Assembly: GCA_014239155.1 (NCBI GenBank)
Contig: JAAZZQ010000022.1
Coordinates: forward strand, 62,001-126,000
Length of the DNA: 64,000 nt
Reading direction: 5' to 3'
Source: Lachnospiraceae bacterium
GTDB lineage: Bacteria; Bacillota; Clostridia; Lachnospirales; Lachnospiraceae
The position numbers and the translations under genes are program-made. The notes under the pieces were generated by a model. It ran no database searches, was not told the DNA's origin, and saw only the letters and a list, made by a program, of their open reading frames with translations. Of the stretch, positions 1-64,000 are shown piece by piece. Position 1 is the first letter of the stretch; every line of letters begins with the position of its first letter.

Positions 1-887
1 GCAGCGTTGTTCACTTCTCGCATAACCTGATACACATTGTCAGAGATATGTTCAATTTGGTTTGTTTCTACGCTAAGCGCTTCGCTTTTTGCGCGAATAT
101 TTAGAACAATAGTGCGCAGTGCGTCAGTTAAATTGACAATGTTTTTTGCTAAGTCGCCGATTTCATCTTTGCGTTTTAATAAATTTGGATGAACTTCAAC
201 CTGCAATATACCATTTGAAATGCTGTCGAGAAGTTCCATATTTCTTTTTAGGGCAGATACAATGCGGCTGACCAAAAGATAGGCAATAATCGTTACAAAA
301 AGGAGCATACACAGGATAATAATTAAAAACTGGGACCTAATTTTGTTAATAATCATAGAGACCGTTTTTTGTGGTGTGCCAAGAAAAATCATACCCACAA
401 TTTCACTGGAATTTTCCTGATAAATCGGTGTGTAGGATACAATGTATTTTTGTCCAAGGATTTCAATGTTTCTGTCCTGATAGATTTCGCCATTTTTGAG
501 CACATGCTCTACCACTTCTGCGGAAGCACGGGTATTGGTTTGCCGGTCGCCATGTTCGTTGACAATGGATGTGAGGATTCTGGTATCTCCCCAAAAGATA
601 GTGACATCAATTCCAGTGCTTTCCTTGATGTGATCCACAATGTTGACTGCCTGTGAAATGTTTAGCGTGTCGCCTTTCCAGAGCATTCCATTCTCGTCTA
701 TGTGATATGCTCCACTGTTTCCTTCTTCAAAAATATTGCGCACAGCAAGTGTTGTTGCCTGCATTCCAATGTATGCTTCGTCGTAGATTCCATTTGCAAT
801 GCGGTCGGCTGCGACAAGGAACATGGTAATGCCCAGCACAAGAACTGGAACAAGTGATAGCGCAAATATTTTTCCTTTTAATTTCAT
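1..887 (-). CDS. Methyl-accepting chemotaxis protein, 3' end beyond the window
   Basis: Reading leftward from an ATG at 887, the frame stays open to the window edge, giving about 295 N-terminal residues. One membrane segment lies near residues 5-25, followed by an extracytoplasmic sensor of about 150 residues, a second membrane segment near residues 180-205 and a HAMP-like stretch. The signalling hairpin is cut off. The sensor resembles that of the chemoreceptor at 38020: both have a small single-Cache-like domain with related W(K/R)G, NIS and D(V/I)T(I/F)F motifs. It would sense a small extracellular ligand and signal to CheA. The gene diverges from the exporter operon at 1248, and a partial repeat element (953-1008) lies upstream. 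Confidence 0.85.
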   Translation of the reverse strand, partial: MKLKGKIFALSLVPVLVLGITMFLVAADRIANGIYDEAYIGMQATTLAVRNIFEEGNSGAYHIDENGMLWKGDTLNISQAVNIVDHIKESTGIDVTIFWGDTRILTSIVNEHGDRQTNTRASAEVVEHVLKNGEIYQDRNIEILGQKYIVSYTPIYQENSSEIVGMIFLGTPQKTVSMIINKIRSQFLIIILCMLLFVTIIAYLLVSRIVSALKRNMELLDSISNGILQVEVHPNLLKRKDEIGDLAKNIVNLTDALRTIVLNIRAKSEALSVETNQIEHISDNVYQVMREVNNA

Positions 888-952
888 AATATAATGTCCT
901 CCAAGAGCTGAAACGGTCCTAAATGTAGGATAATTTCAATAGTTGTATAATT

Positions 953-1008
953 GTTACAGTTCAGTCTAGGACTTTGCATTTACTGCAAAGTTCGTAAAAC
1001 AGTGTTAC
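953..1008 (+). repeat. Truncated copy of the GTTACAG-ended dispersed repeat
   Basis: The sequence begins with GTTACAGTTCAG and continues with the TTTGCA...TGCAAAG hairpin seen in the full copies at 24883 and 44261. It then jumps almost directly to a terminal GTGTTAC. The central GCATCAAG/CTTGATGC hairpin is missing, so this looks like an internally deleted copy. Confidence 0.7.
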
Positions 1009-1091
1009 ATATAATCACTTTATTTCTTATTATACTATTGCTTTTTAAAATACAACAAGTGTCGATTCTTCGCAAAAAGGGTTCTTTTTTC

Positions 1092-1179
1092 GCAACTTGC
1101 ACATAAAAGTGCAGCTTACCAGTTAAAAAAAGCAACTTACTGCAAAATCAATGCAAAGGATTGCCTCTTTTTGTATGAT
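1092..1179 (+). promoter_or_regulatory. Candidate LytTR-type direct repeats and -10 box for the exporter operon
   Basis: Three 9-bp direct repeats of the form GCARCTTRC lie at 1092-1100, 1111-1119 and 1132-1140, with start-to-start spacing of 19 and 21 bp, about two helical turns. A -10-like TATGAT is at 1174-1179, and the hexamer 17 bp upstream of it (1151-1156) is a poor -35. A weak -35 preceded by spaced direct repeats fits an activator-dependent promoter. LytTR proteins typically bind 9-bp direct repeats with about 12-bp gaps, and a LytTR gene lies in this operon. The link is inferred. Confidence 0.5.
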
Positions 1180-1247
1180 AAAGAGGTGTGAAAGATAAAG
1201 TTGTGTATCTGGCAGGCATGGCGTATTGGAGAGAAGGAGGCAACTAA

Positions 1248-2159
1248 ATGGAACCAGTGATTCAAGTAAAAGATTTAAAAAAATATTTTGGTGATGTAAA
1301 AGCGGTGGATGGTATCAGCTTTCAGGTGGAACAAGGCGAATTGTTTGGATTTTTGGGGATTAACGGCGCAGGGAAATCCACAACCATCAACATGCTCTGC
1401 ACACTGTATCCGCCAACGGCGGGAGAAATTAAAATCTGTAGTTTTTTGGCGGGAAGAGACGACGAGGAGATTCGAAAACGAATTGGGGTAGTCTATCAAA
1501 ATAATTGCTTAGACGACAAACTTACTGTCAAGGAGAATTTGCTGCTTCGGGGAAGTTTGTATGAGAAGAATAGACGAAAATTGACGGCAAATATTGAAAG
1601 AATTTGCAGTGTCTTGGATTTGGAAGACGTATATAACAGAAGATTTGCCAAGTTGTCCGGCGGGCAGAAAAGACGGTGCGAGATTGCGCGAGCACTGATA
1701 AATGCACCACAAATTATGTTTTTAGATGAACCGACAACAGGGCTTGATCCCGCTACCAGAAAAAAGGTATGGGAGTCGTTGGAGAAATTACGGCAAGAGG
1801 AACATATGACAATTTTCCTGACAACACATTATATGGAGGAGGCAGCGCGAGCGTCACATATTGCCATTATGGATGCGGGGCACTTAAAGGAGTACGGGAC
1901 CCCTTTTTCATTAAAGGAAAAATATGCGAAGGATAAGCTTAAATTGTATTCCAGTTCGTCAGAGTTAAAAGAACAGCTTGATAGATTGCAGATAGTTTAT
2001 AAAAAGAAACAAGATTATTTTGTGATACCTGTTTCTTCTAGTATGGCAGCACTGCCAATATTAGAAGGGGTGCGGGGAATGATAGATGGTTTTGAGATGG
2101 TTCAGGGATCGATGGATGATGTGTTTTTAAATGTTACAGGGAAAACATTGGAGGGGTGA
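1248..2159 (+). CDS. ABC-2 type exporter ATP-binding protein (DrrA/CcmA-like)
   Basis: This 303-residue ATPase would power the membrane protein encoded next to it. Visible motifs in order are Walker [10 protein letters not shown] near residue 37, the ABC signature LSGGQKRR near 138, Walker [13 protein letters not shown] near 158, and the H-loop TTHYMEE near 190. The C-terminal extension of about 80 residues fits the drug/antibiotic exporter branch (daunorubicin DrrA-like). A GAAGGAGG ribosome site sits just upstream of the ATG. The gene overlaps or abuts the permease gene at 2162, followed by LytTR and DUF3021 genes, suggesting one operon of about 2.8 kb. The cargo cannot be deduced; an antimicrobial, peptide or lipid-like compound is plausible for this family. 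Confidence 0.93.
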
Positions 2160-2161
2160 AA

Positions 2162-3088
2162 ATGAGAACAATATTTTGTTTATCAAAGAGAACGATAAGA
2201 ATGTATTTGAGGGATAGGGTGTCGGTGTTTTTTTCCATTTTATCAATGCTGATTGTGCTGGCGCTAATGGTTATTTTTCTGGGAAATATGAACAGTGAGA
2301 ATGTAGTGGAGGCGCTTGCACAGTTTGGCGGTGTGCGCGACACAGCCACAGATGAAAAAAATGCAACCTATTTAATACAAATGTGGACACTTGCCGGGAT
2401 TTTGGAAGTAAATGCGGTCACTATCACACTGACAGTTATTGGCATTATGGTGCAAGATGAAGCAAAAGGCAGATTAGCAAGCTTTTATATGGCGCCTGTC
2501 AAGCGGATTCAAATTGCGCTGGGGTATATCTTTGCGTCATGGTTTGTCGGAACGGTAATGTGTGTGCTGACATTGATCGTTGGGGAAATTTATATGGCAA
2601 TATGCGGACACTCGTTTCTTCCTGCTACAGATTGGATACAACTATTGGGAATGATTGTGGTCAACACACTGGTTTATGCGTCGCTTTCGTATTTTTTGGC
2701 GTTGTTTATTCATAGTGAGAGTGCATGGAATAGTATTTTTACAATGATAGGAACGCTTGTTGGATTTGTGGGTGCAATTTATCTGCCAATGTCTATGTTG
2801 CCAGAAGGCGTTGGAAAGGTCTTGAAATGTCTGCCAGTATTGCATGGGGCAGCAATGATGCGGACAGTCTGCATAAAAGATGCGATTACAAAGACATTTG
2901 ATGGTCTTCCAGCAATCGCGCAGGAGACATTTTGCAAGGAGATGGGCGTGTCTGTTTTTATAGAAAAAGGTGGCATCTCCACAGAAGTATCACTGCAATC
3001 GCAGCTTCTTTTTCTAATGATATATGCTATAATAGCGATAGTAGTATCAGCGCTGATAAGCAGACATCGCAGATTACAGGACCGTTAG
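2162..3088 (+). CDS. ABC-2 type exporter permease
   Basis: A 308-residue integral membrane protein with about six hydrophobic segments: one near residues 20-45, the rest between about 85 and 300. This is the ABC2_membrane layout. The sequence AKGRLASFYMAPVKR in the cytoplasmic loop is typical of the family's coupling region. The ATG at 2162 is preferred over the GTG at 2156 because GGAGG ends seven bases before it. It follows the ATPase gene without a gap and should form the transmembrane half of the same exporter. No substrate-specific feature is recognisable. Confidence 0.9.
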   Translation: MRTIFCLSKRTIRMYLRDRVSVFFSILSMLIVLALMVIFLGNMNSENVVEALAQFGGVRDTATDEKNATYLIQMWTLAGILEVNAVTITLTVIGIMVQDEAKGRLASFYMAPVKRIQIALGYIFASWFVGTVMCVLTLIVGEIYMAICGHSFLPATDWIQLLGMIVVNTLVYASLSYFLALFIHSESAWNSIFTMIGTLVGFVGAIYLPMSMLPEGVGKVLKCLPVLHGAAMMRTVCIKDAITKTFDGLPAIAQETFCKEMGVSVFIEKGGISTEVSLQSQLLFLMIYAIIAIVVSALISRHRRLQDR

Positions 3089-3109
3089 GAAAGGGTTATC
3101 GGGATAGAG

Positions 3110-3547
3110 ATGAAAATTACGATTGTAGAGCCAAAAGACGGAGAAGAGGATGAGATTATTATTCGCTGTCGTCATTTGGATAAACGGTTAATGAAGTTAA
3201 TTTATTCCATAAAGGCAGGAGAGGACAAGATAACAGCCCTGCACAATGGGAATTATTTCCAAGTAGCGCCAGAGGAGATTTACTATTTTGAGGCGGTGGA
3301 CAACAAAGTTTTCTTGTATCTGGAAAAAGAAGTTTATGAGACGCGCCGCAAGCTTTATGAACTGGAAGAACTTTTTCAGGGCACAGATTTTTTCCGTGCA
3401 TCAAAGTCTTGTATTGTCAATCTTGCGAAGGTAAAAAGTTTAAGTCCAGCGTTTCATGGGCGTTTTGAGGCATTGATGAAAAATGGTGAGCGAGTAATGA
3501 TTTCAAGGCAGTATGTGCCAGTATTAAAGGAAAAAATCGGGTTGTAA
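3110..3547 (+). CDS. LytTR-family DNA-binding response protein
   Basis: A 145-residue protein with a LytTR DNA-binding domain from about residue 45 to the end. Recognisable features are the VAPEEIYYFEAVDNKVFLY segment, the LEELFQGTDFFRASKSCIVNL segment and the terminal SRQYVPVLKEKI. It lacks a receiver domain, so it is not a classical phosphorelay regulator. Stand-alone LytTR proteins encoded next to a small membrane protein form LytTR regulatory systems, in which the membrane partner restrains the regulator. The gene lies between an ABC-2 exporter and such a membrane protein (3559) and probably controls this operon through the direct repeats at 1092-1140. Confidence 0.9.
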   Translation: MKITIVEPKDGEEDEIIIRCRHLDKRLMKLIYSIKAGEDKITALHNGNYFQVAPEEIYYFEAVDNKVFLYLEKEVYETRRKLYELEELFQGTDFFRASKSCIVNLAKVKSLSPAFHGRFEALMKNGERVMISRQYVPVLKEKIGL

Positions 3548-3558
3548 GGAGGTGTATT

Positions 3559-3993
3559 GTGTTGAAAAAACTAAGGGATATGCTTTTTGTCTATATGTGT
3601 GTGACTACGTGCGTGCTCTTTGTAACGGCACTGTACATTACCATATTTTGGCCAGATGTAGTGCTTGGTGTGGAGATTTTATGGCAGATACTGTCCGTGT
3701 CCTTTTTATGCAGTGTTGCAAATTTTATTTGTCCGCAAGAAGTTAGCGGGAAAATCATGTTGATACTCTATATTCTGCGCTATGTAATAACAAATGGAAT
3801 TGTGCTTGGATGCGGCATTTGGTTTGGGTGGTTTTACATGAACGATTTACCAATGGTGTTGGCGATGCTTTTTTCTATTGCTGTTATTTTTGTGCTTGTC
3901 TCGGTGGCGGTGTGGAGAAGGGAGAAGCAGCAGGCGGCACGAATGAATGAACGCCTTCAAGTTTATCAGCAAAGGAAGGAACGAATTGAGTAG
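3559..3993 (+). CDS. DUF3021-like four-helix membrane protein
   Basis: A 144-residue protein with four predicted membrane helices (about residues 8-28, 40-58, 70-92 and 98-116) and a charged, coiled C-terminal tail rich in Arg, Gln and Glu. This matches the size and layout of DUF3021 proteins, which usually follow LytTR genes. The GTG start at 3559 has AGGAGG six bases upstream and begins 11 bases after the LytTR stop, so translation is probably coupled. The likely role is to hold or sense for the LytTR protein at the membrane; this is inferred from family context. Confidence 0.75.
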   Translation: MLKKLRDMLFVYMCVTTCVLFVTALYITIFWPDVVLGVEILWQILSVSFLCSVANFICPQEVSGKIMLILYILRYVITNGIVLGCGIWFGWFYMNDLPMVLAMLFSIAVIFVLVSVAVWRREKQQAARMNERLQVYQQRKERIE

Positions 3994-4015
3994 GAAAGTC
4001 TGTGCAATAAAAGAT

Positions 4016-4047
4016 AGGGTCCGTTGTCTTTCGTGGCAAGGGACCCT
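4016..4047 (-). terminator. Bidirectional-type terminator between converging operons
   Basis: An 11-bp stem with one mismatch (4016-4026 with 4037-4047) has a 10-nt loop. On the minus strand it is followed by a T-rich stretch (complement of the AATAAAAG at 4006-4013), fitting termination of the GH42 operon. On the plus strand the tail is weaker. Confidence 0.6.
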
Positions 4048-4062
4048 GTTGTTAGAAAATTG

Positions 4063-6012
4063 TTATAGTTTTTCTATTCGACACTCAAAAGGCTGTAATT
4101 TAATAGCTCCTGCGGATGCGCTGTAAGCGTTATGGTTGATGTACATGCGCACACGCTGCTTTGTATCGCCTCTTACAACCACTTCGACACCATCGTCAGA
4201 TGGAATTGTATCAATGTGATTGTCGGATAAAATTGTTCCCATAATCTTATCTGTAATTTGTTCCTCTAAGGAACAACCAAGATAATATACCATGCCCTTT
4301 CCAAAATGATTTCTTGTGACTGCGGCAAACTGTGTGTAGAAAGGATCGTTATAACGGTAGAGTACTTCCGCATTTTCTGCTACAAGCATATCACGGAATA
4401 TACCGCCCTGGCCCGATTCCCCTGCAAAAGCACCTTGACCAACCACAGGAAAAGCATAGAGATCTTGTAAACTTTCCGTTTCTGCGACATACACACCTGC
4501 TAAATCGCGATAGCCTACTGGCACTGTCTCGCCAAAAGGAAGGTTGTTGTCTGCATCTTTTACTGCATTGCGATAAGTTAGTATAAGTGTGCCGCCATTA
4601 TTGACAAAGGTTTTTATTCTGTCTTGAAACGCAGGCTTTGCAATAATCATTTGTGGCAGAATTACAATTTTGTATCCAGATAGCGTTGCATTGGCAGGAA
4701 TTACATCAACAGGTATATTCCTGTCATAAAATGCCTTATAAAGTTTTTTCATCTCTTCTTGGCAATCCAGCAAGATACTTTGGCGCTGGATGCGGAAAGA
4801 AGCCAGTGAATCATAGTCGTAGACAATTGCCACTTGACTTTGAATCGGAGATTCCAGAGCTTCTTGATATGCTTTAATATCTGTAAAAAAGCTTTGTACT
4901 TCTCGGAATTTCCGCCCTTTGACATTATCTGCATCTAAGATTCCATAACAGAATTGTTCTGCACCTTTGATGCCACCACGATAACGAAAATACATCATAG
5001 ATTCACAGCCATGTGCCATACCTTGGTAGGACCACATTTTTGCCTGATTGGGTCTTGGCAGAAATCCAGTGATGTCATGTCCTTGTGCGCCCATAATCGC
5101 TTCTGTAATCCAAAAGTTTTGACGCTTTAATCCTCGAATATAGTCCAGCCCAAAAGCAATTTCATGTGGTGCAATTGGATATTTTTGACCGCCCCACACA
5201 GGATAGTTATTGTAGGCGACAAAATCAAGGTGTGCGGCAACTTCGGAATAATCGACATGTTTTTCCAGACCTCCACCCGGGAAATCATGCATAATCTTAG
5301 CCTTGGGTGCAATTTCACGAATCAGACGGACTTGAAAGTGAATAAAATCGACAATGCTCTTATTGCGAAAACGCTCCCAGTCTAGGCGAAGTGCTGGATT
5401 GTGGGTTGTTATGGTTTCGGTGGGCAGCGGAATTTCCTCAAAACTGTTGTATTCCTGAGACCAAAAAGTGGTTCCATAGGTTTCGTTTAGCTTGTCAATA
5501 TTTCCCTGAAATTTTTCTGACAAATAGTTTTGGAAAGCTTTGTGGCATTGAGGGCAATAGCAAATATCACTGCCTTCATGTCCGATTTCATTGTCAATCT
5601 GCCATGCAGCCACTTGTTCTTCATCACGATAATGTGTTACCATAGCACGAATAATCTTTTCAGAGTAGTGATACATAACTGGGCTGTTAAAACAATAGAC
5701 ATGGCGGCCGCCAAACGTGCGTTTTTTTCCGCCTTCAAACTCAGATAAAATATCGGGATGTTTGTGTGCAAGCCACGCGGGAATCGTTGCCGTCGGCGTG
5801 CCCAAAATCACTTTCATTCCTTTTTCTTTGGCTTTTGCAATCACCTTGTCAAAGAATGAGAAATCATATTGTCCTTCTGTTTTTTCCATAAGATGCCATG
5901 AAAATTCTCCAATCCGAATAACATTGCAGCCCATTTCTAACATTGTATCCATATCATTGTCCATCAAAGACGAATCCCACTGTTCGGGATAGTAATCAAC
6001 ACCTAACAGCAT
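4063..6012 (-). CDS. Beta-galactosidase, GH42
   Basis: A 649-residue intracellular glycoside hydrolase that releases galactose from beta-galactosides. The N-terminal LGVDYYPEQW is the GH42 opening. The acid/base glutamate lies in IDNEIGH near residue 142, the nucleophile in WITEAIMG, and a CYCPQC cluster with an earlier Cys fits the family's zinc site. The trimerisation-like and C-terminal domains follow, at normal length. The frame is open upstream to 6048, but the ATG at 6012 has AGGAGA seven bases before it. It starts about five bases after the GPH symporter stop, so the two are co-transcribed: sugar enters through the symporter and is cleaved here. No signal peptide is present. Confidence 0.95.
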   Translation of the reverse strand: MLLGVDYYPEQWDSSLMDNDMDTMLEMGCNVIRIGEFSWHLMEKTEGQYDFSFFDKVIAKAKEKGMKVILGTPTATIPAWLAHKHPDILSEFEGGKKRTFGGRHVYCFNSPVMYHYSEKIIRAMVTHYRDEEQVAAWQIDNEIGHEGSDICYCPQCHKAFQNYLSEKFQGNIDKLNETYGTTFWSQEYNSFEEIPLPTETITTHNPALRLDWERFRNKSIVDFIHFQVRLIREIAPKAKIMHDFPGGGLEKHVDYSEVAAHLDFVAYNNYPVWGGQKYPIAPHEIAFGLDYIRGLKRQNFWITEAIMGAQGHDITGFLPRPNQAKMWSYQGMAHGCESMMYFRYRGGIKGAEQFCYGILDADNVKGRKFREVQSFFTDIKAYQEALESPIQSQVAIVYDYDSLASFRIQRQSILLDCQEEMKKLYKAFYDRNIPVDVIPANATLSGYKIVILPQMIIAKPAFQDRIKTFVNNGGTLILTYRNAVKDADNNLPFGETVPVGYRDLAGVYVAETESLQDLYAFPVVGQGAFAGESGQGGIFRDMLVAENAEVLYRYNDPFYTQFAAVTRNHFGKGMVYYLGCSLEEQITDKIMGTILSDNHIDTIPSDDGVEVVVRGDTKQRVRMYINHNAYSASAGAIKLQPFECRIEKL

Positions 6013-6016
6013 ATGA

Positions 6017-7384
6017 CTAATTCTCCTTTCTTGCGCGAAGTTGTGCAATCATTTGCTCATAAAAATCGCCTGTCAATTTATAACCTTTTTTATAAAACAG
6101 ATAGCACAGAGCAGACAGAGCTGCCGGAATGATAATCATAATAATTTTCATACCCATAATAGTGCCAGCCCCTGGAGTTACGCCAGCTTTCCAGCCAATA
6201 ATAGTTAATCCAACGCCGCTGACAAAGCCAGAGAACGCGCCTGCAAATTTTACAATAAAAGTTTGCATAGAAAATAGAATAGATTCGTTTCTGGTTCCGA
6301 GAGAGTACTCCCCATAATCCACGACATCTGCCAGCATAACGGTGATAAATACAAGCATAAAACCAATGCCATAGTTGACAATGGCAGAAGATATTCCCAC
6401 TGCAACGATACTAGCAGGGGCAATCATTCCTACGATAAACAACAGTGCGAAACCTGCAACTGGCAGGAAGCAAGCTAGAAAGAATGCTTTTCCCCGACCA
6501 ATTATTTTGGTGATAATAGGAAACGTAAACTGGGCGGCCATCTGAGCGATACCAGCGACGCCAGTATATACAGGATACAAATCTTGAATCCCAATCGCAT
6601 AAGTAAAATAATAGAGCGAGAAGGAATTGGAGAGCTGATAAGCGAAATTAAAGAACAATGCAATTCCTAAGATTACCTTTACTTGGTCATTTGCAATAAG
6701 TACGTGAAGCATTCCTTTGACTGTGGTTTTTTCCGCACTCTTGGTAATAACTTTTTCGCGGCAATTGATAACTGTGATTGCAGAACACACAATAAAGATC
6801 ACACTCACTATCATAGCAAAGTAGGCAAAACCGGTACGGCTATCACCACCACCTGCTTTATCAATAATTATTAGACCAAATGAACCTACAATGAGCCATG
6901 CAAAGGATGCAAACAGACGCGGGATTGCCGATATTTGGCTGCGTTCGTTCTCGTCATCTGTCAGAGCAGGCACCATAGACCAATAAGGAATATCATCAAT
7001 TGTGTAGGTCATGCCCCACAAAATATATAGTACTGCTGCATATGCCAGAAAAGACTGCCCTTCCAGATTTACATTCCAGAACATCAGTGCGAGAACAATC
7101 GCATTCAATATGGTACCAATCATAATCCACGGGCGAAATTTTCCCCATTTGGTCCGCGTATTGTCCACAACCATACCCATAAAAGGATCATTAAAAGCAT
7201 CCCAGATACGCGCTGCCATAAATAAAGTACCGACAAAAGCTGGGGCGACAAAACGGACGTCCGTTAGATAAAACATAAACAGATTTCCAACAAGAGCATA
7301 AACCAGATCCTTGCCAAAAGCTCCCATGCCAAAGCTAATTTTTGACAGCCATGAAAGCTTTTCGCTTTTACTTAATTGCTGCAT
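6017..7384 (-). CDS. GPH-family sugar:cation symporter
   Basis: A 455-residue protein with about twelve membrane segments, typical of the glycoside-pentoside-hexuronide:cation symporter family (MelB/LacS relatives). Characteristic features are the N-terminal KISFGMGAFGKDLVYALVGNLFMFYLTD and the loop DPFMGMVVDNTRTKWGKFRPWI, where the Asp residues and the RTKWGKFRP motif mark the family; TRNESILFSMQTFIVKF lies near the end. There is no C-terminal EIIA domain as in LacS. It is first in the operon with GH42, so a beta-galactoside such as lactose or galacto-oligosaccharide is the likely cargo. The promoter at 7507-7535 is overlapped by operator-like sites. Confidence 0.92.
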   Translation of the reverse strand: MQQLSKSEKLSWLSKISFGMGAFGKDLVYALVGNLFMFYLTDVRFVAPAFVGTLFMAARIWDAFNDPFMGMVVDNTRTKWGKFRPWIMIGTILNAIVLALMFWNVNLEGQSFLAYAAVLYILWGMTYTIDDIPYWSMVPALTDDENERSQISAIPRLFASFAWLIVGSFGLIIIDKAGGGDSRTGFAYFAMIVSVIFIVCSAITVINCREKVITKSAEKTTVKGMLHVLIANDQVKVILGIALFFNFAYQLSNSFSLYYFTYAIGIQDLYPVYTGVAGIAQMAAQFTFPIITKIIGRGKAFFLACFLPVAGFALLFIVGMIAPASIVAVGISSAIVNYGIGFMLVFITVMLADVVDYGEYSLGTRNESILFSMQTFIVKFAGAFSGFVSGVGLTIIGWKAGVTPGAGTIMGMKIIMIIIPAALSALCYLFYKKGYKLTGDFYEQMIAQLRARKEN

Positions 7385-7506
7385 TGATTTTTCCTCCTTT
7401 TGTTTTGAAATAGACGCTCGAAGTCTATTTTAAGTTTTCGGTTCCTCCGCAAATGTTCTGCACGGTTGTGGGCCCTCTCAACAGTGTGGAATTAGGAGAT
7501 AGTTAT

Positions 7507-7535
7507 ACTTTACTATATATTTTAGTAAAAGTCAA
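7507..7535 (-). promoter_or_regulatory. Promoter of the symporter-GH42 operon
   Basis: On the minus strand, TTGACT (7530-7535) and TAAAGT (7507-7512) are separated by exactly 17 bp. One operator-like site (7521-7529) lies inside the spacer and another (7542-7550) just upstream of the -35, the expected arrangement for a repressible promoter. Confidence 0.6.
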
Positions 7536-7602
7536 GCAATATTTAGTAAAAATGTAATGATATTTTTACTAAATATTCTTTTAAAGGAAAAATTTTACTA
7601 AA
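7521..7602. promoter_or_regulatory. Four near-palindromic TTTASTAAA operator-like sites
   Basis: The 9-mer TTTAGTAAA occurs at 7521-7529 and 7542-7550, and its complement TTTACTAAA at 7565-7573 and 7594-7602. Apart from the central base each is a perfect palindrome, and all are flanked by A or T runs. Centre spacings are 21, 23 and 29 bp. They lie between the divergent LacI gene and the GPH-GH42 promoter, so they are the best candidates for binding by the LacI protein at 7859. The assignment is inferred. Confidence 0.6.
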
Positions 7603-7629
7603 ATATTTTAAAGATATAGCCAAAAACTA

Positions 7630-7658
7630 TTGACATTATCCAAGAAATACAGTATAAC
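7630..7658 (+). promoter_or_regulatory. Promoter of the LacI-type gene at 7859
   Basis: TTGACA (7630-7635) and TATAAC (7653-7658) have a 17-bp spacer. It would give a leader of roughly 190 nt before the ATG. It lies 28 bp beyond the last operator-like site, so autoregulation is possible. Confidence 0.55.
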
Positions 7659-7858
7659 AAAACAAATATTTTATTGATATTCTGCAGTGTTTTTGTGTAT
7701 TTAATACATTTTTTAATAAAAACAAAGTAAAATTATTGGAAATTATAAAGATTTACAGTAAAATAATATTACCTATAAAGGTAAGTTGAGACGACTTTTG
7801 CAAAGTAAAACTTGAAATATTTCTGTGAATCATAACGAAGTTATCAAGGAGGGTTACT

Positions 7859-8899
7859 ATGGCTACTTTAAAAGATATTGCAGACCGCGTAGGAGTATCT
7901 CAGACTACGGTTTCACGCGTGTTAAATCAAGATGCTTCATTAAGTGTTACAGAAGAAACACGACAGCAGGTTATCACGACAGCGGCTGCATTAGGATATA
8001 AAAAAGTGGTGCAACATCAGACGGACAAAATAGAGCCAAAACGAATGGAAGAACGAGAAAAGAGAATTGGAATTGCTCAGATGTTTGAGATAAGAGAACT
8101 GCAAGAGGATATTTACTATTTGACATTGAAAAGTATTTTAGATGAAGAATGTTTTGCTAGGCAGTGGTCCACACTGCCATTGTTTCGTGATGAACAGCAG
8201 CATTTTGTCAAGAATAATGATCTTCCGCTGGATGGGCTGTTTGCAATAGGACGTTTTACAGAGAAAGAAATTTCTGATTTTAGGACCTATACAAAAAATA
8301 TTGTGTTTCTGGATTCCGATCCAAATCCGCAAGAATACTACAGCATTTTGCCAAACTACCACTTGGCAATTCAACTTGCAATGGAGCATTTCCGAAAAAA
8401 TAATTATAATCAGGTAGCTTACGCTGGAAGTGTTCATACTTTTGGACATCACAAGGAGTCAGCGGTGGACCCACGTTTTTATTATTATAAAACAGATCAG
8501 ATGAATCGAAATTGTTTTGAACCACAATTGGTTTTGGATTGCCCTATGAATGCCAAAGGAGGGTATGAGGCGATGACAGATTATCTAAAGCGCAATGGCG
8601 GTGCTCCAAAAGCGATGTTTATGTCTAGCGATTCGATTGCACCGGGTATTTTGATGGCACTGCAAGAACAAAATATTCGTATACCACAAGATATTAGCAT
8701 GATTACTTTTAATAATACAATTCTGTCTGAATATTCAAACCCTCCATTGACTTCTATTGAACTATCTCTGCGTGAGAATGCAAAAGCTGCTGTTTTTTGT
8801 ATGGAGCTATTATGGCGTGGAGATGCTCATGGAAAGCGAATTGTGGTTCCATGCAGTCTTGTGGATAGGGGAAGCGTTCAGCCTAAAAGTTTTGAGTAG
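7859..8899 (+). CDS. LacI/GalR-family regulator of the beta-galactoside cassette
   Basis: A 346-residue repressor-type protein. The N-terminal helix-turn-helix (residues 3-25, LKDIADRVGVSQTTVSRVL) is followed by a hinge and a periplasmic-binding-protein-like sensor. Near residues 245-270 are the family marks AMFMSSDSIAPGILMALQ and DISMITFNN. GGAGGG precedes the ATG. It diverges from the GPH-GH42 operon, with four operator-like sites between them. The overall look is EbgR/GalR-like, so galactose or a beta-galactoside is a likely inducer; the ligand is not visible in the sequence. Confidence 0.92.
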   Translation: MATLKDIADRVGVSQTTVSRVLNQDASLSVTEETRQQVITTAAALGYKKVVQHQTDKIEPKRMEEREKRIGIAQMFEIRELQEDIYYLTLKSILDEECFARQWSTLPLFRDEQQHFVKNNDLPLDGLFAIGRFTEKEISDFRTYTKNIVFLDSDPNPQEYYSILPNYHLAIQLAMEHFRKNNYNQVAYAGSVHTFGHHKESAVDPRFYYYKTDQMNRNCFEPQLVLDCPMNAKGGYEAMTDYLKRNGGAPKAMFMSSDSIAPGILMALQEQNIRIPQDISMITFNNTILSEYSNPPLTSIELSLRENAKAAVFCMELLWRGDAHGKRIVVPCSLVDRGSVQPKSFE

Positions 8900-8915
8900 G
8901 ATATTGATATATAAC

Positions 8916-10502
8916 TCATAGCGTTTCATTTAATTGTGCTGCAATGCTTCCCAGAAGTTCCCAAGCGGCGTCGCGCTCTCGCTTTTGTTCAGGGGTTAGT
9001 TGCTCATATGGGCAGAGCATAGGATGCTGTCTGTCAATATCGTTTCTGGTGGGACCATAAGTCCAGTTGTAATAAGTGTAAAAACGCAGCCAGCGCGTGT
9101 GGTCTAACCTGCGATATGTATCAAGTACGGTCGCGGACTTTTTGGTCTCACAGTATCTTTGATATGCTTTTTGTGTAATTTGGGGTGTCAGTTCTGTAAT
9201 ATGTTCATCTTGCATAAGAACTCGTATTTTCATAAGAATATGGTCGGCGGCGGTTATCTTTGATTCTCGGTGAAAGGCGTCAAGCTCATCCCAAGTTTTG
9301 GTGGGATAGGAAACAGTTTTACAAAATATCTCATTGATAATAATAGCAGCCTTGTTTAGTGAAGTTCGCATAATCTGGTTTGGCGTGTAGATTTCTTCAT
9401 TTGTTCCAAAATAGGTTACACCGGGCGTTTTTCGATTACTATGCAAGTGAATGTCTCCGCATATTTGGTAGTAGCTGTTTAGGCGCCAATAGATATTCCA
9501 GCCCTCTGGTTCATTATCAGGGCAGATAATAATACGATCAGCCTGCGCCATAACTGCATGGTTCAATTCCCATAATTCCTTATGAAAAATAAGGGAATCG
9601 GTTGTCTCAGATGTTTGGTTTAGAGAAAACGCTTCATGCAAATGATTATGTGTGGCAAGAAATCCCTCTGCATTGCCAAAAATGTGATATGCCACATGCT
9701 GGTCCACAGAGATAATATTGGTTAAAATCGCTCGCTTAAGAATGCAGCGACCATAGTTGCCAAACCCAATAATAACAATTGTCTTTTCCGCATTGCACAG
9801 TGGTTTGGAATGCCAGTATTGTCTAGCGCAGCAGTCATAACTGTGGAAAAAATTAATATTTCCAGAAAGATGATCTTGCCCGTTGGTAGTGCGAGCATAT
9901 ACTTCCACTGGCAATGCGTGCAAATCGACTGCCCGCGAGTTAGTGCCAATATCGTTTTCTTTCATTAAAAAAATTTTACATATAGGACCAATATTTTTCT
10001 TGTGTGCTACAATTCTGGCTGGCGAAGCGTTGATAAACAGGCATGGAAAGTCCGGAAATTCGGTCTGTTCATCGGTCTTTTCTCCAAAAATAATAACGGT
10101 GTCTGGCTCCTCCCGATGAATATTTGCAGCGAGCGTGATGGATTCCACACCGCAGTCTGCAAAGTAGTACCAATTTTTCTTTCGCTGAAAACTAAGTAAA
10201 AAGAGCGGGAGTCCTTCGCTGGTGACAAAGGAAACGGCAGCGCCAAACAGCGTCATCATAATACCTGCGGACATTAGTAGGAAAATAACACCTACTGTTT
10301 TTCCCAAAGGTGTAACTGGTGTTAAGTCGCCATATCCAACTGTGGTTAACGTAACTAGCGAGTACCAAAATGCGTCTTTAAAAGACCGAATTGTCGCTGT
10401 GCTGTCACCATGTTCTGACAGACATAAAATAGTAAGCAGACCAATATAGATTGTAAGCAGAAAAATTGTCATATACAGATAGATTTTATGTTTTCTTTTC
10501 AT
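8916..10502 (-). CDS. Two-TM potassium channel with Rossmann (TrkA/RCK-like) and RyR domains
   Basis: A 528-residue membrane protein. The first helix is near residues 8-28; a pore helix and selectivity filter (TLTTVGYGDLTP) lie near 50-62, then a second helix to about 90. A cytoplasmic part contains VIIGFGNYGRCI near 235, a nucleotide-binding Rossmann motif of TrkA-N/RCK type, and possibly an earlier degenerate Rossmann unit at 110-220. Residues about 395-415 hold AADHILMKIRVL. The C-terminus from about 450 (HTRWLRFYTYYNWTYGP, then HPMLCPYEQLTPEQKRERD) reads as an RyR domain. It should be a K+ channel gated by a nucleotide-type ligand. Its start overlaps the 56-residue ORF upstream by ATGA, so the two are translationally coupled. 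Confidence 0.85.
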   Translation of the reverse strand: MKRKHKIYLYMTIFLLTIYIGLLTILCLSEHGDSTATIRSFKDAFWYSLVTLTTVGYGDLTPVTPLGKTVGVIFLLMSAGIMMTLFGAAVSFVTSEGLPLFLLSFQRKKNWYYFADCGVESITLAANIHREEPDTVIIFGEKTDEQTEFPDFPCLFINASPARIVAHKKNIGPICKIFLMKENDIGTNSRAVDLHALPVEVYARTTNGQDHLSGNINFFHSYDCCARQYWHSKPLCNAEKTIVIIGFGNYGRCILKRAILTNIISVDQHVAYHIFGNAEGFLATHNHLHEAFSLNQTSETTDSLIFHKELWELNHAVMAQADRIIICPDNEPEGWNIYWRLNSYYQICGDIHLHSNRKTPGVTYFGTNEEIYTPNQIMRTSLNKAAIIINEIFCKTVSYPTKTWDELDAFHRESKITAADHILMKIRVLMQDEHITELTPQITQKAYQRYCETKKSATVLDTYRRLDHTRWLRFYTYYNWTYGPTRNDIDRQHPMLCPYEQLTPEQKRERDAAWELLGSIAAQLNETL

Positions 10503-10669
10503 AGGGTTTGGTCTCCTATTTTAAGAAAATGGCTGTCTGTAATGCAAAAAGTCTCTTGACGAAAAGACAAACGACAGACAGGTCGCTTGCTTGCATCCTG
10601 AATCTCATTTACAATTTCTTGACAGCATTGAATTTTTTCCAGATTTGTCTGTTCTGTTGCATTTTGCAT
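10499..10669 (-). CDS. Small 56-residue protein coupled to the potassium channel gene
   Basis: An ATG at 10669 with a strong GGAGGA site seven bases upstream opens a 56-codon frame that ends in TGA at 10501-10499, overlapping the channel ATG by four bases. The protein is soluble and acidic to neutral, begins MQNATEQTNLEKIQCC, and contains four cysteines (two adjacent, then PVC and FCI). No family was recognised. A good promoter (10776-10804) lies upstream, so this is the first gene of the channel operon. It may be a regulatory subunit or a leader peptide that sets channel translation. The coding call rests on the ribosome site, the coupling and the promoter. Confidence 0.65.
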   Translation of the reverse strand: MQNATEQTNLEKIQCCQEIVNEIQDASKRPVCRLSFRQETFCITDSHFLKIGDQTL

Positions 10670-10775
10670 GACAATTTCCTCCGAATTTCTAAATAGATTT
10701 TTTAGAATTTTGTTTGCGCTCGTTTTTGTGGTAGATTAAAAGAGTCGAGAGTCTATAATTGGCTTGATAAGAATC

Positions 10776-10804
10776 ATTATAACACGTAGAAAATTAGGAT
10801 ACAA
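10776..10804 (-). promoter_or_regulatory. Promoter for the small ORF-channel operon
   Basis: On the minus strand TTGTAT (10799-10804) and TATAAT (10776-10781) have a 17-bp spacer. It diverges from the promoter at 10886, with the palindrome at 10828-10856 between them. Confidence 0.6.
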
Positions 10805-10827
10805 TGATATTAAATAGGAATGCGATT

Positions 10828-10856
10828 GTTACAGTTCGGCAAGGCTAAACTGTAAC
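10828..10856. repeat. Minimal GTTACAGTT...AACTGTAAC palindrome
   Basis: Two perfect 9-bp arms flank an 11-base loop (CGGCAAGGCTA). Arms and loop resemble the 3'-terminal hairpin of the dispersed element at 24883-25020, so it may be a minimal copy. It sits exactly between the divergent promoters of the channel operon and the PIN-like gene, and could serve as an operator. A T run follows at 10863. Confidence 0.55.
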
Positions 10857-10885
10857 TGCGATTTTTTAAGGGCTTTATGGGAATA

Positions 10886-10914
10886 TTGCAGACAGGGTAA
10901 TTCCGTGATATAAT
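10886..10914 (+). promoter_or_regulatory. Promoter of the PIN/NYN-like gene
   Basis: TTGCAG (10886-10891), a 17-bp spacer and a perfect TATAAT (10909-10914), about 50 bp before the start codon. Confidence 0.65.
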
Positions 10915-10967
10915 ATTTCCCATGAGTGGATAAGGAACTGTAGAAAGTGAGAGGAATACGCAAAACT

Positions 10968-11606
10968 ATGAACTATTATTTTATTGACTATGAAAATGTT
11001 CATGCAGATGGTTTTATTGGGATAGAAAACTTAGGTGCAGATGATATTATCTGTGTGATGTATACAGAACAGAGCAAGACATTTTCACTGGAGTTGGTGG
11101 AGAAGATTCTAAGACAGAAGGCAAAATTGGAGTCTTATAAGGCGGGAACAGGCGCCAAAAATTCACTAGATTTTCAGCTGGCGTCTTATCTGGGCTATAT
11201 GATTGCAAAAAGTGAGGATGCAGAAGATTGCTTTTATATTGTATCGCGGGATACAGGATTTAATCATCTAGTTGATTTCTGGGCAGAACGCAATGTCAAG
11301 GTAAAAAGGGTCGCTAATTTTGAAGGTGGTGAGAAAGATTCCAAGACGTTAATGTTTACAGAACAACCAAAATCAAAAGTAAAGAGCAAATCAAAAGTTT
11401 CTGATTCAAATAAAGCGACAAAGGAAGAACTTTTGCAGTATCTTACGGAGGAAGAATATTCGGACAAGATACTTGAGATATTTAATAGCTACAAGACAAA
11501 AGTAGCAATCAATAATGGTCTCAGCAAGGAGTTTCGAGATAGTCAAAAGAGCAGTGCAATCTATAAAAAATTAAAAGCTCTCTTAAAAGAGAAACAGAAA
11601 TCTTAG
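10968..11606 (+). CDS. PIN/NYN-like domain protein
   Basis: A protein of about 212 residues. The first 110 residues form a PIN-like nuclease fold: MNYYFIDYENVH supplies the first acidic residues, NSLDFQLASYLGY the middle Asp, and SRDTGFNHLVDFW the last acidic motif. This pattern is common in small clostridial PIN/NYN proteins. A Lys/Ser-rich linker (about 130-150) leads to a helical C-terminal tail of unknown role, with KKLKALLKEKQ at the end. RNA cleavage is likely from the family, but the target is unknown. A GTG start at 10947 is also possible; the ATG was chosen because the domain starts right there. Its promoter diverges from that of the channel operon. Confidence 0.75.
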   Translation: MNYYFIDYENVHADGFIGIENLGADDIICVMYTEQSKTFSLELVEKILRQKAKLESYKAGTGAKNSLDFQLASYLGYMIAKSEDAEDCFYIVSRDTGFNHLVDFWAERNVKVKRVANFEGGEKDSKTLMFTEQPKSKVKSKSKVSDSNKATKEELLQYLTEEEYSDKILEIFNSYKTKVAINNGLSKEFRDSQKSSAIYKKLKALLKEKQKS

Positions 11607-11708
11607 CGTATGTCTATATTTGGACAAGAAATCCAATGACATTTTAGTATAATACAAGTATGATAATAGCATTATGAAATGAAAGTACAGCAGGGAGGTT
11701 ATAGGTGT

Positions 11709-12038
11709 ATGAGCGATAAGATTTTTTCTTCTCTTGATATGATAATGACAGGACAGATACTAAAAAATAATATAAAGAAATGTGGTTACACAGTGCGGCA
11801 AATTCAGAAATTGTTGAACTTGTCCTGCCCACAGCCAATTTACAGGTGGATGCGGGGCCGTACAATGCCATCTCTTGACAATCTGTATATGCTAAGCTCT
11901 ATTTTAGGGACCCATATGGAGGATTTGCTGCTGCCAAAGCAGGATGAAGTATGGCTGCTCCAATGGGGAGAAAATCGGGAGGAAAGCCGCCGTTTAAGGG
12001 CATATGATCAGCGAAAAGAACAGCTATTTCATAAGTGA
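11709..12038 (+). CDS. XRE-type helix-turn-helix regulator
   Basis: A 109-residue protein with a Cro/CI-like DNA-binding domain at about residues 14-70: the segments TVRQIQKLLNLSCPQPIYRW and TMPSLDNLYMLSSILG form the helix-turn-helix and following helix. A short charged tail follows. GGGAGG lies ten bases before the ATG at 11709; the open frame from 11679 has no such site. Its 3' end overlaps or touches the next acetyltransferase gene, so the two are probably co-transcribed. Its target is unknown. Confidence 0.8.
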   Translation: MSDKIFSSLDMIMTGQILKNNIKKCGYTVRQIQKLLNLSCPQPIYRWMRGRTMPSLDNLYMLSSILGTHMEDLLLPKQDEVWLLQWGENREESRRLRAYDQRKEQLFHK

Positions 12039-12780
12039 GGAAACAGAACATATGGAAACAGAGCATGAAGTCATAATTACAGAAAATGCAGAAGCCGCTC
12101 AGTATTATGCCATTAATCAGATTCCCTATGTTGTCTGGCTCAATGAAAGGAATAGGGAACAGCATTTTCCAAGCGGTTCTTATTGTGTTGAGCGATTGAG
12201 TGACATTGACGCACGTTATCTAGATAGAGTGTATAGACGCGTCAAAGGGATTCCTTGGGATATTACGGAGACACCACGCTTGCGCATTCGAGAGATAACA
12301 GTTGAGGATGTACCACAGTTGTATGAGTTATATCGTGATGCAAGCATCACACAGTTTATGGAGCCGCTTTTTGCAGAGCCAGAGCAGGAGATTCTCTATA
12401 CCAAAGAATATATCAAAAATATTTACGGGTTTTATGGTTATGGTATGTGGATAATTGAAAGCAAGGAAAGCGGAAAGGTTATGGGAAGAGCTGGTCTGGA
12501 ATACAAGGAGGGGTTCGATGGATTAGAATTAGGGTTTATGCTGGGAGTAGCATACCAGCATAAAGGTTTTGCGTATGAGGCGTGCAGTGCCATTCTTTCT
12601 TATGGAATTACAGAGCTGGAACAAAAGACATACTGTTCTTTTGTTGACAAAGACAATAAAGCATCCATTCGACTGTGTGAGCGGCTGGGATTTGAACAGC
12701 ATGGAAAAGTGCTGCTACATAATTTCGACGGATTGATGGTGGAAAAGGAATATTTGCAATATAAATATAGTGCAAATTAA
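12004..12780 (+). CDS. GNAT acetyltransferase with a degenerate HAD-like N-terminus
   Basis: A 258-residue protein (242 if the ATG at 12052 is used; a GAGG precedes that one). Residues about 20-95 (VIITENAEAAQYYAINQIPYVVWL and YLDRVYRRVKGIPWDI) resemble the HAD-like N-terminal piece seen in clostridial GNAT fusions; catalytic HAD residues are not evident. From RLRIREITVEDVPQLYELY onward it is a GNAT fold, with the acetyl-CoA loop region YQHKGFAYEACSAIL near residue 190 and the terminal DKDNKASIRLCERLGF motif. This resembles RimJ/RimL-type enzymes; the acceptor is unknown. It directly follows the XRE gene. Confidence 0.85.
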   Translation: MISEKNSYFISEETEHMETEHEVIITENAEAAQYYAINQIPYVVWLNERNREQHFPSGSYCVERLSDIDARYLDRVYRRVKGIPWDITETPRLRIREITVEDVPQLYELYRDASITQFMEPLFAEPEQEILYTKEYIKNIYGFYGYGMWIIESKESGKVMGRAGLEYKEGFDGLELGFMLGVAYQHKGFAYEACSAILSYGITELEQKTYCSFVDKDNKASIRLCERLGFEQHGKVLLHNFDGLMVEKEYLQYKYSAN

Positions 12781-12898
12781 ACAAAAATTATAAGGAAATA
12801 TTGTGCTTTCTAATTGATATAGTGCACAGAAGAAACAATATATTGTACAAAGGTGCATTGTTTAATATATCCATTGGAGATGGCATACAATAAAATAT

Positions 12899-12927
12899 TT
12901 GACAGGATAACTGTCAAGTGGTAATAT
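12899..12927 (+). promoter_or_regulatory. Consensus promoter of the Amt-PII gene with an overlapping inverted repeat
   Basis: TTGACA (12899-12904), a 17-bp spacer and TATAAT-like TAATAT (12922-12927). An inverted repeat TTGACAG-GATAA-CTGTCAA (12899-12917) covers the -35 and the front of the spacer and could be an operator. The predicted transcript would start near 12934, only about 8 nt before a terminator-like hairpin. Confidence 0.7.
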
Positions 12928-12942
12928 ATGTCACATGAAGCA

Positions 12943-12980
12943 AAGGTGCTGCGGGAGATATTCCCATAGCACCTTTTTTT
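12943..12980 (+). terminator. Leader terminator hairpin upstream of the Amt-PII gene
   Basis: AAGGTGCT pairs with AGCACCTT and GGGA with TCCC further in, with a small internal loop, followed by seven T. It lies between the promoter at 12899-12927 and the start codon at 13011. It looks like an attenuator that must be bypassed for ammonium transporter expression, or a protective 5' hairpin. Confidence 0.65.
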
Positions 12981-13010
12981 CGTTTTAGAGAATAAAAAGA
13001 GGAGGAGATT

Positions 13011-14810
13011 ATGATGACAGAATTACAGGAATTGTTGGAGGCTGTAAATGGTGAGATTTATGGTGTATGGTTTTTGATTGGCGCTGCGTTGGTATTCTGG
13101 ATGCAGGCGGGATTTGCAATGGTGGAGGCAGGCTTTACCAGAGCAAAAAACACAGGAAACATTATTATGAAAAATCTAATGGATTTCTGTATTGGCACAT
13201 GTACTTTTATTTTGATTGGATTTGGATTGTTACTTGGCGAGGATTTATTGGGATTTATCGGAAAGCCTGGTTTTGATATTTTCACAAACTACGCGGATTT
13301 TGATTGGTCAAATTTTGTATTTAACTTGGTATTTTGTGCCACTACAGCAACGATTGTTTCTGGAGCAATGGCAGAGCGCACAAAATTTCTTTCTTACTGT
13401 GTATATTCCGGTGCAATTTCGGCGCTGATTTATCCGGTTGAGGCGCATTGGATTTGGGGCGGAGGTTGGCTTGCCCAGATGGGGTTTCATGATTTTGCGG
13501 GTTCCTGCGCGATACATATGGTAGGCGGCATTAGCGCCCTGATTGGCGCAAAGATTTTGGGACCACGTATCGGTAAGTTTACAAAGGATAAGCAGGGAAA
13601 TATTACAAAAGTAAATGCGTTCCCGGGGCATAATCTTACAATTGGTGCACTTGGAGTTTTTATTCTTTGGCTTGGCTGGTATGGATTTAATGGTGCGGCA
13701 GCAGTTAGTTTACCAGAACTTGGTTCTATTTTTGTGACAACGACAATTTCCCCGGCAATCGCTACGGTTGTGTGTATGGTATTTACTTGGATAAAATATG
13801 GAAAGCCGGATATTTCCATGTGTCTAAATGCATCGCTTGCAGGGCTTGTGGCTATCACAGCAGGCTGTGATGTAACAGATGCTTTTGGTTCAATTGTAAT
13901 TGGTGCAGTAGCTGGGCTTTTGGTGGTGTTTGGCGTATGGTTTTTGGATTATAAGCTGCACATTGATGATCCAGTGGGTGCTGTGGCAGTGCACTGTCTA
14001 AACGGAATCTGGGGAACGATTGCTGTCGGGCTGTTTGCGACAGACACTGCGCCAGCATTTGCAAGAGGATATGGTGACGGTGTGGAGTTTGGTGCAAATC
14101 AGATTTGCGGTACTGGGCTTTTCTATGGTGGCGGTGTGAAACTGTTAGGAATGCAGCTTGCTGGAATGGTCTGTGTGATTCTTTGGACAGTGCTCACAAT
14201 CACAATTACTTTTCTGGTTATCAAAGCACTTTTTGGGCTTCGTGTCAGCGAGGAGGAAGAAATTATTGGGTTAGATGCCACAGAACATGGTTTGCCCTCT
14301 GCCTATGCAGGATTTTCTATGATGGATATCTCAAATAGTATGATTATGGAGGAGAACGAAAACACACAACTTGGACCAGAAAACTATGAGGAAGCTACAG
14401 AGACACAAAAAAATGCTGCGATTAAGGTTGCGCAAGTGGCTATGTCATCAGCTTCTGGAATCTATAAGGTGGTTATTATTGCAAAACTTTCCAGATATGA
14501 TGTGTTGCGCAAAGCAATGAATAGTATTGGTGTGACAGGCATGACAGTGACACAAGTTATGGGGTGTGGTATTCAAAAGGGCGCAGGAGAGAAATATCGT
14601 GGTGCAGAGATTGATGCGACACTGCTTCCGAAGGTGAAAGTCGAAGTGGTGGTGTCAACAATCCCAGTGGCAAAAGTGATAGAATCTGCTAAGGAAGTGC
14701 TTTACACTGGGCATATTGGTGACGGAAAGATTTTCGTATATAATGTTGATAAAGTGGTGAAAATCCGTACAGGAGAAGAGGATATGGCAGCGCTTGCCGA
14801 TGTGGAATAA
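13011..14810 (+). CDS. amt: Ammonium transporter fused to a PII signalling domain
   Basis: A 599-residue fusion. Residues about 10-410 are an Amt/MEP channel with eleven membrane segments; family marks include MQAGFAMVEAGF near 28, GAMAERTKF near 118, VHMVGG-like IHMVGGISALIGA near 168, FNGAAAV near 225 and DDPVGAVAVHCLNGIWGT near 325. After a linker, residues about 478-595 form a PII (GlnB/GlnK) domain starting YKVVIIAKLSRYDVLRKAM, with the T-loop region KGAGEKYRGAEID keeping the usual Tyr. The domain ends GDGKIFVYNVDKVVKIRTGE. The PII part should sense ATP/ADP and 2-oxoglutarate and block the channel in cis. Such fusions are known but uncommon. Confidence 0.93.
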   Translation: MMTELQELLEAVNGEIYGVWFLIGAALVFWMQAGFAMVEAGFTRAKNTGNIIMKNLMDFCIGTCTFILIGFGLLLGEDLLGFIGKPGFDIFTNYADFDWSNFVFNLVFCATTATIVSGAMAERTKFLSYCVYSGAISALIYPVEAHWIWGGGWLAQMGFHDFAGSCAIHMVGGISALIGAKILGPRIGKFTKDKQGNITKVNAFPGHNLTIGALGVFILWLGWYGFNGAAAVSLPELGSIFVTTTISPAIATVVCMVFTWIKYGKPDISMCLNASLAGLVAITAGCDVTDAFGSIVIGAVAGLLVVFGVWFLDYKLHIDDPVGAVAVHCLNGIWGTIAVGLFATDTAPAFARGYGDGVEFGANQICGTGLFYGGGVKLLGMQLAGMVCVILWTVLTITITFLVIKALFGLRVSEEEEIIGLDATEHGLPSAYAGFSMMDISNSMIMEENENTQLGPENYEEATETQKNAAIKVAQVAMSSASGIYKVVIIAKLSRYDVLRKAMNSIGVTGMTVTQVMGCGIQKGAGEKYRGAEIDATLLPKVKVEVVVSTIPVAKVIESAKEVLYTGHIGDGKIFVYNVDKVVKIRTGEEDMAALADVE

Positions 14811-14821
14811 TTTATTGTGTT

Positions 14822-14872
14822 ACGCATAAAACCCAAGAAAAACCCTATGAGTTTTTCTTGGGTTTTATGCGT
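14822..14872. terminator. Perfect 22-bp inverted repeat, bidirectional terminator
   Basis: Arms 14822-14843 and 14851-14872 are perfect complements around a 7-nt loop. A GC-rich core (CCCAAG/CTTGGG) is followed on each strand by TTTTATGCG, so it can stop both the Amt-PII transcript and the converging HD-GYP transcript. The same tail follows the terminator at 47008. Confidence 0.85.
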
Positions 14873-14891
14873 AGACCTGTGCAAAAGAAAT
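14863..14891 (+). repeat. Terminator-linked repeat, copy 1
   Basis: TTTTATGCGTAGAC followed by CTGTGCAAAAGAAAT. Related copies follow the terminators at 47041 and 56297. This copy runs up to the stop codon of the HD-GYP gene. Confidence 0.6.
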
Positions 14892-16067
14892 TTATATAAT
14901 CGTCTCAATAGAAATATTTTTCCGGTTGGAAAGCTGCAAGATGCTGTGGTAATAGTTTTGCTGCAGGTCAATAATCTCATTGTTTTGCGTGTGGATAACA
15001 GGTCTGGAATAGTGGTTGGGATTAATAAATATAACATTTCCCTCCATGCCATTGCTGAGAGTAACTCTGTGGTTGAGATAAGAGTTGGACACGTTCTCAA
15101 GAAAGGTAAGGATATATTTCATGTCATATTTTTGAATTCCATCATCCTCAAAGTACTTAATGACTGTAAAAGGACACATCGCGGTGTGATATACTCGCTC
15201 GCTTGTCATGGCATCAAAGATATCGGCAATGGTAACAATCTTGGAGAAACGGTCAATTTCGTCTCCGGTCAGACCATAGGGATATCCACTTCCATCACAT
15301 TTTTCATGGTGCATCAGCGCAGTGTTTTTTACCGCTTCTGGGATATTGTGATACTTTCCTAGCAGGTGATATCCCTCTGTTGTGTGCGTCTTGACAATTT
15401 CAAATTCATCCCGTGTAAGTTTCCCGGGCTTACGCAAGATTCCACTAGGGAGCATAAATTTACCAATATCATGGAACAGACCGCAGGCTGTAGCCATCAT
15501 CTGATCTGCTTCCGAAAAGTGTAGCCAGCGCGCAAGGACATTTGCAATTAGCGCAACGTCAATACAGTGTGCATAGATGGAATCTTTGATGTTGTGCATG
15601 TTAAGAAGCATATCAAAGACACTGACTTCATTTTTGTCCTGATACAAAAGCGCCATCGTCTCTTTTAATAATTCGTTTGCATGAAATGGTTCATTGCGGT
15701 ATAGTGATTTCATAAGGCTATTTTGATAGTGTTCGGCGCACCGTTCAAAATCATGGGAAAAGTGCTGAAACTGTTTGCTCTCCCTAATTTTCTCCTTGTT
15801 GGATTGATTGTTTAAGGTCGCCGTGGGGGAATCTACTGTAAGGAGATTTTGACCCGCAGATGCCATTGGAGAAGACAGTCCTAGGAGAAGGTCACTTTTT
15901 AAATTGTCTTCAATATTAGCATAGTATATAGAATATCCTTCCAATCGTGATATAATATTTTCCGTGAGAACCACGCCTTTTGGAATGAGAGTCTTTTGGT
16001 TGTGTATCAGAATGTCTTCCGCAGTTATCATACCAGGTGTAAGTTCTGCAATAGGGATTTGTATCAT
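14892..16067 (-). CDS. HD-GYP domain cyclic-di-nucleotide phosphodiesterase
   Basis: A 391-residue cytoplasmic protein. Residues about 120-330 carry the HD-GYP fold: DMLLNMHNIKDSIYAHC, then GLFHDIGKFMLPSGIL (HD motif), HHEKCDGSGYPYGLTGDEI (GYP motif) and VTIADIFDAMTSERVYH. The N-terminal 110 residues (PIAELTPGMITAEDI) have the DUF3391-like opening often seen in this group, and a variable C-terminal tail follows. All metal-binding residues look intact, so hydrolysis of c-di-GMP, or a related cyclic dinucleotide, is expected. With three chemoreceptors in the window, a role in motility/adhesion control is plausible. It converges on the Amt-PII gene at a shared terminator. Confidence 0.92.
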   Translation of the reverse strand: MIQIPIAELTPGMITAEDILIHNQKTLIPKGVVLTENIISRLEGYSIYYANIEDNLKSDLLLGLSSPMASAGQNLLTVDSPTATLNNQSNKEKIRESKQFQHFSHDFERCAEHYQNSLMKSLYRNEPFHANELLKETMALLYQDKNEVSVFDMLLNMHNIKDSIYAHCIDVALIANVLARWLHFSEADQMMATACGLFHDIGKFMLPSGILRKPGKLTRDEFEIVKTHTTEGYHLLGKYHNIPEAVKNTALMHHEKCDGSGYPYGLTGDEIDRFSKIVTIADIFDAMTSERVYHTAMCPFTVIKYFEDDGIQKYDMKYILTFLENVSNSYLNHRVTLSNGMEGNVIFINPNHYSRPVIHTQNNEIIDLQQNYYHSILQLSNRKNISIETII

Positions 16068-16137
16068 AAACCGCCCCCCTTTCTAATTTCATTTTAGCTG
16101 TTCATAAGAAAAAAGTCAAATATTAGGAGGTAATTAT

Positions 16138-16752
16138 ATGAAAAAGTACACCAATATCCACAAATTATCTGATAACAAGTTTCTCAATTTATTTAAACTG
16201 GATGCTCTGACAGATAGTGGTCGTCCATTCGATTATTTTTTTGTGTCTCGCAGAAAGGCAGACGAAATTAAATTGCTGACAGGGGACAGCGCGGCAGAAG
16301 GAGTTGTCATCTATCCAATTTTAAAGGAAAATCCGGAGAAAATCGTTTTGATTCGGCAGTATCGTTACCCGCTGGGAGATTATTTGTATGAGTTTCCAGC
16401 AGGACTAATTGACGCGGGCGAGACTCCTGATATGGCAGCAATACGAGAGATGAAAGAGGAGACAGGGCTTTCTTTTGAGGTCTATACAGGGGGAGATGCG
16501 GCATATAGGCGCTCATTTTTTATGGGGGCTGGCTTCACAGATGAGAGTTGTAATGCAGTTTTTGGGTATGCTAGTGGTACCATCAGCCGTAAGGAAATGG
16601 AAGATACAGAGTCAATACAGGTAATAATTGTGGACAAACTTGAGGCGAAACGCATTTTGAAAGAGGAAAAAGTTTCTCTCAGGGCGGCCTATTTGCTGAT
16701 AAATTTTTTGCATGCGAAGCAAAGTGCACCATTTGCATTTTTAGAGGAATGA
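16138..16752 (+). CDS. NUDIX hydrolase, ADP-ribose pyrophosphatase type
   Basis: A 204-residue enzyme with a complete Nudix box GLIDAGETPDMAAIREMKEETGL near residues 99-121. The preceding RQYRYPLGDYLYEFPAG is typical of ADP-ribose/sugar-nucleotide pyrophosphatases. It probably cleaves ADP-ribose or a related nucleoside diphosphate derivative to nucleoside monophosphate plus a phosphate product. GGAGG precedes the ATG by eight bases. It stands alone, divergent from the HD-GYP gene with a 70-bp gap. The exact substrate cannot be fixed. Confidence 0.9.
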   Translation: MKKYTNIHKLSDNKFLNLFKLDALTDSGRPFDYFFVSRRKADEIKLLTGDSAAEGVVIYPILKENPEKIVLIRQYRYPLGDYLYEFPAGLIDAGETPDMAAIREMKEETGLSFEVYTGGDAAYRRSFFMGAGFTDESCNAVFGYASGTISRKEMEDTESIQVIIVDKLEAKRILKEEKVSLRAAYLLINFLHAKQSAPFAFLEE

Positions 16753-16809
16753 GTTGTTATTATGAGCGGCTTTCATACCCGTGGACAGTAACAAATGGTA
16801 ACAATGAAT

Positions 16810-16838
16810 TTGACATTTAATTGAGCATAAACTATACT
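16810..16838 (+). promoter_or_regulatory. Promoter of the LacI-type gene at 16927
   Basis: TTGACA (16810-16815), a 17-bp spacer and TATACT (16833-16838). Just upstream, GTAACAAATG and GTAACAATG form a tandem direct repeat (from 16788). Confidence 0.65.
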
Positions 16839-16926
16839 ATTGTATATAATTGTAGAAACAGTTTATAAAAAATCAACAAATAAAAAAAGTCTGATATGAT
16901 GACTGGAAAGGGGCAGGATTCTACAG

Positions 16927-17940
16927 ATGAAGAAGGTAACAATACAGGATATTGCGGCCGAGATGGGGTTGAGCCGCAACACTGTTGCAAAGGCACTTAA
17001 CGGTGGACTGGTTTCCCCGCAGACAAGACACGCTGTTGTGCAGAAGGCATGGCAGATGGGGTATACGAAACTAGATGAAAGTCTTGTGGAGGAAGTTAAA
17101 TCAACTTATCGCAGGGCAAATACAGGAACAATTCTGGTATTGTTCAATCACATGCAATCAGCATTCTGGACAAGAGCGCTTGCAGGCATCAGCAATGCAG
17201 TGAATGATGAGGGCTATCGAATGCAGCTACATGTGGTGGATGAGCGGGACAAAGATGGTGAGGAGACAGGAAGACTTATTGCAGATGATGTGAAAGGAAT
17301 TATTTTTCTAAGTGTTTTTCCGGCAAAATTTGTGAGGGGAATTGGAAGAAAAAAGCTTCCAATGACCTTTTTTAACAGTCCTGTTAATGCGCGGGAATAT
17401 ATTCGGCTTGGCGATGTTATCAATGTGGAGGGATTTTATTCTATGAGCATACTGACAGAGTATGTGATTAGACAAAAAGGTTGCGCCCGTTTGGCATATA
17501 TTGGATTTGCAGAGGGTTCACGCATGATACAGGCGCGGTATCTGGGATTTTTAAATGCGTGTAATCAGAACAATATCCAATTGGACGAGAGACTTCAATA
17601 TACACGTCCTACAAATAGTCTCAGTTTTAATTATGCTATGGTGGAGGAGGTCATTAAGCGGATTCCCTATATACCAGATGCCGTGGTCTGTGAAGATGAT
17701 GATGTGGCAAAGAATGTGGCACTTGCCCTTTTGCAGCGTGACCCGCAAGCAGCAAAAAGAGTGGTGATTACAGGATTTAACAATACGTTGGAGGCAGATT
17801 TTTTTAAGAGTGACATTATCACAGTGGATGTGCGGATTGAAGAGATGGGAAGGCGTCTAGTAAAATCTGTGATTGACCGAGTGAAATGTCCGACGATGGA
17901 CATCTCTTTTACGACGATAGCGACTTATCCCAAAATATAA
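16927..17940 (+). CDS. LacI/GalR-family regulator
   Basis: A 337-residue protein with an N-terminal helix-turn-helix (residues 4-25, TIQDIAAEMGLSRNTVAKAL) and a sugar-binding-like effector domain; VVITGFNNTLEADFFKSDIITVDV marks the C-terminal part. It lacks the most common hinge sequence, and the effector domain is divergent from GalR. It stands alone between the NUDIX gene and degV, each with its own promoter, so its target is likely elsewhere, or itself. AAAGGGG precedes the ATG. Confidence 0.88.
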   Translation: MKKVTIQDIAAEMGLSRNTVAKALNGGLVSPQTRHAVVQKAWQMGYTKLDESLVEEVKSTYRRANTGTILVLFNHMQSAFWTRALAGISNAVNDEGYRMQLHVVDERDKDGEETGRLIADDVKGIIFLSVFPAKFVRGIGRKKLPMTFFNSPVNAREYIRLGDVINVEGFYSMSILTEYVIRQKGCARLAYIGFAEGSRMIQARYLGFLNACNQNNIQLDERLQYTRPTNSLSFNYAMVEEVIKRIPYIPDAVVCEDDDVAKNVALALLQRDPQAAKRVVITGFNNTLEADFFKSDIITVDVRIEEMGRRLVKSVIDRVKCPTMDISFTTIATYPKI

Positions 17941-17965
17941 GGCCAAAAAAGTTTTTAGATTGTCG

Positions 17966-17994
17966 ATGACAATGGGAAAAATACGTGATATAAT
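17966..17994 (+). promoter_or_regulatory. Promoter of the DegV-family gene
   Basis: ATGACA (17966-17971), a 17-bp spacer and TATAAT (17989-17994). The leader carries a hairpin with arms ACGCCGT (18024-18030) and ACGGCGT (18051-18057) and an inner AGAT/ATCT stem; no T run follows, so it is not an obvious terminator. Confidence 0.55.
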
Positions 17995-18095
17995 TTCAAT
18001 ATCTACATAACGTGGTAATAAAAACGCCGTGCGGTCAGATGTATCTCAATACGGCGTAAATTCAAGCGTTAAATAAAAGATGAGAGGTTTTATTG

Positions 18096-18995
18096 ATGGA
18101 TTACAAAATAGTAACAGACGGTTCCTGCGATTTGCCGCCAGAACTTTGCAGGGAAAAGCAAGTCGACGTAGTTCCCTTTTATGTATCATTTGACAGCGAG
18201 ACATATCAGAAAGAAATTGTAGAAATCCCCATTCGGGATTTTTATGAGCAGATGGTGGCAGATCCTACAACATTTCCAAAGTCATCCATGCCTTCTGTAC
18301 AGGATTATGTGGATGTATTTGAACCGATTGTCAGGGAAGGAAAGTCGATTATCTGCATTTGTATCACAACAAAGTTTAGCGGTTCCTATCAGTCCGCTAT
18401 GAACGCGAGAGAAATTATTTTGGAAAGTGTGCCAGACGCGCGAATAACGATATTGGATTCTACAATCAATACTGTGCTTCAGGGAATTTTTGTGCTTGAG
18501 GCAATTAAGATGTATGAAGCACAGCTTCCGTATGAGATAGTGATTGAGAAGCTCGAGGCAATTAAAAGTACTGGACGCATCTTTTTTACAGTGGGAAATA
18601 TTGATTACCTCAAACATGGCGGGCGCATTGGCAAACTGGCAGGAATTGCAGGTTCCATGTTGGGAATTCGTCCATTAATCACACTTAAGGAGGGAGAAAT
18701 TTTCCCATCTGGTTTGGCGAGAAGCCGCAAAAAATCTCTTGAGAAGGTGTATGAACTGTTGTGGCAATATCTTCAGGAAACACATGCTAAACCGGAGACA
18801 TACAGCATTTGCGTAGGGTATGGTTATGATATTGCGGAGGCGGAGGAGTTTCGTAAAGGTGCAGTCAACTACCTCAATACACGAGGGTATGCCATCTCGG
18901 AGACAGAGCTTCCTAAATATCAGATTGGGGCGACAATCAGCGTTCACACAGGACCATATCCACTGGGATTTGGCGTGATTAGAAAAGGCATATAA
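18096..18995 (+). CDS. DegV-family fatty acid-binding protein
   Basis: A 299-residue protein starting MDYKIVTDGSCDLPPEL, the classic DegV opening, with SSMPSVQDYVDVFE near 65, ICITTKFSGSYQSAMNA near 90 and the lipid-pocket region GRIGKLAGIAGSMLGIRPLI near 180. DegV/FakB proteins bind a fatty acid and present it to the kinase FakA for phosphorylation; no fakA is in the window. The ATG at 18096 is favoured, as GAGAGG lies seven bases upstream. An aldose-epimerase-like gene follows after 23 bp and may be co-transcribed. Confidence 0.93.
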   Translation: MDYKIVTDGSCDLPPELCREKQVDVVPFYVSFDSETYQKEIVEIPIRDFYEQMVADPTTFPKSSMPSVQDYVDVFEPIVREGKSIICICITTKFSGSYQSAMNAREIILESVPDARITILDSTINTVLQGIFVLEAIKMYEAQLPYEIVIEKLEAIKSTGRIFFTVGNIDYLKHGGRIGKLAGIAGSMLGIRPLITLKEGEIFPSGLARSRKKSLEKVYELLWQYLQETHAKPETYSICVGYGYDIAEAEEFRKGAVNYLNTRGYAISETELPKYQIGATISVHTGPYPLGFGVIRKGI

Positions 18996-19018
18996 GAGAT
19001 TGAAAAGGAGAAGAGTTT

Positions 19019-19894
19019 ATGGCAATATACAATTTAGAGAACGCGCAGCTTAGTATCTGCGTGGATTCTTTTGGCGCAGAATTAAAGTCACTTAAGAAAA
19101 AGGCATCCAATATGGAATATATGTGGGATGCAAAACCTGAGTATTGGAAGCGGACTTCCCCAGTGCTTTTTCCAATTGTGGGGAGTTTGAATAATGGTTG
19201 TTATCGTTATGATGGGAAAGTGTATCCAATGTCTCAGCATGGATTTGCCAGAGATATGGAGTTTTCGCTTTTGCGGCAAACTGAGGATGAACTTGTTTTT
19301 GCGCTGCACTCCAATGAAGAAACCAAAGAAAAATATCCATTTGATTTTGCATTAGAACTTGGCTATAAGCTTCAAGAAAACAATCTTTTCGTTTCTTGGA
19401 ATGTGTTAAACTGTGACAACAAGGAGATGTATTTTAGTATTGGAGGGCACCCTGCATTTTTGTGCCCAATGAATGCAGCAGGAGCCCAGACAGAGTGTAA
19501 ACTATTGTTTGATGCCACTGATAAAATAACATCTACTATTATTGGAGACGGTGGTACATTGTTGCAGCGTACAAAGGAAATTCCTTTAAGAGATGGGATG
19601 ATGGATATCACGGAGAATCTTTTTGATGAGGATGCACTAATTATCGAACACGATCAGGCACACAAAGTATCTCTTTGTGACAAGGAAGGACAGCCGTATT
19701 TGACAGTTCGTTTTGATGCGCCACTCTTTGGCATATGGTCTCCTGCAAGGAAAAATGCACCATTTATCTGTATTGAACCGTGGTATGGCAGATGTGACAA
19801 GGCAGATTTTCAAGGAGAGCTGTCTGAGCGCGAGTGGGGGAACCAGTTAGCACCATCGGAAACGTTTTATGCGGAGTATATAGTTACAATATGA
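19019..19894 (+). CDS. Aldose 1-epimerase family protein (mutarotase-like)
   Basis: A 291-residue protein with a galactose mutarotase-like beta-sandwich. Signature stretches are FGAELKSLKKKASNMEYMW near 20, the RTSPVLFPIVGSL segment near 45, HGFARDMEF near 72, the SIGGHPAF motif near 140 carrying a catalytic-type His, and CIEPWYGRCD near 255. It should interconvert anomers of a hexose or act as a hexose-phosphate mutarotase; the substrate is not evident. It follows degV closely, with AAAGGAGAAG before the ATG. Confidence 0.9.
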   Translation: MAIYNLENAQLSICVDSFGAELKSLKKKASNMEYMWDAKPEYWKRTSPVLFPIVGSLNNGCYRYDGKVYPMSQHGFARDMEFSLLRQTEDELVFALHSNEETKEKYPFDFALELGYKLQENNLFVSWNVLNCDNKEMYFSIGGHPAFLCPMNAAGAQTECKLLFDATDKITSTIIGDGGTLLQRTKEIPLRDGMMDITENLFDEDALIIEHDQAHKVSLCDKEGQPYLTVRFDAPLFGIWSPARKNAPFICIEPWYGRCDKADFQGELSEREWGNQLAPSETFYAEYIVTI

Positions 19895-19902
19895 TATTTT
19901 TT

Positions 19903-19940
19903 TAATAATTTTTTTGGCAATATGCCGAAAACGATTTCTA
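19903..19940 (+). promoter_or_regulatory. Possible sigma-D-like promoter and cre-like palindrome upstream of the chemoreceptor
   Basis: GCCGAAAA at 19924-19931 resembles the sigma-D -10 (GCCGATAW), with A/T-rich TAAT/ATAA 15-17 bp upstream. It overlaps GAAAACGATTTC (19928-19939), a near match to a CcpA cre box. Both readings are weak. Confidence 0.35.
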
Positions 19941-20045
19941 TATTAACAAAATAAGCCCAAATTGTTTATATTGTACAAAACTTATGGTAAGATATCAGGT
20001 AACGTATGGCAATCATACGAATTGAGAGAGAACAAGGAGGGCGAA

Positions 20046-22472
20046 ATGAGAAGTATCAAAACAAAACTTATCATGTTAGGAGCAGTATCAATTATATGTA
20101 CCGTGATACTAGGATTGGTCGGCATCTTTATCATGAACAGCAACAACGCAAACAATCAGGTGTTGAATGACATTAACAACATCAACCTCAAGCAGAATGA
20201 AAACATCACACAGGAGACTTCTTTTCTGTATGATTTGGATTTGAATCATTATCAGACGATTCAGTCAAATCTTGCATTTATGAGAGAAGCGGCAGCCGCG
20301 GCGCTTACCTACAGTAAAGGAGAGGCTTACGACGCTGATTTACAGAGCGTTGCGGCAACAATTGAAATTGTGCAGAGCAATACAGCGCAGCTCAACAGTT
20401 TATTGGAACAGCGCGGTTTTAAGAGTGAGCGTGGAATGTATGCGGAATTTGCCAAGGAAGATGACGCGCTGGCGGATGCGGTCAGCCGAATGTCAGGGGA
20501 GTCAAGCTGGGTGGATGGTGTATGGGATACCGCAGCGCTATCACAGATAACAGCGGTGCCTGTCAATGGGAAGAATTTTAAAAAGACATCTTATTCTCAT
20601 GATATTCCAGATATTAGTAAGCGCAATATGTTGCTTGTCCGTCTGGGCGGCAACGGGATTGCGTATACCGGTGATGTGTATGTGACTAATATTCAGTTAG
20701 ACAATACGCCGCTTGCAATGGCTGACATTAATCCGCAAGCGCTTGCAGGTTCTTATGGAGATGGGCTTGCGGATATCTCTGTGTCGACTTTTGACGGAAT
20801 GGATGCATTGTATATTCAGACAAAATTTGCCAATATAAATGGGAATTGGCAGGAAGTCACTTCACGAATTGATGTGACAGATATCAACATTGCTGAGTAC
20901 AAAAAAATATCGTTCGACCTGTATTTTGAGGAGAAGGAAGCACCAGAAATCAGTATTGCTACAGCTTTTGATGCAAAGTATGATTTTGAGGGAAATCTCA
21001 AGGAAGTTGACAGTATGTTTGACACATACAATAAGCTTGTGGCAGAGGGCAGTGATGTAGGGAGTTATCCAGATAATATTAGGGCACTGCTTCAAGAATT
21101 ACATACCAATGCACCACTATACACAAAGGATAGTGAGATTGCAGAGGTGCTTGTAAATGGCTTTTCTGAAAAACTTGCAGCGATGGAGAACATTCTGGAT
21201 TATGATAAGGATATTCTTTCTTTAAAAGTGGAGAACAATACACAAAATAAAAATCTTTCCAGTGAAACTTCTGATGTGCGCAGTAAGATTGAGCAGTTGA
21301 CAAGTGCCCAGAAACAAATGATGTCCATCTTGATATACGTTGTATTTGTTGTGGGCGCAGTGCTTGTGGTGATTCTTACGCTGTTTGTAATCACTTCTGT
21401 GCAAAGAAGCATTAAAAAGTTTAAGGGAACATTGACTCAGATTTCAGAAGGCAAGATTATGGTGAAGGCGGAGACTGACAATAAAGATGAGTTTGACACT
21501 TTTGGAAAGTCTTTGAACAGCATGACAGATAAACTGTCAGTAGTGATAGGAAATGTTAAAAATTATGGTGTGGAGCTCAATAAGAGCGGCGCGGAGCTTA
21601 AGGAAATGTCAGAGACTTCCGAGCAGACTTCTGAGCATATTGACACAGCAATCTCTGAGATTGCATTAGGTGCTACCAATCAAGCGCGTGATGTGGAGAC
21701 TTCGACAAGCGAGATTGGAAATCTTGGGGAATTAATGGATACAATGGACGCAGATATTATGGAGCTTGACACAACTTCGCTTCATATGAAACAGGCAAGC
21801 GACGAGGCTGCAGCTATTTTAAGTGAATTGAGTAGTTCCAACAGTCATATGACAGCGGGAATTCACAAGATTGCACAACAGATTGCAAGGACAAATGACT
21901 CTGTAAAAGAAATCGAGTCAGCGGCATCTTTGATTTCTTCCATTGCAAACCAGACAAACTTGCTTTCACTCAATGCCAGTATTGAGGCAGCTAGAGCTGG
22001 TGAGGCGGGAAAAGGTTTTGCGGTTGTGGCGTCGGAGATACAACAGTTGGCGGATCAGTCCAACAAATCAGCGGACAGTATTTTTAGGATTATCACAAAT
22101 CTTATCAATGAGTTTAAGGAAACTCTTGATACAATGATGGAGGTTGAGACTGCCACAAATGAACAAAATCAGAAGTTTGTGAGCACACAGAAGCAATTTG
22201 AGATTGTCAATGAAGGCATTGTGCAGTCAAGGGATAAGACAGCAGTGATTAAAAATGCGATTGGTGAGTGCAATAGAGTGAGGAGTACTGTGTCTGAGAT
22301 TATGCTGAATCTCTCTGCAATCTCTGAGGAGAATGCAGCGTCAGCGACGGAGACAGCGACTGCAATGCAACAACTAAACACAACAATATCAGAACTTTTG
22401 CGGGAATCGCAGAAGCTTCTGACCATCTCTTCACAGCTTGATCAGGATATGACATTCTTTCAGCTTGTATAA
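20046..22472 (+). CDS. Methyl-accepting chemotaxis protein with a large sensor domain
   Basis: An 808-residue chemoreceptor. The first membrane helix is at about residues 8-30; an unusually long extracytoplasmic region of about 390 residues follows, then a second helix near 430-455, HAMP to about 510 and a methyl-accepting signalling domain. The hairpin tip is [20 protein letters not shown] near 638. The sensor contains a beta-rich middle part ([20 protein letters not shown]) that looks like a carbohydrate-binding sandwich inserted between helical segments; this is inference. The ATG at 20046 has AGGAGG five bases upstream; the open frame from 19962 has no such site. The gene is monocistronic, ending at the terminator at 22488. 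Confidence 0.92.
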
Positions 22473-22487
22473 AGGATTGGAAATGGA

Positions 22488-22520
22488 AACACCCTATCTG
22501 TATAGATAGGGTGTTTTTTT
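22488..22520 (+). terminator. Intrinsic terminator after the chemoreceptor
   Basis: A perfect 12-bp stem (22488-22499 with 22504-22515), loop GTAT and a run of T to 22520. Confidence 0.95.
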
Positions 22521-22599
22521 GGAAATGCCCGATATTACCAAAATTTTCGCAAAAAATATGTGCAATAGGTAAAAAATAAAACTAAAAACGGTTTAAAAA

Positions 22600-22628
22600 T
22601 TGATTAATTTCAAAAAAGATGCTATGTT
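22600..22628 (+). promoter_or_regulatory. Promoter of the alpha-galactosidase gene
   Basis: TTGATT (22600-22605), a 17-bp spacer and TATGTT (22623-22628). AAACGGTTT (about 22587-22595) lies just upstream of the -35 and is a possible LacI-type half-palindrome. Confidence 0.5.
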
Positions 22629-22673
22629 AAATATGCAGAGAAAAACCGATAGACAAAAAGAAGGAGAACATTT

Positions 22674-24881
22674 ATGATATTTTTTAATGAAAAGGAACGT
22701 GTGTTCAAATTGGATACACCCAATACTACGTATATGATTGGTATTGTCGATAAGGAAAATTTCGTGGGACATATTTATTATGGAAAGAGTTTGAGAGATA
22801 TAGATGCTGCTTATTTGATGCGCACGGAAGAACCACCATTTATACCAAGCAAAAATAACAGGGAGCGCTGTTCGTTTTATGACTGCTTTCCGTTTGAATA
22901 TCCGACAAGTGGCGTGGGAGATTACAGAGAGGGTGGCATTGGTATCCGAACAGCGGCTGGGCATGTGGGAAGTATGCTTTCCTATATATCGTATGAGATT
23001 ATAGATGGAAAACCAGAACTTAAGGGGCTTCCGGCAACTTTTGGCACAGAGAAAGAATGCATGACATTGAAGCTGGTTTGCGAGGACAAGTATGTTGGAA
23101 TGCAAGTAGAGTTGTTGTATACTGTGTTTGAAGATGTAGATGTGATTACCAGAAGTGTGCGCATAACAAATATCGGTCAGGAATATTTTTATCTTACAAG
23201 AGTAAATTCGGCTTGTATTGATATGGACAATAAAGATTTTGATATGGTATCTTTGCATGGAAGTTGGGCGAGGGAGCGCCATATCCAGAGAAAAACATTA
23301 GGTTATGGAATACACAATGTCAGTTCGTTTCGCGGCGAGTCCAGCCATCAAGATCATCCATTTCTTGCGCTTGTAGATAAGAATACCACACAGGAAAATG
23401 GTGAGATTTATGCGATGAATTTTGTCTATTCTGGAAATTTCCGCGCACAGGCGGAAGTGACACAGTTTGATTCCGTTCGCATGACAATGGGAATCCACCC
23501 AGAGAATTTTTGTTGGAAATTGGAATGTGGAGAAAGTTTTCAGGCACCAGAAGTCGTTATGGTCTATACGGACAAAGGGTTTGACGCAATGACAAACACA
23601 TTTCATAAATTGTATAGAAACCATTTGATACGTGGTGTGTATAAGAATAAAAAACGACCGATTCTCATTAACAATTGGGAGGCGACTTATTTTGCGTTTG
23701 ACACAGAAAAGTTGCTATCCATTGCAAAAGAGGCATCCGCGCTTGGCATTGAGATGCTTGTTATGGATGATGGCTGGTTTGGCAAACGCAATCTTGATAA
23801 CTGTGCGCTTGGCGATTGGATAGTGAACGAGGAAAAAATTCGGGGTGGGTTAAAGTATCTGGTGCACGAGGTAAATAAACTTGGCATGAAGTTTGGTATC
23901 TGGTTTGAACCAGAAATGATCTCACCGGATTCGGATTTGTACAGGGCACATCCTGACTGGGCTATCGCAATTCCTGGAAGACCGGGGACAGAGTCAAGGC
24001 AACAGTTTGTGCTTGATTTGTCAAGGCAAGAGGTTGTTGATTGTATTTATGAGCAAGTCGCATCTGTTCTGCGCAGTGCAAATATTGAGTATGTGAAGTG
24101 GGATATGAATCGACAGCTTACCGACATTGGAAGTTATGGATTGCCCGTGGACAGGCAGGGCGAGTTGTATCATCGCTATGTGCTCGCAGTATATCAAATG
24201 CAGGATCGGTTGACAAAAGAATTTCCACACTTGCTTTTGGAGAATTGTTCGGGAGGCGGAGCACGTTTTGATCCGGGAATGCTGTATTTTAGCCCGCAGA
24301 TTTGGTGCTCAGATGATACCGATGCAATTGAGCGGCTTGAGATACAGGAAGGAACAGCACTGATTTATCCATTGTCAACTATGGGGGCACATGTTTCAGA
24401 CTGTCCAAATCATGCGGTAGGTCGTGTGACACCATTTGATACGCGCGGTATTGTGGCACTTGCGGGGACTTTTGGCTATGAGCTTGATGTGACCAAGATT
24501 CCACAGGAAGACCGAGACAAAATACCAGGACAGGTGGCAATGTATCATAAATATAATGATTTGGTGCGAGAAGGTGATTATTATCGTATCGCTTCGTATG
24601 CCCAAAATCACAAGTATGATTGCTGGCAGGTAGTGGGTGCCAATCAGAAGCAGTCCCTTGTCACTTTTGTGCAGGTATTGTCTAGGGTGAACTTTAAGTC
24701 CATACGAATTTGCTTAAAGGGATTAAATCCGGACATGCGCTATCGTGTCGTATTTGAGAACGATGACAATATTGCAGATAAAGTTTACACTGGCGATATG
24801 CTGATGAAAGCGGGACTGTTGGTGCCAGTTCTATGGGGAGATTTTCAGGCAAGACTGATATCGCTGACAAATCTAGAATAA
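22674..24881 (+). CDS. Alpha-galactosidase, GH36
   Basis: A 735-residue intracellular enzyme that removes alpha-1,6-galactosyl groups, for example from galactomannan or raffinose-type oligosaccharides. The N-terminal beta-sandwich domain spans to about residue 330. The catalytic barrel holds NNWEATYFAFDTEKLL, MLVMDDGWFGKRN, WFEPEMISPDSDLY, YVKWDMNR with the nucleophile Asp near 480, and CSDDTDAIERL with the acid/base Asp near 545. Length and motif order match the family. There is no signal peptide. It lies just before the LacI regulator and mannan-type importer, which fits debranching of imported galactosylated mannan oligosaccharides. Confidence 0.96.
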   Translation: MIFFNEKERVFKLDTPNTTYMIGIVDKENFVGHIYYGKSLRDIDAAYLMRTEEPPFIPSKNNRERCSFYDCFPFEYPTSGVGDYREGGIGIRTAAGHVGSMLSYISYEIIDGKPELKGLPATFGTEKECMTLKLVCEDKYVGMQVELLYTVFEDVDVITRSVRITNIGQEYFYLTRVNSACIDMDNKDFDMVSLHGSWARERHIQRKTLGYGIHNVSSFRGESSHQDHPFLALVDKNTTQENGEIYAMNFVYSGNFRAQAEVTQFDSVRMTMGIHPENFCWKLECGESFQAPEVVMVYTDKGFDAMTNTFHKLYRNHLIRGVYKNKKRPILINNWEATYFAFDTEKLLSIAKEASALGIEMLVMDDGWFGKRNLDNCALGDWIVNEEKIRGGLKYLVHEVNKLGMKFGIWFEPEMISPDSDLYRAHPDWAIAIPGRPGTESRQQFVLDLSRQEVVDCIYEQVASVLRSANIEYVKWDMNRQLTDIGSYGLPVDRQGELYHRYVLAVYQMQDRLTKEFPHLLLENCSGGGARFDPGMLYFSPQIWCSDDTDAIERLEIQEGTALIYPLSTMGAHVSDCPNHAVGRVTPFDTRGIVALAGTFGYELDVTKIPQEDRDKIPGQVAMYHKYNDLVREGDYYRIASYAQNHKYDCWQVVGANQKQSLVTFVQVLSRVNFKSIRICLKGLNPDMRYRVVFENDDNIADKVYTGDMLMKAGLLVPVLWGDFQARLISLTNLE

Positions 24882-24882
24882 A

Positions 24883-25020
24883 GTTATAGTTCAGTTTAGG
24901 ATTTTGCATTATGCTGCAAAGTCTGTAAGAATGGATAGAGATTGAGAAGCATCAAGCTATCGCGAAGCGATTTTGCATGGCTTGATGCATGTAACAGGAA
25001 GCCGAAGGCTGAACTGTTAC
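24883..25020 (+). repeat. Full-length copy of the GTTACAG-ended dispersed repeat
   Basis: A 138-bp element starting GTTATAGTTCAG and ending CTGAACTGTTAC, so its outer ends are inverted repeats. Internal hairpins are TTTGCA/TGCAAA, GCATCAAG/CTTGATGC enclosing TCGCGAAGCGA, and a terminal GTAACAG..AGCC-GAA-GGCT..CTGTTAC. It begins one base after the alpha-galactosidase stop and ends 27 bp before the LacI gene. The copy at 44261-44397 matches it in reverse orientation. Confidence 0.85.
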
Positions 25021-25047
25021 AGGATAAATTACAAGGAGTGATAAAAG

Positions 25048-26070
25048 ATGGTGAAGGCTGTAAAGCTTGCGGATATAGCAGAGAAAGTGGGCGTCAGTGT
25101 CGTTACGGTATCAAAAGCTTTGTCGGGGCAAAAGGGCGTTAGCGAGGAGATGCGCACTAGAATCAAAGAGTTGGCAGATGAGATGGGGTATACGCCAATT
25201 CATGCAGTACAGACAGGGAGGACGCGGTCCTATACAATCGGTGTAATTACGTTTGAGACTTATTTTACTCGGTTTGCATCTTTTTACTGGAAAATGTATC
25301 AGGAATTTGCCACGCGCGCGGTAAAGAAAAATTGTTTTTCTATGCTGGAGGTTATCTCAAACTATGACGAAGAGAATCTAATGCTCCCAAAACTTATCAC
25401 AGAAAACCAGAAAATTGATGGTATTGTGGTGATAGGAAAACCCAAACGGGATTATCTTAAAATGCTCTATTTAAATAAAAAAATACCAATGGTTTTTATG
25501 GACTTTTATGACGACGAAGATGTTGTGGATTGTGTTGTGTCTGCTGGTTTTAATGGCATGTACCGCATGACAGATTATCTGATTAAAAACGGGCATACGC
25601 GCATTGCCTATGTTGGAAGTTTAATGTTTACAGAGAGTATTACAGACCGATATTTTGGATATTGTAAGGCGCTGATGGAGAGCGGAATAGAGGTGCGACA
25701 AGACTGGATTATCAAGGATAGGGACTACAGTGACGGTGTTATTGGAATGGAGTACAGGCTGCTGCTTCCCAAAGAGATGCCGACAGCCTTTGTGTGCAAC
25801 AATGATGTGACAGCCTATTCTCTAATTAAACAGTTAGAGGAGAAAGGCTATCGCATACCAGATGATATTTCCGTGGTAGGATATGATGATTACCTTTATG
25901 CGGAATATGGAGATTCTAAGATTACCACGTACATGGTTGACATGGGAGAAATGTCAAAGATTGCACTCTCGTGCATTATTCGACGCATTGAAAATATCTC
26001 TGTAAATGCCAGTGTGCATATTGTAAATGGTAAAATTATAGAACGTACAACAGTCAAGAAAATAAATTAG
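25048..26070 (+). CDS. LacI-family regulator of the mannan-type locus
   Basis: A 340-residue protein with an N-terminal helix-turn-helix (residues 5-27, VKLADIAEKVGVSVVTVSKAL) and a periplasmic-binding-type effector domain; ISVVGYDDYLYAEYGDSKITT and AFVCNNDVTAYSLI are typical. AAGGAGTG lies eight bases before the ATG. It follows the GH36 gene and the dispersed repeat, and precedes the importer by the AraC gene. The stop codon overlaps the converging AraC gene by four bases. By position it is the main candidate to sense mannan oligosaccharides; the ligand is not shown by sequence. Confidence 0.92.
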   Translation: MVKAVKLADIAEKVGVSVVTVSKALSGQKGVSEEMRTRIKELADEMGYTPIHAVQTGRTRSYTIGVITFETYFTRFASFYWKMYQEFATRAVKKNCFSMLEVISNYDEENLMLPKLITENQKIDGIVVIGKPKRDYLKMLYLNKKIPMVFMDFYDDEDVVDCVVSAGFNGMYRMTDYLIKNGHTRIAYVGSLMFTESITDRYFGYCKALMESGIEVRQDWIIKDRDYSDGVIGMEYRLLLPKEMPTAFVCNNDVTAYSLIKQLEEKGYRIPDDISVVGYDDYLYAEYGDSKITTYMVDMGEMSKIALSCIIRRIENISVNASVHIVNGKIIERTTVKKIN

Positions 26071-26987
26071 TCTATTACTGGTGTTTCTCTGCGGTAAGTG
26101 AGCGGGGTAACACCAGTTTTTTCTTTGAAGAGTCGGATAAAATGGTTTGTGTTTTCGATGCCGACTATTTGGCTAATCTCTACAATCTTTTCATCTGTGT
26201 TTAAGAGCAATTCTTTTGCTCTGTCAATCCGAATTTTATTTAGATATTGAATCGGAGTGTAATCGTAGTATTTTGAAAACTCACGACAAAGGCGAAACTT
26301 ATTAATTTTATATTCGGCGGCAAGTTCATCGAGGGAGTAAGTTTCATAATACGCTATGTTAAACCGATGATGCATATCAGCAATATAAGAAGGAATATGG
26401 TAAGATCCTGTCTGTTCCACTGCACGCACAAGATAGAGCTGTGTAAAGAAACCTATTAGGTCTCGTGAGCGCAGTATACCGTGCAGCTCGTCATCGGTGT
26501 CATTCCTGAAAATTTGTTCTAAAGCAGCCAGAATATCAGAATATTTGTCAAGACGAAAGATAAAGTCTCCGAGATCTCTTATTTTTTTGTTATAGTAGGA
26601 CAAGATATTCGCACTTACAAAACAGATGGTGTATTCCCAGATATTGTGTTGACAGATAAGTTTGTGGTTTTGGCGGCAGTCAATAATTGCCAGTGTCCCT
26701 TTTGTCAGATCATATCCGGCATTGATGCCATTGGCATTCTCACAGAAAAGCTTTCCAGCGCCCTTTGTTGTGTGGAGGATGCACAGCGCTTCAAGATTTG
26801 CCGCCTCATAGGAAAAAGGCGATGTGACAGATACACTTTTATGACAAAGTTCATAAGGGAGTGCATTACAGAAATCGTACTCTCGGCTGTATGCATTCTC
26901 AAAATAGTCTGACAAGGAAAAACGGTTGCTTGTCTCAGAAGCGATTAGACAACTAAAAAATTCGGTAGAAAATAGTTTTTGTAACAT
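26067..26987 (-). CDS. AraC-family transcriptional regulator
   Basis: A 306-residue protein. The N-terminal half (TTKGAGKLFCENANG and GTLAIIDCRQNHKLI) is a cupin-type sugar-sensing domain. The C-terminal 100 residues carry two helix-turn-helix units: YSLDELAAEYKINKFRLCREF and IVEISQIVGIENTNHFIRLF, ending in FKEKTGVTPLTYR. It diverges from the importer operon that starts at 27403 and shares a 415-bp AT-rich region with it, so it probably activates the solute-binding protein operon. It converges on the LacI gene with a 4-bp overlap. Confidence 0.93.
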   Translation of the reverse strand: MLQKLFSTEFFSCLIASETSNRFSLSDYFENAYSREYDFCNALPYELCHKSVSVTSPFSYEAANLEALCILHTTKGAGKLFCENANGINAGYDLTKGTLAIIDCRQNHKLICQHNIWEYTICFVSANILSYYNKKIRDLGDFIFRLDKYSDILAALEQIFRNDTDDELHGILRSRDLIGFFTQLYLVRAVEQTGSYHIPSYIADMHHRFNIAYYETYSLDELAAEYKINKFRLCREFSKYYDYTPIQYLNKIRIDRAKELLLNTDEKIVEISQIVGIENTNHFIRLFKEKTGVTPLTYRRETPVID

Positions 26988-27402
26988 TTGACATTCTCCT
27001 TTGGCAAATATGGATTTGGCGAAATGTATATCTGCAGTGCAGAAAACAATTATTTATTAGAATTATTATATAATGAAAAAAAAATAAAATCAAGAAAAGA
27101 ATATAAAAATAAATATAAGAATATAAAAGACATACTAATATTAAAAAAATCATAGAGAAGCTAAATAAAAACTTCTTTTTTAAGTAAAATTAAGCTAAAA
27201 ACTATGAAGAAAATAGATAAAATAGATAAAAATATAAAAGTAAAATTGTAAAAATAGAGGAAATGACGGAAAACAACAATAAATGATAACAATATGCAAT
27301 TATAAGTGGTGACTAAAATACAAACTTATTTTACACTAAAAACAAGTTAATCAACAGGTTAACAAAAACTAAAAACTAAAATTTTAAAGGGAGGTTTCAT
27401 CT
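26988..27402. other. AT-rich divergent regulatory region
   Basis: No gene was found. The stretch is extremely A/T-rich and purine-biased on the plus strand. TTTTTAAGTAAAA at 27176-27188 recurs exactly at 30949-30961 upstream of the epimerase operon. GTTAA...TTAAC (about 27345-27362) is an imperfect inverted repeat just before the importer start. Promoter hexamers cannot be chosen reliably in such A/T-rich DNA. Confidence 0.6.
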
Positions 27403-28875
27403 ATGAAATTAAAGAGACTCATGGCACTTGGAATGGCTGCAATTATGACATTGTCTTTGACAGCGTGTGGTGGCAAATCTGACACACCGTCAAACAGTAG
27501 CTCTGCAACAGACAACAATGCATCTGCTGACAAGAATACAACAGCAGACAACAATGCATCTGCGGATAACAGCACACCGGCAGATAATGTAGGAGATACA
27601 GGGACAACAAGTGGACTTACATATGGTAGCGTTACACTTGGAGAAGACTATACGGACTTGACAGCATCTATCAAGTTTATCCACCACAAGACGGACCGAG
27701 AGCAGGATGGTTCAATGGCAAAGTACATTGAAGCATTCAATCAGGATTATCCCAACATCTCCGTTGAGACAGAAGGTATCACAGACTATGCTCAGACAGC
27801 GCTATTGAGACTTCCTACAGGAGCAGCGTGGGGCGATGTGATGTTTATCCCATCAATTGATATGGTTCAGCTTCCTGATTATTTTATTCCATATGGAACT
27901 GTGGAGGAGATGACAGAGTATATCAATTTTGCGGACCAATGGAAGTTTGAGGGCAATTGCTATGGTGTGGGATATATGGGAAATGCTCAAGGTATTCTTT
28001 ACAATAAGAAAGTATTTGCGGATGCAGGCGTGACAGAGCTACCAAAGACACCGACAGAGTTTATCGCAACATTGCAGCAGATCAAGGACAACACAGACGC
28101 AATTCCACTCTATACAAATTATGCAGCAGGTTGGACAATGGGCGGACAGTGGGATGCTTATCTGGGTGCTATTACAACAGGCGATACGACTTGGTTGAAC
28201 CAAAAGTTTGCGCATTCGGCAGAGCCGTTTAAGGACAATGGAGACGAGACTGGGGCGTATGCACTATATAAGATTCTCTATGATGCAGTGGCAAATGGAC
28301 TTACAGAGGACGACTATACAACGACAGACTGGGAAGGCTGCAAAGGTATGATTAACAGAGGTGAGATTGGTACAATGGTACTTGGCTCATGGGCAATCGC
28401 TCAGATGAAGGAAGCAGATGCAAACGGCAGCGATATTGGATATATGCCATTCCCAATCTCAATTAATGGAAAACAGTATGCCACAGCAGGGCCTGATTAC
28501 TGTTTTGGTATTAACAAAGAGAGTTCCGCGGACAATCAGGCGGCAGCAATGGTATTTGTTAAGTGGATGGTTGAGAAGTCAGGCTGGTGTGATAACGAAG
28601 GTGGATATCCAATCTCCAAGACTGCGCCTACCTCCTTTGTGTTTGATGGTGTGGAGGTTGTAAACAACGAGTCTGCTCCAGATGATGAGGCTGATTTGAT
28701 GAACCAGATGAACGCAGAGTGTGAACTTAATTTCAACAATGGTGGAGACCGTAAAGTTCAAGAGATTGTTGAGGCAGCAGCGACAGGTTCTATGACATAT
28801 GATGAGATTATGGCAAACTGGACAGAACTGTGGAACGATGCACAGTCTTCATTAGGCGTAGATGTCACAGAATAA
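27403..28875 (+). CDS. Sugar ABC transporter solute-binding lipoprotein
   Basis: A 490-residue family 1 extracellular solute-binding protein. The signal peptide ends in LSLTACGG, so Cys near residue 22 would be lipidated. A low-complexity Asn/Ala/Asp/Thr linker of about 45 residues (repeats of NASAD/NTTADN) tethers the binding domain to the membrane. The mature domain has the two-lobe MalE/UgpB-like pattern (FIHHKTDREQDGSMAKYIEAF, GYMGNAQGILYNKKVFADAG, GEIGTMVLGSWAIAQMKEAD). Permease genes follow, separated by a hairpin that may favour binding-protein expression. The likely ligand, from the locus, is a manno-oligosaccharide. Confidence 0.95.
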   Translation: MKLKRLMALGMAAIMTLSLTACGGKSDTPSNSSSATDNNASADKNTTADNNASADNSTPADNVGDTGTTSGLTYGSVTLGEDYTDLTASIKFIHHKTDREQDGSMAKYIEAFNQDYPNISVETEGITDYAQTALLRLPTGAAWGDVMFIPSIDMVQLPDYFIPYGTVEEMTEYINFADQWKFEGNCYGVGYMGNAQGILYNKKVFADAGVTELPKTPTEFIATLQQIKDNTDAIPLYTNYAAGWTMGGQWDAYLGAITTGDTTWLNQKFAHSAEPFKDNGDETGAYALYKILYDAVANGLTEDDYTTTDWEGCKGMINRGEIGTMVLGSWAIAQMKEADANGSDIGYMPFPISINGKQYATAGPDYCFGINKESSADNQAAAMVFVKWMVEKSGWCDNEGGYPISKTAPTSFVFDGVEVVNNESAPDDEADLMNQMNAECELNFNNGGDRKVQEIVEAAATGSMTYDEIMANWTELWNDAQSSLGVDVTE

Positions 28876-28921
28876 CCAACGAAATAGCTTTTTACGAATC
28901 AATCATTATACATTATGTAAA

Positions 28922-28951
28922 GTGGCTTGCAGGCGTTGGTCTGCAAGCCAC
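28922..28951 (+). promoter_or_regulatory. Intercistronic hairpin between binding protein and permease genes
   Basis: A perfect 11-bp stem (28922-28932 with 28941-28951) around GCGTTGGT, with no T run. It is likely an mRNA stabiliser or processing barrier that raises the level of the binding protein over the permeases, as known for other sugar ABC operons. Confidence 0.7.
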
Positions 28952-28995
28952 GAATCCCAACAAGGGAATTTTCATGAGAAAAGGAGGGGATTGTA

Positions 28996-29985
28996 GTGAC
29001 GAACACAAAAAAACCATTCAATTTCCAGAAATGGATAAAAAGCCGACAGGGACAACAGGCAATTATCATTGTATTGTTTTCTATTATTCCGTTAGCGCTG
29101 CTGTTTGTTTTTACATATTATCCGTTTGCTGAGATGTTTAAGTTCAGCTTTTATGACAGGAGCTATACACGTGTCAAGGGTTTTGTGGGGTTGGATAACT
29201 ACGTGGATGTGTTTAAGAAAAAAGATTTGTTCCGCTCACTGTTCTTGTCAGTTTACTATATGGCTGGTGCAGTGTTCCAGTTAGCATTAGCACTTTATCT
29301 GGCAACAATATTTTGCTTTAAGATTAAAGGAGGAAACTTCTTTAAGGGCTGTATGTTCTTCCCATTTCTTATCAATGGTATTGCAATTGGATTTATTTTT
29401 AAGTTTTTCTACACAAGAGGATTTGTTTTGGATACAGTTCTTGGCTGGATGGGGTTCGACCTTGAAAGCCTTCCTTACTGGCTGAGAGACCAAAGCATTA
29501 ACAATTGGTCTCTGGTTGCTACGAGCGTATGGAAATATTTTGGTCAGAACATGGTATTATTTATCGGTGCTATGATGTCTGTCGACGCTTCGCTCTATGA
29601 GGCAGCAGATCTGGATGGTGCTAATAAATGGCAACAGTTCAAATATATTATGCTTCCAAGCATTAAGACGATTGTTATGTTGAACCTAATTATGTCCATC
29701 ACAGGTTCACTCAGTGCATTTGAGCCAGCATATGTTATTGCGTCAAAGGGTGCAAATGGCACAGCAACTTATTTTGTAAAGATGCATGAGGTAGCGCATA
29801 CAAGCCAGAAGATTGGTCAGGCATCCGCAATGGCAGTTGTGCTTTTATTGATTATCTTTGCAGCGACAATTCTACAAAAACTTTTCTTCAAATATGTATT
29901 TAAGAGTGGAGAGGACGAGGATAAGAGCGCAGCGGCAAGGCGCGAGAGACAGATTGCAAAGTTAAATGCAAGGAAGGGGGCATAA
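28996..29985 (+). CDS. Sugar ABC transporter permease (MalF-like)
   Basis: A 329-residue inner membrane permease with six main helices. The N-terminal cytoplasmic tail is basic, with the first helix near residues 20-45. The EAA loop reads YEAADLDGANKWQQFKYIMLPSIKT near 200, the site that contacts the ATPase. It starts at GTG 28996 with AGGAGG upstream. It pairs with the permease at 29988. No ATPase gene is in this operon, so a shared MsmK/UgpC-type ATPase encoded elsewhere must serve it. Confidence 0.94.
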   Translation: MTNTKKPFNFQKWIKSRQGQQAIIIVLFSIIPLALLFVFTYYPFAEMFKFSFYDRSYTRVKGFVGLDNYVDVFKKKDLFRSLFLSVYYMAGAVFQLALALYLATIFCFKIKGGNFFKGCMFFPFLINGIAIGFIFKFFYTRGFVLDTVLGWMGFDLESLPYWLRDQSINNWSLVATSVWKYFGQNMVLFIGAMMSVDASLYEAADLDGANKWQQFKYIMLPSIKTIVMLNLIMSITGSLSAFEPAYVIASKGANGTATYFVKMHEVAHTSQKIGQASAMAVVLLLIIFAATILQKLFFKYVFKSGEDEDKSAAARRERQIAKLNARKGA

Positions 29986-29987
29986 GT

Positions 29988-30833
29988 ATGACAGCATTTC
30001 AGGCTTTTAAGAAATATTTATGGATTTTTGTAAAATATTTTTCGGTAATATTTTTCTCATTCATCGCATTGCTTCCTATTGTTTCATGCGTGATTACTGC
30101 GCTGAAAACCAAGACAGAATATGAGAATACAAGTGTGATGACACCTCCGGAAAATTGGTTTAATTTTGAGAACTTTGTGACTGCATTTCGTGATGGCGGC
30201 ATGGGCAGGGCTTTTCTGAATTCAGCACTCATTGTTATCTGTGTTGTGGTTGGCTCTGTGCTAATTGGTTCAATGATTGCCTATGTGCTGAATCGCTTTA
30301 AGTTTCCAGGTAATGGGCTAATCCGTAGTTTGTTCCTCTTTGCAACGCTCCTTCCGGGTATTGCAATGCAGGTTGCTACCTATCAGTTAATGTATCAGCT
30401 AAAATTTATTGATACCTTGTATGGCTATATTATCCTTAGTATGGGTACAGATGTTATTTCTATTTATGTATTTATACAGTTTTTTGAAAATATTTCGGTT
30501 TCACTTGATGAGTCGGCATATATGGATGGTGCAAATTACTTTACAATTTTCTACAGAATTTTGTTCCCATTACTCAAACCAGCAATTGTGACTTGCGCAA
30601 TCTTAAAGGGTGTGGGTATCTACAATGAGTACTACAATGCAATGCTCTACTTGACAAAACCGGATTTGAAAACTGTTTCACTGGCACTTTATACGTTTAC
30701 AGGACCGTTTGGCAATCAGTACAACTTAATCTGTGCAGGTGTTATTATGACACTTCTTCCAGCGCTGATTATTTTTATCGCGTTCCAAAATCAGATTTAT
30801 TCTGGTTTGACAGCAGGTGCAGTCAAAGGCTAA
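29988..30833 (+). CDS. Sugar ABC transporter permease (MalG-like)
   Basis: A 281-residue permease with six helices, the second half of the importer channel. The EAA loop is LDESAYMDGANYFTIFYRILFPLLKPA near 180. It starts two bases after the partner permease stop, so translation is coupled. The C-terminus (QNQIYSGLTAGAVKG) is the usual MalG-type ending. Substrate assignment follows the binding protein and the manno-oligosaccharide enzymes downstream. Confidence 0.94.
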   Translation: MTAFQAFKKYLWIFVKYFSVIFFSFIALLPIVSCVITALKTKTEYENTSVMTPPENWFNFENFVTAFRDGGMGRAFLNSALIVICVVVGSVLIGSMIAYVLNRFKFPGNGLIRSLFLFATLLPGIAMQVATYQLMYQLKFIDTLYGYIILSMGTDVISIYVFIQFFENISVSLDESAYMDGANYFTIFYRILFPLLKPAIVTCAILKGVGIYNEYYNAMLYLTKPDLKTVSLALYTFTGPFGNQYNLICAGVIMTLLPALIIFIAFQNQIYSGLTAGAVKG

Positions 30834-30861
30834 ATTATGTTTAATAATTATTAAAATATAT

Positions 30862-30901
30862 TACTGCATCGTTTGTGCGGAAATAGAAAAGCGGTGCAGT
30901 A
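30862..30901 (+). terminator. Hairpin after the importer genes
   Basis: TACTGCATCG (30862-30871) pairs with CGGTGCAGTA (30892-30901) with one G-T pair; an A/T-rich tail with TTATTTT follows. It is probably a partial terminator that separates importer and enzyme operons. Confidence 0.5.
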
Positions 30902-30913
30902 TATTATTTTATA

Positions 30914-30936
30914 ATTACTTATTTAGTAAAAGTAAT
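30914..30936. promoter_or_regulatory. Palindromic operator-like site upstream of the enzyme operon
   Basis: Perfect 7-bp arms ATTACTT (30914-30920) and AAGTAAT (30930-30936) enclose a core containing TTTAGTAAA (30922-30930), the same 9-mer seen at the GPH-GH42 promoter. It lies 56 bp before the -35 at 30992. TTTTTAAGTAAAA follows at 30949. A LacI or AraC protein of the locus could bind here. Confidence 0.5.
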
Positions 30937-30991
30937 GAAGTTAAATCATTTTTAAGTAAAAATAAACAAATACTTTCGGAATATTTCCTAA

Positions 30992-31020
30992 TTGCAGTCT
31001 GACAGATTAATTGTTAAGAT
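30992..31020 (+). promoter_or_regulatory. Promoter of the epimerase-phosphorylase-esterase operon
   Basis: TTGCAG (30992-30997), a 17-bp spacer and TAAGAT (31015-31020), about 40 bp before the ATG at 31061. Confidence 0.5.
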
Positions 31021-31060
31021 AAAATAAGGTTAAATATTTCCTGTTATTAGGAGGCTAAAT

Positions 31061-32257
31061 ATGGCTAACTCAGAAATGCGTTCCGAGGTGATGGCGCATC
31101 TTACAAAAGATATTATACCGTTTTGGAAAGGCTTAAGGGATAATGAGAACGGCGGTTACATAGGTTATCTTGGATTTAATTTGAAAGCGGATAAGAAAGC
31201 AGTCAAGGGTTGTATTCTCAACAGCCGTATTACCTGGTTTTTTGCAAACGCATATACACTTTTAAAGGAGGAAAGCCTTCTTGACGAGGCAAGACATGGT
31301 TTTGCATTTTTAAAAGATGTGTGTTGGGACAAGAAAAACGGCGGGGTATATTGGTCTGTCAATTATGACGGGACTCCTGCTGAAACACTGAAACATACCT
31401 ACAATCAGGCATTTTCCATCTATGCACTGTCCTCCTACTACGAGGCGAGTGGAGACAAGGAGGCACTAAAGATGGCGTATCAGCTCTTTGATTTAATTGA
31501 GGGAAAGATGCGTGACGAGCTGGGGTATCTGGAAGCCTTTGATGCAGAATTTCATGAGATTGACAATGAAAAGCTTTCAGAGAATGGCGTGATGGCGTCA
31601 AAGACCATGAACACACTTTTGCATGTATTTGAAGCGTACACAGAGCTGTACAGAGTAGACCACAATGAGAAAGTCGCTGATAAAATTCGTTGGATGATGG
31701 ATATTGTGGCAGAGAAAATTTATAATCCAAAACGGCATCGTCAGGAAGTATTTTTTGATGCGGCATGGAATTCTATTATAGACTTGCATTCGTATGGACA
31801 TGATATTGAGACAGCATGGCTTGTGGATAGAGGCGTTGCGGTATTAAATGATAACACATATGAGAAAAAGATGTCCCCGATTACACAGGATTTGACAGAT
31901 GAGATTTACAAGGTGGCATTTGACGGTTTTTCCCTTGCAAATGAGTGTGAGAGAGGCGTTGTCAACGAATGGCGTATCTGGTGGGTGCAGGCAGAGACTG
32001 TTGTGGGATTTTTAAATGGATATGAAAAGACAGGGCGTGCGGAGTACCTAGAAGCTGCCAAAAAAGTTTGGCAGTATATCAAGGAGCATCTGATTGACCA
32101 GCGTGCGAAGAATACAGCGGGTAGAGAATGGTACTGGCGGGTAGCGACAGACGGGACACCGGATGAGAGTAAGCCAATTGTGGAACCGTGGAAGTGTCCA
32201 TATCATAATGGCAGAATGTGTTTTGAAGTGATTAGGAGATTAAGTGATGGCAAGTAA
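31061..32257 (+). CDS. AGE-family 2-epimerase, cellobiose/mannobiose 2-epimerase type
   Basis: A 398-residue (alpha/alpha)6-barrel enzyme. Features are [11 protein letters not shown] near 50, [16 protein letters not shown] near 110, [15 protein letters not shown] near 185, [15 protein letters not shown] near 240 with histidines expected at the active site, and a C-terminal [16 protein letters not shown]. The pattern and length fit cellobiose 2-epimerases rather than N-acetylglucosamine 2-epimerases. In a mannan locus the role is to convert beta-1,4-mannobiose to mannosyl-glucose for the phosphorylase encoded next, whose gene overlaps this one by 11 bp. Confidence 0.9.
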
Positions 32258-33428
32258 ATTATTTGAGGAAAACAAGACAATGGTAATGAGGCGGTATGAG
32301 GAAGTTGTAAATCGCAAGAATGTAAAGAGCGATTTTTACAATGGTATTTATGACCGTTATGAATATCCGGTACTGACGCGTGACCATATTCCGCCTTTTT
32401 GGAAATTTGATATGAATCCCGAGACCAATCCATATTTTATGGAGCGACTTGGCGTAAATGCAGTGATGAACTCGGGCGCAATTGAATTGAATGATAAATT
32501 TTATCTTGTGGCGCGCGTTGAGGGAAACGACAGAAAGTCCTTTTTTGCAGTGGCAGAGAGTGATAATGGTATTGATGGATTTCGTTTTTGGGATTATCCA
32601 GTGTTGCTTGATGATGTCTGCCCAGAGGAGACCAATGTCTATGACATGCGCCTTACAAAACATGAAGACGGCTATATTTACGGTGTGTTCTGTTCTGAGA
32701 GTAAGGATACCAAAGTGAATGACTTGTCTGCGGCAGTGGCAGCAGCAGGGATTGTGCGCACAAAAGATTTAAAGACATGGGAGCGGCTTGAGAACTTAAA
32801 GACACTGCGTTCTCCACAACAGAGAAATGTTGTGTTGCACCCCGCGTTTGTAAACGGCAAGTATGCGTTTTATACCAGACCAATGGATGATTTTATTGAT
32901 ACAGGTAGTGGCGGCGGTGTTGGATTTGGATTTTGTGATGATATTACACATGCGGTGATTGACGAGGAGATAATTACCAGCAAAAGGAAATATCATACAA
33001 TTACCGAGGCAAAAAATGGTGCTGGTGCGGTGCCAATTAAGACAGATAAGGGGTGGATACATATTGCGCATGGTGTGCGGAATACCGCGGCCGGATTGCG
33101 CTATGTAGTGTATGTATTTGCCACAGCGTTAGAGGACCCGGCAAAAGTAATTGCGGAGCCAGGAGGTTTTCTGATTGCACCGCTTGGGTCGGAGCGGGTC
33201 GGTGATGTGTCGAACGTTGTGTTCACAAACGGTGCGATTGCAAGGGAAAATGGAGACGTATATATCTACTATGCATCAAGTGATACAAGGTTGCATGTGG
33301 CAACAACGACAATTGACAAGCTTGTGGACTATGTGTTCAACACGCCAGAAGATCCATTGCGTTCTGTAAAATGTGTGGAGCAAAGATGTGCGTTTATTAA
33401 AAAGAATTTGGGATATATAAAGCAGTAA
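32247..33428 (+). CDS. GH130 phosphorylase, 4-O-beta-mannosyl-glucose type
   Basis: A 393-residue five-bladed propeller enzyme. It uses phosphate to split mannosyl-beta-1,4-glucose into mannose-1-phosphate and glucose. GH130_1-type marks are [23 protein letters not shown] near 50, [18 protein letters not shown] near 83, [18 protein letters not shown] near 130, whose Asp is the expected proton donor, and the [20 protein letters not shown] phosphate-pocket stretch near 255. The ATG at 32247 has AGGAGAT seven bases upstream and overlaps the epimerase gene, consistent with coupled steps in one pathway. Confidence 0.92.
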
Positions 33429-33454
33429 TGTTTTAGGAGTAGGAGGACAGATAG

Positions 33455-34606
33455 ATGTGTGCACAAAAGTATGGAATCGATTGTAGTAAGGGCGTTTTAA
33501 ATAGAGGAAATCTTTATCGAATTGAGAGAGCGATGAAGAAAGCGATGCGCGGTGAAGAAGTTATCGTGGGATTTTTAGGCGGTTCCATCACACAGGGCTG
33601 TCTGTCCTCCACTCCTGAAACTTGCTATGCATATTTAGTGTATCGGTGGTGGTGCGAAACGTTTCCAGATGCAACAGTTACATATGTCAATGCAGGAATT
33701 GGCGGCACAACCTCACAGTTTGGCGTAGCGAGAGTAGACAGTGATTTGCTGTCAAAAGAAATTGATTTTACAGTGGTAGAATTCAGTGTAAATGACAAGG
33801 ATAATGAACATTTCTTAGAGACTTATGAGGGATTAATACGAAAAATTTACAGTTATCGAACGAAGCCAGCAGTGCTAATTGTAAACAGTGTATATTATAG
33901 TGATGGAGAAAATGCACAGGCACAGCATGTTAAGATTGGCAAGACCTATGACTTGCCATGTGTTAGCATGAAACCGACATTGTATGAAAAAATATTAGAT
34001 GGAACTTATACAAGCCGCGATGTGACCGAGGATGACCTCCACCCAAATGATAAGGGACATGGACTGATGGCGGAGGTTATTATCAGTTTCTTGGAGATGG
34101 TTTATGAGGAATTACAGTCGGGAAATGAGGCAAAAGACAATCATTTAGAAATACAGAAAATAATACCTGTGACCCCCAATGCCTACGAAAATTCTGTCAG
34201 GTATCAGAATAATAACAGTGAGAATGTCATGACAGAAAATGAGGGCTTTATGGCAGACAACCAGCCGCAGAATGATATTCGGGAGATTTTTCGGCGTGGT
34301 TGGACAGCAGACAAAAAGGGTGCACATATTGGTTTTAATATAGATGGAAGCTGTATTGGTGTACAGTATCGTAAATCCATACAAAAGCCTACTTGTGTAG
34401 CGCGGGCTGTGGTGGATAACGATGTAGATAATGCAGTGATTCTTGATGGAAATTTCGAGGAGACATGGGGCGACTGTCTCCAACTAGACACCATTGCAGA
34501 GCATTTGCCCTATGGCAGACATCATGTGGAGATTGAGTTGATTGAGACACATATGGACGACAAAGTGCCATTTTATCTTGTGTCAGTAATCGGTTCAGGA
34601 TTATAA
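33455..34606 (+). CDS. SGNH-type acetyl esterase with C-terminal beta-domain (CE17-like)
   Basis: A 383-residue esterase. The N-terminal SGNH/GDSL domain shows FLGGSITQGCLSS near 40 (nucleophile Ser), VEFSVNDKDNEHF near 110 and DDLHPNDKGHGLMAE near 190 (catalytic Asp/His). From about 230 a beta-rich domain follows that could be a CBM35-like carbohydrate-binding module. This two-domain layout matches the mannan acetyl esterase founding CE17 in Roseburia intestinalis. It should remove acetyl groups from mannooligosaccharides so the phosphorylases can act. There is no signal peptide, so it acts in the cytoplasm. It sits between the two GH130 genes. Confidence 0.82.
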   Translation: MCAQKYGIDCSKGVLNRGNLYRIERAMKKAMRGEEVIVGFLGGSITQGCLSSTPETCYAYLVYRWWCETFPDATVTYVNAGIGGTTSQFGVARVDSDLLSKEIDFTVVEFSVNDKDNEHFLETYEGLIRKIYSYRTKPAVLIVNSVYYSDGENAQAQHVKIGKTYDLPCVSMKPTLYEKILDGTYTSRDVTEDDLHPNDKGHGLMAEVIISFLEMVYEELQSGNEAKDNHLEIQKIIPVTPNAYENSVRYQNNNSENVMTENEGFMADNQPQNDIREIFRRGWTADKKGAHIGFNIDGSCIGVQYRKSIQKPTCVARAVVDNDVDNAVILDGNFEETWGDCLQLDTIAEHLPYGRHHVEIELIETHMDDKVPFYLVSVIGSGL

Positions 34607-34643
34607 ACTTTTAGAACAAAGCAGTAACAAGGAGGATTAAGAA

Positions 34644-35678
34644 ATGAGCAAAGTAAAAATGATAAGTCCGGCAGTTCCAAACATGCCTTGGCAGGACAGA
34701 ACAGAGGGAAAGACATCTGGCGTTGCGGATGCGCCCATCTGGAGATACAGTGAAAATCCAATTATTGGCAGAAATCCTGTAAAGGGCGTTGCGAGAATCT
34801 TTAACAGTGCAGTGATTCCTTATGAGGGTGCATTTATTGGTGTATTTCGCGGAGAACAGACAAACGGTGTTCCTTATATTTATCTAGGACGCAGTGACGA
34901 TGCGATTCACTGGGATTTTGATGCAAACAAAATTCATTTTGTTGATGAGGCGGGAAATCCTTTTATGCCTGTGTATGCATATGACCCTCGCCTTGTAAAA
35001 GTAGAAGATGTATACTATATTATCTGGTGTCAAGATTTTTACGGCGCAGCAATTGGAATGGCAAAGACAACGGATTTTAAGACATTTACACGGATTGAGA
35101 ATCCGTTTCTCCCATTTAATCGAAATGCAGTATTGTTTCCAAGAAAGATTAACGGCAATTTTACAATGTTAAGTCGTCCTTCTGACTCTGGTCATACACC
35201 ATTTGGTGATATTTTTGTGAGTGAGAGCCCAGATTTGGTTTACTGGGGAAAGCATAGACATGTGATGGGCAAAGGAAATGAGTGGTGGCAATCCTTAAAG
35301 ATTGGTGGCGGTGCAGCGCCAATTGAGACAAGTGAAGGGTGGTTATTGTTCTATCATGGTGTGACAGGTACTTGCAATGGATATGTATATTCAATTGGCG
35401 GTGCAATTCTGGATATTGACAATCCTTCTATTGTAAAATACCGTTGTGAGAATTTCTTACTGACGCCGGAGGAGTGGTATGAGGAGAGAGGATTTGTGCC
35501 AAATGTATGTTTTCCTTGCGCTACAATTCATGACTCAGAGACCGGCAGAATTGCTATCTACTATGGCGCAGCAGACAGTTATGTAGGGCTTGCATTTACA
35601 GAGATTGATGAAATTGTAGATTACATTAAAAATAACAGCAAAGTGACAACATCGGATACAGAAATTGGCAGAAGATAG
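34644..35678 (+). CDS. GH130 phosphorylase, beta-1,4-manno-oligosaccharide type
   Basis: A 344-residue propeller enzyme that phosphorolyses beta-1,4-mannooligosaccharides from the non-reducing end to give mannose-1-phosphate. GH130_2-type marks are NPIIGRNPVKGVARIFNSAV near 38, FRGEQTNGVPYIYLGRSDD near 70, YDPRLVKVEDVYYIIWCQDF near 113 with the expected proton-donor Asp, NAVLFPRKINGNFTMLSRPSD near 160 and KIGGGAAPIETSEGWLLFYHG near 215. AAGGAGG precedes the ATG. A terminator follows at 35697, so the CE2 gene may be read separately. Confidence 0.93.
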   Translation: MSKVKMISPAVPNMPWQDRTEGKTSGVADAPIWRYSENPIIGRNPVKGVARIFNSAVIPYEGAFIGVFRGEQTNGVPYIYLGRSDDAIHWDFDANKIHFVDEAGNPFMPVYAYDPRLVKVEDVYYIIWCQDFYGAAIGMAKTTDFKTFTRIENPFLPFNRNAVLFPRKINGNFTMLSRPSDSGHTPFGDIFVSESPDLVYWGKHRHVMGKGNEWWQSLKIGGGAAPIETSEGWLLFYHGVTGTCNGYVYSIGGAILDIDNPSIVKYRCENFLLTPEEWYEERGFVPNVCFPCATIHDSETGRIAIYYGAADSYVGLAFTEIDEIVDYIKNNSKVTTSDTEIGRR

Positions 35679-35696
35679 TCTGTAGTATCAAGCAGG

Positions 35697-35729
35697 AAAA
35701 AGAACGCCGAACACGCGACGTTCTTTTTC
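35697..35729 (+). terminator. Terminator after the second GH130 gene
   Basis: AAAAAGAACG (35697-35706) pairs with CGTTCTTTTT (35719-35728), giving a T-rich tail. Some readthrough into the CE2 gene is likely, as no clear promoter was seen between. Confidence 0.75.
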
Positions 35730-35731
35730 TA

Positions 35732-35825
35732 TGTGCATGGGCACCCAAAGGAATATTGTCAGAAAGCTGGCGGGTGCCCAGCGCGCGAGTAGGGAAATGT
35801 TTCTTTCCCTACTCGATTACATGGA
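35732..35825 (+). repeat. Multi-hairpin repeat, copy 1
   Basis: GGGCACCC (35739-35746) pairs with GGGTGCCC (35772-35779) across a 25-nt loop. CGAGTAGGGAAA (35786-35797) pairs with TTTCCCTACTCG (35804-35815). The copy at 56387 has the same loop length and pairing, with compensatory changes. It lies in the leader of the CE2 gene. Confidence 0.75.
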
Positions 35826-35846
35826 CAGAGAATAGGAGGTACAATT

Positions 35847-36953
35847 ATGTTAAAGGAGAGATTACTTCAAGATATTTCGGAATTAAAGGTACACGGAAGA
35901 ACGACGGCATGTCGCGCGCCGTTAACCTTGTTTTGGACTGCAAGCGGATTTGAATGCAATGTGACAGGTTCGGAGTTTTGGGTCGAGTTGGAGGTTTGTT
36001 TTGATGTGTTTGAGCCGTGGTTTAGCTACACAATCAATGGTGATTGGGTGGGTAGACAAATGTTGCAAAAGGGGAGATATTGGGTCCCACTATTTCGCGG
36101 TATGAGTCCAGAGCGTGTTAAGAACGTGCATTTTTTTAAAGATCTGCAGGCAATGAGCGATGATGGAAATTCCTATATTTCTATTCATGCATTTCGCTAT
36201 GATGGGGAGTTTTACGCAGTTAAAGACAAAGAACTAAAAATTGAGTTTATTGGAGACAGTATCACTTCCGGTGAGGGGCTTATTGGTGCGCGCAAAGAGT
36301 GCGATTGGATACCAATGTTTTTTTCTGCAATCAAAAGTTATACCTATCAGACCGCACAAATACTGGATGCAGAATACCGCATTTTTTCCCAGAGTGGATG
36401 GGGGGTACACAATGCGTGGGATAATAATATACATGGAGCGATTCCAAAGTACTATAAAGAGATTTGTAGTTTGATGCCTGGAGCTAAAAATGAGACACTT
36501 GGAGGAAATCAGCCGCACGACTTTGCAAGTTGGCAGCCGGATTTTGTGGTGGTCAATCTGGGAACAAATGATGCTGCCTCTTTCGATCAGCCAGAGTGGG
36601 TTGACACACAGACTGGAAAATGCTACAAGATGCGCAGAACTGCAGAGGGGGATTATGATATAGAAGATATTAAAATATTTCAACAGGCAGTAAAAGGTTT
36701 TCTGGCATTAATTAGGGAGTGCAACCCCAAAGCGCATATAATCTGGTGTTATGGAATGCTTGGGATTTCGCTGCAACTTTATCTGTGTGAGGCAGTCTCT
36801 GCGTATATGCACGAGACAGGTGATCAGTTTGTTTCTTATTTGCAGCTTCCTGATACTACAAAAGAGAGCGTTGGTTCAAGAGAACATCCCGGGTTTTTAT
36901 GCCATCAACAGGCTGCGGAAGTTTTGTCGAGGCATATAGCGCAGATGCGCTAA
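35847..36953 (+). CDS. Acetyl esterase, CE2-like
   Basis: A 368-residue esterase with an N-terminal beta-sandwich (about residues 1-120) and an SGNH hydrolase domain: IEFIGDSITSGEGL near 132 (Ser), FVVVNLGTNDAASF near 235 and SREHPGFLCHQQAAEVLS near 345 (His). This order, jelly roll first, is that of CE2 acetylxylan/mannan esterases and differs from the enzyme at 33455. The pair probably removes acetyl groups from different hydroxyl positions, as described for two Roseburia esterases. There is no signal peptide. GGAGG precedes the ATG. Confidence 0.88.
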   Translation: MLKERLLQDISELKVHGRTTACRAPLTLFWTASGFECNVTGSEFWVELEVCFDVFEPWFSYTINGDWVGRQMLQKGRYWVPLFRGMSPERVKNVHFFKDLQAMSDDGNSYISIHAFRYDGEFYAVKDKELKIEFIGDSITSGEGLIGARKECDWIPMFFSAIKSYTYQTAQILDAEYRIFSQSGWGVHNAWDNNIHGAIPKYYKEICSLMPGAKNETLGGNQPHDFASWQPDFVVVNLGTNDAASFDQPEWVDTQTGKCYKMRRTAEGDYDIEDIKIFQQAVKGFLALIRECNPKAHIIWCYGMLGISLQLYLCEAVSAYMHETGDQFVSYLQLPDTTKESVGSREHPGFLCHQQAAEVLSRHIAQMR

Positions 36954-36972
36954 AAAAGAAGGAGAGAGTGGA

Positions 36973-38007
36973 ATGAAAAAAATATTAGTAGGGATATGCG
37001 GTATCTTGCTTTGCGGATTTCTTATGGCATGTGGGATTACTACAACACCAGAAATCATTATGCCAGATCAGCCTATGGTGTCCTCTGTGGATACAGAGCA
37101 GAAAATAGCCACAGACAATAAGAACACAGATAGTACGCAGGCGCTAAGTGCTAAGAAACAGGACACACAACAAGAATATACTATCTATTTGATTACGATG
37201 GATTTGAGTGACAATTATTGGAAGTCTATTGATAATGGCTGTACTGATGCTGCCGCGCAATTTGGAAATATTCGTTATAAATGGACAGGACCAGACACGC
37301 ATGATGATGTGCAGCAGAGTGCTTGCATTGACGCGGCGGTTGCAGATGGCGCAAATGCGATTTTGCTTGCGGCAAACAGCGCGGAAGGAGTCAACAGTAG
37401 CATACAAAAGGCGGCGGATGCTGGATGCAAGATTGTTTATGTGGATAGTGCCGCAAGTTATGACTGTGTGACAGTGCTTTCTACTGATAATGTAGCGGCG
37501 GGCAGGACAGCAGGTGAAACGATGAAAAATGTTTTGCAGGAACAAGGGATTACAAGCGGAACAATTGGCATTATGGGCGTGACAGCGGACACTGCCTCCT
37601 GCGTAGCAAGGGAGCAAGGATTTCGGGAAGCTTTTGAGGGTACGACGTTCACACTTTCCAATACTGTTTATATGCAGGATAATACGGAAAATGTAAAAAA
37701 TGCTGTTGCAGAGGGGATTTCTCAGGAATATATAGGCTTTTTTGGAACAAATGAGGGCACGACCGCTGCAATTGGCACAGCACTACGAGAGAAAAATACA
37801 CAGAGCATTGTAATTGGATTTGACACGTCAGATACTGTGTTAGAAATGGTTTCTGAGGGGGTTATTTATGCCACTATGAAACAAAATCCCGAAGTTATGG
37901 GACGTGATGGACTGAAAATTGCAGTGCAGGCACTAGAGGGTACATATACTGACACGAACACCAAAATAGATACAGGAGTTACGGTCATAACACAAGATGC
38001 AATGTAA
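36973..38007 (+). CDS. Periplasmic-binding-protein-type sugar-binding lipoprotein
   Basis: A 344-residue protein of the RbsB-like group (peripla_BP_4 type). The signal peptide ends in GFLMACG, so Cys near residue 17 should be lipidated; a polar linker of about 45 residues follows. The binding domain has TIYLITMDLSDNYWKSIDNGC, ANAILLAANSAEGVNSSIQKA, DNVAAGRTAGETM and IVIGFDTSDTVLEMV. No permease or ATPase gene is next to it; instead the chemoreceptor at 38020 starts 12 bases after its stop. It may act as a docked ligand receptor for chemotaxis, or serve a transporter elsewhere. Confidence 0.9.
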   Translation: MKKILVGICGILLCGFLMACGITTTPEIIMPDQPMVSSVDTEQKIATDNKNTDSTQALSAKKQDTQQEYTIYLITMDLSDNYWKSIDNGCTDAAAQFGNIRYKWTGPDTHDDVQQSACIDAAVADGANAILLAANSAEGVNSSIQKAADAGCKIVYVDSAASYDCVTVLSTDNVAAGRTAGETMKNVLQEQGITSGTIGIMGVTADTASCVAREQGFREAFEGTTFTLSNTVYMQDNTENVKNAVAEGISQEYIGFFGTNEGTTAAIGTALREKNTQSIVIGFDTSDTVLEMVSEGVIYATMKQNPEVMGRDGLKIAVQALEGTYTDTNTKIDTGVTVITQDAM

Positions 38008-38019
38008 GGAGGGGGTGCT

Positions 38020-39723
38020 ATGCGATTTAAACAGAAAATGCTCACACTCTGTGTAGTACCACTCCTTTTGTTGACTGTTCTCTCGCTAGTAAGTGGTATG
38101 GCACAGTTTCGCTCTGGTATGTATGAGGAGACAGAAAGCAGGCTTAAATCTAGTGCACTTGCAGCAATGAACTTGTATGACAGTCAGGGATATGGAAACT
38201 ATGCCATAAAAGAAGATGGAAATGTCTGGCGCGGTATGAATTTTAATATTTCCAAAGAGACATCTTTGGTCGATAGCTTAAAAGAACAAACAGAAGTTGA
38301 CATTACGTTTTTTTTCCAAGATACTGCGGTGATGACTTCTATCTGCAATCAGAATGGTGCGCGCTGGATTGGCATGATGGCAGGTGAAAATATTAAAAAA
38401 TATACATTGCATCAGGGAGCACAGCTTTGGTATCGCAATATTGATATTGATGGCGAAATGTGTCATGCCTATATTATACCAATTGTTCAACCGGGTGATG
38501 GTTCTGTGATTGGCGCACTGATGGCGTCGGTGTCAACACAGAATCTGGAAAGTAGAATCAAACGCTATATTGGTACAAGTGCGGCAGTATGCGTCGCAGT
38601 ATTGATAGCGGTTGCCATAGTAATATTTTGTTATATTGGCAGCTTGACTAAGGTTATTCACAATGTACGGGAAGTTTTGTTAAAGGTTTCTGAGGGTGAT
38701 TTGACAGATGGAAGACTTGCAGGAATACACAGACGAGATGAGTTCGGGGAACTGTCTTCGGGGACAGAAAAATTAAGAATCAAAATGGCACAGCTTATGG
38801 AAGAAATCCGCGTTGGGGTGGAGAAATTAACCCAGTCAGTGGAGCGGCTTAATGTGACGCTGGGCAAGAGTGTTGATTCTGCGAGAGAGATGAACAGAAG
38901 CGTCGAGGAAATTAATGTGACAGCAAACAATCAAAAACAGGGAACAGAGAGCGCGGAGAGTGATGTTGAGACTACGCGGCAGGCAATTGACCAAATGTTA
39001 AAGGAAATAGCGGATATCAGCGTACTGTCAGAACACATGGCGCAGCTATCCACGGCGAGTAAAGACATTTTGGATGAACTATTCAATAGCAGCAGGGAAT
39101 CACAGGATACTGTGAAAAATATTAGCCAACAGGTGACAGACACAGATGATTCTGTTCAGCAGATTCGCAGCGTTACTGAGTATATTATCAATATTGCAGA
39201 TGAGACAAATTTGCTTGCCCTAAATGCAAGTATTGAGGCAGCGCGAGCAGGGGAAGCAGGCAGAGGATTTGCAGTGGTTGCTACACAGATTCAGAAACTT
39301 GCAGAAGAGTCCAATAATTCTGTATCAAGGATCGAGGATAATATCCAGATGTTAGTCGAGAAGATAACGGGAATTGTCAGCGTGATGGGAACAGTCGGTG
39401 AGGCACTACAAAAACAAGAACAGAATGTAAATCAAACGAAGGATATTTTTGATAAAATCCATCAGGATGTTATGGAGATTACCTATCGTGAATCCAATAT
39501 GCAATATAGTGTTTCAGGTATGAATCAGGCTAAAGATAATATGTCTCATATTATCACAGAGCTGTCCGAATCAGCGCGAAATAATGCAAATCTCTCAGAA
39601 AATGCTGCGGATATGACAACACAGATGATGCATGGGATGGAAGGACTCGAGGTATTAACTGTAGATTTGACAGAATTGGCAAATCGTCTGGATAGAAATC
39701 TGAAATCGTTTCGATTAGATTGA
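38020..39723 (+). CDS. Methyl-accepting chemotaxis protein paired with a binding protein
   Basis: A 567-residue chemoreceptor. The first membrane helix is at about residues 8-28, the sensor about 30-185, the second helix 188-210, HAMP to about 265 and the signalling domain to the end, with hairpin tip [19 protein letters not shown] near 393. The sensor is small and related to that of the receptor at 1-887. The gene starts 12 bases after the sugar-binding lipoprotein gene, so the two are co-expressed. That suggests indirect sensing of a sugar through the binding protein, or two sensors for one stimulus. GGAGGGGG precedes the ATG. Confidence 0.93.
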
Positions 39724-39748
39724 CTTTATGGAGCAGAACCTCTACAAT
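39720..39748 (+). promoter_or_regulatory. Promoter of the mannose-6-phosphate isomerase gene
   Basis: TTGACT (39720-39725), a 17-bp spacer and TACAAT (39743-39748). The -35 overlaps the chemoreceptor stop codon. Confidence 0.55.
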
Positions 39749-39792
39749 GGATTTATAAGGTAGTATGAAAAAGAAATGGAGGAAAATTGTAT

Positions 39793-40731
39793 ATGAGCGA
39801 AATTTTATTTATGGCACCCGTTTTTAAGCAGATGATTTGGGGCGGAAATAAGCTTGGCAGCAAATGGGGATATGCGATTCCAGGAGAGAATACCGGGGAA
39901 TGTTGGGCAGTGAGTGCACATCCAAACGGGGATTGTACAATAAAGGAAGGTACTTTTGCCGGAAAGACATTGAGTCAGCTTTGGACAGAGGAACCACAAC
40001 TTTTTGGTGACACAACTGGAGATCGGTTCCCACTATTAATTAAAATTATTGATGCCAATGACGATTTGAGCATTCAAGTACATCCAGATGACATATATGC
40101 TGGAAAAAATGAAAATGGCTCGTTTGGAAAAACAGAGTGCTGGTATATTCTTGATGCGCCGGAGGGAGCAACTCTTGTCATCGGCCATAATGCAAAGGAT
40201 AAGGCGGAGCTTGAGGACATGATTCACAATGGCAGATGGGAGGAGTTTCTGCGAGAAGTTCCCGTTAAGAGAGGCGATTTCATTCAGATTGACCCAGGAA
40301 CAGTTCATGCCATCAAAGGTGGTATTGAAATTTTGGAAACGCAGCAAAACTCTGATATCACATACCGCGTGTATGACTATGGACGCCTTCAAAATGGCAA
40401 GCCACGCGAGCTTCACATTGCAAAGAGCATTGATGTTATTACAGTTCCGGCAAAGTCCGTGGAGGAAAGTGTTATCAATATTTCCACAGATGCAAAAAAT
40501 ACAATGAATCAACTGATTTCGTGCAATTATTATCGCGTATGGAAGTTGGATGTAGACGGTAGTATAGAGGTTTCACAAGATTATCCATTTCTAATTATGA
40601 GTGTTGTGGAGGGAGAAGGACAGATTGATGGTCACTCTCTTAAAAAAGGTGATCATTTTATCTTGCCAAATGGTTTTGGCAAAGCGCAGCTACAGGGGAA
40701 GATGGAATTGATTGTCTCTACAGTGGCGTAA
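39793..40731 (+). CDS. manA: Mannose-6-phosphate isomerase, type I
   Basis: A 312-residue zinc enzyme that interconverts mannose-6-phosphate and fructose-6-phosphate. Key stretches are the N-terminal PVFKQMIWGGNKLGSKWG, SIQVHPDDIYAGKNE near 92 with zinc-binding His/Glu, KTECWYILDAP near 110, GTVHAIKGGIEILETQQNSD near 170 and ITYRVYDYGR near 193. It is the shorter Firmicutes form. The ATG at 39793 has GGAGGA nine bases upstream; the TTG at 39787 is less likely. It lies just downstream of the mannan locus, where it channels mannose-1-phosphate-derived carbon into glycolysis once a phosphomannomutase (not in the window) has acted. Confidence 0.95.
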   Translation: MSEILFMAPVFKQMIWGGNKLGSKWGYAIPGENTGECWAVSAHPNGDCTIKEGTFAGKTLSQLWTEEPQLFGDTTGDRFPLLIKIIDANDDLSIQVHPDDIYAGKNENGSFGKTECWYILDAPEGATLVIGHNAKDKAELEDMIHNGRWEEFLREVPVKRGDFIQIDPGTVHAIKGGIEILETQQNSDITYRVYDYGRLQNGKPRELHIAKSIDVITVPAKSVEESVINISTDAKNTMNQLISCNYYRVWKLDVDGSIEVSQDYPFLIMSVVEGEGQIDGHSLKKGDHFILPNGFGKAQLQGKMELIVSTVA

Positions 40732-40746
40732 TTTTGATATAAGAAA

Positions 40747-40775
40747 TTGACAATTATCCCCATTAGCGATATACT
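40747..40775 (+). promoter_or_regulatory. Promoter of the aldolase gene
   Basis: TTGACA (40747-40752), a 17-bp spacer and TATACT (40770-40775). It is near consensus, fitting a highly expressed glycolytic gene. Confidence 0.75.
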
Positions 40776-40842
40776 GAATATACCGGCAAACAGCCGCTAT
40801 TTTTACGGAACATATAAATATTAATGATGGAGGTTAAGATTT

Positions 40843-41706
40843 ATGTTAGTATCAGCTACAGAAATGCTTAAAAAGGCAAAAGAAGGTCACTATGCAGTAG
40901 GTCAGTTCAACATTAATAACCTTGAGTGGACAAAGTGTATTTTACAGACAGCTCAAGAGTTAAACAGTCCTGTTATCCTCGGTGTGTCAGAGGGGGCTGG
41001 CAAATATATGACAGGATTCAATACCGTTTCAGCGATGGTTAAGGCAATGGATTCAGATCTCGGTATCACAGTTCCTGTAGCACTCCATTTGGATCATGGT
41101 ACGTATGATGGATGCTACAAGTGCATTAAGGCAGGCTTTACATCAATTATGTTTGATGGTTCTCACTATGCAATTGAAGAAAATATTGCTAAGACAAAAG
41201 AACTTGTTGCAGTGGCACATCAGCTTGGTCTTTCAATTGAGGCAGAGGTTGGCGCAATCGGCGGTGAGGAAGACGGCGTCGTAGGTATGGGTGAGTGTGC
41301 AGATCCAGAAGAGTGCAAGCAGATTGCTGATTTGGGAGTGGACATGCTTGCAGCGGGCATTGGCAATATTCATGGTAAGTATCCTGAGAACTGGGCAGGA
41401 TTGAGCTTTGAGACATTGGATGCAATTCAGCAGAAAACAGGTGTTATGCCATTGGTTCTCCACGGCGGTACAGGCATTCCTGAGGATATGATTAAGAAGG
41501 CAATTTCATTGGGCGTTGCAAAGATTAATGTAAATACAGAGTGTCAGCTTTACTTCCAAGAAGCTACCCGGAAGTATATTGAGGCAGGAAAAGACTTAGA
41601 AGGCAAGGGATTTGATCCTCGTAAACTTCTCGCACCGGGCTGCGAAGGAATTAAAGAAATCGTTCGGATTAAGATGAATTTGTTTGGCTCTGTTGGCAAG
41701 GCATAA
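40843..41706 (+). CDS. fba: Fructose-bisphosphate aldolase, class II
   Basis: A 287-residue zinc aldolase splitting fructose-1,6-bisphosphate into two trioses. It begins MLVSATEMLKKAKEGHYAVGQFNINN; zinc ligands include the His residues in VALHLDHG near 85 and VLHGGTGI near 208. GFTSIMFDGSHY near 105 and EAEVGAIGGEEDGV near 133 are family motifs. The overall pattern matches the FbaA/TagA-type short class II enzymes, so a tagatose-bisphosphate role cannot be wholly excluded. It has its own strong promoter. GGAGG precedes the ATG. Confidence 0.93.
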   Translation: MLVSATEMLKKAKEGHYAVGQFNINNLEWTKCILQTAQELNSPVILGVSEGAGKYMTGFNTVSAMVKAMDSDLGITVPVALHLDHGTYDGCYKCIKAGFTSIMFDGSHYAIEENIAKTKELVAVAHQLGLSIEAEVGAIGGEEDGVVGMGECADPEECKQIADLGVDMLAAGIGNIHGKYPENWAGLSFETLDAIQQKTGVMPLVLHGGTGIPEDMIKKAISLGVAKINVNTECQLYFQEATRKYIEAGKDLEGKGFDPRKLLAPGCEGIKEIVRIKMNLFGSVGKA

Positions 41707-41756
41707 ATTGTACGAATAAGTATTGAGAAGAACACCTGATAGAAGGTTTTCAAAAA

Positions 41757-42215
41757 ATGAAATTACTGCTGAATCCAGAAGAATTTGAAATTGATACTCT
41801 GAACGAGGAAAAAGAAAAAGGGGTCGCCTGTTGTAAAAAGCTGATTGAGCAATGGAACCCCCAACTGGAAACCGAAATGCTAGAAGCCTTTATACGTCTC
41901 TACTATGATGAAATGTATGGACAATGGGGACCTGATGATGAGGAAGAATATAAAGAATACTGGCCGGAAATAAAATCGCCTGCAGACCTTGTAAAGTACA
42001 CAGGCACAGAGGTTGTACTTTATGTTCTGGAGGATGCCGTGTATGCTAGAAGCAAAACAGGCACTCCTCTGTACGAGTCACAAAAAGTTGATGTATGTGT
42101 AATATTGGGACTTAACTGTCCGTGAGACGAAGATCATGGCTGGGCTGCTGTTTTTATAGACGAAAAATTTATTAAGGTCGGCTGTGATATTGTTGATTGT
42201 GTCTGGCTAGATTGA
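41757..42215 (+). pseudogene. Small acidic protein gene interrupted by an in-frame TGA
   Basis: The frame from ATG 41757 runs 122 codons to TGA at 42123, then reads on without interruption for 29 further codons to TGA at 42213. The continuation is DEDHGWAAVFIDEKF..VGCDIVDCVWLD. Together, NCP-[stop]-DEDHGWAAVFID resembles the conserved WDEEHG-type motif of DUF6985/DUF2262-like proteins, where the stop replaces a Trp (TGG to TGA). The protein is very acidic, with DDEEEYKEYW near 60. Such proteins are often found with polymorphic toxins, as immunity-type or unknown genes. It is either a recent pseudogene or a sequencing error; recoding is unlikely. Confidence 0.7.
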
Positions 42216-42322
42216 TTTCGTTTTCCATACGGCAAATACCATTAGCATTTTTAACTTGCAGTTTGTCAATCAAAACAAGTAATAAAAATTGAATATTTGC
42301 TGCCCATCACAGCACCATATAG

Positions 42323-42356
42323 AAACAGGAAATCAAGAAAAGATTTCCTGTTTTTT
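42323..42356. terminator. Intrinsic terminator between the small gene and pyrG
   Basis: AAACAGGAAATC (42323-42334) pairs with GATTTCCTGTTT (42342-42353), followed by T to 42356. A-rich flanking on the other side also suits the converging pyrG transcript. Confidence 0.85.
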
Positions 42357-42420
42357 GGCGCCTATTTTAGAAGCCATAATTGCAAGAAATCTTATAACAA
42401 TAAAACCAGAACAGGTATTT

Positions 42421-44028
42421 TTATTCTTTTTTGCGATTGAGTGCAGCCTCAATAAGCCCTTTAAACAGTGGATGTGGTCTGTTTGGTCTGCTCTTTAATT
42501 CAGGGTGCGCCTGTGTGGCGAGGAAAAATGGGTGTGATGGAATTTCTATCATTTCTACAATGCGTCCGTTAGGAGATAGTCCTGATAGAAGCATTCCTTT
42601 TTCTACAACAGCAGCGCGATAGTCATTATTGACTTCATAGCGGTGCCTGTGACGCTCGTGGATCACTTCATTGCCATAAAGTTTGTATGCCTTAGAGGAG
42701 GTATCAAGATGACATTCATAGGAGCCAAGCCTTAGAGTGCCGCCGATATCTTCGACACCATTCTGGTCAGGCATCAGTGCAATGACAGGATGGGTGGTGT
42801 TGGGATTGAGTTCTATGCTGTGCGCATCATTGTATCCAACAACGTCTCTGACAAATTCCACAATGGCAAGCTGCATACCAAGACAGAGTCCAAGGAATGG
42901 GATGTTTTTTTCACGTGCATAACGAATCGCATCAATCATGCCCTCAATACCACGCCCGCCAAATCCACCGGGAACCAAGATACCATCAACGTCTTTTAAA
43001 AGTTCTGATACATTTTCCTTGTTGACAAGTTCAGAATCCAACCATTTGATATTGACTGTAGCATGTTGTGGGATACCACCGTGTTTCAGAGCTTCGACAA
43101 CACTGATATAAGCGTCATGGAGTTGTGTGTATTTTCCGACGAGAGCGATTGTAACCTCCTGTGTGGGGGATTTAAGATCATCTACCATTTTGGTCCAGTC
43201 TGTGAGATCTGGCTCTGGGCTGTCAAGGTGCAAACATTCGCAGGCAACTTCAGCGAGATGTTCTTTTTCCATAGCGAGCGGTACCTCATAGAGATATTCC
43301 ACATCAAGATTTTGCAGTACGTGTGAGTTTGGCACATTGCAAAATAAGGCGATTTTATCTTTGATAGTCTGATCGAGAGGATGCTCACTGCGACATACAA
43401 TAATATCAGGTTGAATGCCCATTCCTTGTAGTTCCTTTACACTTGCCTGTGTCGGTTTAGTTTTCATTTCTTGGGAGGCGCTTAGATAGGGAATGAGTGT
43501 CACATGAATTAAAATAGCATTCTCATGACCAACTTCATGTTGAAATTGTCTTATGGATTCTAGGAAAGGCTGGCTCTCAATATCACCGACAGTTCCGCCG
43601 ACTTCAATGATAGCGATGCGCATATCAGGGTCTGTGAAGTTGCGGTAAAAACGGCTTTTAATCTCGTTGGTGATGTGTGGAATTACCTGCACTGTTCCGC
43701 CGCCATAATCTCCGCGGCGCTCTTTTTGGAGAACGGTCCAGTAGACTTTGCCTGTGGTTACATTAGAGTTTTTGTCCAAACTTTCGTCAATAAAACGCTC
43801 ATAATGACCGAGATCCAAATCTGTCTCTGCACCATCATCAGTGACAAAGACTTCGCCATGTTGGATGGGGTTCATTGTACCGGGATCAATATTAATATAA
43901 GGATCAAACTTCTGCATAGTTACTTTATAGCCTCTAGCTTTGAGAAGTCGTCCAAGGGAGGCAGCGGTAATTCCTTTTCCAAGACCAGAAACGACACCGC
44001 CGGTTACAAATACATATTTAACTGGCAT
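42421..44028 (-). CDS. pyrG: CTP synthase
   Basis: A 535-residue enzyme that aminates UTP to CTP using glutamine and ATP. The N-terminal synthetase domain begins [23 protein letters not shown], with the ATP loop, [20 protein letters not shown] and [15 protein letters not shown]. The C-terminal class I glutaminase (from about 290) has [11 protein letters not shown] with the Cys nucleophile near 380 and TQAHPE-type [12 protein letters not shown] near 510. Length is normal. A promoter lies at 44082-44111 on the minus strand, and AAAGGAAT precedes the ATG. Confidence 0.98.
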
Positions 44029-44081
44029 AATCTACCTATTCCTTTCCTCTGTGAATGTAATGACATTATAAATATTTTATT

Positions 44082-44111
44082 ATTATACAACAGGGTCATA
44101 GTAAAAAGCAA
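44082..44111 (-). promoter_or_regulatory. Promoter of pyrG
   Basis: On the minus strand TTGCTT (44106-44111), an 18-bp spacer and a perfect TATAAT (44082-44087), about 55 bp before the start codon. Confidence 0.6.
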
Positions 44112-44213
44112 GCGTTACATAAATTATGCAAAAGCGGCGTATGTTAATAAGGTATCTAGTGTCTTTGAAAATATGTTTTAGAAACTTTTCACAAAGAAAT
44201 CACAAAGAATGTG

Positions 44214-44242
44214 TTGATTTATGCCCTTTGAGACCCTATAAT
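44214..44242 (+). promoter_or_regulatory. Promoter of ftsH, upstream of the dispersed repeat
   Basis: TTGATT (44214-44219), a 17-bp spacer and a perfect TATAAT (44237-44242). The transcript would begin near 44249 and carry the whole repeat element (44261-44397) in a leader of about 230 nt. A further small hairpin, CATCAGAA-AAGA-TTCTGATG, is at 44423-44442. Confidence 0.7.
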
Positions 44243-44260
44243 TATAGTTGCGATTTATTT

Positions 44261-44397
44261 GTAACAGTTCAGCCTTCGGCTTTCTGTTACAAGCATCAAG
44301 CCATGTAATACCACTTCGCGATGTCTTGATGCATTTCTACCACTACGCAATTTTGCGGACTTTGCGGTAAATGCAAAGTCCTAGACTGAACTGTAAC
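44261..44397 (-). repeat. Full-length copy of the GTTACAG-ended repeat in the ftsH leader
   Basis: A 137-bp element, the reverse complement of the one at 24883-25020. It shares the terminal GTAACAGTTCAGCC/GGCT...CTGTTAC hairpin, the GCATCAAG/CTTGATGC pair and the TTTGC hairpin. The outer ends are inverted (GTAACAGTTCAG and CTGAACTGTAAC). Confidence 0.85.
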
Positions 44398-44478
44398 ATT
44401 TGTTTACACAGGCATCACTTTACATCAGAAAAGATTCTGATGAGTATGACATAAATTTAGAAAGGATACTACAGGAAA

Positions 44479-46962
44479 ATGGACAACAATCAAGTCAACA
44501 ATTATGACAACAATTCCAGTCGAAATAATGGGGGATCCGGCAATGGCGGCAATGGCGGGAATAATAACAACAGTGGGAAGGACCCAAAGAAACAAAGTAT
44601 CATTATTATGATTACAGCGGCAGTGTTGTCGTTGCTGTGCATCAGTTATTTTACGCGCGCCGTGACAGGTGCGACAACAGTTGAGATTTCATACAATAAG
44701 TTTATTGAGATGGTTGAGTCTGGAAAGATAGAATCGGTTAAAATAGAGTCCAGTCAGATTGAAATCAGACCTGTTTCAAGTGCGCAGGAGAAAGAAAATC
44801 CCACCAATTTGTTAGCGTCTGCCGTCAGAGTGACTTATATTACTGGCAAGGTAGAGGATGATGAGACACTTACACAGCGACTGTTAGATGCGGGAGTTGA
44901 GGTGCGCGGAACAGTGCCAGACGGCTCTGGTATTATTCTTTCCCTTCTATATTATATTGTGCCAATTCTTTTGATGTGGGGACTTTTGAGTCTTTTGTTC
45001 CGCAAGATGACTGGTGGTGGCGGTGCATTTAGCATGGGGAAGAGTACAGCAAAAGTTTATGTACAGAAGGAGACAGGTATCACATTCCGTGATGTCGCGG
45101 GTGAGGATGAAGCAAAAGAATCCTTGCAGGAAGTGGTGGATTTTTTGCATAATCCAGGCAGATATGTCAAAATTGGTGCGAAGTTACCAAAAGGTGCGCT
45201 GCTCGTAGGCCCTCCCGGTACAGGTAAGACTATGCTTGCAAAGGCAGTTGCAGGGGAGGCAAAAGTTCCGTTTTTTTCCTTGGCAGGATCAGATTTTATT
45301 GAATTGTATGTCGGCGTTGGCGCGTCTCGTGTGCGTGATTTATTTAAAGAGGCAGAGAAGAATGCACCTTGTATTATTTTTATCGACGAGATTGATGCTA
45401 TCGGTAGAAGTCGTGATTCTAAATACGGCGGTGGAAATGAGGAGCGCGAACAGACATTAAATCAGTTGCTTTCTGAGATGGATGGATTTGATGGCAAGAA
45501 GGGAATTATTATTCTTGCAGCGACAAACAGACCGGAGATACTTGACAAGGCACTCTTAAGACCGGGGCGTTTTGATCGTCGGATTATTGTAGATAAGCCA
45601 GATTTGAAGGGGCGCGTCAATATTCTCAAGGTACATGCAAAAGATGTGTTGATGGATGAGACGGTGGATCTCGATGCGATAGCACTCGCGACAAGTGGGG
45701 CTGTGGGCGCTGACCTTGCCAATATGATTAATGAGGCAGCAATCAATGCTGTCAAGGAAGGCAGGGAGTTTGTGAGCCAAAAGGATTTGTTTAATGCGGT
45801 GGAAGTAGTGCTTGTCGGCAAGGAGAAGAAAGACCGCATTATGAGCAAGGAAGAACGCAAGATTGTCTCCTATCATGAAGTTGGTCATGCGCTGATTAGT
45901 GCGTTGCAGAAAAATTCTGAGCCAGTGCAGAAGATAACAATTGTACCGCGTACTATGGGCGCGCTTGGCTATGTCATGCATGTTCCAGAGGATGAAAAAT
46001 ATCTCAATTCGCAGAATGAACTGCATGATATGATTGTTGGTCTTTTAGGAGGACGTGCTGCGGAGGAGATTGTGTTTGACACTGTGACAACAGGTGCGTC
46101 AAATGATATTGAAAAGGCGACTAGTATTGCGCGCTCAATGATTACACGCTATGGTATGAGCAAAAAGTTTGGGTTGATGGGACTTGAGACCGTTGAGAGT
46201 CAATATCTGGATGGTAGAAGTTCCTTGAACTGTGCGGACAATACGGCAGCTGAGATTGATACCGAAGTGATGAATATGCTCAAAGAGTGCTATGAGGAGG
46301 CACTTGCAATGTTGCGTGAGAACCGTGAGGTGATGGATAAAATTGCTGTGCATCTAATTGAGAAAGAGACAATCACTGGAAAAGAGTTTATGAAAATTTA
46401 TCGGGAAGCAAAGGGGCTGCCAGAACCAGAGGAAAAGATAGATGAAATCGCGGACAAGAATGCCTTGAATGAGAAATTTGAGGAGGAAAAGCACAAGGAG
46501 GAGGTACAGATACCAGCACAGAGCACATTTTCAGATAATGTGCAGCAGCCTGCATCTGCGGCACAACAGTCACAAAAACCGTGGACAATGCCGCCTGCAT
46601 ATGATTGGAATCCGGCAGCGAAGGAGCACAGACAGCAGATAGCAACATTGCAAAATCAAAATGTGCAGCCACAGAATCCGAGTGCACAGCTACAAAATAC
46701 ACAGTTCCAAAATGTAGCGACACAACCTCAAAAAGAAGATGCATCGCCATTACAGAATGCGCAGTCACAGAATCTGCCTATGTCACAGACCTCAAACACG
46801 CAGTCACAGATTTCTACAGAACAGCAGTACCAGCAACCAAATGCGGCATTGCCAGAGGATAATGGCAGTAATGGAGAGACATCACGTTTTGGTGCCCTGT
46901 GGGACAGAACAGTAAATGGCGACCGCAGCAGCAACAATCACAATAATGAGAATAGATGGTAA
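44479..46962 (+). CDS. ftsH: ATP-dependent zinc metalloprotease FtsH with long polar tails
   Basis: An 827-residue membrane AAA+ protease that degrades misfolded membrane and regulatory proteins. An Asn/Gly-rich cytoplasmic N-tail of about 35 residues precedes helix 1 (about 40-60); a short extracytoplasmic domain, helix 2 (about 152-173), and the AAA module follow, with Walker A GPPGTGKT near 245, [12 protein letters not shown] near 300, the arginine-finger region RPGRFDRR near 358, and zinc site HEVGH near 465. The peptidase ends near 650. The remaining roughly 170 residues are a Gln/Asn/Pro/Ser-rich low-complexity tail, much longer than usual. It is monocistronic and ends at a strong terminator. 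Confidence 0.97.
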
Positions 46963-47007
46963 GATAAGATTGTAGATTTTTTGTATGCATTTCAAGCGGA
47001 CATTGAA

Positions 47008-47045
47008 GGGAGTACACATTGATAAAAAACGTGTACTCCCTTTTT
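47008..47045 (+). terminator. Intrinsic terminator after ftsH
   Basis: A perfect 10-bp stem (47008-47017 with 47031-47040), a 13-nt loop and five T, running into the terminator-linked repeat. Confidence 0.95.
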
Positions 47046-47136
47046 ATGCGTAGACTTGTGCAGAGGAAATATGCCACTAACGACACGTGACCTATACAAA
47101 AAAATAAGCCGCTATGGCGGCATACTGGTCGTGCAG
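47041..47136 (+). repeat. Terminator-linked repeat, copy 2
   Basis: TTTTTATGCGTAGAC then TTGTGCAGAGGAAATA follows the ftsH terminator. GCCACTAACGACACGTGACC and then GCCGCTATGGCGGCATACTGGTC are related to each other and to the CCGCTAAGGTGGCACACCGATC of the copy at 56297. CCGC-TATG-GCGG forms a small hairpin. It lies in the uvrC leader. Confidence 0.6.
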
Positions 47137-47157
47137 CAAGTAAAGGAGGAATAAGAT

Positions 47158-49053
47158 ATGCCAGATATTAAACAAAAATATGTCGAAGAATTTGATGTGA
47201 AAGAGGAACTTCATAAGCTTCCCAATAAGCCGGGTGTCTATATTATGCACGATGTAGAGGACACCATTTTGTATGTTGGAAAGGCAAAAAACCTACATAA
47301 CCGAGTACGTTCATATTTTAAGGAAAATATAGGGCGCGGACCACAAATTGATAAGATGGTATCTTTAATTGCACGGTTTGAGTATATCGTTACTGACTCA
47401 GAACTAGAAGCACTTGTGTTGGAAAATAATTTAATTAAAGAATATTCGCCCAAATATAATACGTTGTTAAAGGATGATAAGACATATCCCTATATTAAAG
47501 TGACATTAGGAGAAGATTATCCGCGTGTTATGATTGTTCGGCAGATGAAAAAGGACAAAGCAAAGTATTTTGGACCGTTTACAAATGGAGGGGTGAAGGA
47601 GAGTATTGACTTAATCAACAAGTTGTATCAGTTGCGTACATGTAACAGAAAACTTCCAAAAGATTGCGGCAAGGAGCGTCCTTGCCTCAATTTTCATATT
47701 GGTCAGTGCTGTGCACCATGTCAAGGAAGTATTACAAAAGAAGAGTATTCACGGCGAATTGACAAGGCGATTGATTTTTTAAATGGAAAACAACAGCCAG
47801 TTCTCAAGGAATTAAAAGAAAAAATGCAACAGGCTTCAGAGAAGATGGATTTTGAGGAGGCAATCCGATATCGGGATTTGATTGACAGCGTAAAAAAAGT
47901 TAGCGAGACACAGAAAATGTCTGACAATGTGGGTGAGGATAAGGATATTATCGCGCTCGCAATTGATGGAAATGAAACCGTTGTGCAGGTATTTTTTCTG
48001 CGCAATGGCAAGTTGATTGGCAGGGAGCATTTTTATATGGCACAGGTTGAGGAACTCACAGCAGATAATATTCTGACAAACTTTGTCAAACAGTTTTATT
48101 CAGGAACGCCATTTATTCCGCGAGAGATTATATTACAGGAGCCAATTGAGGATATGGAGTTGGTGGAACGATGGCTGACAAATAGAAAGGGAACAAGGGT
48201 TTATCTAAAAGTTCCTCAAAAGGGTTCTAAGGAACGGCTGGTAGATTTGGCAGCAAGAAATGCCCAGCTTATATTAAGTCAGGATAGAGAGCGTATTAAG
48301 CGCGAGGAGGGTAGAACAATTGGCGCAGTAAAGGAGATTGAGGATCTTTTGGGTATTCGTCCGCTAACACGTATGGAGGCATTTGATATTTCTAATACCA
48401 GTGGTTTTGTTAATGTAGGTTCTATGGTTGTGTATGAGAAAGGCAAACCCAAACGCAGCGATTATCGTAAATTTCGCATGAAAACGGTTACTGGTCCAGA
48501 TGATTATGCTTGTATGTATGAAGTTCTAACACGACGTTTTCAACATGGAATTGACGAGCGTGAAGAAATGATGCTTGATGAGAATAATATTGGAGAAAAT
48601 TTTGGAAGCTTTACGAAATTTCCAGATTTGCTTTTGATGGATGGCGGACGCGGACAAGTCAACATCGCTTTGCAAGTGTTGGACGAACTTGGAATTAATA
48701 TTCCAGTGTGTGGTATGGTAAAAGATGACAACCATCATACAAGAGGATTGTATTTCAATAACATGGAACTTCCGATTGATACGCGCAGCGAAGGGTTTAA
48801 GTTAATTACGCGTATACAGGATGAAGCGCACCGTTTTGCAATTACGTATCATCGTTCGCTTCGGAGCAAAGCACAAGTGCACTCCGTGCTTGACGAAATA
48901 CCAGGAGTGGGACCTAGCCGTCGAAAGGCGTTAATGAAGTATTTTAAATCTATTGAGGAACTACGTGCCGCAGATGCCGCCAAGATTTCGGAGGTGCCGG
49001 GAATTTCAGCAAATGTTGCACAGGAAATTTATCAGTTTTTTCAAACGAAATAA
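47158..49053 (+). CDS. uvrC: Excinuclease ABC subunit C
   Basis: A 631-residue nucleotide excision repair nuclease making both incisions around DNA lesions. The GIY-YIG domain spans about residues 20-100 ([20 protein letters not shown]). A Cys-rich stretch [20 protein letters not shown] near 163 precedes the UVR motif (about 205-240). The RNase H-like endonuclease is in the middle ([19 protein letters not shown] near 405, [13 protein letters not shown] near 495). Tandem helix-hairpin-helix units end the protein ([28 protein letters not shown]). Length is normal. AAGGAGG precedes the ATG. Confidence 0.97.
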
Positions 49054-49076
49054 AATTTTTCTGTTTAAGGATTTTT

Positions 49077-49347
49077 TAAGATTTCTTTCCTTACAAAGAT
49101 ATATCTTGTCAAGTATTTTGCTGTGGTCGTAGTAGGCGCGACTGTAGGGGTTGTAATAAGTATCCCAGTCGGCAAAGGCATGATGGAAAGTGTCAGCAAA
49201 AATATGGTGTTGGGAGACAGCGCAAATTCGATTGGCATTAATCTGATTTGTAGTATTGTGGTGGTACTGTTTGTGACAGAAATGTGTGTTTTATTTACTG
49301 CAAAACTAAAGAAAGTTTCTGTGATTGAGGCGGTACTTGAAGAATGA
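49077..49347 (+). pseudogene. Remnant of an FtsX-type ABC permease C-terminus
   Basis: An open stretch without a proper start reads KIYLVKYFAVVVVGATVGVV, then two hydrophobic segments and the end FTAKLKKVSVIEAVLEE. This is the last two helices and the usual cytoplasmic ending of a MacB/FtsX-like permease. The rest of the gene is absent. It follows uvrC directly and is followed by an ABC ATPase fragment, so a transporter locus has decayed here. Confidence 0.65.
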
Positions 49348-49667
49348 AGCAGCCTTTTCAAAAAAGACGATAAAGGAAAACAATCTGGAAATTGGAGATA
49401 TAATAATTTTTCTATACAGATAAAAAAGTCTTTGAACAGTTGGATTTTCGGATAATAGCCGGAGAGAAGGTAAGAATCTGTGGAGAAAATGGTAGAGGAA
49501 AGACAACTCTGATACAAATTCTTGGTACTTTGCTGGAGAGTCATAATGGCAGATTGATGATATCTGAACAGGATTTTCGAGAGATTGACAAGAAAAGTTG
49601 GCGCAGTCTTATTTCCTATGTATTGATCTGTAACAAGGAATTGTTAATAAATAATTTGTATAAATAA
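49348..49667 (+). pseudogene. Frameshifted fragment of an ABC exporter ATPase
   Basis: KENNLEIGDIIIF continues, after a frameshift in the T run at 49407-49411, as YTDKKVFEQLDFRIIAGEKV. It then has Walker A CGENGRGKTTLIQILGTLL and ends at a stop (49665-49667) before the signature and Walker B. Only the first third of a nucleotide-binding domain remains. Frameshift and truncation mark it as dead. Confidence 0.7.
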
Positions 49668-49722
49668 CTATTTGTGCCATTATTTATACATTGTTTTTGC
49701 TTGTATAAATACCACAAATAGT
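49667..49722. repeat. Imperfect 56-bp palindrome after the ABC remnants
   Basis: The left arm (49667-49690) and right arm (49702-49722) share ACTATTTGTG and ATTTATACA in inverted order around TTGTTTTTGCT. TTGTATAAATA also occurs directly at 49656, giving a direct repeat with 49701. It could be a mobile-element scar or a transcription stop. Confidence 0.6.
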
Positions 49723-49771
49723 ATATCAGATTTTTGAGGCTATATCTAAAAATTTTAAAGTAATAAGAGGT

Positions 49772-49800
49772 TTGAAATTCTGTGCGTTATTGTGTATAAT
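49772..49800 (+). promoter_or_regulatory. Promoter of the deformylase-YunG operon
   Basis: TTGAAA (49772-49777), a 17-bp spacer and a perfect TATAAT (49795-49800). Confidence 0.7.
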
Positions 49801-49871
49801 AGAAATACACAACTTTTTGTAAAAATACAGACTATAATTTGAGTGCTTACTGGAAAGTTAGAGGGATTATT

Positions 49872-50282
49872 ATGGTGAAGCAAATTGTAAGAGATACTTT
49901 TTTCTTGAATCAAAAATCAGAACTTGCAACAAGAGAGGATGCGCAAGTGGTTACGGATTTGCTTGATACTCTGAAAGCAAATCAGGCTCGATGCGCTGGA
50001 ATGGCAGCCAATATGATTGGTGTGCGAAAACGAATTATTGTGGTAAATATGGGGTTTATGAATGTACCAATGATAAATCCCGTAATTACGAAAAAATCAG
50101 GCGTATACGAAGTTGAGGAAGGCTGTTTGTCTTTGGATGGAGTGCGGGCAACAACGCGGTATCAAGAGATTGCGGTGGAGTTTTTTGATGCTGAATGGAA
50201 AAAGCAAAAGCAGAACTATTCCGGTTGGATTGCACAGATTATACAACATGAGTGTGACCATTTGGAAGGCATTATCATATGA
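49872..50282 (+). CDS. def: Peptide deformylase paralogue
   Basis: A 136-residue metal enzyme removing the formyl group from nascent proteins. The three motifs are present in altered form: CAGMAANMIGV near 45 (usual GxGLAAxQ; here Asn-Met replace Pro-Gln), EEGCLSLDGV near 88 with the metal-binding Cys, and IQHECDHLEGIII at the end with two metal His and the catalytic Glu. It is short and the Gln of motif 1 is not obvious, so activity may be reduced; it looks like the accessory clostridial type rather than the main Def. The ATG at 49872 has AGAGGG upstream. The next gene follows after 13 bp. Confidence 0.9.
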   Translation: MVKQIVRDTFFLNQKSELATREDAQVVTDLLDTLKANQARCAGMAANMIGVRKRIIVVNMGFMNVPMINPVITKKSGVYEVEEGCLSLDGVRATTRYQEIAVEFFDAEWKKQKQNYSGWIAQIIQHECDHLEGIII

Positions 50283-50295
50283 AAAGAGGGAAGAA

Positions 50296-50730
50296 ATGGA
50301 AGAATATAAATTTTATGGCTGGGAGCAGGCAGACACGCCGGCGGTGACAGACCAATATGCAGGGATAAAAACACCAATAGACTTATATAATGCGCTGTCA
50401 AAGATTTGGTGTGCGGATACCTGTGCACCAAGAATGCGTGTGAACTGGACACCGGAGAATAAAACACTCGGACAGTGCTCCATTACAGCATTTCTGGCAC
50501 AGGATATTTTTGGTGGAAAAGTGTATGGAATCCTAAGACCTGATGGAAATTATCACTGTTATAATGTTGCTGGTGGCCGTTGTTTTGATTTGACCAGTGA
50601 GCAGTTTGGCGACGAAATTCTGAACTATGAAGATAATCCCGAGCAATCGCGTGAAGTACATTTTGCAAAGGAGGAGAAACGTCAACGATATGAGTATTTA
50701 AAGAAAATGCTTCTCCTGATGGAACCGTGA
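50296..50730 (+). CDS. YunG-like protein
   Basis: A 144-residue protein of unknown function. The stretch NKTLGQCSITAFLAQDIFGGKVYGI near 58 and NYHCYNVAGGRCFDLTSEQFGDE near 88 match the pattern of YunG-family proteins: a Cys followed later by a His and an Asp, suggesting a papain-like or transglutaminase-like pocket, which is inference. Start 50296 follows AGAGGGAAGAA, 13 bases after the deformylase stop, so the genes form an operon. Its last 33 bases overlap the converging amino acid ABC ATPase gene. Confidence 0.7.
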   Translation: MEEYKFYGWEQADTPAVTDQYAGIKTPIDLYNALSKIWCADTCAPRMRVNWTPENKTLGQCSITAFLAQDIFGGKVYGILRPDGNYHCYNVAGGRCFDLTSEQFGDEILNYEDNPEQSREVHFAKEEKRQRYEYLKKMLLLMEP

Positions 50731-51495
50731 CAAAAATTGCTTTGTGCGTTCTTCCTTTGGATTTTCTATGACATCTTTGGGCGCTCCTTGTTCCAAAATA
50801 GTTCCATCGTCCATAAAAATAACAGAATCCGCGACATCTCGCGCAAATGCCATTTCATGTGTGACAATAATCATGGTGGTTTCTTTGGCTGCAAGCTCTT
50901 GAATCACATGCAATACTTCACCGGTTAATTCTGGGTCAAGCGCAGAAGTTGGTTCATCAAAACACAAAATATCAGGGGTGAGCGCCAGTGCACGTGCAAT
51001 AGCAACACGCTGGCATTGACCGCCTGAAAGTTGGTGTGGATAGTTTCCCATGCGGTCGGCAAGCCCCATTTGATTTAGTAGTTCTTTTGCTTGCAGTTCA
51101 ATTTGGAGTAGTCTTTCTTTTTTGTGTGCTTTGTAGTCAGGTGCTTCTTTTGCAAGCAACTGTCCTGCCAACATAACATTTTGTAGCGCAGTGTATTGCG
51201 GAAATAGATTGAATGATTGAAATACAAGACCAAAATGCAAGCGCTTTCGGCGAATTTCACTTTCCTTTCCTGTGGATGGGTCGTCAGAATCAAAAAGAGT
51301 TTCTCCGTTTACGCGAATAACGCCACTGTCAGGTTTTTCTAAAAAGTTTAAACAGCGCAGAAGCGTTGTCTTACCGCTTCCAGAGGAGCCAATAATGGAT
51401 ACTGTCTGTCCTTTTTCCATCGAGAAGCTAATGTCCTTTAATACTTGTGTCTTTTCAAATGTTTTCTGAATGTGTTGTACTTCTAAGACAGCCAT
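50698..51495 (-). CDS. Polar amino acid ABC transporter ATP-binding protein
   Basis: A 265-residue importer ATPase of the GlnQ/TcyC type. Motifs are Walker A GSSGSGKTT near 36, Q-loop FQSFNLF, ABC signature LSGGQCQR near 158, Walker B DILCFDEPTSALDPE near 177 and H-loop TIIVTHEMAFARDVAD near 210. It is last of three genes (binding protein, permease, ATPase) transcribed leftward. Its 3' end overlaps the YunG-like gene tail to tail. Confidence 0.95.
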   Translation of the reverse strand: MAVLEVQHIQKTFEKTQVLKDISFSMEKGQTVSIIGSSGSGKTTLLRCLNFLEKPDSGVIRVNGETLFDSDDPSTGKESEIRRKRLHFGLVFQSFNLFPQYTALQNVMLAGQLLAKEAPDYKAHKKERLLQIELQAKELLNQMGLADRMGNYPHQLSGGQCQRVAIARALALTPDILCFDEPTSALDPELTGEVLHVIQELAAKETTMIIVTHEMAFARDVADSVIFMDDGTILEQGAPKDVIENPKEERTKQFLSRFHQEKHFL

Positions 51496-51507
51496 GTCAA
51501 TTTCCCC

Positions 51508-52194
51508 CTATTTAAAGTAATCTAGCCGTTTTTCAAGATATCCCAAAAGCGTAGTGAGAATACCATTCCAAATCAGATAGTAGACCGCGGTAAAAAACAG
51601 TGGCCAGATTGCGCCAGAAATTCCCTGTGAGCCTTTTAGAAAAGACTGTCCTGCCCAGATTATCTCCTGCAAGGCGATAATGCGAGCAAGGGAAGTATCC
51701 TTTACCAATGTAATAATTTCATTGGACATTGGCGGAACAATTCGTTTTATCATCTGAAGCAGCTTAATTTTTACAAAAATCTGTCTTTTGGTCATGCCAA
51801 GCACAAGTCCGGCTTCTGTTTGACCGACAGGAATAGACTGGATGCCACCACGATAAATTTCAGAAAAATAACATGCATAGTTTAAAATAAAGGAAAAGCT
51901 TGCCGCCAGAAAACGGCCGCTTTCCCCACCACCCCAGATAGGGTTGTGCAATACCAGACCCGGGAAATAGTAAATAATTAGCAATTGAATCATAAGTGGC
52001 GTTCCTCGTATAATCCACACAACAAATCTTGCGAGATATTTTATGGGTCTAAAATGGGACATAGAGCCAAACGCAATGACCAGACCAAGCGGAAATGCGC
52101 CAATAAGCGTGACAAAAAACAGTTTTAAGGTTTGTAGGAAACCAATATTTAATGAGCGAATTACAATTGGAAATTGTTCGATAATCAGTTGCAT
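51508..52194 (-). CDS. Polar amino acid ABC transporter permease
   Basis: A 228-residue HisM/GlnP-type permease with about five helices. The N-terminal segment FLQTLKLFFVTLIGAFPLGL and the EAA-type loop QTEAGLVLGMTKRQIFVKI near 130 are typical, as is SNEIITLVKDTSLARIIAL near 160. It lies between its binding protein (52230) and ATPase (50698) genes, 12 bp from the latter. A single permease gene implies a homodimeric channel. Confidence 0.95.
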   Translation of the reverse strand: MQLIIEQFPIVIRSLNIGFLQTLKLFFVTLIGAFPLGLVIAFGSMSHFRPIKYLARFVVWIIRGTPLMIQLLIIYYFPGLVLHNPIWGGGESGRFLAASFSFILNYACYFSEIYRGGIQSIPVGQTEAGLVLGMTKRQIFVKIKLLQMIKRIVPPMSNEIITLVKDTSLARIIALQEIIWAGQSFLKGSQGISGAIWPLFFTAVYYLIWNGILTTLLGYLEKRLDYFK

Positions 52195-52229
52195 AGAAAT
52201 CTTCTGTTTATCTCCTTGTTTTCTTTTGA

Positions 52230-53162
52230 TTATTGTTCAATCAGTGCAGCTTGGACACCATATTTTTCTGCGATTGTAAGCATACTTCCATCTTGATAAC
52301 TTGTGACAAAAAAGTCGTTTAATGCAGTTGCAAGGTCAGAACCTTTTCTAAAACCGACACCGTATTTCTCATCATTTAATCCAACTGTATATGTAAGATT
52401 TGCATATCCTGTGCCTTCTCCCACCATAGCAGCCGCCATAAGAGAATCAATAATAGCAGCGTCAGAAGTTCCTGCTGCAACTTCCATCAAAGCATCTGCC
52501 TGCGCTGTGACAGGTGTGTGTTCAAGTTCGAGTGCAATGGCTTGCGCTTCCCCTGCGCTGCCTGCCTCAACGGCAAAGTTGACTTCTGGAATGTTGTCTT
52601 TGTCTTGGAAGCTATCAGCTTTATCAACAGGTACTACAATTACTTGTGCATTGTTGCAATAAGCATTGGAACATTCCATAGCACTTGTGACTTCTGATGT
52701 AAGAGTCATGCCATTCCACACACAATCAATTGTTTTGCCTTCTAGTTCCATAATCTTGTTGTCCCAGTCAATTTCAACAAACTCGGCAGATACATTAAGA
52801 CTTTCTGCAAAAGCTTTTGCCATATCTGCATCAAAACCAATCCATTCGCCATTTTCGTCTTTGTAGTCCATCGGCTCAAAATCTGTGATTCCAACAACCA
52901 AAGTGCCTTTGTTTTTAACATAGTCAAGATCGGATGTAGTATTTTGTGCGTCTGTGGAATTAGAAGCAGTATTGGAAGCTTGTGTAGAAGTGGAGTTTTC
53001 TGCTTCTGTGTTTTGCGCGGCATCTGTTGGTGTGTTGTTGTTTTCTTGTGCTGGTGTGGAATTGTCCGTGGATGGTGCAGGTGTGTTGCTGCATCCTGCA
53101 AGTGCTGCGGATAACATAAGTGCTGTGGTTAGCGCCATCGCCTTTGTAATCATATTTTTCAT
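52230..53162 (-). CDS. Polar amino acid ABC solute-binding lipoprotein
   Basis: A 310-residue family 3 solute-binding protein. The signal peptide ends LSAALAGCS, with lipidated Cys near 24. A Thr/Asn/Ser/Ala-rich linker of about 50 residues follows. The binding domain starts near residue 80 with YVKNKGTLVVGITDFEPMDYKDENGEWIGFDADMAKAF. The FEPMDY and IGFDADMAKAFA patterns fit a cystine/glutamine/general polar amino acid binder; the exact ligand is open. It is first in the operon, with a promoter at 53227-53255. Confidence 0.94.
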   Translation of the reverse strand: MKNMITKAMALTTALMLSAALAGCSNTPAPSTDNSTPAQENNNTPTDAAQNTEAENSTSTQASNTASNSTDAQNTTSDLDYVKNKGTLVVGITDFEPMDYKDENGEWIGFDADMAKAFAESLNVSAEFVEIDWDNKIMELEGKTIDCVWNGMTLTSEVTSAMECSNAYCNNAQVIVVPVDKADSFQDKDNIPEVNFAVEAGSAGEAQAIALELEHTPVTAQADALMEVAAGTSDAAIIDSLMAAAMVGEGTGYANLTYTVGLNDEKYGVGFRKGSDLATALNDFFVTSYQDGSMLTIAEKYGVQAALIEQ

Positions 53163-53226
53163 AATACTCCTCCATTTAAAATAAGAATAGATTTTTGGAT
53201 AGTAAAATCTTTGATTTCACGTTATC

Positions 53227-53255
53227 ATGTTATCAGTTTACCGTATTAAAGTCAA
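53227..53255 (-). promoter_or_regulatory. Promoter of the amino acid importer operon
   Basis: On the minus strand TTGACT (53250-53255), a 17-bp spacer and TAACAT (53227-53232). Confidence 0.55.
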
Positions 53256-53282
53256 TAGGGCATATATTATTTTTGTTAATAA

Positions 53283-53311
53283 TTGATTTGACACATTTTT
53301 TCCTGTATAAT
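53283..53311 (+). promoter_or_regulatory. Promoter of the first DUF1963 gene
   Basis: TTGATT (53283-53288), a 17-bp spacer and a perfect TATAAT (53306-53311). As at ftsH, a dispersed repeat copy lies immediately downstream in the leader. Confidence 0.65.
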
Positions 53312-53338
53312 GAAAGAAACAATTACAAGAGTATGAAA

Positions 53339-53474
53339 ACTTCTTAGAACTTTGCATTTACTGCAAACGATGGCTTTATGAGTCATATAAAATTATATAG
53401 TGGTAAGAGTACATCAAGTTACGGAGAGTGGTTTTGTATGATTTGATGTTTGTAACAGGAAGTTGAAGGTTCAT
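53339..53474 (+). repeat. Degenerate copy of the GTTACAG-ended repeat
   Basis: Same module order as at 24883: AGAACTTTGCATTTACTGCAAA, then ACATCAAG...TTTGATGT with TTGTATGATT between, then GTAACAGGAAGTTGAAGGTTC. The terminal ends have decayed, but spacing is kept, about 136 bp in total. Confidence 0.65.
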
Positions 53475-53497
53475 TTTTAATAGTAAGAAGGATGCAT

Positions 53498-54796
53498 ATG
53501 CAAAAGAATGAGAGGACAATTGACCCACACCTTTTGCGGGCGATTGTAAGAACAACTGGCAGGGTTCCATTAATTCCGTATGATTTAAAAAAAATCAAGG
53601 AATTGGCGATTTATGAGCGGTGTAGAATGCCCAGTTATGAAACAATATCTTTTTTTCGTTTTAAAGAGCATGATTTTTCTGTACTTGGAGAGATGGAAAA
53701 TTTGCATACGTTAAGAATGTATACATACAATCCGTTAATTATTGCAGATTTTTCTTTTTTAAAAAAGTGTAGAAAAATGAAAAAGTTGGATTTGGCGCAG
53801 ACCAATTTTACAGACTGTGCGCTGTTATCTTATCTTCCAGAATTAGTCTATGTTCATCTTCCAGAAGAGAAAAACCTTATCAATAAGCACGTTTTAGATA
53901 CCATTCATGCAAAAATCGAATTTGATGAGGAGGAAATTCATGATTATCCAATTGTGGAAATTGTGGAGCAAATAAAGGAGAAGACGAAAAGACCAGCATA
54001 TGCCTTGGCATTGCGAAAAGGTATTGTGCCAGATTTGTTTGACAGCAAATTTGGCGGTCTGCCATATTGGAATCCGAAAATGGCGTATCCATTGGATAGG
54101 ACAGGGCAAAAGATGACGATGATAGCGCAGATTAACTTTGATAGGGCGACAGTGGATGAAAGACTGCCGCAACAGGGAATATTGCAGTTTTTTATCGCTT
54201 TAGATGACGAAGAAGATTTGTATGGATATGATGGAGAAGTGCCGGATAGACAAGAAATGTTCCGCGTTGTGTATCATGAGGCAGTGGATTACGGTATTAC
54301 AAAAGAGCAAGTTTTAAAGTTAGAGATTCCCATTTGTACAGATCCAGAACTTAGACAATGTTCACCTGTCTGGAATGAAATTGGCTTTGATTTTGTGCCG
54401 CAAGAGGTCTATCTATATCCTGATGATAAGCACATTGTAGATCCATTACGGGAAGCGGAAATTGCCTTGATAGGAAAAGACGTTAGAGAACGATATTTTT
54501 TTAACAGGGAAGAAGTGGATTATTTTTACCGCAAATTGTCCTATTTTGGAAGTCATATGTTAGGGTATCCGCTTCGTCTTCTTTTTACCCCTCAAAAGAT
54601 TGTTAATAAAATAGAGAAATATGATACAGTATTGTTGCAGATTCATCAGGAAATCAAGGAGCAAGCAGACCGTGTGCTCTGGTCCCACAGTGGTGCTATT
54701 CAATTTTTTATGAATAGCGAGGCACTTGCGCGGCGAGATTTTAGCAAAGTATTGTATTACTGGGGGTGTGTAAATAAGGAGAAGTACCCAAAATAA
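53498..54796 (+). CDS. LRR-like plus DUF1963/YwqG protein, copy 1
   Basis: A 432-residue soluble protein. Residues about 55-140 carry leucine-rich-repeat-like units (MENLHTLRMYTYNPLIIADF, then CRKMKKLDLAQTNFTD). From about 165 a DUF1963/YwqG domain follows: DLFDSKFGGLPYWNPKMAYP near 185, MIAQINFDRATVDERLPQQG near 208, LQFFIALDDEEDLYGYDG near 230 and a long C-terminal part with SHMLGYPL. The fold's function is unknown; YwqG-like proteins are often near toxin-immunity genes. The ATG at 53498 has AGAAGG six bases upstream. A paralogue follows at 54935. Confidence 0.8.
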   Translation: MQKNERTIDPHLLRAIVRTTGRVPLIPYDLKKIKELAIYERCRMPSYETISFFRFKEHDFSVLGEMENLHTLRMYTYNPLIIADFSFLKKCRKMKKLDLAQTNFTDCALLSYLPELVYVHLPEEKNLINKHVLDTIHAKIEFDEEEIHDYPIVEIVEQIKEKTKRPAYALALRKGIVPDLFDSKFGGLPYWNPKMAYPLDRTGQKMTMIAQINFDRATVDERLPQQGILQFFIALDDEEDLYGYDGEVPDRQEMFRVVYHEAVDYGITKEQVLKLEIPICTDPELRQCSPVWNEIGFDFVPQEVYLYPDDKHIVDPLREAEIALIGKDVRERYFFNREEVDYFYRKLSYFGSHMLGYPLRLLFTPQKIVNKIEKYDTVLLQIHQEIKEQADRVLWSHSGAIQFFMNSEALARRDFSKVLYYWGCVNKEKYPK

Positions 54797-54934
54797 GTAA
54801 TACAGATTGCAAGGGATATTTTTGTGAGATTTAAGAGAAGATGAATTTGCAGATTGATAAGAAGATGTATGGAAATAACATGGATAGATTGCGTAGAATA
54901 TTTTCATACAGTTTCTAAGAAAGGGGATAGTTTT

Positions 54935-56203
54935 ATGCAACAGGAGAAGAGAACTGTTGATCCATATCTTATGGGGGCAATTGTAAGAAGTAATGGAAAA
55001 ATCCCATATGTGCTGTATGATATAAAGAAGATAAAGACGCTAACGCTGACAGAGGAAACGATAGGGTCATATTCTGATATGTTTCAGATAAAAGAGCATG
55101 ATTTTTCAATTGTTGAAGAGATGGAAAATCTACATACTTTAATCGTTAATACGCGAAAGCCACTTATTATAGAAAATTATTCTTTTCTTGCAAAGTGCAT
55201 AAAATTAAAAAAATTGGATTTGGTACAGACAAATTTTACGGACTGTGCACCTTTGGCACAGCTTACTGCACTTGCTTATATTCGGTTGCCAGAAAAGCAT
55301 CGTCTTGTCAATACACAGGTTTTGGATACGCTTTGCGCAGAGATTGAATTTGACGAGACGACAACCTATGATTATCCAATAGAAGAGATTGCGAAATATA
55401 TCAAAGAGCAGACCAAGACAATGGCATATGCGTTGACCTTGCAGAAAGATATTGCACCAGATTTGTTTGACAGTAAGTTTGGCGGTTTGCCGTATTGGAA
55501 TCTGAAAATGGCATATCCAGAGGACAAGACAGGTCAAAAAATGATATTTCTTGCGCAGATTAATTTTGACAGAGCAACAGTGGATAAGCGTCTGCCGCAG
55601 CAGGGAATGCTACAATTTTTTATTGCGCTTGATGATTGTGAGGGTACTTATGGCTATGACGGTGACACGCCGGATTGTCAGGAAATGTTTCGTGTGGTAT
55701 ACCATGAAACAGTGGATTACTCTATCACAGAGAAACAAATTTTAGCGTTGGATATTCCGGTGTCAACGGATCCAGAAATTGAAGAGTTTACCCCTGTCTG
55801 GAAGCCATTTCGGGTTGAAATTACACCAAAGGAAGTTTATATGAGTACCACTGACAAGCGCTTTGACAAGCTGTTTCGGAGTGCAGTAAAGGCGTTAAAG
55901 GGGAAAACTATTGGGAAAAAGAGTGCATATGATGTTTTGACCAATGAAGATTATTGGGCTCTAAATAACGAGTTGTCATACTATGGGCATAATATGTTAG
56001 GCTACCCATTTTTTGTACAGTCTGATCCAAGAAAAAAAGCAAAGTATTACGATACGGTATTGTTACAGATTCATTCGGAGATGACAGATGACGAGGAGCT
56101 TGTGTGTTGGGCAGATGGCGGCGTAGCCAATTTCTTTATCAATAGTGAGGCGCTTGCACAGCGAGATTTTAGTAAGATATTTTATTGTTGGGATTGTGAT
56201 TAA
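54935..56203 (+). CDS. LRR-like plus DUF1963/YwqG protein, copy 2
   Basis: A 422-residue paralogue of the preceding protein with the same order: MENLHTLIVNTRKPLIIENY and LKKLDLVQTNFTDCAPLAQL in the repeat part, then DLFDSKFGGLPYWNLKMAYP, FLAQINFDRATVDKRLPQQG and NMLGYPFFV in the DUF1963 part. Several stretches are identical between copies while linkers differ, indicating an old tandem duplication under selection on the fold. Both end with nearly the same FFxNSEALAxRDFSK motif. AAGGGG lies eight bases before the ATG at 54935; the frame opens earlier at 54854 without a site. A terminator follows at 56258. Confidence 0.8.
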   Translation: MQQEKRTVDPYLMGAIVRSNGKIPYVLYDIKKIKTLTLTEETIGSYSDMFQIKEHDFSIVEEMENLHTLIVNTRKPLIIENYSFLAKCIKLKKLDLVQTNFTDCAPLAQLTALAYIRLPEKHRLVNTQVLDTLCAEIEFDETTTYDYPIEEIAKYIKEQTKTMAYALTLQKDIAPDLFDSKFGGLPYWNLKMAYPEDKTGQKMIFLAQINFDRATVDKRLPQQGMLQFFIALDDCEGTYGYDGDTPDCQEMFRVVYHETVDYSITEKQILALDIPVSTDPEIEEFTPVWKPFRVEITPKEVYMSTTDKRFDKLFRSAVKALKGKTIGKKSAYDVLTNEDYWALNNELSYYGHNMLGYPFFVQSDPRKKAKYYDTVLLQIHSEMTDDEELVCWADGGVANFFINSEALAQRDFSKIFYCWDCD

Positions 56204-56257
56204 ATAAAAAATAACCCCTGCCCCAGCTTACGAAAAAAATCAATATAAGATATAATG

Positions 56258-56302
56258 AATTTCAGTGCGATACATAGAAAGTGTGTCGTACTGAAATTTT
56301 TT
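56258..56302 (+). terminator. Terminator after the DUF1963 pair
   Basis: AATTTCAGT (56258-56266) pairs with ACTGAAATT (56290-56298), and the inner arms pair with two G-T wobbles; six T follow (56297-56302). It flows straight into the terminator-linked repeat. Confidence 0.85.
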
Positions 56303-56354
56303 ATGCACAGACTGGTGCAGAAGAAATAAACCGCTAAGGTGGCACACCGATCAC
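56297..56354 (+). repeat. Terminator-linked repeat, copy 3
   Basis: TTTTTTATGCACAGAC then TGGTGCAGAAGAAATA, followed by CCGCTAAGGTGGCACACCGATC. It matches the modules of the copy at 47041-47136, with the CCGC/GTGG stem kept by a wobble pair. Confidence 0.6.
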
Positions 56355-56360
56355 ACAAAG

Positions 56361-56476
56361 AGGGAAAGTAATTTTCCCTTCTCGAGTGCACATGGGCGTT
56401 CAAATGAAATATGTCAGCAAGGCGACGGACGCTCCTCGGGCGAGTAGAGAAGATAAGACTTTCCTGCTTGATTGCG
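56361..56476 (+). repeat. Multi-hairpin repeat, copy 2
   Basis: AGGGAAA (56361-56367) pairs with TTTCCCT (56373-56379). GGGCGTTC (56394-56401) pairs with GGACGCTC (56427-56434) over a 25-nt loop that resembles the loop at 35747-35771. A third arm, CGAGTAG... (56441 on), pairs with TTCCTGCTTG (56461 on). Compared with copy 1, two base pairs of the central stem changed on both sides. Confidence 0.7.
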
Positions 56477-56505
56477 CACGAGTGTGGGAAGTAGGAGGAA
56501 TTTTG

Positions 56506-58122
56506 ATGAGGAGAAAGAAATATTTATTTTTCTGGCTATTATTAGGTGTAATAACAATGAGCATGCTTTTTGGTTGTGCTTCGCAAAATAGTGTAGTCTC
56601 GTCAGAAACAGTTGTTAGTAGTAAAGAGCGCGAGGAGGTTATTATTGCGATATCTACAGAGCCGTCTACATTAGATCCCTGTCAAGGTTGGGGGCATGGC
56701 AATACTCCACTAATACAAAGTACACTTATAAAATATAATGAGGAAATGTATTTTGAGAAGGATTTGGCAGTTGATTACAGTCTTGATAAAACAGGGTTGG
56801 TGTGGACATTTAAGCTGCGCGATGATGCGCGTTTTACAGACGGAAAAGCAGTTACGGCGGAGGATGTGGTATTTACTTTTGAGACAGCGAAGGCTGCGCA
56901 AGCTTCGATAGACTTGACTTTTCTGGAAAAAGTGGAGGCAAGAAATGACACAACTGTCACTTTTTTACTGTCAAAGCCAACTTCTGTATTTCTCAATACA
57001 ATTGCATCGGTGGGGATTATTCCAAAACATGCATATGGCACAGATTATGGAGTTAATCCGGTTGGTTCTGGACCGTGGAAGTTTGTTCAGTGGAATCCAC
57101 AGGAGCAGTTAATTTTGGAGGCGAATGAGGATTATTATGGAACAATTCCTTCTATTAAAAAAGTAACGATTGTTTTTATGACAGAGGAGGCTGCCTTTGG
57201 GGCAGTGCAGGCGGGGCAAGTTGACATCGCATTGACGGCGGCGACGCTTGCAGATAAAGAGATTGCGGGTTATCATCTGGCGCGTGTCACTTCTGTGGAC
57301 AATCGCGGCTTTACGCTGCCAATATTGCCCAATGAAGGAAACGTTACGGAAGGCGGATATCCGATTGGCAATAATGTGACTTGCAATTTGGAAATCCGTC
57401 AGGCGATTGCCTATGCAATAGATCGAGAATTGATTGCCAAAGTGGCACTAAATGGTTTTGGGACACCTTGCTATTCCGAGAATGATGGAATGCCTTGGAA
57501 TAATTCCGCAGTACTGATTGAGGCAGATGTTGATTATGCAAAGAAATTGCTTGCGGATGCAGGTTGGGTGGATTCTGATGGAGATGGTATTGTGGAAAAG
57601 GAGGGAATTAAGGCGGAGTTTACTGTTTTGTACCCAAGTGGTGATTCTGTCCGCCAAGCAGTGGCAATGGCGACTGCAGAGCAGGTAAAACAAATTGGCA
57701 TTCATATTATAGTGGAAGGAACGAGTTGGGATGATTTATCTAAACGTATGTTCTCTAATGGCGTTATGATGGGATGGGGCGCAGCAAATCCTTATGAAAG
57801 TTACTGTCTGTATTACAGCAAAGGTGCATTTCAGGAGGATTTTTACAATCCAGAAGGGTATCAATTACAGAAAACGGACGCCTATTTGTCCGCAGCTATG
57901 GAAGCACTGACAACAGAGAAAGCGTATGAATATTGGCGGCTTGCACAATGGAATGGTGAAACAGGTACCTGTATGAAGGGGATTTGCCCGTGGGTGTGGA
58001 TTGTCAATGTGGACCATTTATATTATGTGCGTGACGGGCTTGATATTGGAAGACAGCAGCTTCACCCACATGGTGCTTCTATGCCGTTGCTGCAAAATCT
58101 GCATACATGGCGGTGGATGTGA
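56506..58122 (+). CDS. Nickel/peptide-type ABC solute-binding lipoprotein
   Basis: A 538-residue family 5 solute-binding protein. The signal peptide ends MSMLFGCAS, with lipidated Cys near 24. Family stretches include IAISTEPSTLDPCQGWGHGN near 48, RDDARFTDGKAVTAEDVVF near 105, GSGPWKFVQW near 180, LEIRQAIAYAIDRELI near 290 and a C-terminal RQQLHPHGASMPLLQ. This is the OppA/NikA group; the HPHG ending and five-gene operon suggest nickel or a metal-chelate complex, but peptides remain possible. The ATG at 56506 follows AGGAGG; the frame opens earlier at 56386 across the repeat element, which is unlikely to be coding. Confidence 0.88.
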   Translation: MRRKKYLFFWLLLGVITMSMLFGCASQNSVVSSETVVSSKEREEVIIAISTEPSTLDPCQGWGHGNTPLIQSTLIKYNEEMYFEKDLAVDYSLDKTGLVWTFKLRDDARFTDGKAVTAEDVVFTFETAKAAQASIDLTFLEKVEARNDTTVTFLLSKPTSVFLNTIASVGIIPKHAYGTDYGVNPVGSGPWKFVQWNPQEQLILEANEDYYGTIPSIKKVTIVFMTEEAAFGAVQAGQVDIALTAATLADKEIAGYHLARVTSVDNRGFTLPILPNEGNVTEGGYPIGNNVTCNLEIRQAIAYAIDRELIAKVALNGFGTPCYSENDGMPWNNSAVLIEADVDYAKKLLADAGWVDSDGDGIVEKEGIKAEFTVLYPSGDSVRQAVAMATAEQVKQIGIHIIVEGTSWDDLSKRMFSNGVMMGWGAANPYESYCLYYSKGAFQEDFYNPEGYQLQKTDAYLSAAMEALTTEKAYEYWRLAQWNGETGTCMKGICPWVWIVNVDHLYYVRDGLDIGRQQLHPHGASMPLLQNLHTWRWM

Positions 58123-58247
58123 TATGGATGTCAGAAAAGCGGCAAATTGGCGTAAAGGGAATAAGACAGTTGTGTCAGAAATAAAGGTAGAATTTGTATA
58201 ACAGTTGGAAAAATAGGGCACTTGTGTCAGAAATGAGGTGCAACGAC

Positions 58248-59240
58248 GTGAAAAATACGGTTAAGCAGATTGTTTTATTATTCTTAAAAAACAGTATACG
58301 AATGTTATCCCTACTCTTTGCAGTTAGCATTATCTCGTTTGCGTTGGTGAGTGTTTCCCCAATCGATCCAGTACAGCAGTACATTATGGGAATTGGACCT
58401 GTCTCAGAAGAACAGCGCGCTGAGATTGAGGCGTATTGGGGGCTTGATAGACCGCCAGTTGCGCGTTATATTCGCTGGTTGTCCGCCTTGTTTCGCGGAG
58501 ATTTTGGCACCTCGTTATTGTATCGCAGACCTGTGACTGAAATTATTTTAGAGCGCTTTCAAAATTCGCTTGTTCTAATGCTGTGCGCGTGGGGAGTCTC
58601 AGGAATCATTGGGTTTTCGTTGGGCTGCGTTATGGGCATGAATCAGGGAAAATGGCAGGATAGGTTGTTCCGAAAGTTATGCTATTTTCTGAGCAGTGTG
58701 CCAACTTTTTGGCTGGGGCTTGTATTTTTGTTGCTTTTTTCTGTAAGATTAGGTTGGTTTCCAGTTGGATTTTCGACGCCAATCGGAATGCGCAACAGTG
58801 AAGTGCGTATATGGCAGCGTTTGCATCATTTAGCATTACCAGCATTCACATTGAGTTTAATGTCTTTTTCCGACATTGCGCTTCATACAAGGCAGAAGAT
58901 GATTGATGTAATGAATAGTGCATATGTTTTATTTGCGCGTGCGCGCGGGGAGTTTGGATGGACATTGTTTGTTCGTCATGGATTGCGCAATACGCTTTTG
59001 CCAGCGCTAACATTGCAGTTTGCTTCATTTGCAGAGCTTTTTGGTGGTTCGGTGCTTGCAGAGAATGTATTTTCGTATCCGGGGCTTGGCTCTGCGGTCT
59101 CCGCGGCAGGACTTCATTCTGATGTGCCACTTTTGTTGGGGATCACACTGTTTTCGACTCTGTTCGTCTGCATAGGAAATATGACAGCCAATCTGTTGTA
59201 TGGTGTTATTGATCCCAAAATTAGGGAGGCGCAGTCATGA
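58248..59240 (+). CDS. Nickel/peptide-type ABC permease (NikB/DppB-like)
   Basis: A permease of about 330 residues. The first helix is near residues 10-32; a large loop with IMGIGPVSEEQRAEIEAYWGLDRPP follows, then five more helices. The EAA-type loop YVLFARARGEFGWTLFVRHGLRN near 235 and ENVFSYPGLGSAV near 285 are family marks. The GTG at 58248 has GAGGTG seven bases upstream; ATG 58233 is an alternative. It ends in a 4-bp ATGA overlap with the partner permease. Confidence 0.92.
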   Translation: MKNTVKQIVLLFLKNSIRMLSLLFAVSIISFALVSVSPIDPVQQYIMGIGPVSEEQRAEIEAYWGLDRPPVARYIRWLSALFRGDFGTSLLYRRPVTEIILERFQNSLVLMLCAWGVSGIIGFSLGCVMGMNQGKWQDRLFRKLCYFLSSVPTFWLGLVFLLLFSVRLGWFPVGFSTPIGMRNSEVRIWQRLHHLALPAFTLSLMSFSDIALHTRQKMIDVMNSAYVLFARARGEFGWTLFVRHGLRNTLLPALTLQFASFAELFGGSVLAENVFSYPGLGSAVSAAGLHSDVPLLLGITLFSTLFVCIGNMTANLLYGVIDPKIREAQS

Positions 59241-60121
59241 AAAAGTTAAGACAATGGTTATTTCATTGGCAGCAATGGAAAACACCATTGCTGCCAATGA
59301 AACGTTTGAATGTACGAACAAAAGCCTTTGCGCTGACAGTGATTTTGTTTTCTCTAATTGTGACAATTTATGGAGTTGGTATATTGATTCCACAAAAGGC
59401 AGTTGCGACAGACTTTGCCCATGCGAAACAACCTCCATCGTGGCAGCATTTGTTTGGTACAGACAATCTGGGACGTGACATTTTAGTGCGCACTTTAAAA
59501 GGGATGTCAGTCAGCGTGACAATAGGCATTGTGGCTTCATGCATTAGTGCAGTGATTGGAATTTTGATTGGCATTGCGGCAGCGGTGGGTTCCCGCTTTT
59601 GGGACAGTGTGATAAATTGGCTGATTGATTTGATAATGGGGATTCCACACACGGTTTTTATTATATTGATTTCTTTTGCTTTGGGAAGAGGACTTAAAGG
59701 GCTGTTGGCTGGTATTGCGGCAACACACTGGGCAAGCCTTGCAAGGCTGATACGAGGAGAGGTGCTGCAACTGCGCAATCAGCATTATATCACGGTGTCG
59801 CGTCGTCTGGGGAAGTCAGGTAGCTGGATTTTGATCCATCATATGCTACCGCATCTAGTGCCACAGTTTTTGGTAGGGTTGATTTTAATGTTTCCTCATG
59901 CCATATTGCATGAGGCGTCTATCTCTTTTTTGGGGTATGGATTACCACCGGAACAACCAGCAGTCGGTATTATACTGGCGGAGAGTATGACCTATCTATC
60001 CGCTGGAATGTGGTGGATGGCGGTGTTTCCCGGGCTAGTTTTAGTGCTGATAGTTTGGCTAATTGACCAACTAGGAGAAAATCTGCGCAGGGTGATTGAC
60101 CCATTTCACGCGCAGGAGTAG
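59237..60121 (+). CDS. Nickel/peptide-type ABC permease (NikC/DppC-like)
   Basis: A 294-residue permease with a first helix near residues 33-55 and a five-helix core. HLFGTDNLGRDILVRTLKG near 73 and the EAA-type loop HYITVSRRLGKSGSWILIHHMLPH near 183 are diagnostic, as is EASISFLGYGLPPEQPAVG near 227. It overlaps the upstream permease by ATGA and is followed by the two ATPase genes. Confidence 0.93.
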   Translation: MKKLRQWLFHWQQWKTPLLPMKRLNVRTKAFALTVILFSLIVTIYGVGILIPQKAVATDFAHAKQPPSWQHLFGTDNLGRDILVRTLKGMSVSVTIGIVASCISAVIGILIGIAAAVGSRFWDSVINWLIDLIMGIPHTVFIILISFALGRGLKGLLAGIAATHWASLARLIRGEVLQLRNQHYITVSRRLGKSGSWILIHHMLPHLVPQFLVGLILMFPHAILHEASISFLGYGLPPEQPAVGIILAESMTYLSAGMWWMAVFPGLVLVLIVWLIDQLGENLRRVIDPFHAQE

Positions 60122-60151
60122 AAGATTAAAAAATGTTTCATAGAGGTGTTT

Positions 60152-61090
60152 ATGGATAACAAACAAAATCCTCCAATTTTGGAGGTCGATAATCTATCCA
60201 TTTCTTTTCAAATGTACGATGGTAGATTTGATCAAAAGGCGCTGCAAATTATTTCTGAGTTGAATATAAAAATATACGCAGGAGAGATTCTAGCAATTGC
60301 TGGCTCATCTGGCTCGGGAAAAAGCCTGCTTGCCTCAGCGATTTTGGGGATTTTGCCAAACAATGCGACTGTCACTGGAAAGATGTGCTATAATGGTCAA
60401 ATGTTGACTCCCAAATTACAGAAACGTTTAAGGGGAACTGAGATTGCGCTGGTACCACAGTCTGTAGATTTTCTTGACCCATTAATGCAGGTAGGAACAC
60501 AGGCAGACGGGCATAAAAAGCCATTTCCTACACAGAAAAGACGCAGGTTCTTTCAGCGGTTTGGTTTGCCTAGTGGAATAGAGAAATGTTATCCCTTTCA
60601 ACTTTCCGGTGGCATGGCGCGGCGCGTTTTGGTCTCCACAGCGCTGATTGCAGATGCACAATTGATTATTGCTGACGAGCCGACACCGGGTATGGGTCTA
60701 GAACAGGCATTGGATACATTGAAAATGTTTCGAGAGATGGCAGATGACAAGAAAGCAGTAATTTTAATTACGCATGATATTGATCTTGCATTTGCAGTTG
60801 CAGACAGAATCGCAGTTTTTTATGCTGGAACGATTGTGGAAACTGCAAATGCCCATGACTTTCAGATAGGGCCAGTCGCGTTGCGTCATCCATATAGTAA
60901 AGCACTTTGGCGCGCGTTGCCGCAAAATGAGTTTGAGTCGATAGCAGGAGTGCAGCCCTATGCTGGAAATTTACCGAAGGGATGTTTGTTTGCGCCACGA
61001 TGCAAGTGCAAAACGCCAAGGTGTATGCAGGAGTCCCCGCCTTTGCGAATGTTGCGTGGTGGAGAAGTGCGGTGCTTTTGTGCAAAGTAG
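60152..61090 (+). CDS. Nickel/peptide-type ABC ATPase (NikD/DppD-like)
   Basis: An ATPase of about 312 residues. Motifs are Walker A GSSGSGKSL near 51 (Ser-Leu replaces the usual Ser-Thr), ABC signature LSGGMARR near 152, Walker B LIIADEPTPGMG near 170 and H-loop ILITHDIDLA near 207. The C-terminal oligopeptide/dipeptide extension shows LPKGCLFAPRCKCKTPRCMQ with clustered Cys, as usual for DppD/NikD and likely to bind an Fe-S cluster. In the signature the usual Gln is Met and in Walker B PTTALD is PTPGMG, so sequence drift is notable. Confidence 0.9.
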   Translation: MDNKQNPPILEVDNLSISFQMYDGRFDQKALQIISELNIKIYAGEILAIAGSSGSGKSLLASAILGILPNNATVTGKMCYNGQMLTPKLQKRLRGTEIALVPQSVDFLDPLMQVGTQADGHKKPFPTQKRRRFFQRFGLPSGIEKCYPFQLSGGMARRVLVSTALIADAQLIIADEPTPGMGLEQALDTLKMFREMADDKKAVILITHDIDLAFAVADRIAVFYAGTIVETANAHDFQIGPVALRHPYSKALWRALPQNEFESIAGVQPYAGNLPKGCLFAPRCKCKTPRCMQESPPLRMLRGGEVRCFCAK

Positions 61091-61113
61091 GGAATGGAAG
61101 GGGAATAACGCAA

Positions 61114-61737
61114 ATGTGTCTCAAGGCAAAAGACATTAGCTTTCGATATGCAAAGCATCAGTCGTGGATAGTCCAAAATCTAAACTTTTGTGTAGAGCAA
61201 GGAACTTGTGTCGGTTTATCTGCGCCAAGCGGAGCAGGAAAGTCCACTCTGGCAATGTTACTTGCAGGATATCTAACACCTGTGGAAGGTGAAATTTTGT
61301 TAAATGAAAAGCCGCTTTCAAAGAAGGGTATCTGTCCAGTGCAATTAATTTATCAACATCCAGAGCAGACAGTCAATCCGCGCTGGCGATTGCGTAAAGT
61401 GCTTGAGGAGAGCGGGCAAATTTCGGAGGAACTTCTTGCTGCGCTTGGTATTGAATCCGCATGGTTAGGACGCTTTCCGCAAGAACTTTCCGGCGGAGAA
61501 TTACAACGATTTTGTGTTGCACGTGCACTGATGAGCGGGGCGCCTTTTTTGATATGCGATGAGATTAGCACGATGCTAGATGCCATTACACAGGCGCAGA
61601 TTTGGCATGTGGTCTGCGACGAGGCAAAAAAACGTAACATGGGAATTGTAGTCATTACACACAACTATCATTTGGCAAGACACTTGTGCAGCCAGATTTA
61701 TGATTTGCATAAAATCCAAAATACTGAGAAAATTTAA
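61114..61737 (+). CDS. Nickel/peptide-type ABC ATPase (NikE/DppF-like), short form
   Basis: A 207-residue ATPase, shorter than most partners because it ends soon after the H-loop and lacks the C-terminal oligopeptide-binding extension. Motifs are Walker A SAPSGAGKSTL near 36, LSGGELQR near 127, Walker B FLICDEISTMLD near 147 and H-loop IVVITHNYHLARHL near 180. The ATG at 61114 (MCLKAKDISFRYAKH) follows AAGGGG and starts 23 bases after the partner gene; the earlier in-frame start at 60982 lies inside the partner and is rejected. A hairpin with T run follows at 61778. Confidence 0.88.
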   Translation: MCLKAKDISFRYAKHQSWIVQNLNFCVEQGTCVGLSAPSGAGKSTLAMLLAGYLTPVEGEILLNEKPLSKKGICPVQLIYQHPEQTVNPRWRLRKVLEESGQISEELLAALGIESAWLGRFPQELSGGELQRFCVARALMSGAPFLICDEISTMLDAITQAQIWHVVCDEAKKRNMGIVVITHNYHLARHLCSQIYDLHKIQNTEKI

Positions 61738-62196
61738 GATTTGAGAACGTCTTTTCTTTACTACCAAAAGTATTTTTCTGGTATTTGATAACCAGTTTTT
61801 CCAAAAACATAGACTTTTTTACATTAGTTGTGAATTGTAACAATTAATTTCTAAGATATTGGTTTGGAATGAGCAATTGGAATATCTTGCAATTTAAAGA
61901 TAGCAGAGTTATTATGTTTGTAAAGATAGACAAATAAGAATTATGAATAAAAGTGAAAGAGACGGCATTATTCAGAGATGTAAATACTACAGAGAATATA
62001 CGTGTGGAAGATTAATACCACAAAAAATAAGAGTATAGGGCGGAGTCTGCCGGATGGGTGCCTGTGGAGTTAGGAGAGAAATCAAACAGTTTTGATTACG
62101 AGGATAATAAAGCAGAAAACCCATTGGATTTAAACAATGGGTAGTTCACTATAAAATTTGAGAAATAGAATAGCAACTTTGTGTTAGGAGAATATT
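61738..62196. other. 459-bp gap with a terminator and possible gene debris
   Basis: A hairpin CTGGT/ACCAG with T run (61778-61800) ends the transporter operon. A 31-codon frame at 61943-62038 contains ERDGIIQRCKYYREY, reminiscent of the start of HI0074-type nucleotidyltransferase-partner (HEPN-like) proteins, then stops. A second open stretch to 62145 continues in another frame, with GWVPVELGEKSNSFDYED. ACCCATTG/CAATGGGT (62119-62142) forms a hairpin. It is most likely decayed coding DNA; no intact gene was seen. Confidence 0.4.
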
Positions 62197-62721
62197 ATGA
62201 TACAGTTTTTAAAGGGAGATATTACGAAAATAGACAATGTGGATGCGATTGTAAATGCGGCAAATAGTAGTTTGCTTGGCGGCGGAGGCGTTGACGGGGC
62301 AATACATCGGGCGGCGGGACCAGAATTATTGTTTGAGTGCCGATTGCTTGGTGGTTGCAAGACAGGGCAAGCAAAGATAACAAAGGCATATAGGATTCCT
62401 TGTCAATATATTATTCATACTGTTGGACCTGTGTGGAATGGAGGAAGCCACAACGAGGACGAATTGCTTGCCGACTGTTATCGTAATTCGCTTAAGCTTG
62501 CCGCAGAGCATAAGATTAGAAAGATTGCATTTCCGTCCATATCAACAGGGATTTATGCATTTCCGGTGGAACGGGCAGCAAGGATTGCAGTGGGAACTGT
62601 TCAACAATACTTAAAAGAAAATCAGGATTTGTTTGATATTGTTTTGTGGGTATTGTTTAATGACAGAACCAAGGCTGTTTATTGTGACGCTGCAACATTG
62701 TTGATGAAAGAAGAATACTAA
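62197..62721 (+). CDS. Macrodomain protein, ADP-ribose/O-acetyl-ADP-ribose hydrolase type
   Basis: A 174-residue single macrodomain (YmdB/MacroD-like). It starts [40 protein letters not shown], which holds the ADP-ribose-binding Asp, the catalytic Asn-Ala-Ala-Asn and the glycine-rich loop. [23 protein letters not shown] and the distal loop [19 protein letters not shown] complete the pocket. It should remove ADP-ribose from proteins or deacetylate O-acetyl-ADP-ribose. The stop is one base before the start of the HD gene, so translation is coupled. Confidence 0.93.
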
Positions 62722-62722
62722 T

Positions 62723-63493
62723 ATGAAAATTGACAAACAAAAAGCGTTAAAAGCGTTTCAAGAATACACGACACACTATGATGTGTCAGATGAAAAAGTA
62801 AAATTGAAGATTGACCATACTTATAGAGTGTGTGGACTTTGCCAACAGATTGCAGTGCAGTCTGGATTTGATGAAAATGAGATAGAGTTAGCGTGGTTGA
62901 CAGGATTGCTGCATGATGTTGGGCGATTTGAACAATTAAAAAGATATGGTACTTTTATAGATGCACAATCCATAGATCATGCAGAATTTGGCGCCAATAT
63001 TTTATTCAAAGAGGGAAGAATTAGAGATTATATTGAGGATGCTTCGGAGGACCAACTGCTTGAAAAAACAGTGCGGTGCCACAGTGCATATCGCGTGCCT
63101 GCTCATTATACAGAGCGCGAGAAAAAGTTTGCAGACCTGCTCCGCGATGCAGATAAGATAGATATTTTAAAGGTTAATATTACTGTGCCAATTGAGGAAA
63201 TCTACAATGTGACTACTTATGACCTGAAACATTGTATAGTGACAGAGGAAGTGATGCAGGCGTTTTTTGAAGAACATGCGGTTCTTCGCAGCTTGAAGAA
63301 AACACCAGTTGATAATTTGGTTGGACATATCTCTCTTGTGTATGAGTTGGTTTATCCAATTAGCCGTAAGCTTGTGCATCAACAAAAGGATTTGGATAAA
63401 CTAATGAGTTTTCAGTCCGAACTTCCGGAAACCAATGCACAATTTGCAAAAATTCGGGAGAAGATAACAACATATATGGAGCAAATCCAGTAA
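62723..63493 (+). CDS. HD-domain phosphohydrolase
   Basis: A 256-residue metal-dependent phosphohydrolase. HTYRVCGLCQQIA near 33 supplies the first His, WLTGLLHDVGRFEQLKRYGT near 55 the HD motif, SIDHAEFGANIL near 82 a further His, and LRDADKIDILKVN near 140 the last Asp. This is the small HDIG/HD-hydrolase group acting on nucleotides or related phosphates; the substrate is not evident. It is coupled to the macrodomain gene with a one-base gap, suggesting linked processing of ADP-ribose-like or nucleotide metabolites. Confidence 0.88.
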   Translation: MKIDKQKALKAFQEYTTHYDVSDEKVKLKIDHTYRVCGLCQQIAVQSGFDENEIELAWLTGLLHDVGRFEQLKRYGTFIDAQSIDHAEFGANILFKEGRIRDYIEDASEDQLLEKTVRCHSAYRVPAHYTEREKKFADLLRDADKIDILKVNITVPIEEIYNVTTYDLKHCIVTEEVMQAFFEEHAVLRSLKKTPVDNLVGHISLVYELVYPISRKLVHQQKDLDKLMSFQSELPETNAQFAKIREKITTYMEQIQ

Positions 63494-63926
63494 AAGATTA
63501 GAATCATTACTGTTCATGAGAAGGGAAGGCATGTCTTTTTGATAAGGGCGGCAGTGAGGCAAACAGTGGCGGCGGTTAGCTTATGGGATATATCAATGAT
63601 CCTGCAAGTAGGTCGTGTGATTTGGGTATTCCGTGTGTCGAGTGTTATGGCGTGCGTCTTGTCTATTTTTATCATGATCCAGAGCGATTTTGGAAATATA
63701 TCCGATCAGTACGAAAACTTTAAGAGTTGCGTTATCTCACACAGAGGAGGCGATTACCTCTTGGCGTGGGATATTTTTTCGGTTTATACAAATAAAAGCC
63801 CTATAACACGATAGACGCCGTCCGGTTTTGTGTGAGGGATATTTTTCGTTTTAGAAATATAGATAAATAAAAGATTTTAGGTAATATTTGAGAATATTAT
63901 AGAAAGGAATGTGGAAACAAAAGATT
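63494..63926. other. 433-bp gap before the EamA gene
   Basis: No convincing gene. A 46-codon frame at 63583-63720 (Cys-rich start, ending FWKYIRSVRKL) lacks a ribosome site. Two related A/T-rich stretches, GGGATATTTTTTCG at 63769 and GGGATATTTTTCG at 63837, each run into AAATAAAAG and form an imperfect direct repeat. CTCACACA (63738) and TGTGTGAG (about 63827) form a long-range inverted pair. Confidence 0.35.
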
Positions 63927-64000
63927 ATGAACAAATTTATTTTTCGGCAGTCTATGATTTTATTTATGGCTGCCACAGTTTGGGGAGTTGCCTTTGTTGC
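63927..64000 (+). CDS. EamA/DMT-type transporter, 5' end only
   Basis: The frame opens at ATG 63927 and runs off the window after about 24 residues (MNKFIFRQSMILFMAATVWG then VAFV). The basic start followed by a helix with AATVWGVAFV is the typical opening of EamA/RhaT-family small-molecule exporters (AAxxWGxxFV). The call rests on one helix only. Confidence 0.6.
   Translation, partial: MNKFIFRQSMILFMAATVWGVAFV

Follow-up and report, generated by a model that had tools for sequence, protein, structure and literature searches.

GsuK of Geobacter sulfurreducens is a K+ channel with a two-transmembrane (2-TM) pore followed by two RCK domains, and it was reported to be activated by ADP and NAD+ and inhibited by Ca2+ (PMC3510474). 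The R12 domain of the ryanodine receptor RyR3 was reported to bind AMP-PCP or ADP, with Trp880 stacking on the adenine (PMC12627627). RyDEP, a RyR protein of mycobacteriophage DyoEdafos, was described in a 2026 preprint as cleaving 2'/3'cADPR, with H75 and D117 acting at the terminal ribose and in catalysis, W78 at the adenine and H100 at the phosphates (PMC13232231). The same source reported that RyDEP dimerises via helices 1 and 4, that the other homologues tested did not cleave, and that six of eight tested bound signals. The oomycete PKDRR channels are cation channels with RyR domains near the C-terminus, and the paper describing them reads RyR domains, including those in RyR1, as protein-protein interaction sites (PMC4820453). 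In the literature searched, whose coverage left out most subscription papers, we found neither a bacterial tandem-RCK K+ channel with a RyR domain nor RyR-TIR operons.

A stretch of 64,000 nucleotides from a gut bacterium of the Lachnospiraceae (the window) was analysed, and it encodes a GsuK-like channel with a putative RyR sensor. The window protein shares with GsuK a 2-TM K+ pore and two following RCK domains, and GsuK was its best Foldseek match; however, no RyR domain is named in the GsuK abstract, and activation by ADP and NAD or inhibition by Ca2+ may be carried over to the window protein by analogy only (PMC3510474). It resembles R12 of animal ryanodine receptors in fold and profile and has the adenine-stacking Trp and the pocket His residues, whereas R12 is a tandem pair in a Ca2+-release channel and the window protein has a single copy in a bacterial K+ channel. 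RyDEP and the window RyR domain were 39% identical over 56 residues (tblastn, E 9e-5), with equivalents of H75, W78 and H100 in the window; RyDEP is described as a soluble counter-defence protein with D117, whereas the window domain is fused to a channel and has R510 (PMC13232231). The PKDRR channels differ in being eukaryotic, with a pore of the PKD/TRP type and a tandem of two RyR domains, and the accessible text of their description mentions no RCK domain (PMC4820453). As for Thoeris/TIR defence, RyR proteins of the same bacterial family, one of them pore-bearing (locus L129), adjoin TIR genes, but no TIR gene stands beside the window channel in the same operon.

Architecture of the channel and its RyR domain

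The channel gene lies on the minus strand at 8916..10502, starts with ATG, has its own GGAG ribosome site and encodes 528 aa comprising a 2-TM pore, tandem RCK-like domains and a RyR domain. The preliminary description had proposed a K+ channel with a TVGYGD pore, and this was confirmed by a match to Ion_trans_2 over residues 15-94 (Pfam, E 5.4e-13). The pore module (residues 1-95; 10218..10502, minus strand) consists of TM1, a pore helix, the filter and TM2, as assigned from Pfam and from the helices of the AlphaFold model at residues 3-31, 41-53, 65-78 and 81-104. The TVGYGD filter (residues 54-59) is intact, lies between the two TM helices and was kept in all 30 proteins of alignment A1.

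The AlphaFold model of the whole channel, made with an alignment of 30 proteins, had a mean pLDDT of 86.3. Strands and helices followed the pore at residues 111-365, as in a tandem RCK arrangement. A Rossmann part had been expected and was found, but as two RCK-like Rossmann domains and not as the single segment proposed; they span approximately residues 105-429 (9216..10190, minus strand; Foldseek). The GxGxxG motif at residues 246-251 is intact, with G246 and G251 kept in 30/30 and G248 in 27/30 proteins of A1. When the whole model was compared with known structures by Foldseek, GsuK occupied ranks 1-10, including its ADP- and NAD-bound entries, with a best E of 1.6e-7. Slo2.2 and MthK stood lower in the list, mixed with adenosylhomocysteinases, which have the common Rossmann fold. 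The whole-chain TM-scores against GsuK were low, at 0.29-0.42, with rmsd of 9.9-11.1 Å; in these models such values would fit domain movement and do not prove that the gating ring is the same as that of GsuK.

The C-terminal RyR domain covers residues 430-528 (8919..9215, minus strand; Pfam, Foldseek and PDB profile search) and includes H468, W471, H493 and R510. RyR (PF02026) scored 31.2 bits over residues 460-520, above its gathering score of 27.4 (Pfam, E 2.7e-7), and a profile of the domain matched PDB entries of ryanodine receptors at E 2.2e-19. The AlphaFold model of the domain, made with 24 sequences, had a pLDDT of 88.5 and recovered the RyR fold. Its top Foldseek matches were entries of the Bacteroides thetaiotaomicron RyR protein (4n05, 6ug4, 3nrt and 6uag; best E 9.5e-4, TM 0.5-0.57), and human RyR3 R12 appeared from rank 18. 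Because Pfam, the PDB profile and AlphaFold with Foldseek all gave matches, the RyR assignment is more than chance, and the RyR-like C-terminus of the preliminary description stands.

The residues H75, W78, H100 and D117 of RyDEP were verified in the DyoEdafos sequence itself and aligned to H468, W471, H493 and R510 of the window protein, respectively. Among the 30 proteins of A1, H468 was kept in 30, W471 in 27 and H493 in 25, and H468 was replaced by Tyr in two other channels (genomes G012 and G373). By sequence, the pocket is thus not strictly conserved, with W471 lost in 3/30 and H493 in 5/30. Position 510 was Arg in 25, Cys in two, and Gly, Phe and Asp (L098) in one protein each. The catalytic dyad of RyDEP (H75 and D117) is incomplete in the window protein, in which H468 is present, R510 stands at D117 and D511 is adjacent. 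D511, kept in 30/30, could fill the role of the RyDEP Asp given a register shift of one residue; as the equivalent of D117 it was rejected, with the ungapped alignment placing R510 there. As a guess, Arg510 may favour a ligand that bears a phosphate at that spot over free ribose.

Instead of sensing for gating, the RyR domain might act as a glycosidase in the manner of RyDEP, or have a structural role only, as a module for protein-protein interaction. In favour are the cleavage of cADPR isomers by RyDEP and its dimerisation, the invariance in A1 of the His that corresponds to its catalytic one, and the description of RyR domains in RyR1 as interaction sites. However, the position of the second catalytic residue holds Arg in the window protein, and just one of the 30 proteins of A1 has Asp there; binding was also commoner than cleavage among the RyDEP homologues tested (PMC13232231). 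An enzyme or a passive module would also explain fusion to an RCK-gated pore less well, and we consider this alternative quite unlikely.

For a gating sensor, the reading preferred here, the likeliest ligand of the window channel is an adenine nucleotide, given that ADP and NAD+ activate GsuK and that R12 binds adenine nucleotides. Four subunits would assemble around a single K+ pore, their RCK domains making up a gating ring, and the RyR domains of neighbouring subunits would pair as in RyR R12 and RyDEP. The paired domains would clamp on an adenine nucleotide of the ADP/ADP-ribose class. This clamp would pull or relax the ring, and K+ flux would then follow the nucleotide state of the cell.

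The 56-residue ORF upstream of the channel

An ORF of 56 aa with an ATG start lies directly upstream of the channel gene (10499..10669, minus strand) and was found only in the window and in two copies that are 99% identical (L031 and L100). The good ribosome site, GGAGG eight bases ahead of its ATG, and the ATGA shared with the channel start are as the preliminary description had them. The ORF had no NCBIfam or PADLOC match, and its two Pfam matches were far below cut-off (E 0.15 and 0.19).

The same description had taken the encoded protein for an obligate partner or leader of the channel. A good ribosome site would suit such a role, and so would a terminator-like hairpin inside the ORF (10567-10590, minus strand; one found against a shuffle mean of 0.2), which may possibly be a species-level attenuator. 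Three changes separate the ORF from its L031 copy, two of them synonymous by eye, a number too small for testing. Conservation, however, speaks against a partner. The upstream analysis used 60 of the 68 orthologue loci fetched, eight being omitted where the match did not start at residue 1, and the ORF was missing from 59 of the 60; the exception was L031, whose channel is 99% identical. A tblastn search of the DNA surrounding the 60 channel starts (at most 630 bases for each) likewise gave L031 only, with nothing else below E 0.76. L100 came from the genus search and is outside the 60 loci. The window's own genome was the only one of 200 family genomes with the ORF, which was absent from the 199 others, and viral contigs gave no match.

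The overlap itself carries no information on coupling, because the channel start reads ATGA in 60/60 loci and the overlap is therefore automatic. An ORF of at least 30 aa ended at this ATGA in nine of the 60 loci, and only that of L031 was related to the 56-aa ORF. In 27 of the 60 loci (L031 among them), the 150 bases that precede the channel start held a promoter-like site scoring at least 9.5, compared with 6% of single-base shuffles, the cut-off having been chosen ad hoc. The best score of the window in the same interval was 7.7, and one promoter-like site lay further upstream, no more than expected by chance. The promoter scan supports rejection of the small ORF as a partner, more weakly than conservation does. 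The small ORF is thus not conserved upstream of the homologous channels, and the obligate partner or regulatory leader, already largely refuted, was rejected on conservation as very improbable. The ORF may be translated, as a species-level, lineage-specific upstream ORF and not as a conserved partner subunit.

RyR and TIR genes in Lachnospiraceae

Of 397 Lachnospiraceae genomes, 56 held RyR (PF02026), at 62 places in total, and 39 of these 56 held TIR_2, at 98 places. Of the 62 RyR places, 23 had TIR_2 no more than 5 kb away, in 20 cases on the same strand; with genomes of 3 Mb and an even spread, approximately 0.37 would be expected. The 62 places are not independent, as some genomes hold two. 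With the 52 RyR places over the Pfam cut-off, the count was 17/52. A TIR ORF on the same strand lay within 165 bases of 14 of the 62 places. As a control, none of 81 K+-channel pore places without RyR had a TIR within 5 kb among the TIR places listed; these were 81 of 82 pore-only places, G168:C10 being omitted, and G168 is not among the listed TIR_2-bearing genomes. Together with the fold and profile matches and the phage RyR protein reported to cleave cADPR isomers (PMC13232231), these 23 places support the link between RyR domains and nucleotide signalling that had been proposed.

The association differed by class: TIR lay within 5 kb of only one of 20 pore-bearing RyR places, compared with 22 of 42 others. 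The one pore-bearing case was L129 (genome G058), a pore-RCK-RyR channel 32% identical to that of the window, with Ion_trans_2 and RyR over cut-off. A gene for an 847-aa TIR protein begins two bases after the stop of this channel; TIR_2 and ThsB_TIR were over cut-off in it, and propeller-like matches were present below cut-off. Outside the family, genome G556 encodes a pore-less RyR protein adjoining a TIR gene. Neither the four TIR-linked RyR proteins scanned nor the window channel matched PADLOC-DB 2.0.0 (0/5).

Nineteen RyR proteins of approximately 460-530 aa began with a short hydrophobic stretch and lacked a K+ filter motif, and many of them adjoin TIR genes (examples are L117, L118, L119, L121, L122, L123, L124, L149 and L150). 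They look like forms of the channel whose pore is missing or of another kind. A membrane protein of 705-707 aa, by eye a large ion channel, adjoins a RyR membrane protein in two loci (L160, 1780-8229; L126, 241-4302); in L160 it had no Pfam match and a TIR gene follows directly. Two RyR proteins had other neighbours than TIR_2, namely DUF4062 (L122, 3214-7044) and a large unclassified protein (L144, 73-3810), and either neighbour might make the signal in place of TIR.

That TIR and RyR genes are associated in Lachnospiraceae suggests TIR signals as the input of RyR domains, and in the case of L129 the domain is part of a true K+ channel. We tentatively propose a system, plausible but not one we hold to be probable, in which a TIR-made ADP-ribose-type signal is read by a RyR membrane protein, a K+ channel in one branch, and in which the window channel is a re-tuned relative outside such operons. 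A system of this description was not found in the literature or PADLOC models searched.

The solo clade of the window channel

In a midpoint-rooted tree of 45 proteins, the pore-bearing proteins formed one clade of 24 (support 100/98). Within it, the window protein was one of the 18 rows of a solo clade (support 100/100), beside which stood a group of six that includes the TIR-linked L129, with support of 94/63, which is not strong. Asp was present at the D117 position of RyDEP in 6/6 of the L129 group. In the 15 solo-clade places of the family sample, the same position was Arg in 12 and Asn, His and Lys in one each.

The window channel might be an unlinked Thoeris-like effector, for which a distant TIR protein would supply a cADPR-type signal when phage infect the cell; binding of this signal to the RyR domain would open the pore and drain K+. 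The family-wide counts of RyR places near TIR genes, the TIR gene that follows the L129 channel and three TIR_2 matches in the window genome would agree with this. Two of the three, away from the window on contigs C48 and C56 (L175 and L177), were bSEFIR (PADLOC, E 6.7e-82) and TIR-TM (E 5.7e-75), and the third is a 136-aa ORF below the Pfam cut-off near genes that are restriction-modification-like by eye; these identities count against the effector reading. So does the single TIR neighbour among the 20 pore-bearing RyR places, and so does Arg at 510 in place of the ribose-contacting Asp. A profile built from 25 TIR_2 segments found no TIR-like ORF in the flanks of any of the 68 orthologue loci (up to 6 kb, often less), and none adjoins the window channel gene (L174). 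TIR_2 occurred in 6/15 solo-clade genomes compared with 88/200 family genomes (Fisher p 0.80), the 15 overlapping the 200; of these six, G111 and G298 had it below cut-off, and the only TIR of G058 adjoins its other RyR channel. None of the nine solo-clade genomes without TIR_2 had ThsB_TIR. The searches covered TIR_2 and ThsB_TIR, and incomplete genomes could hide TIR genes. An unlinked effector is regarded as unlikely.

No neighbour cluster was common to more than 22 of the 68 orthologue loci anywhere in the flanks, the commonest being by eye an ABC transporter, and a conserved operon partner of the solo channel was rejected on this count. An AzlC/AzlD-like pair (by eye) was seen near some channels. 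In the window, a gene for PIN7, which is nuclease-like, lies divergent from the channel (10947-11606), and its cluster is also near the channel in L031 and L032. An ammonium transporter fused to a P-II domain is encoded at 13011-14810. Outside the family the channel is rare: at 1e-30, with at most three candidates scored per genome, the two matching genomes among 398 of the phylum were that of the window and G556, which holds the pore-less relative. A viral origin of the channel was rejected, with no relative in viral contigs; the window RyR domain alone was matched by 163 of 50,697 phage records at E ≤1.

We lean, if not strongly, towards a stand-alone, ligand-gated tandem-RCK K+ channel of the GsuK/Slo type with a C-terminal RyR sensor, akin to those of TIR-linked, Thoeris-like membrane proteins but re-tuned, and with the 56-aa ORF not its partner. 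Since TIR neighbours are absent from this clade and Arg occupies the position of the catalytic Asp of RyDEP, the sensor would most likely read a general or different adenine nucleotide, reporting for example on energy, NAD or osmotic stress.

In animals, a direct action of cyclic ADP-ribose on ryanodine receptors has long been in question. Studies of this action have been called for (PMC13232231). A single bacterial RyR-K+ channel of 528 residues with TIR-linked relatives is a small, reconstitutable system for the binding of ADP-ribose signals and their effect on a pore, and a link between such signals and ion channels thereby becomes testable in bacteria. The TIR-RyR gene pairs, in turn, are a source of candidate defence effectors. 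The association of TIR with RyR in Lachnospiraceae promises more than the window channel itself: if the proposed system is true, the gating of a K+ pore by a cADPR-family signal would parallel, in bacteria, the disputed pathway from cADPR to the ryanodine receptor.
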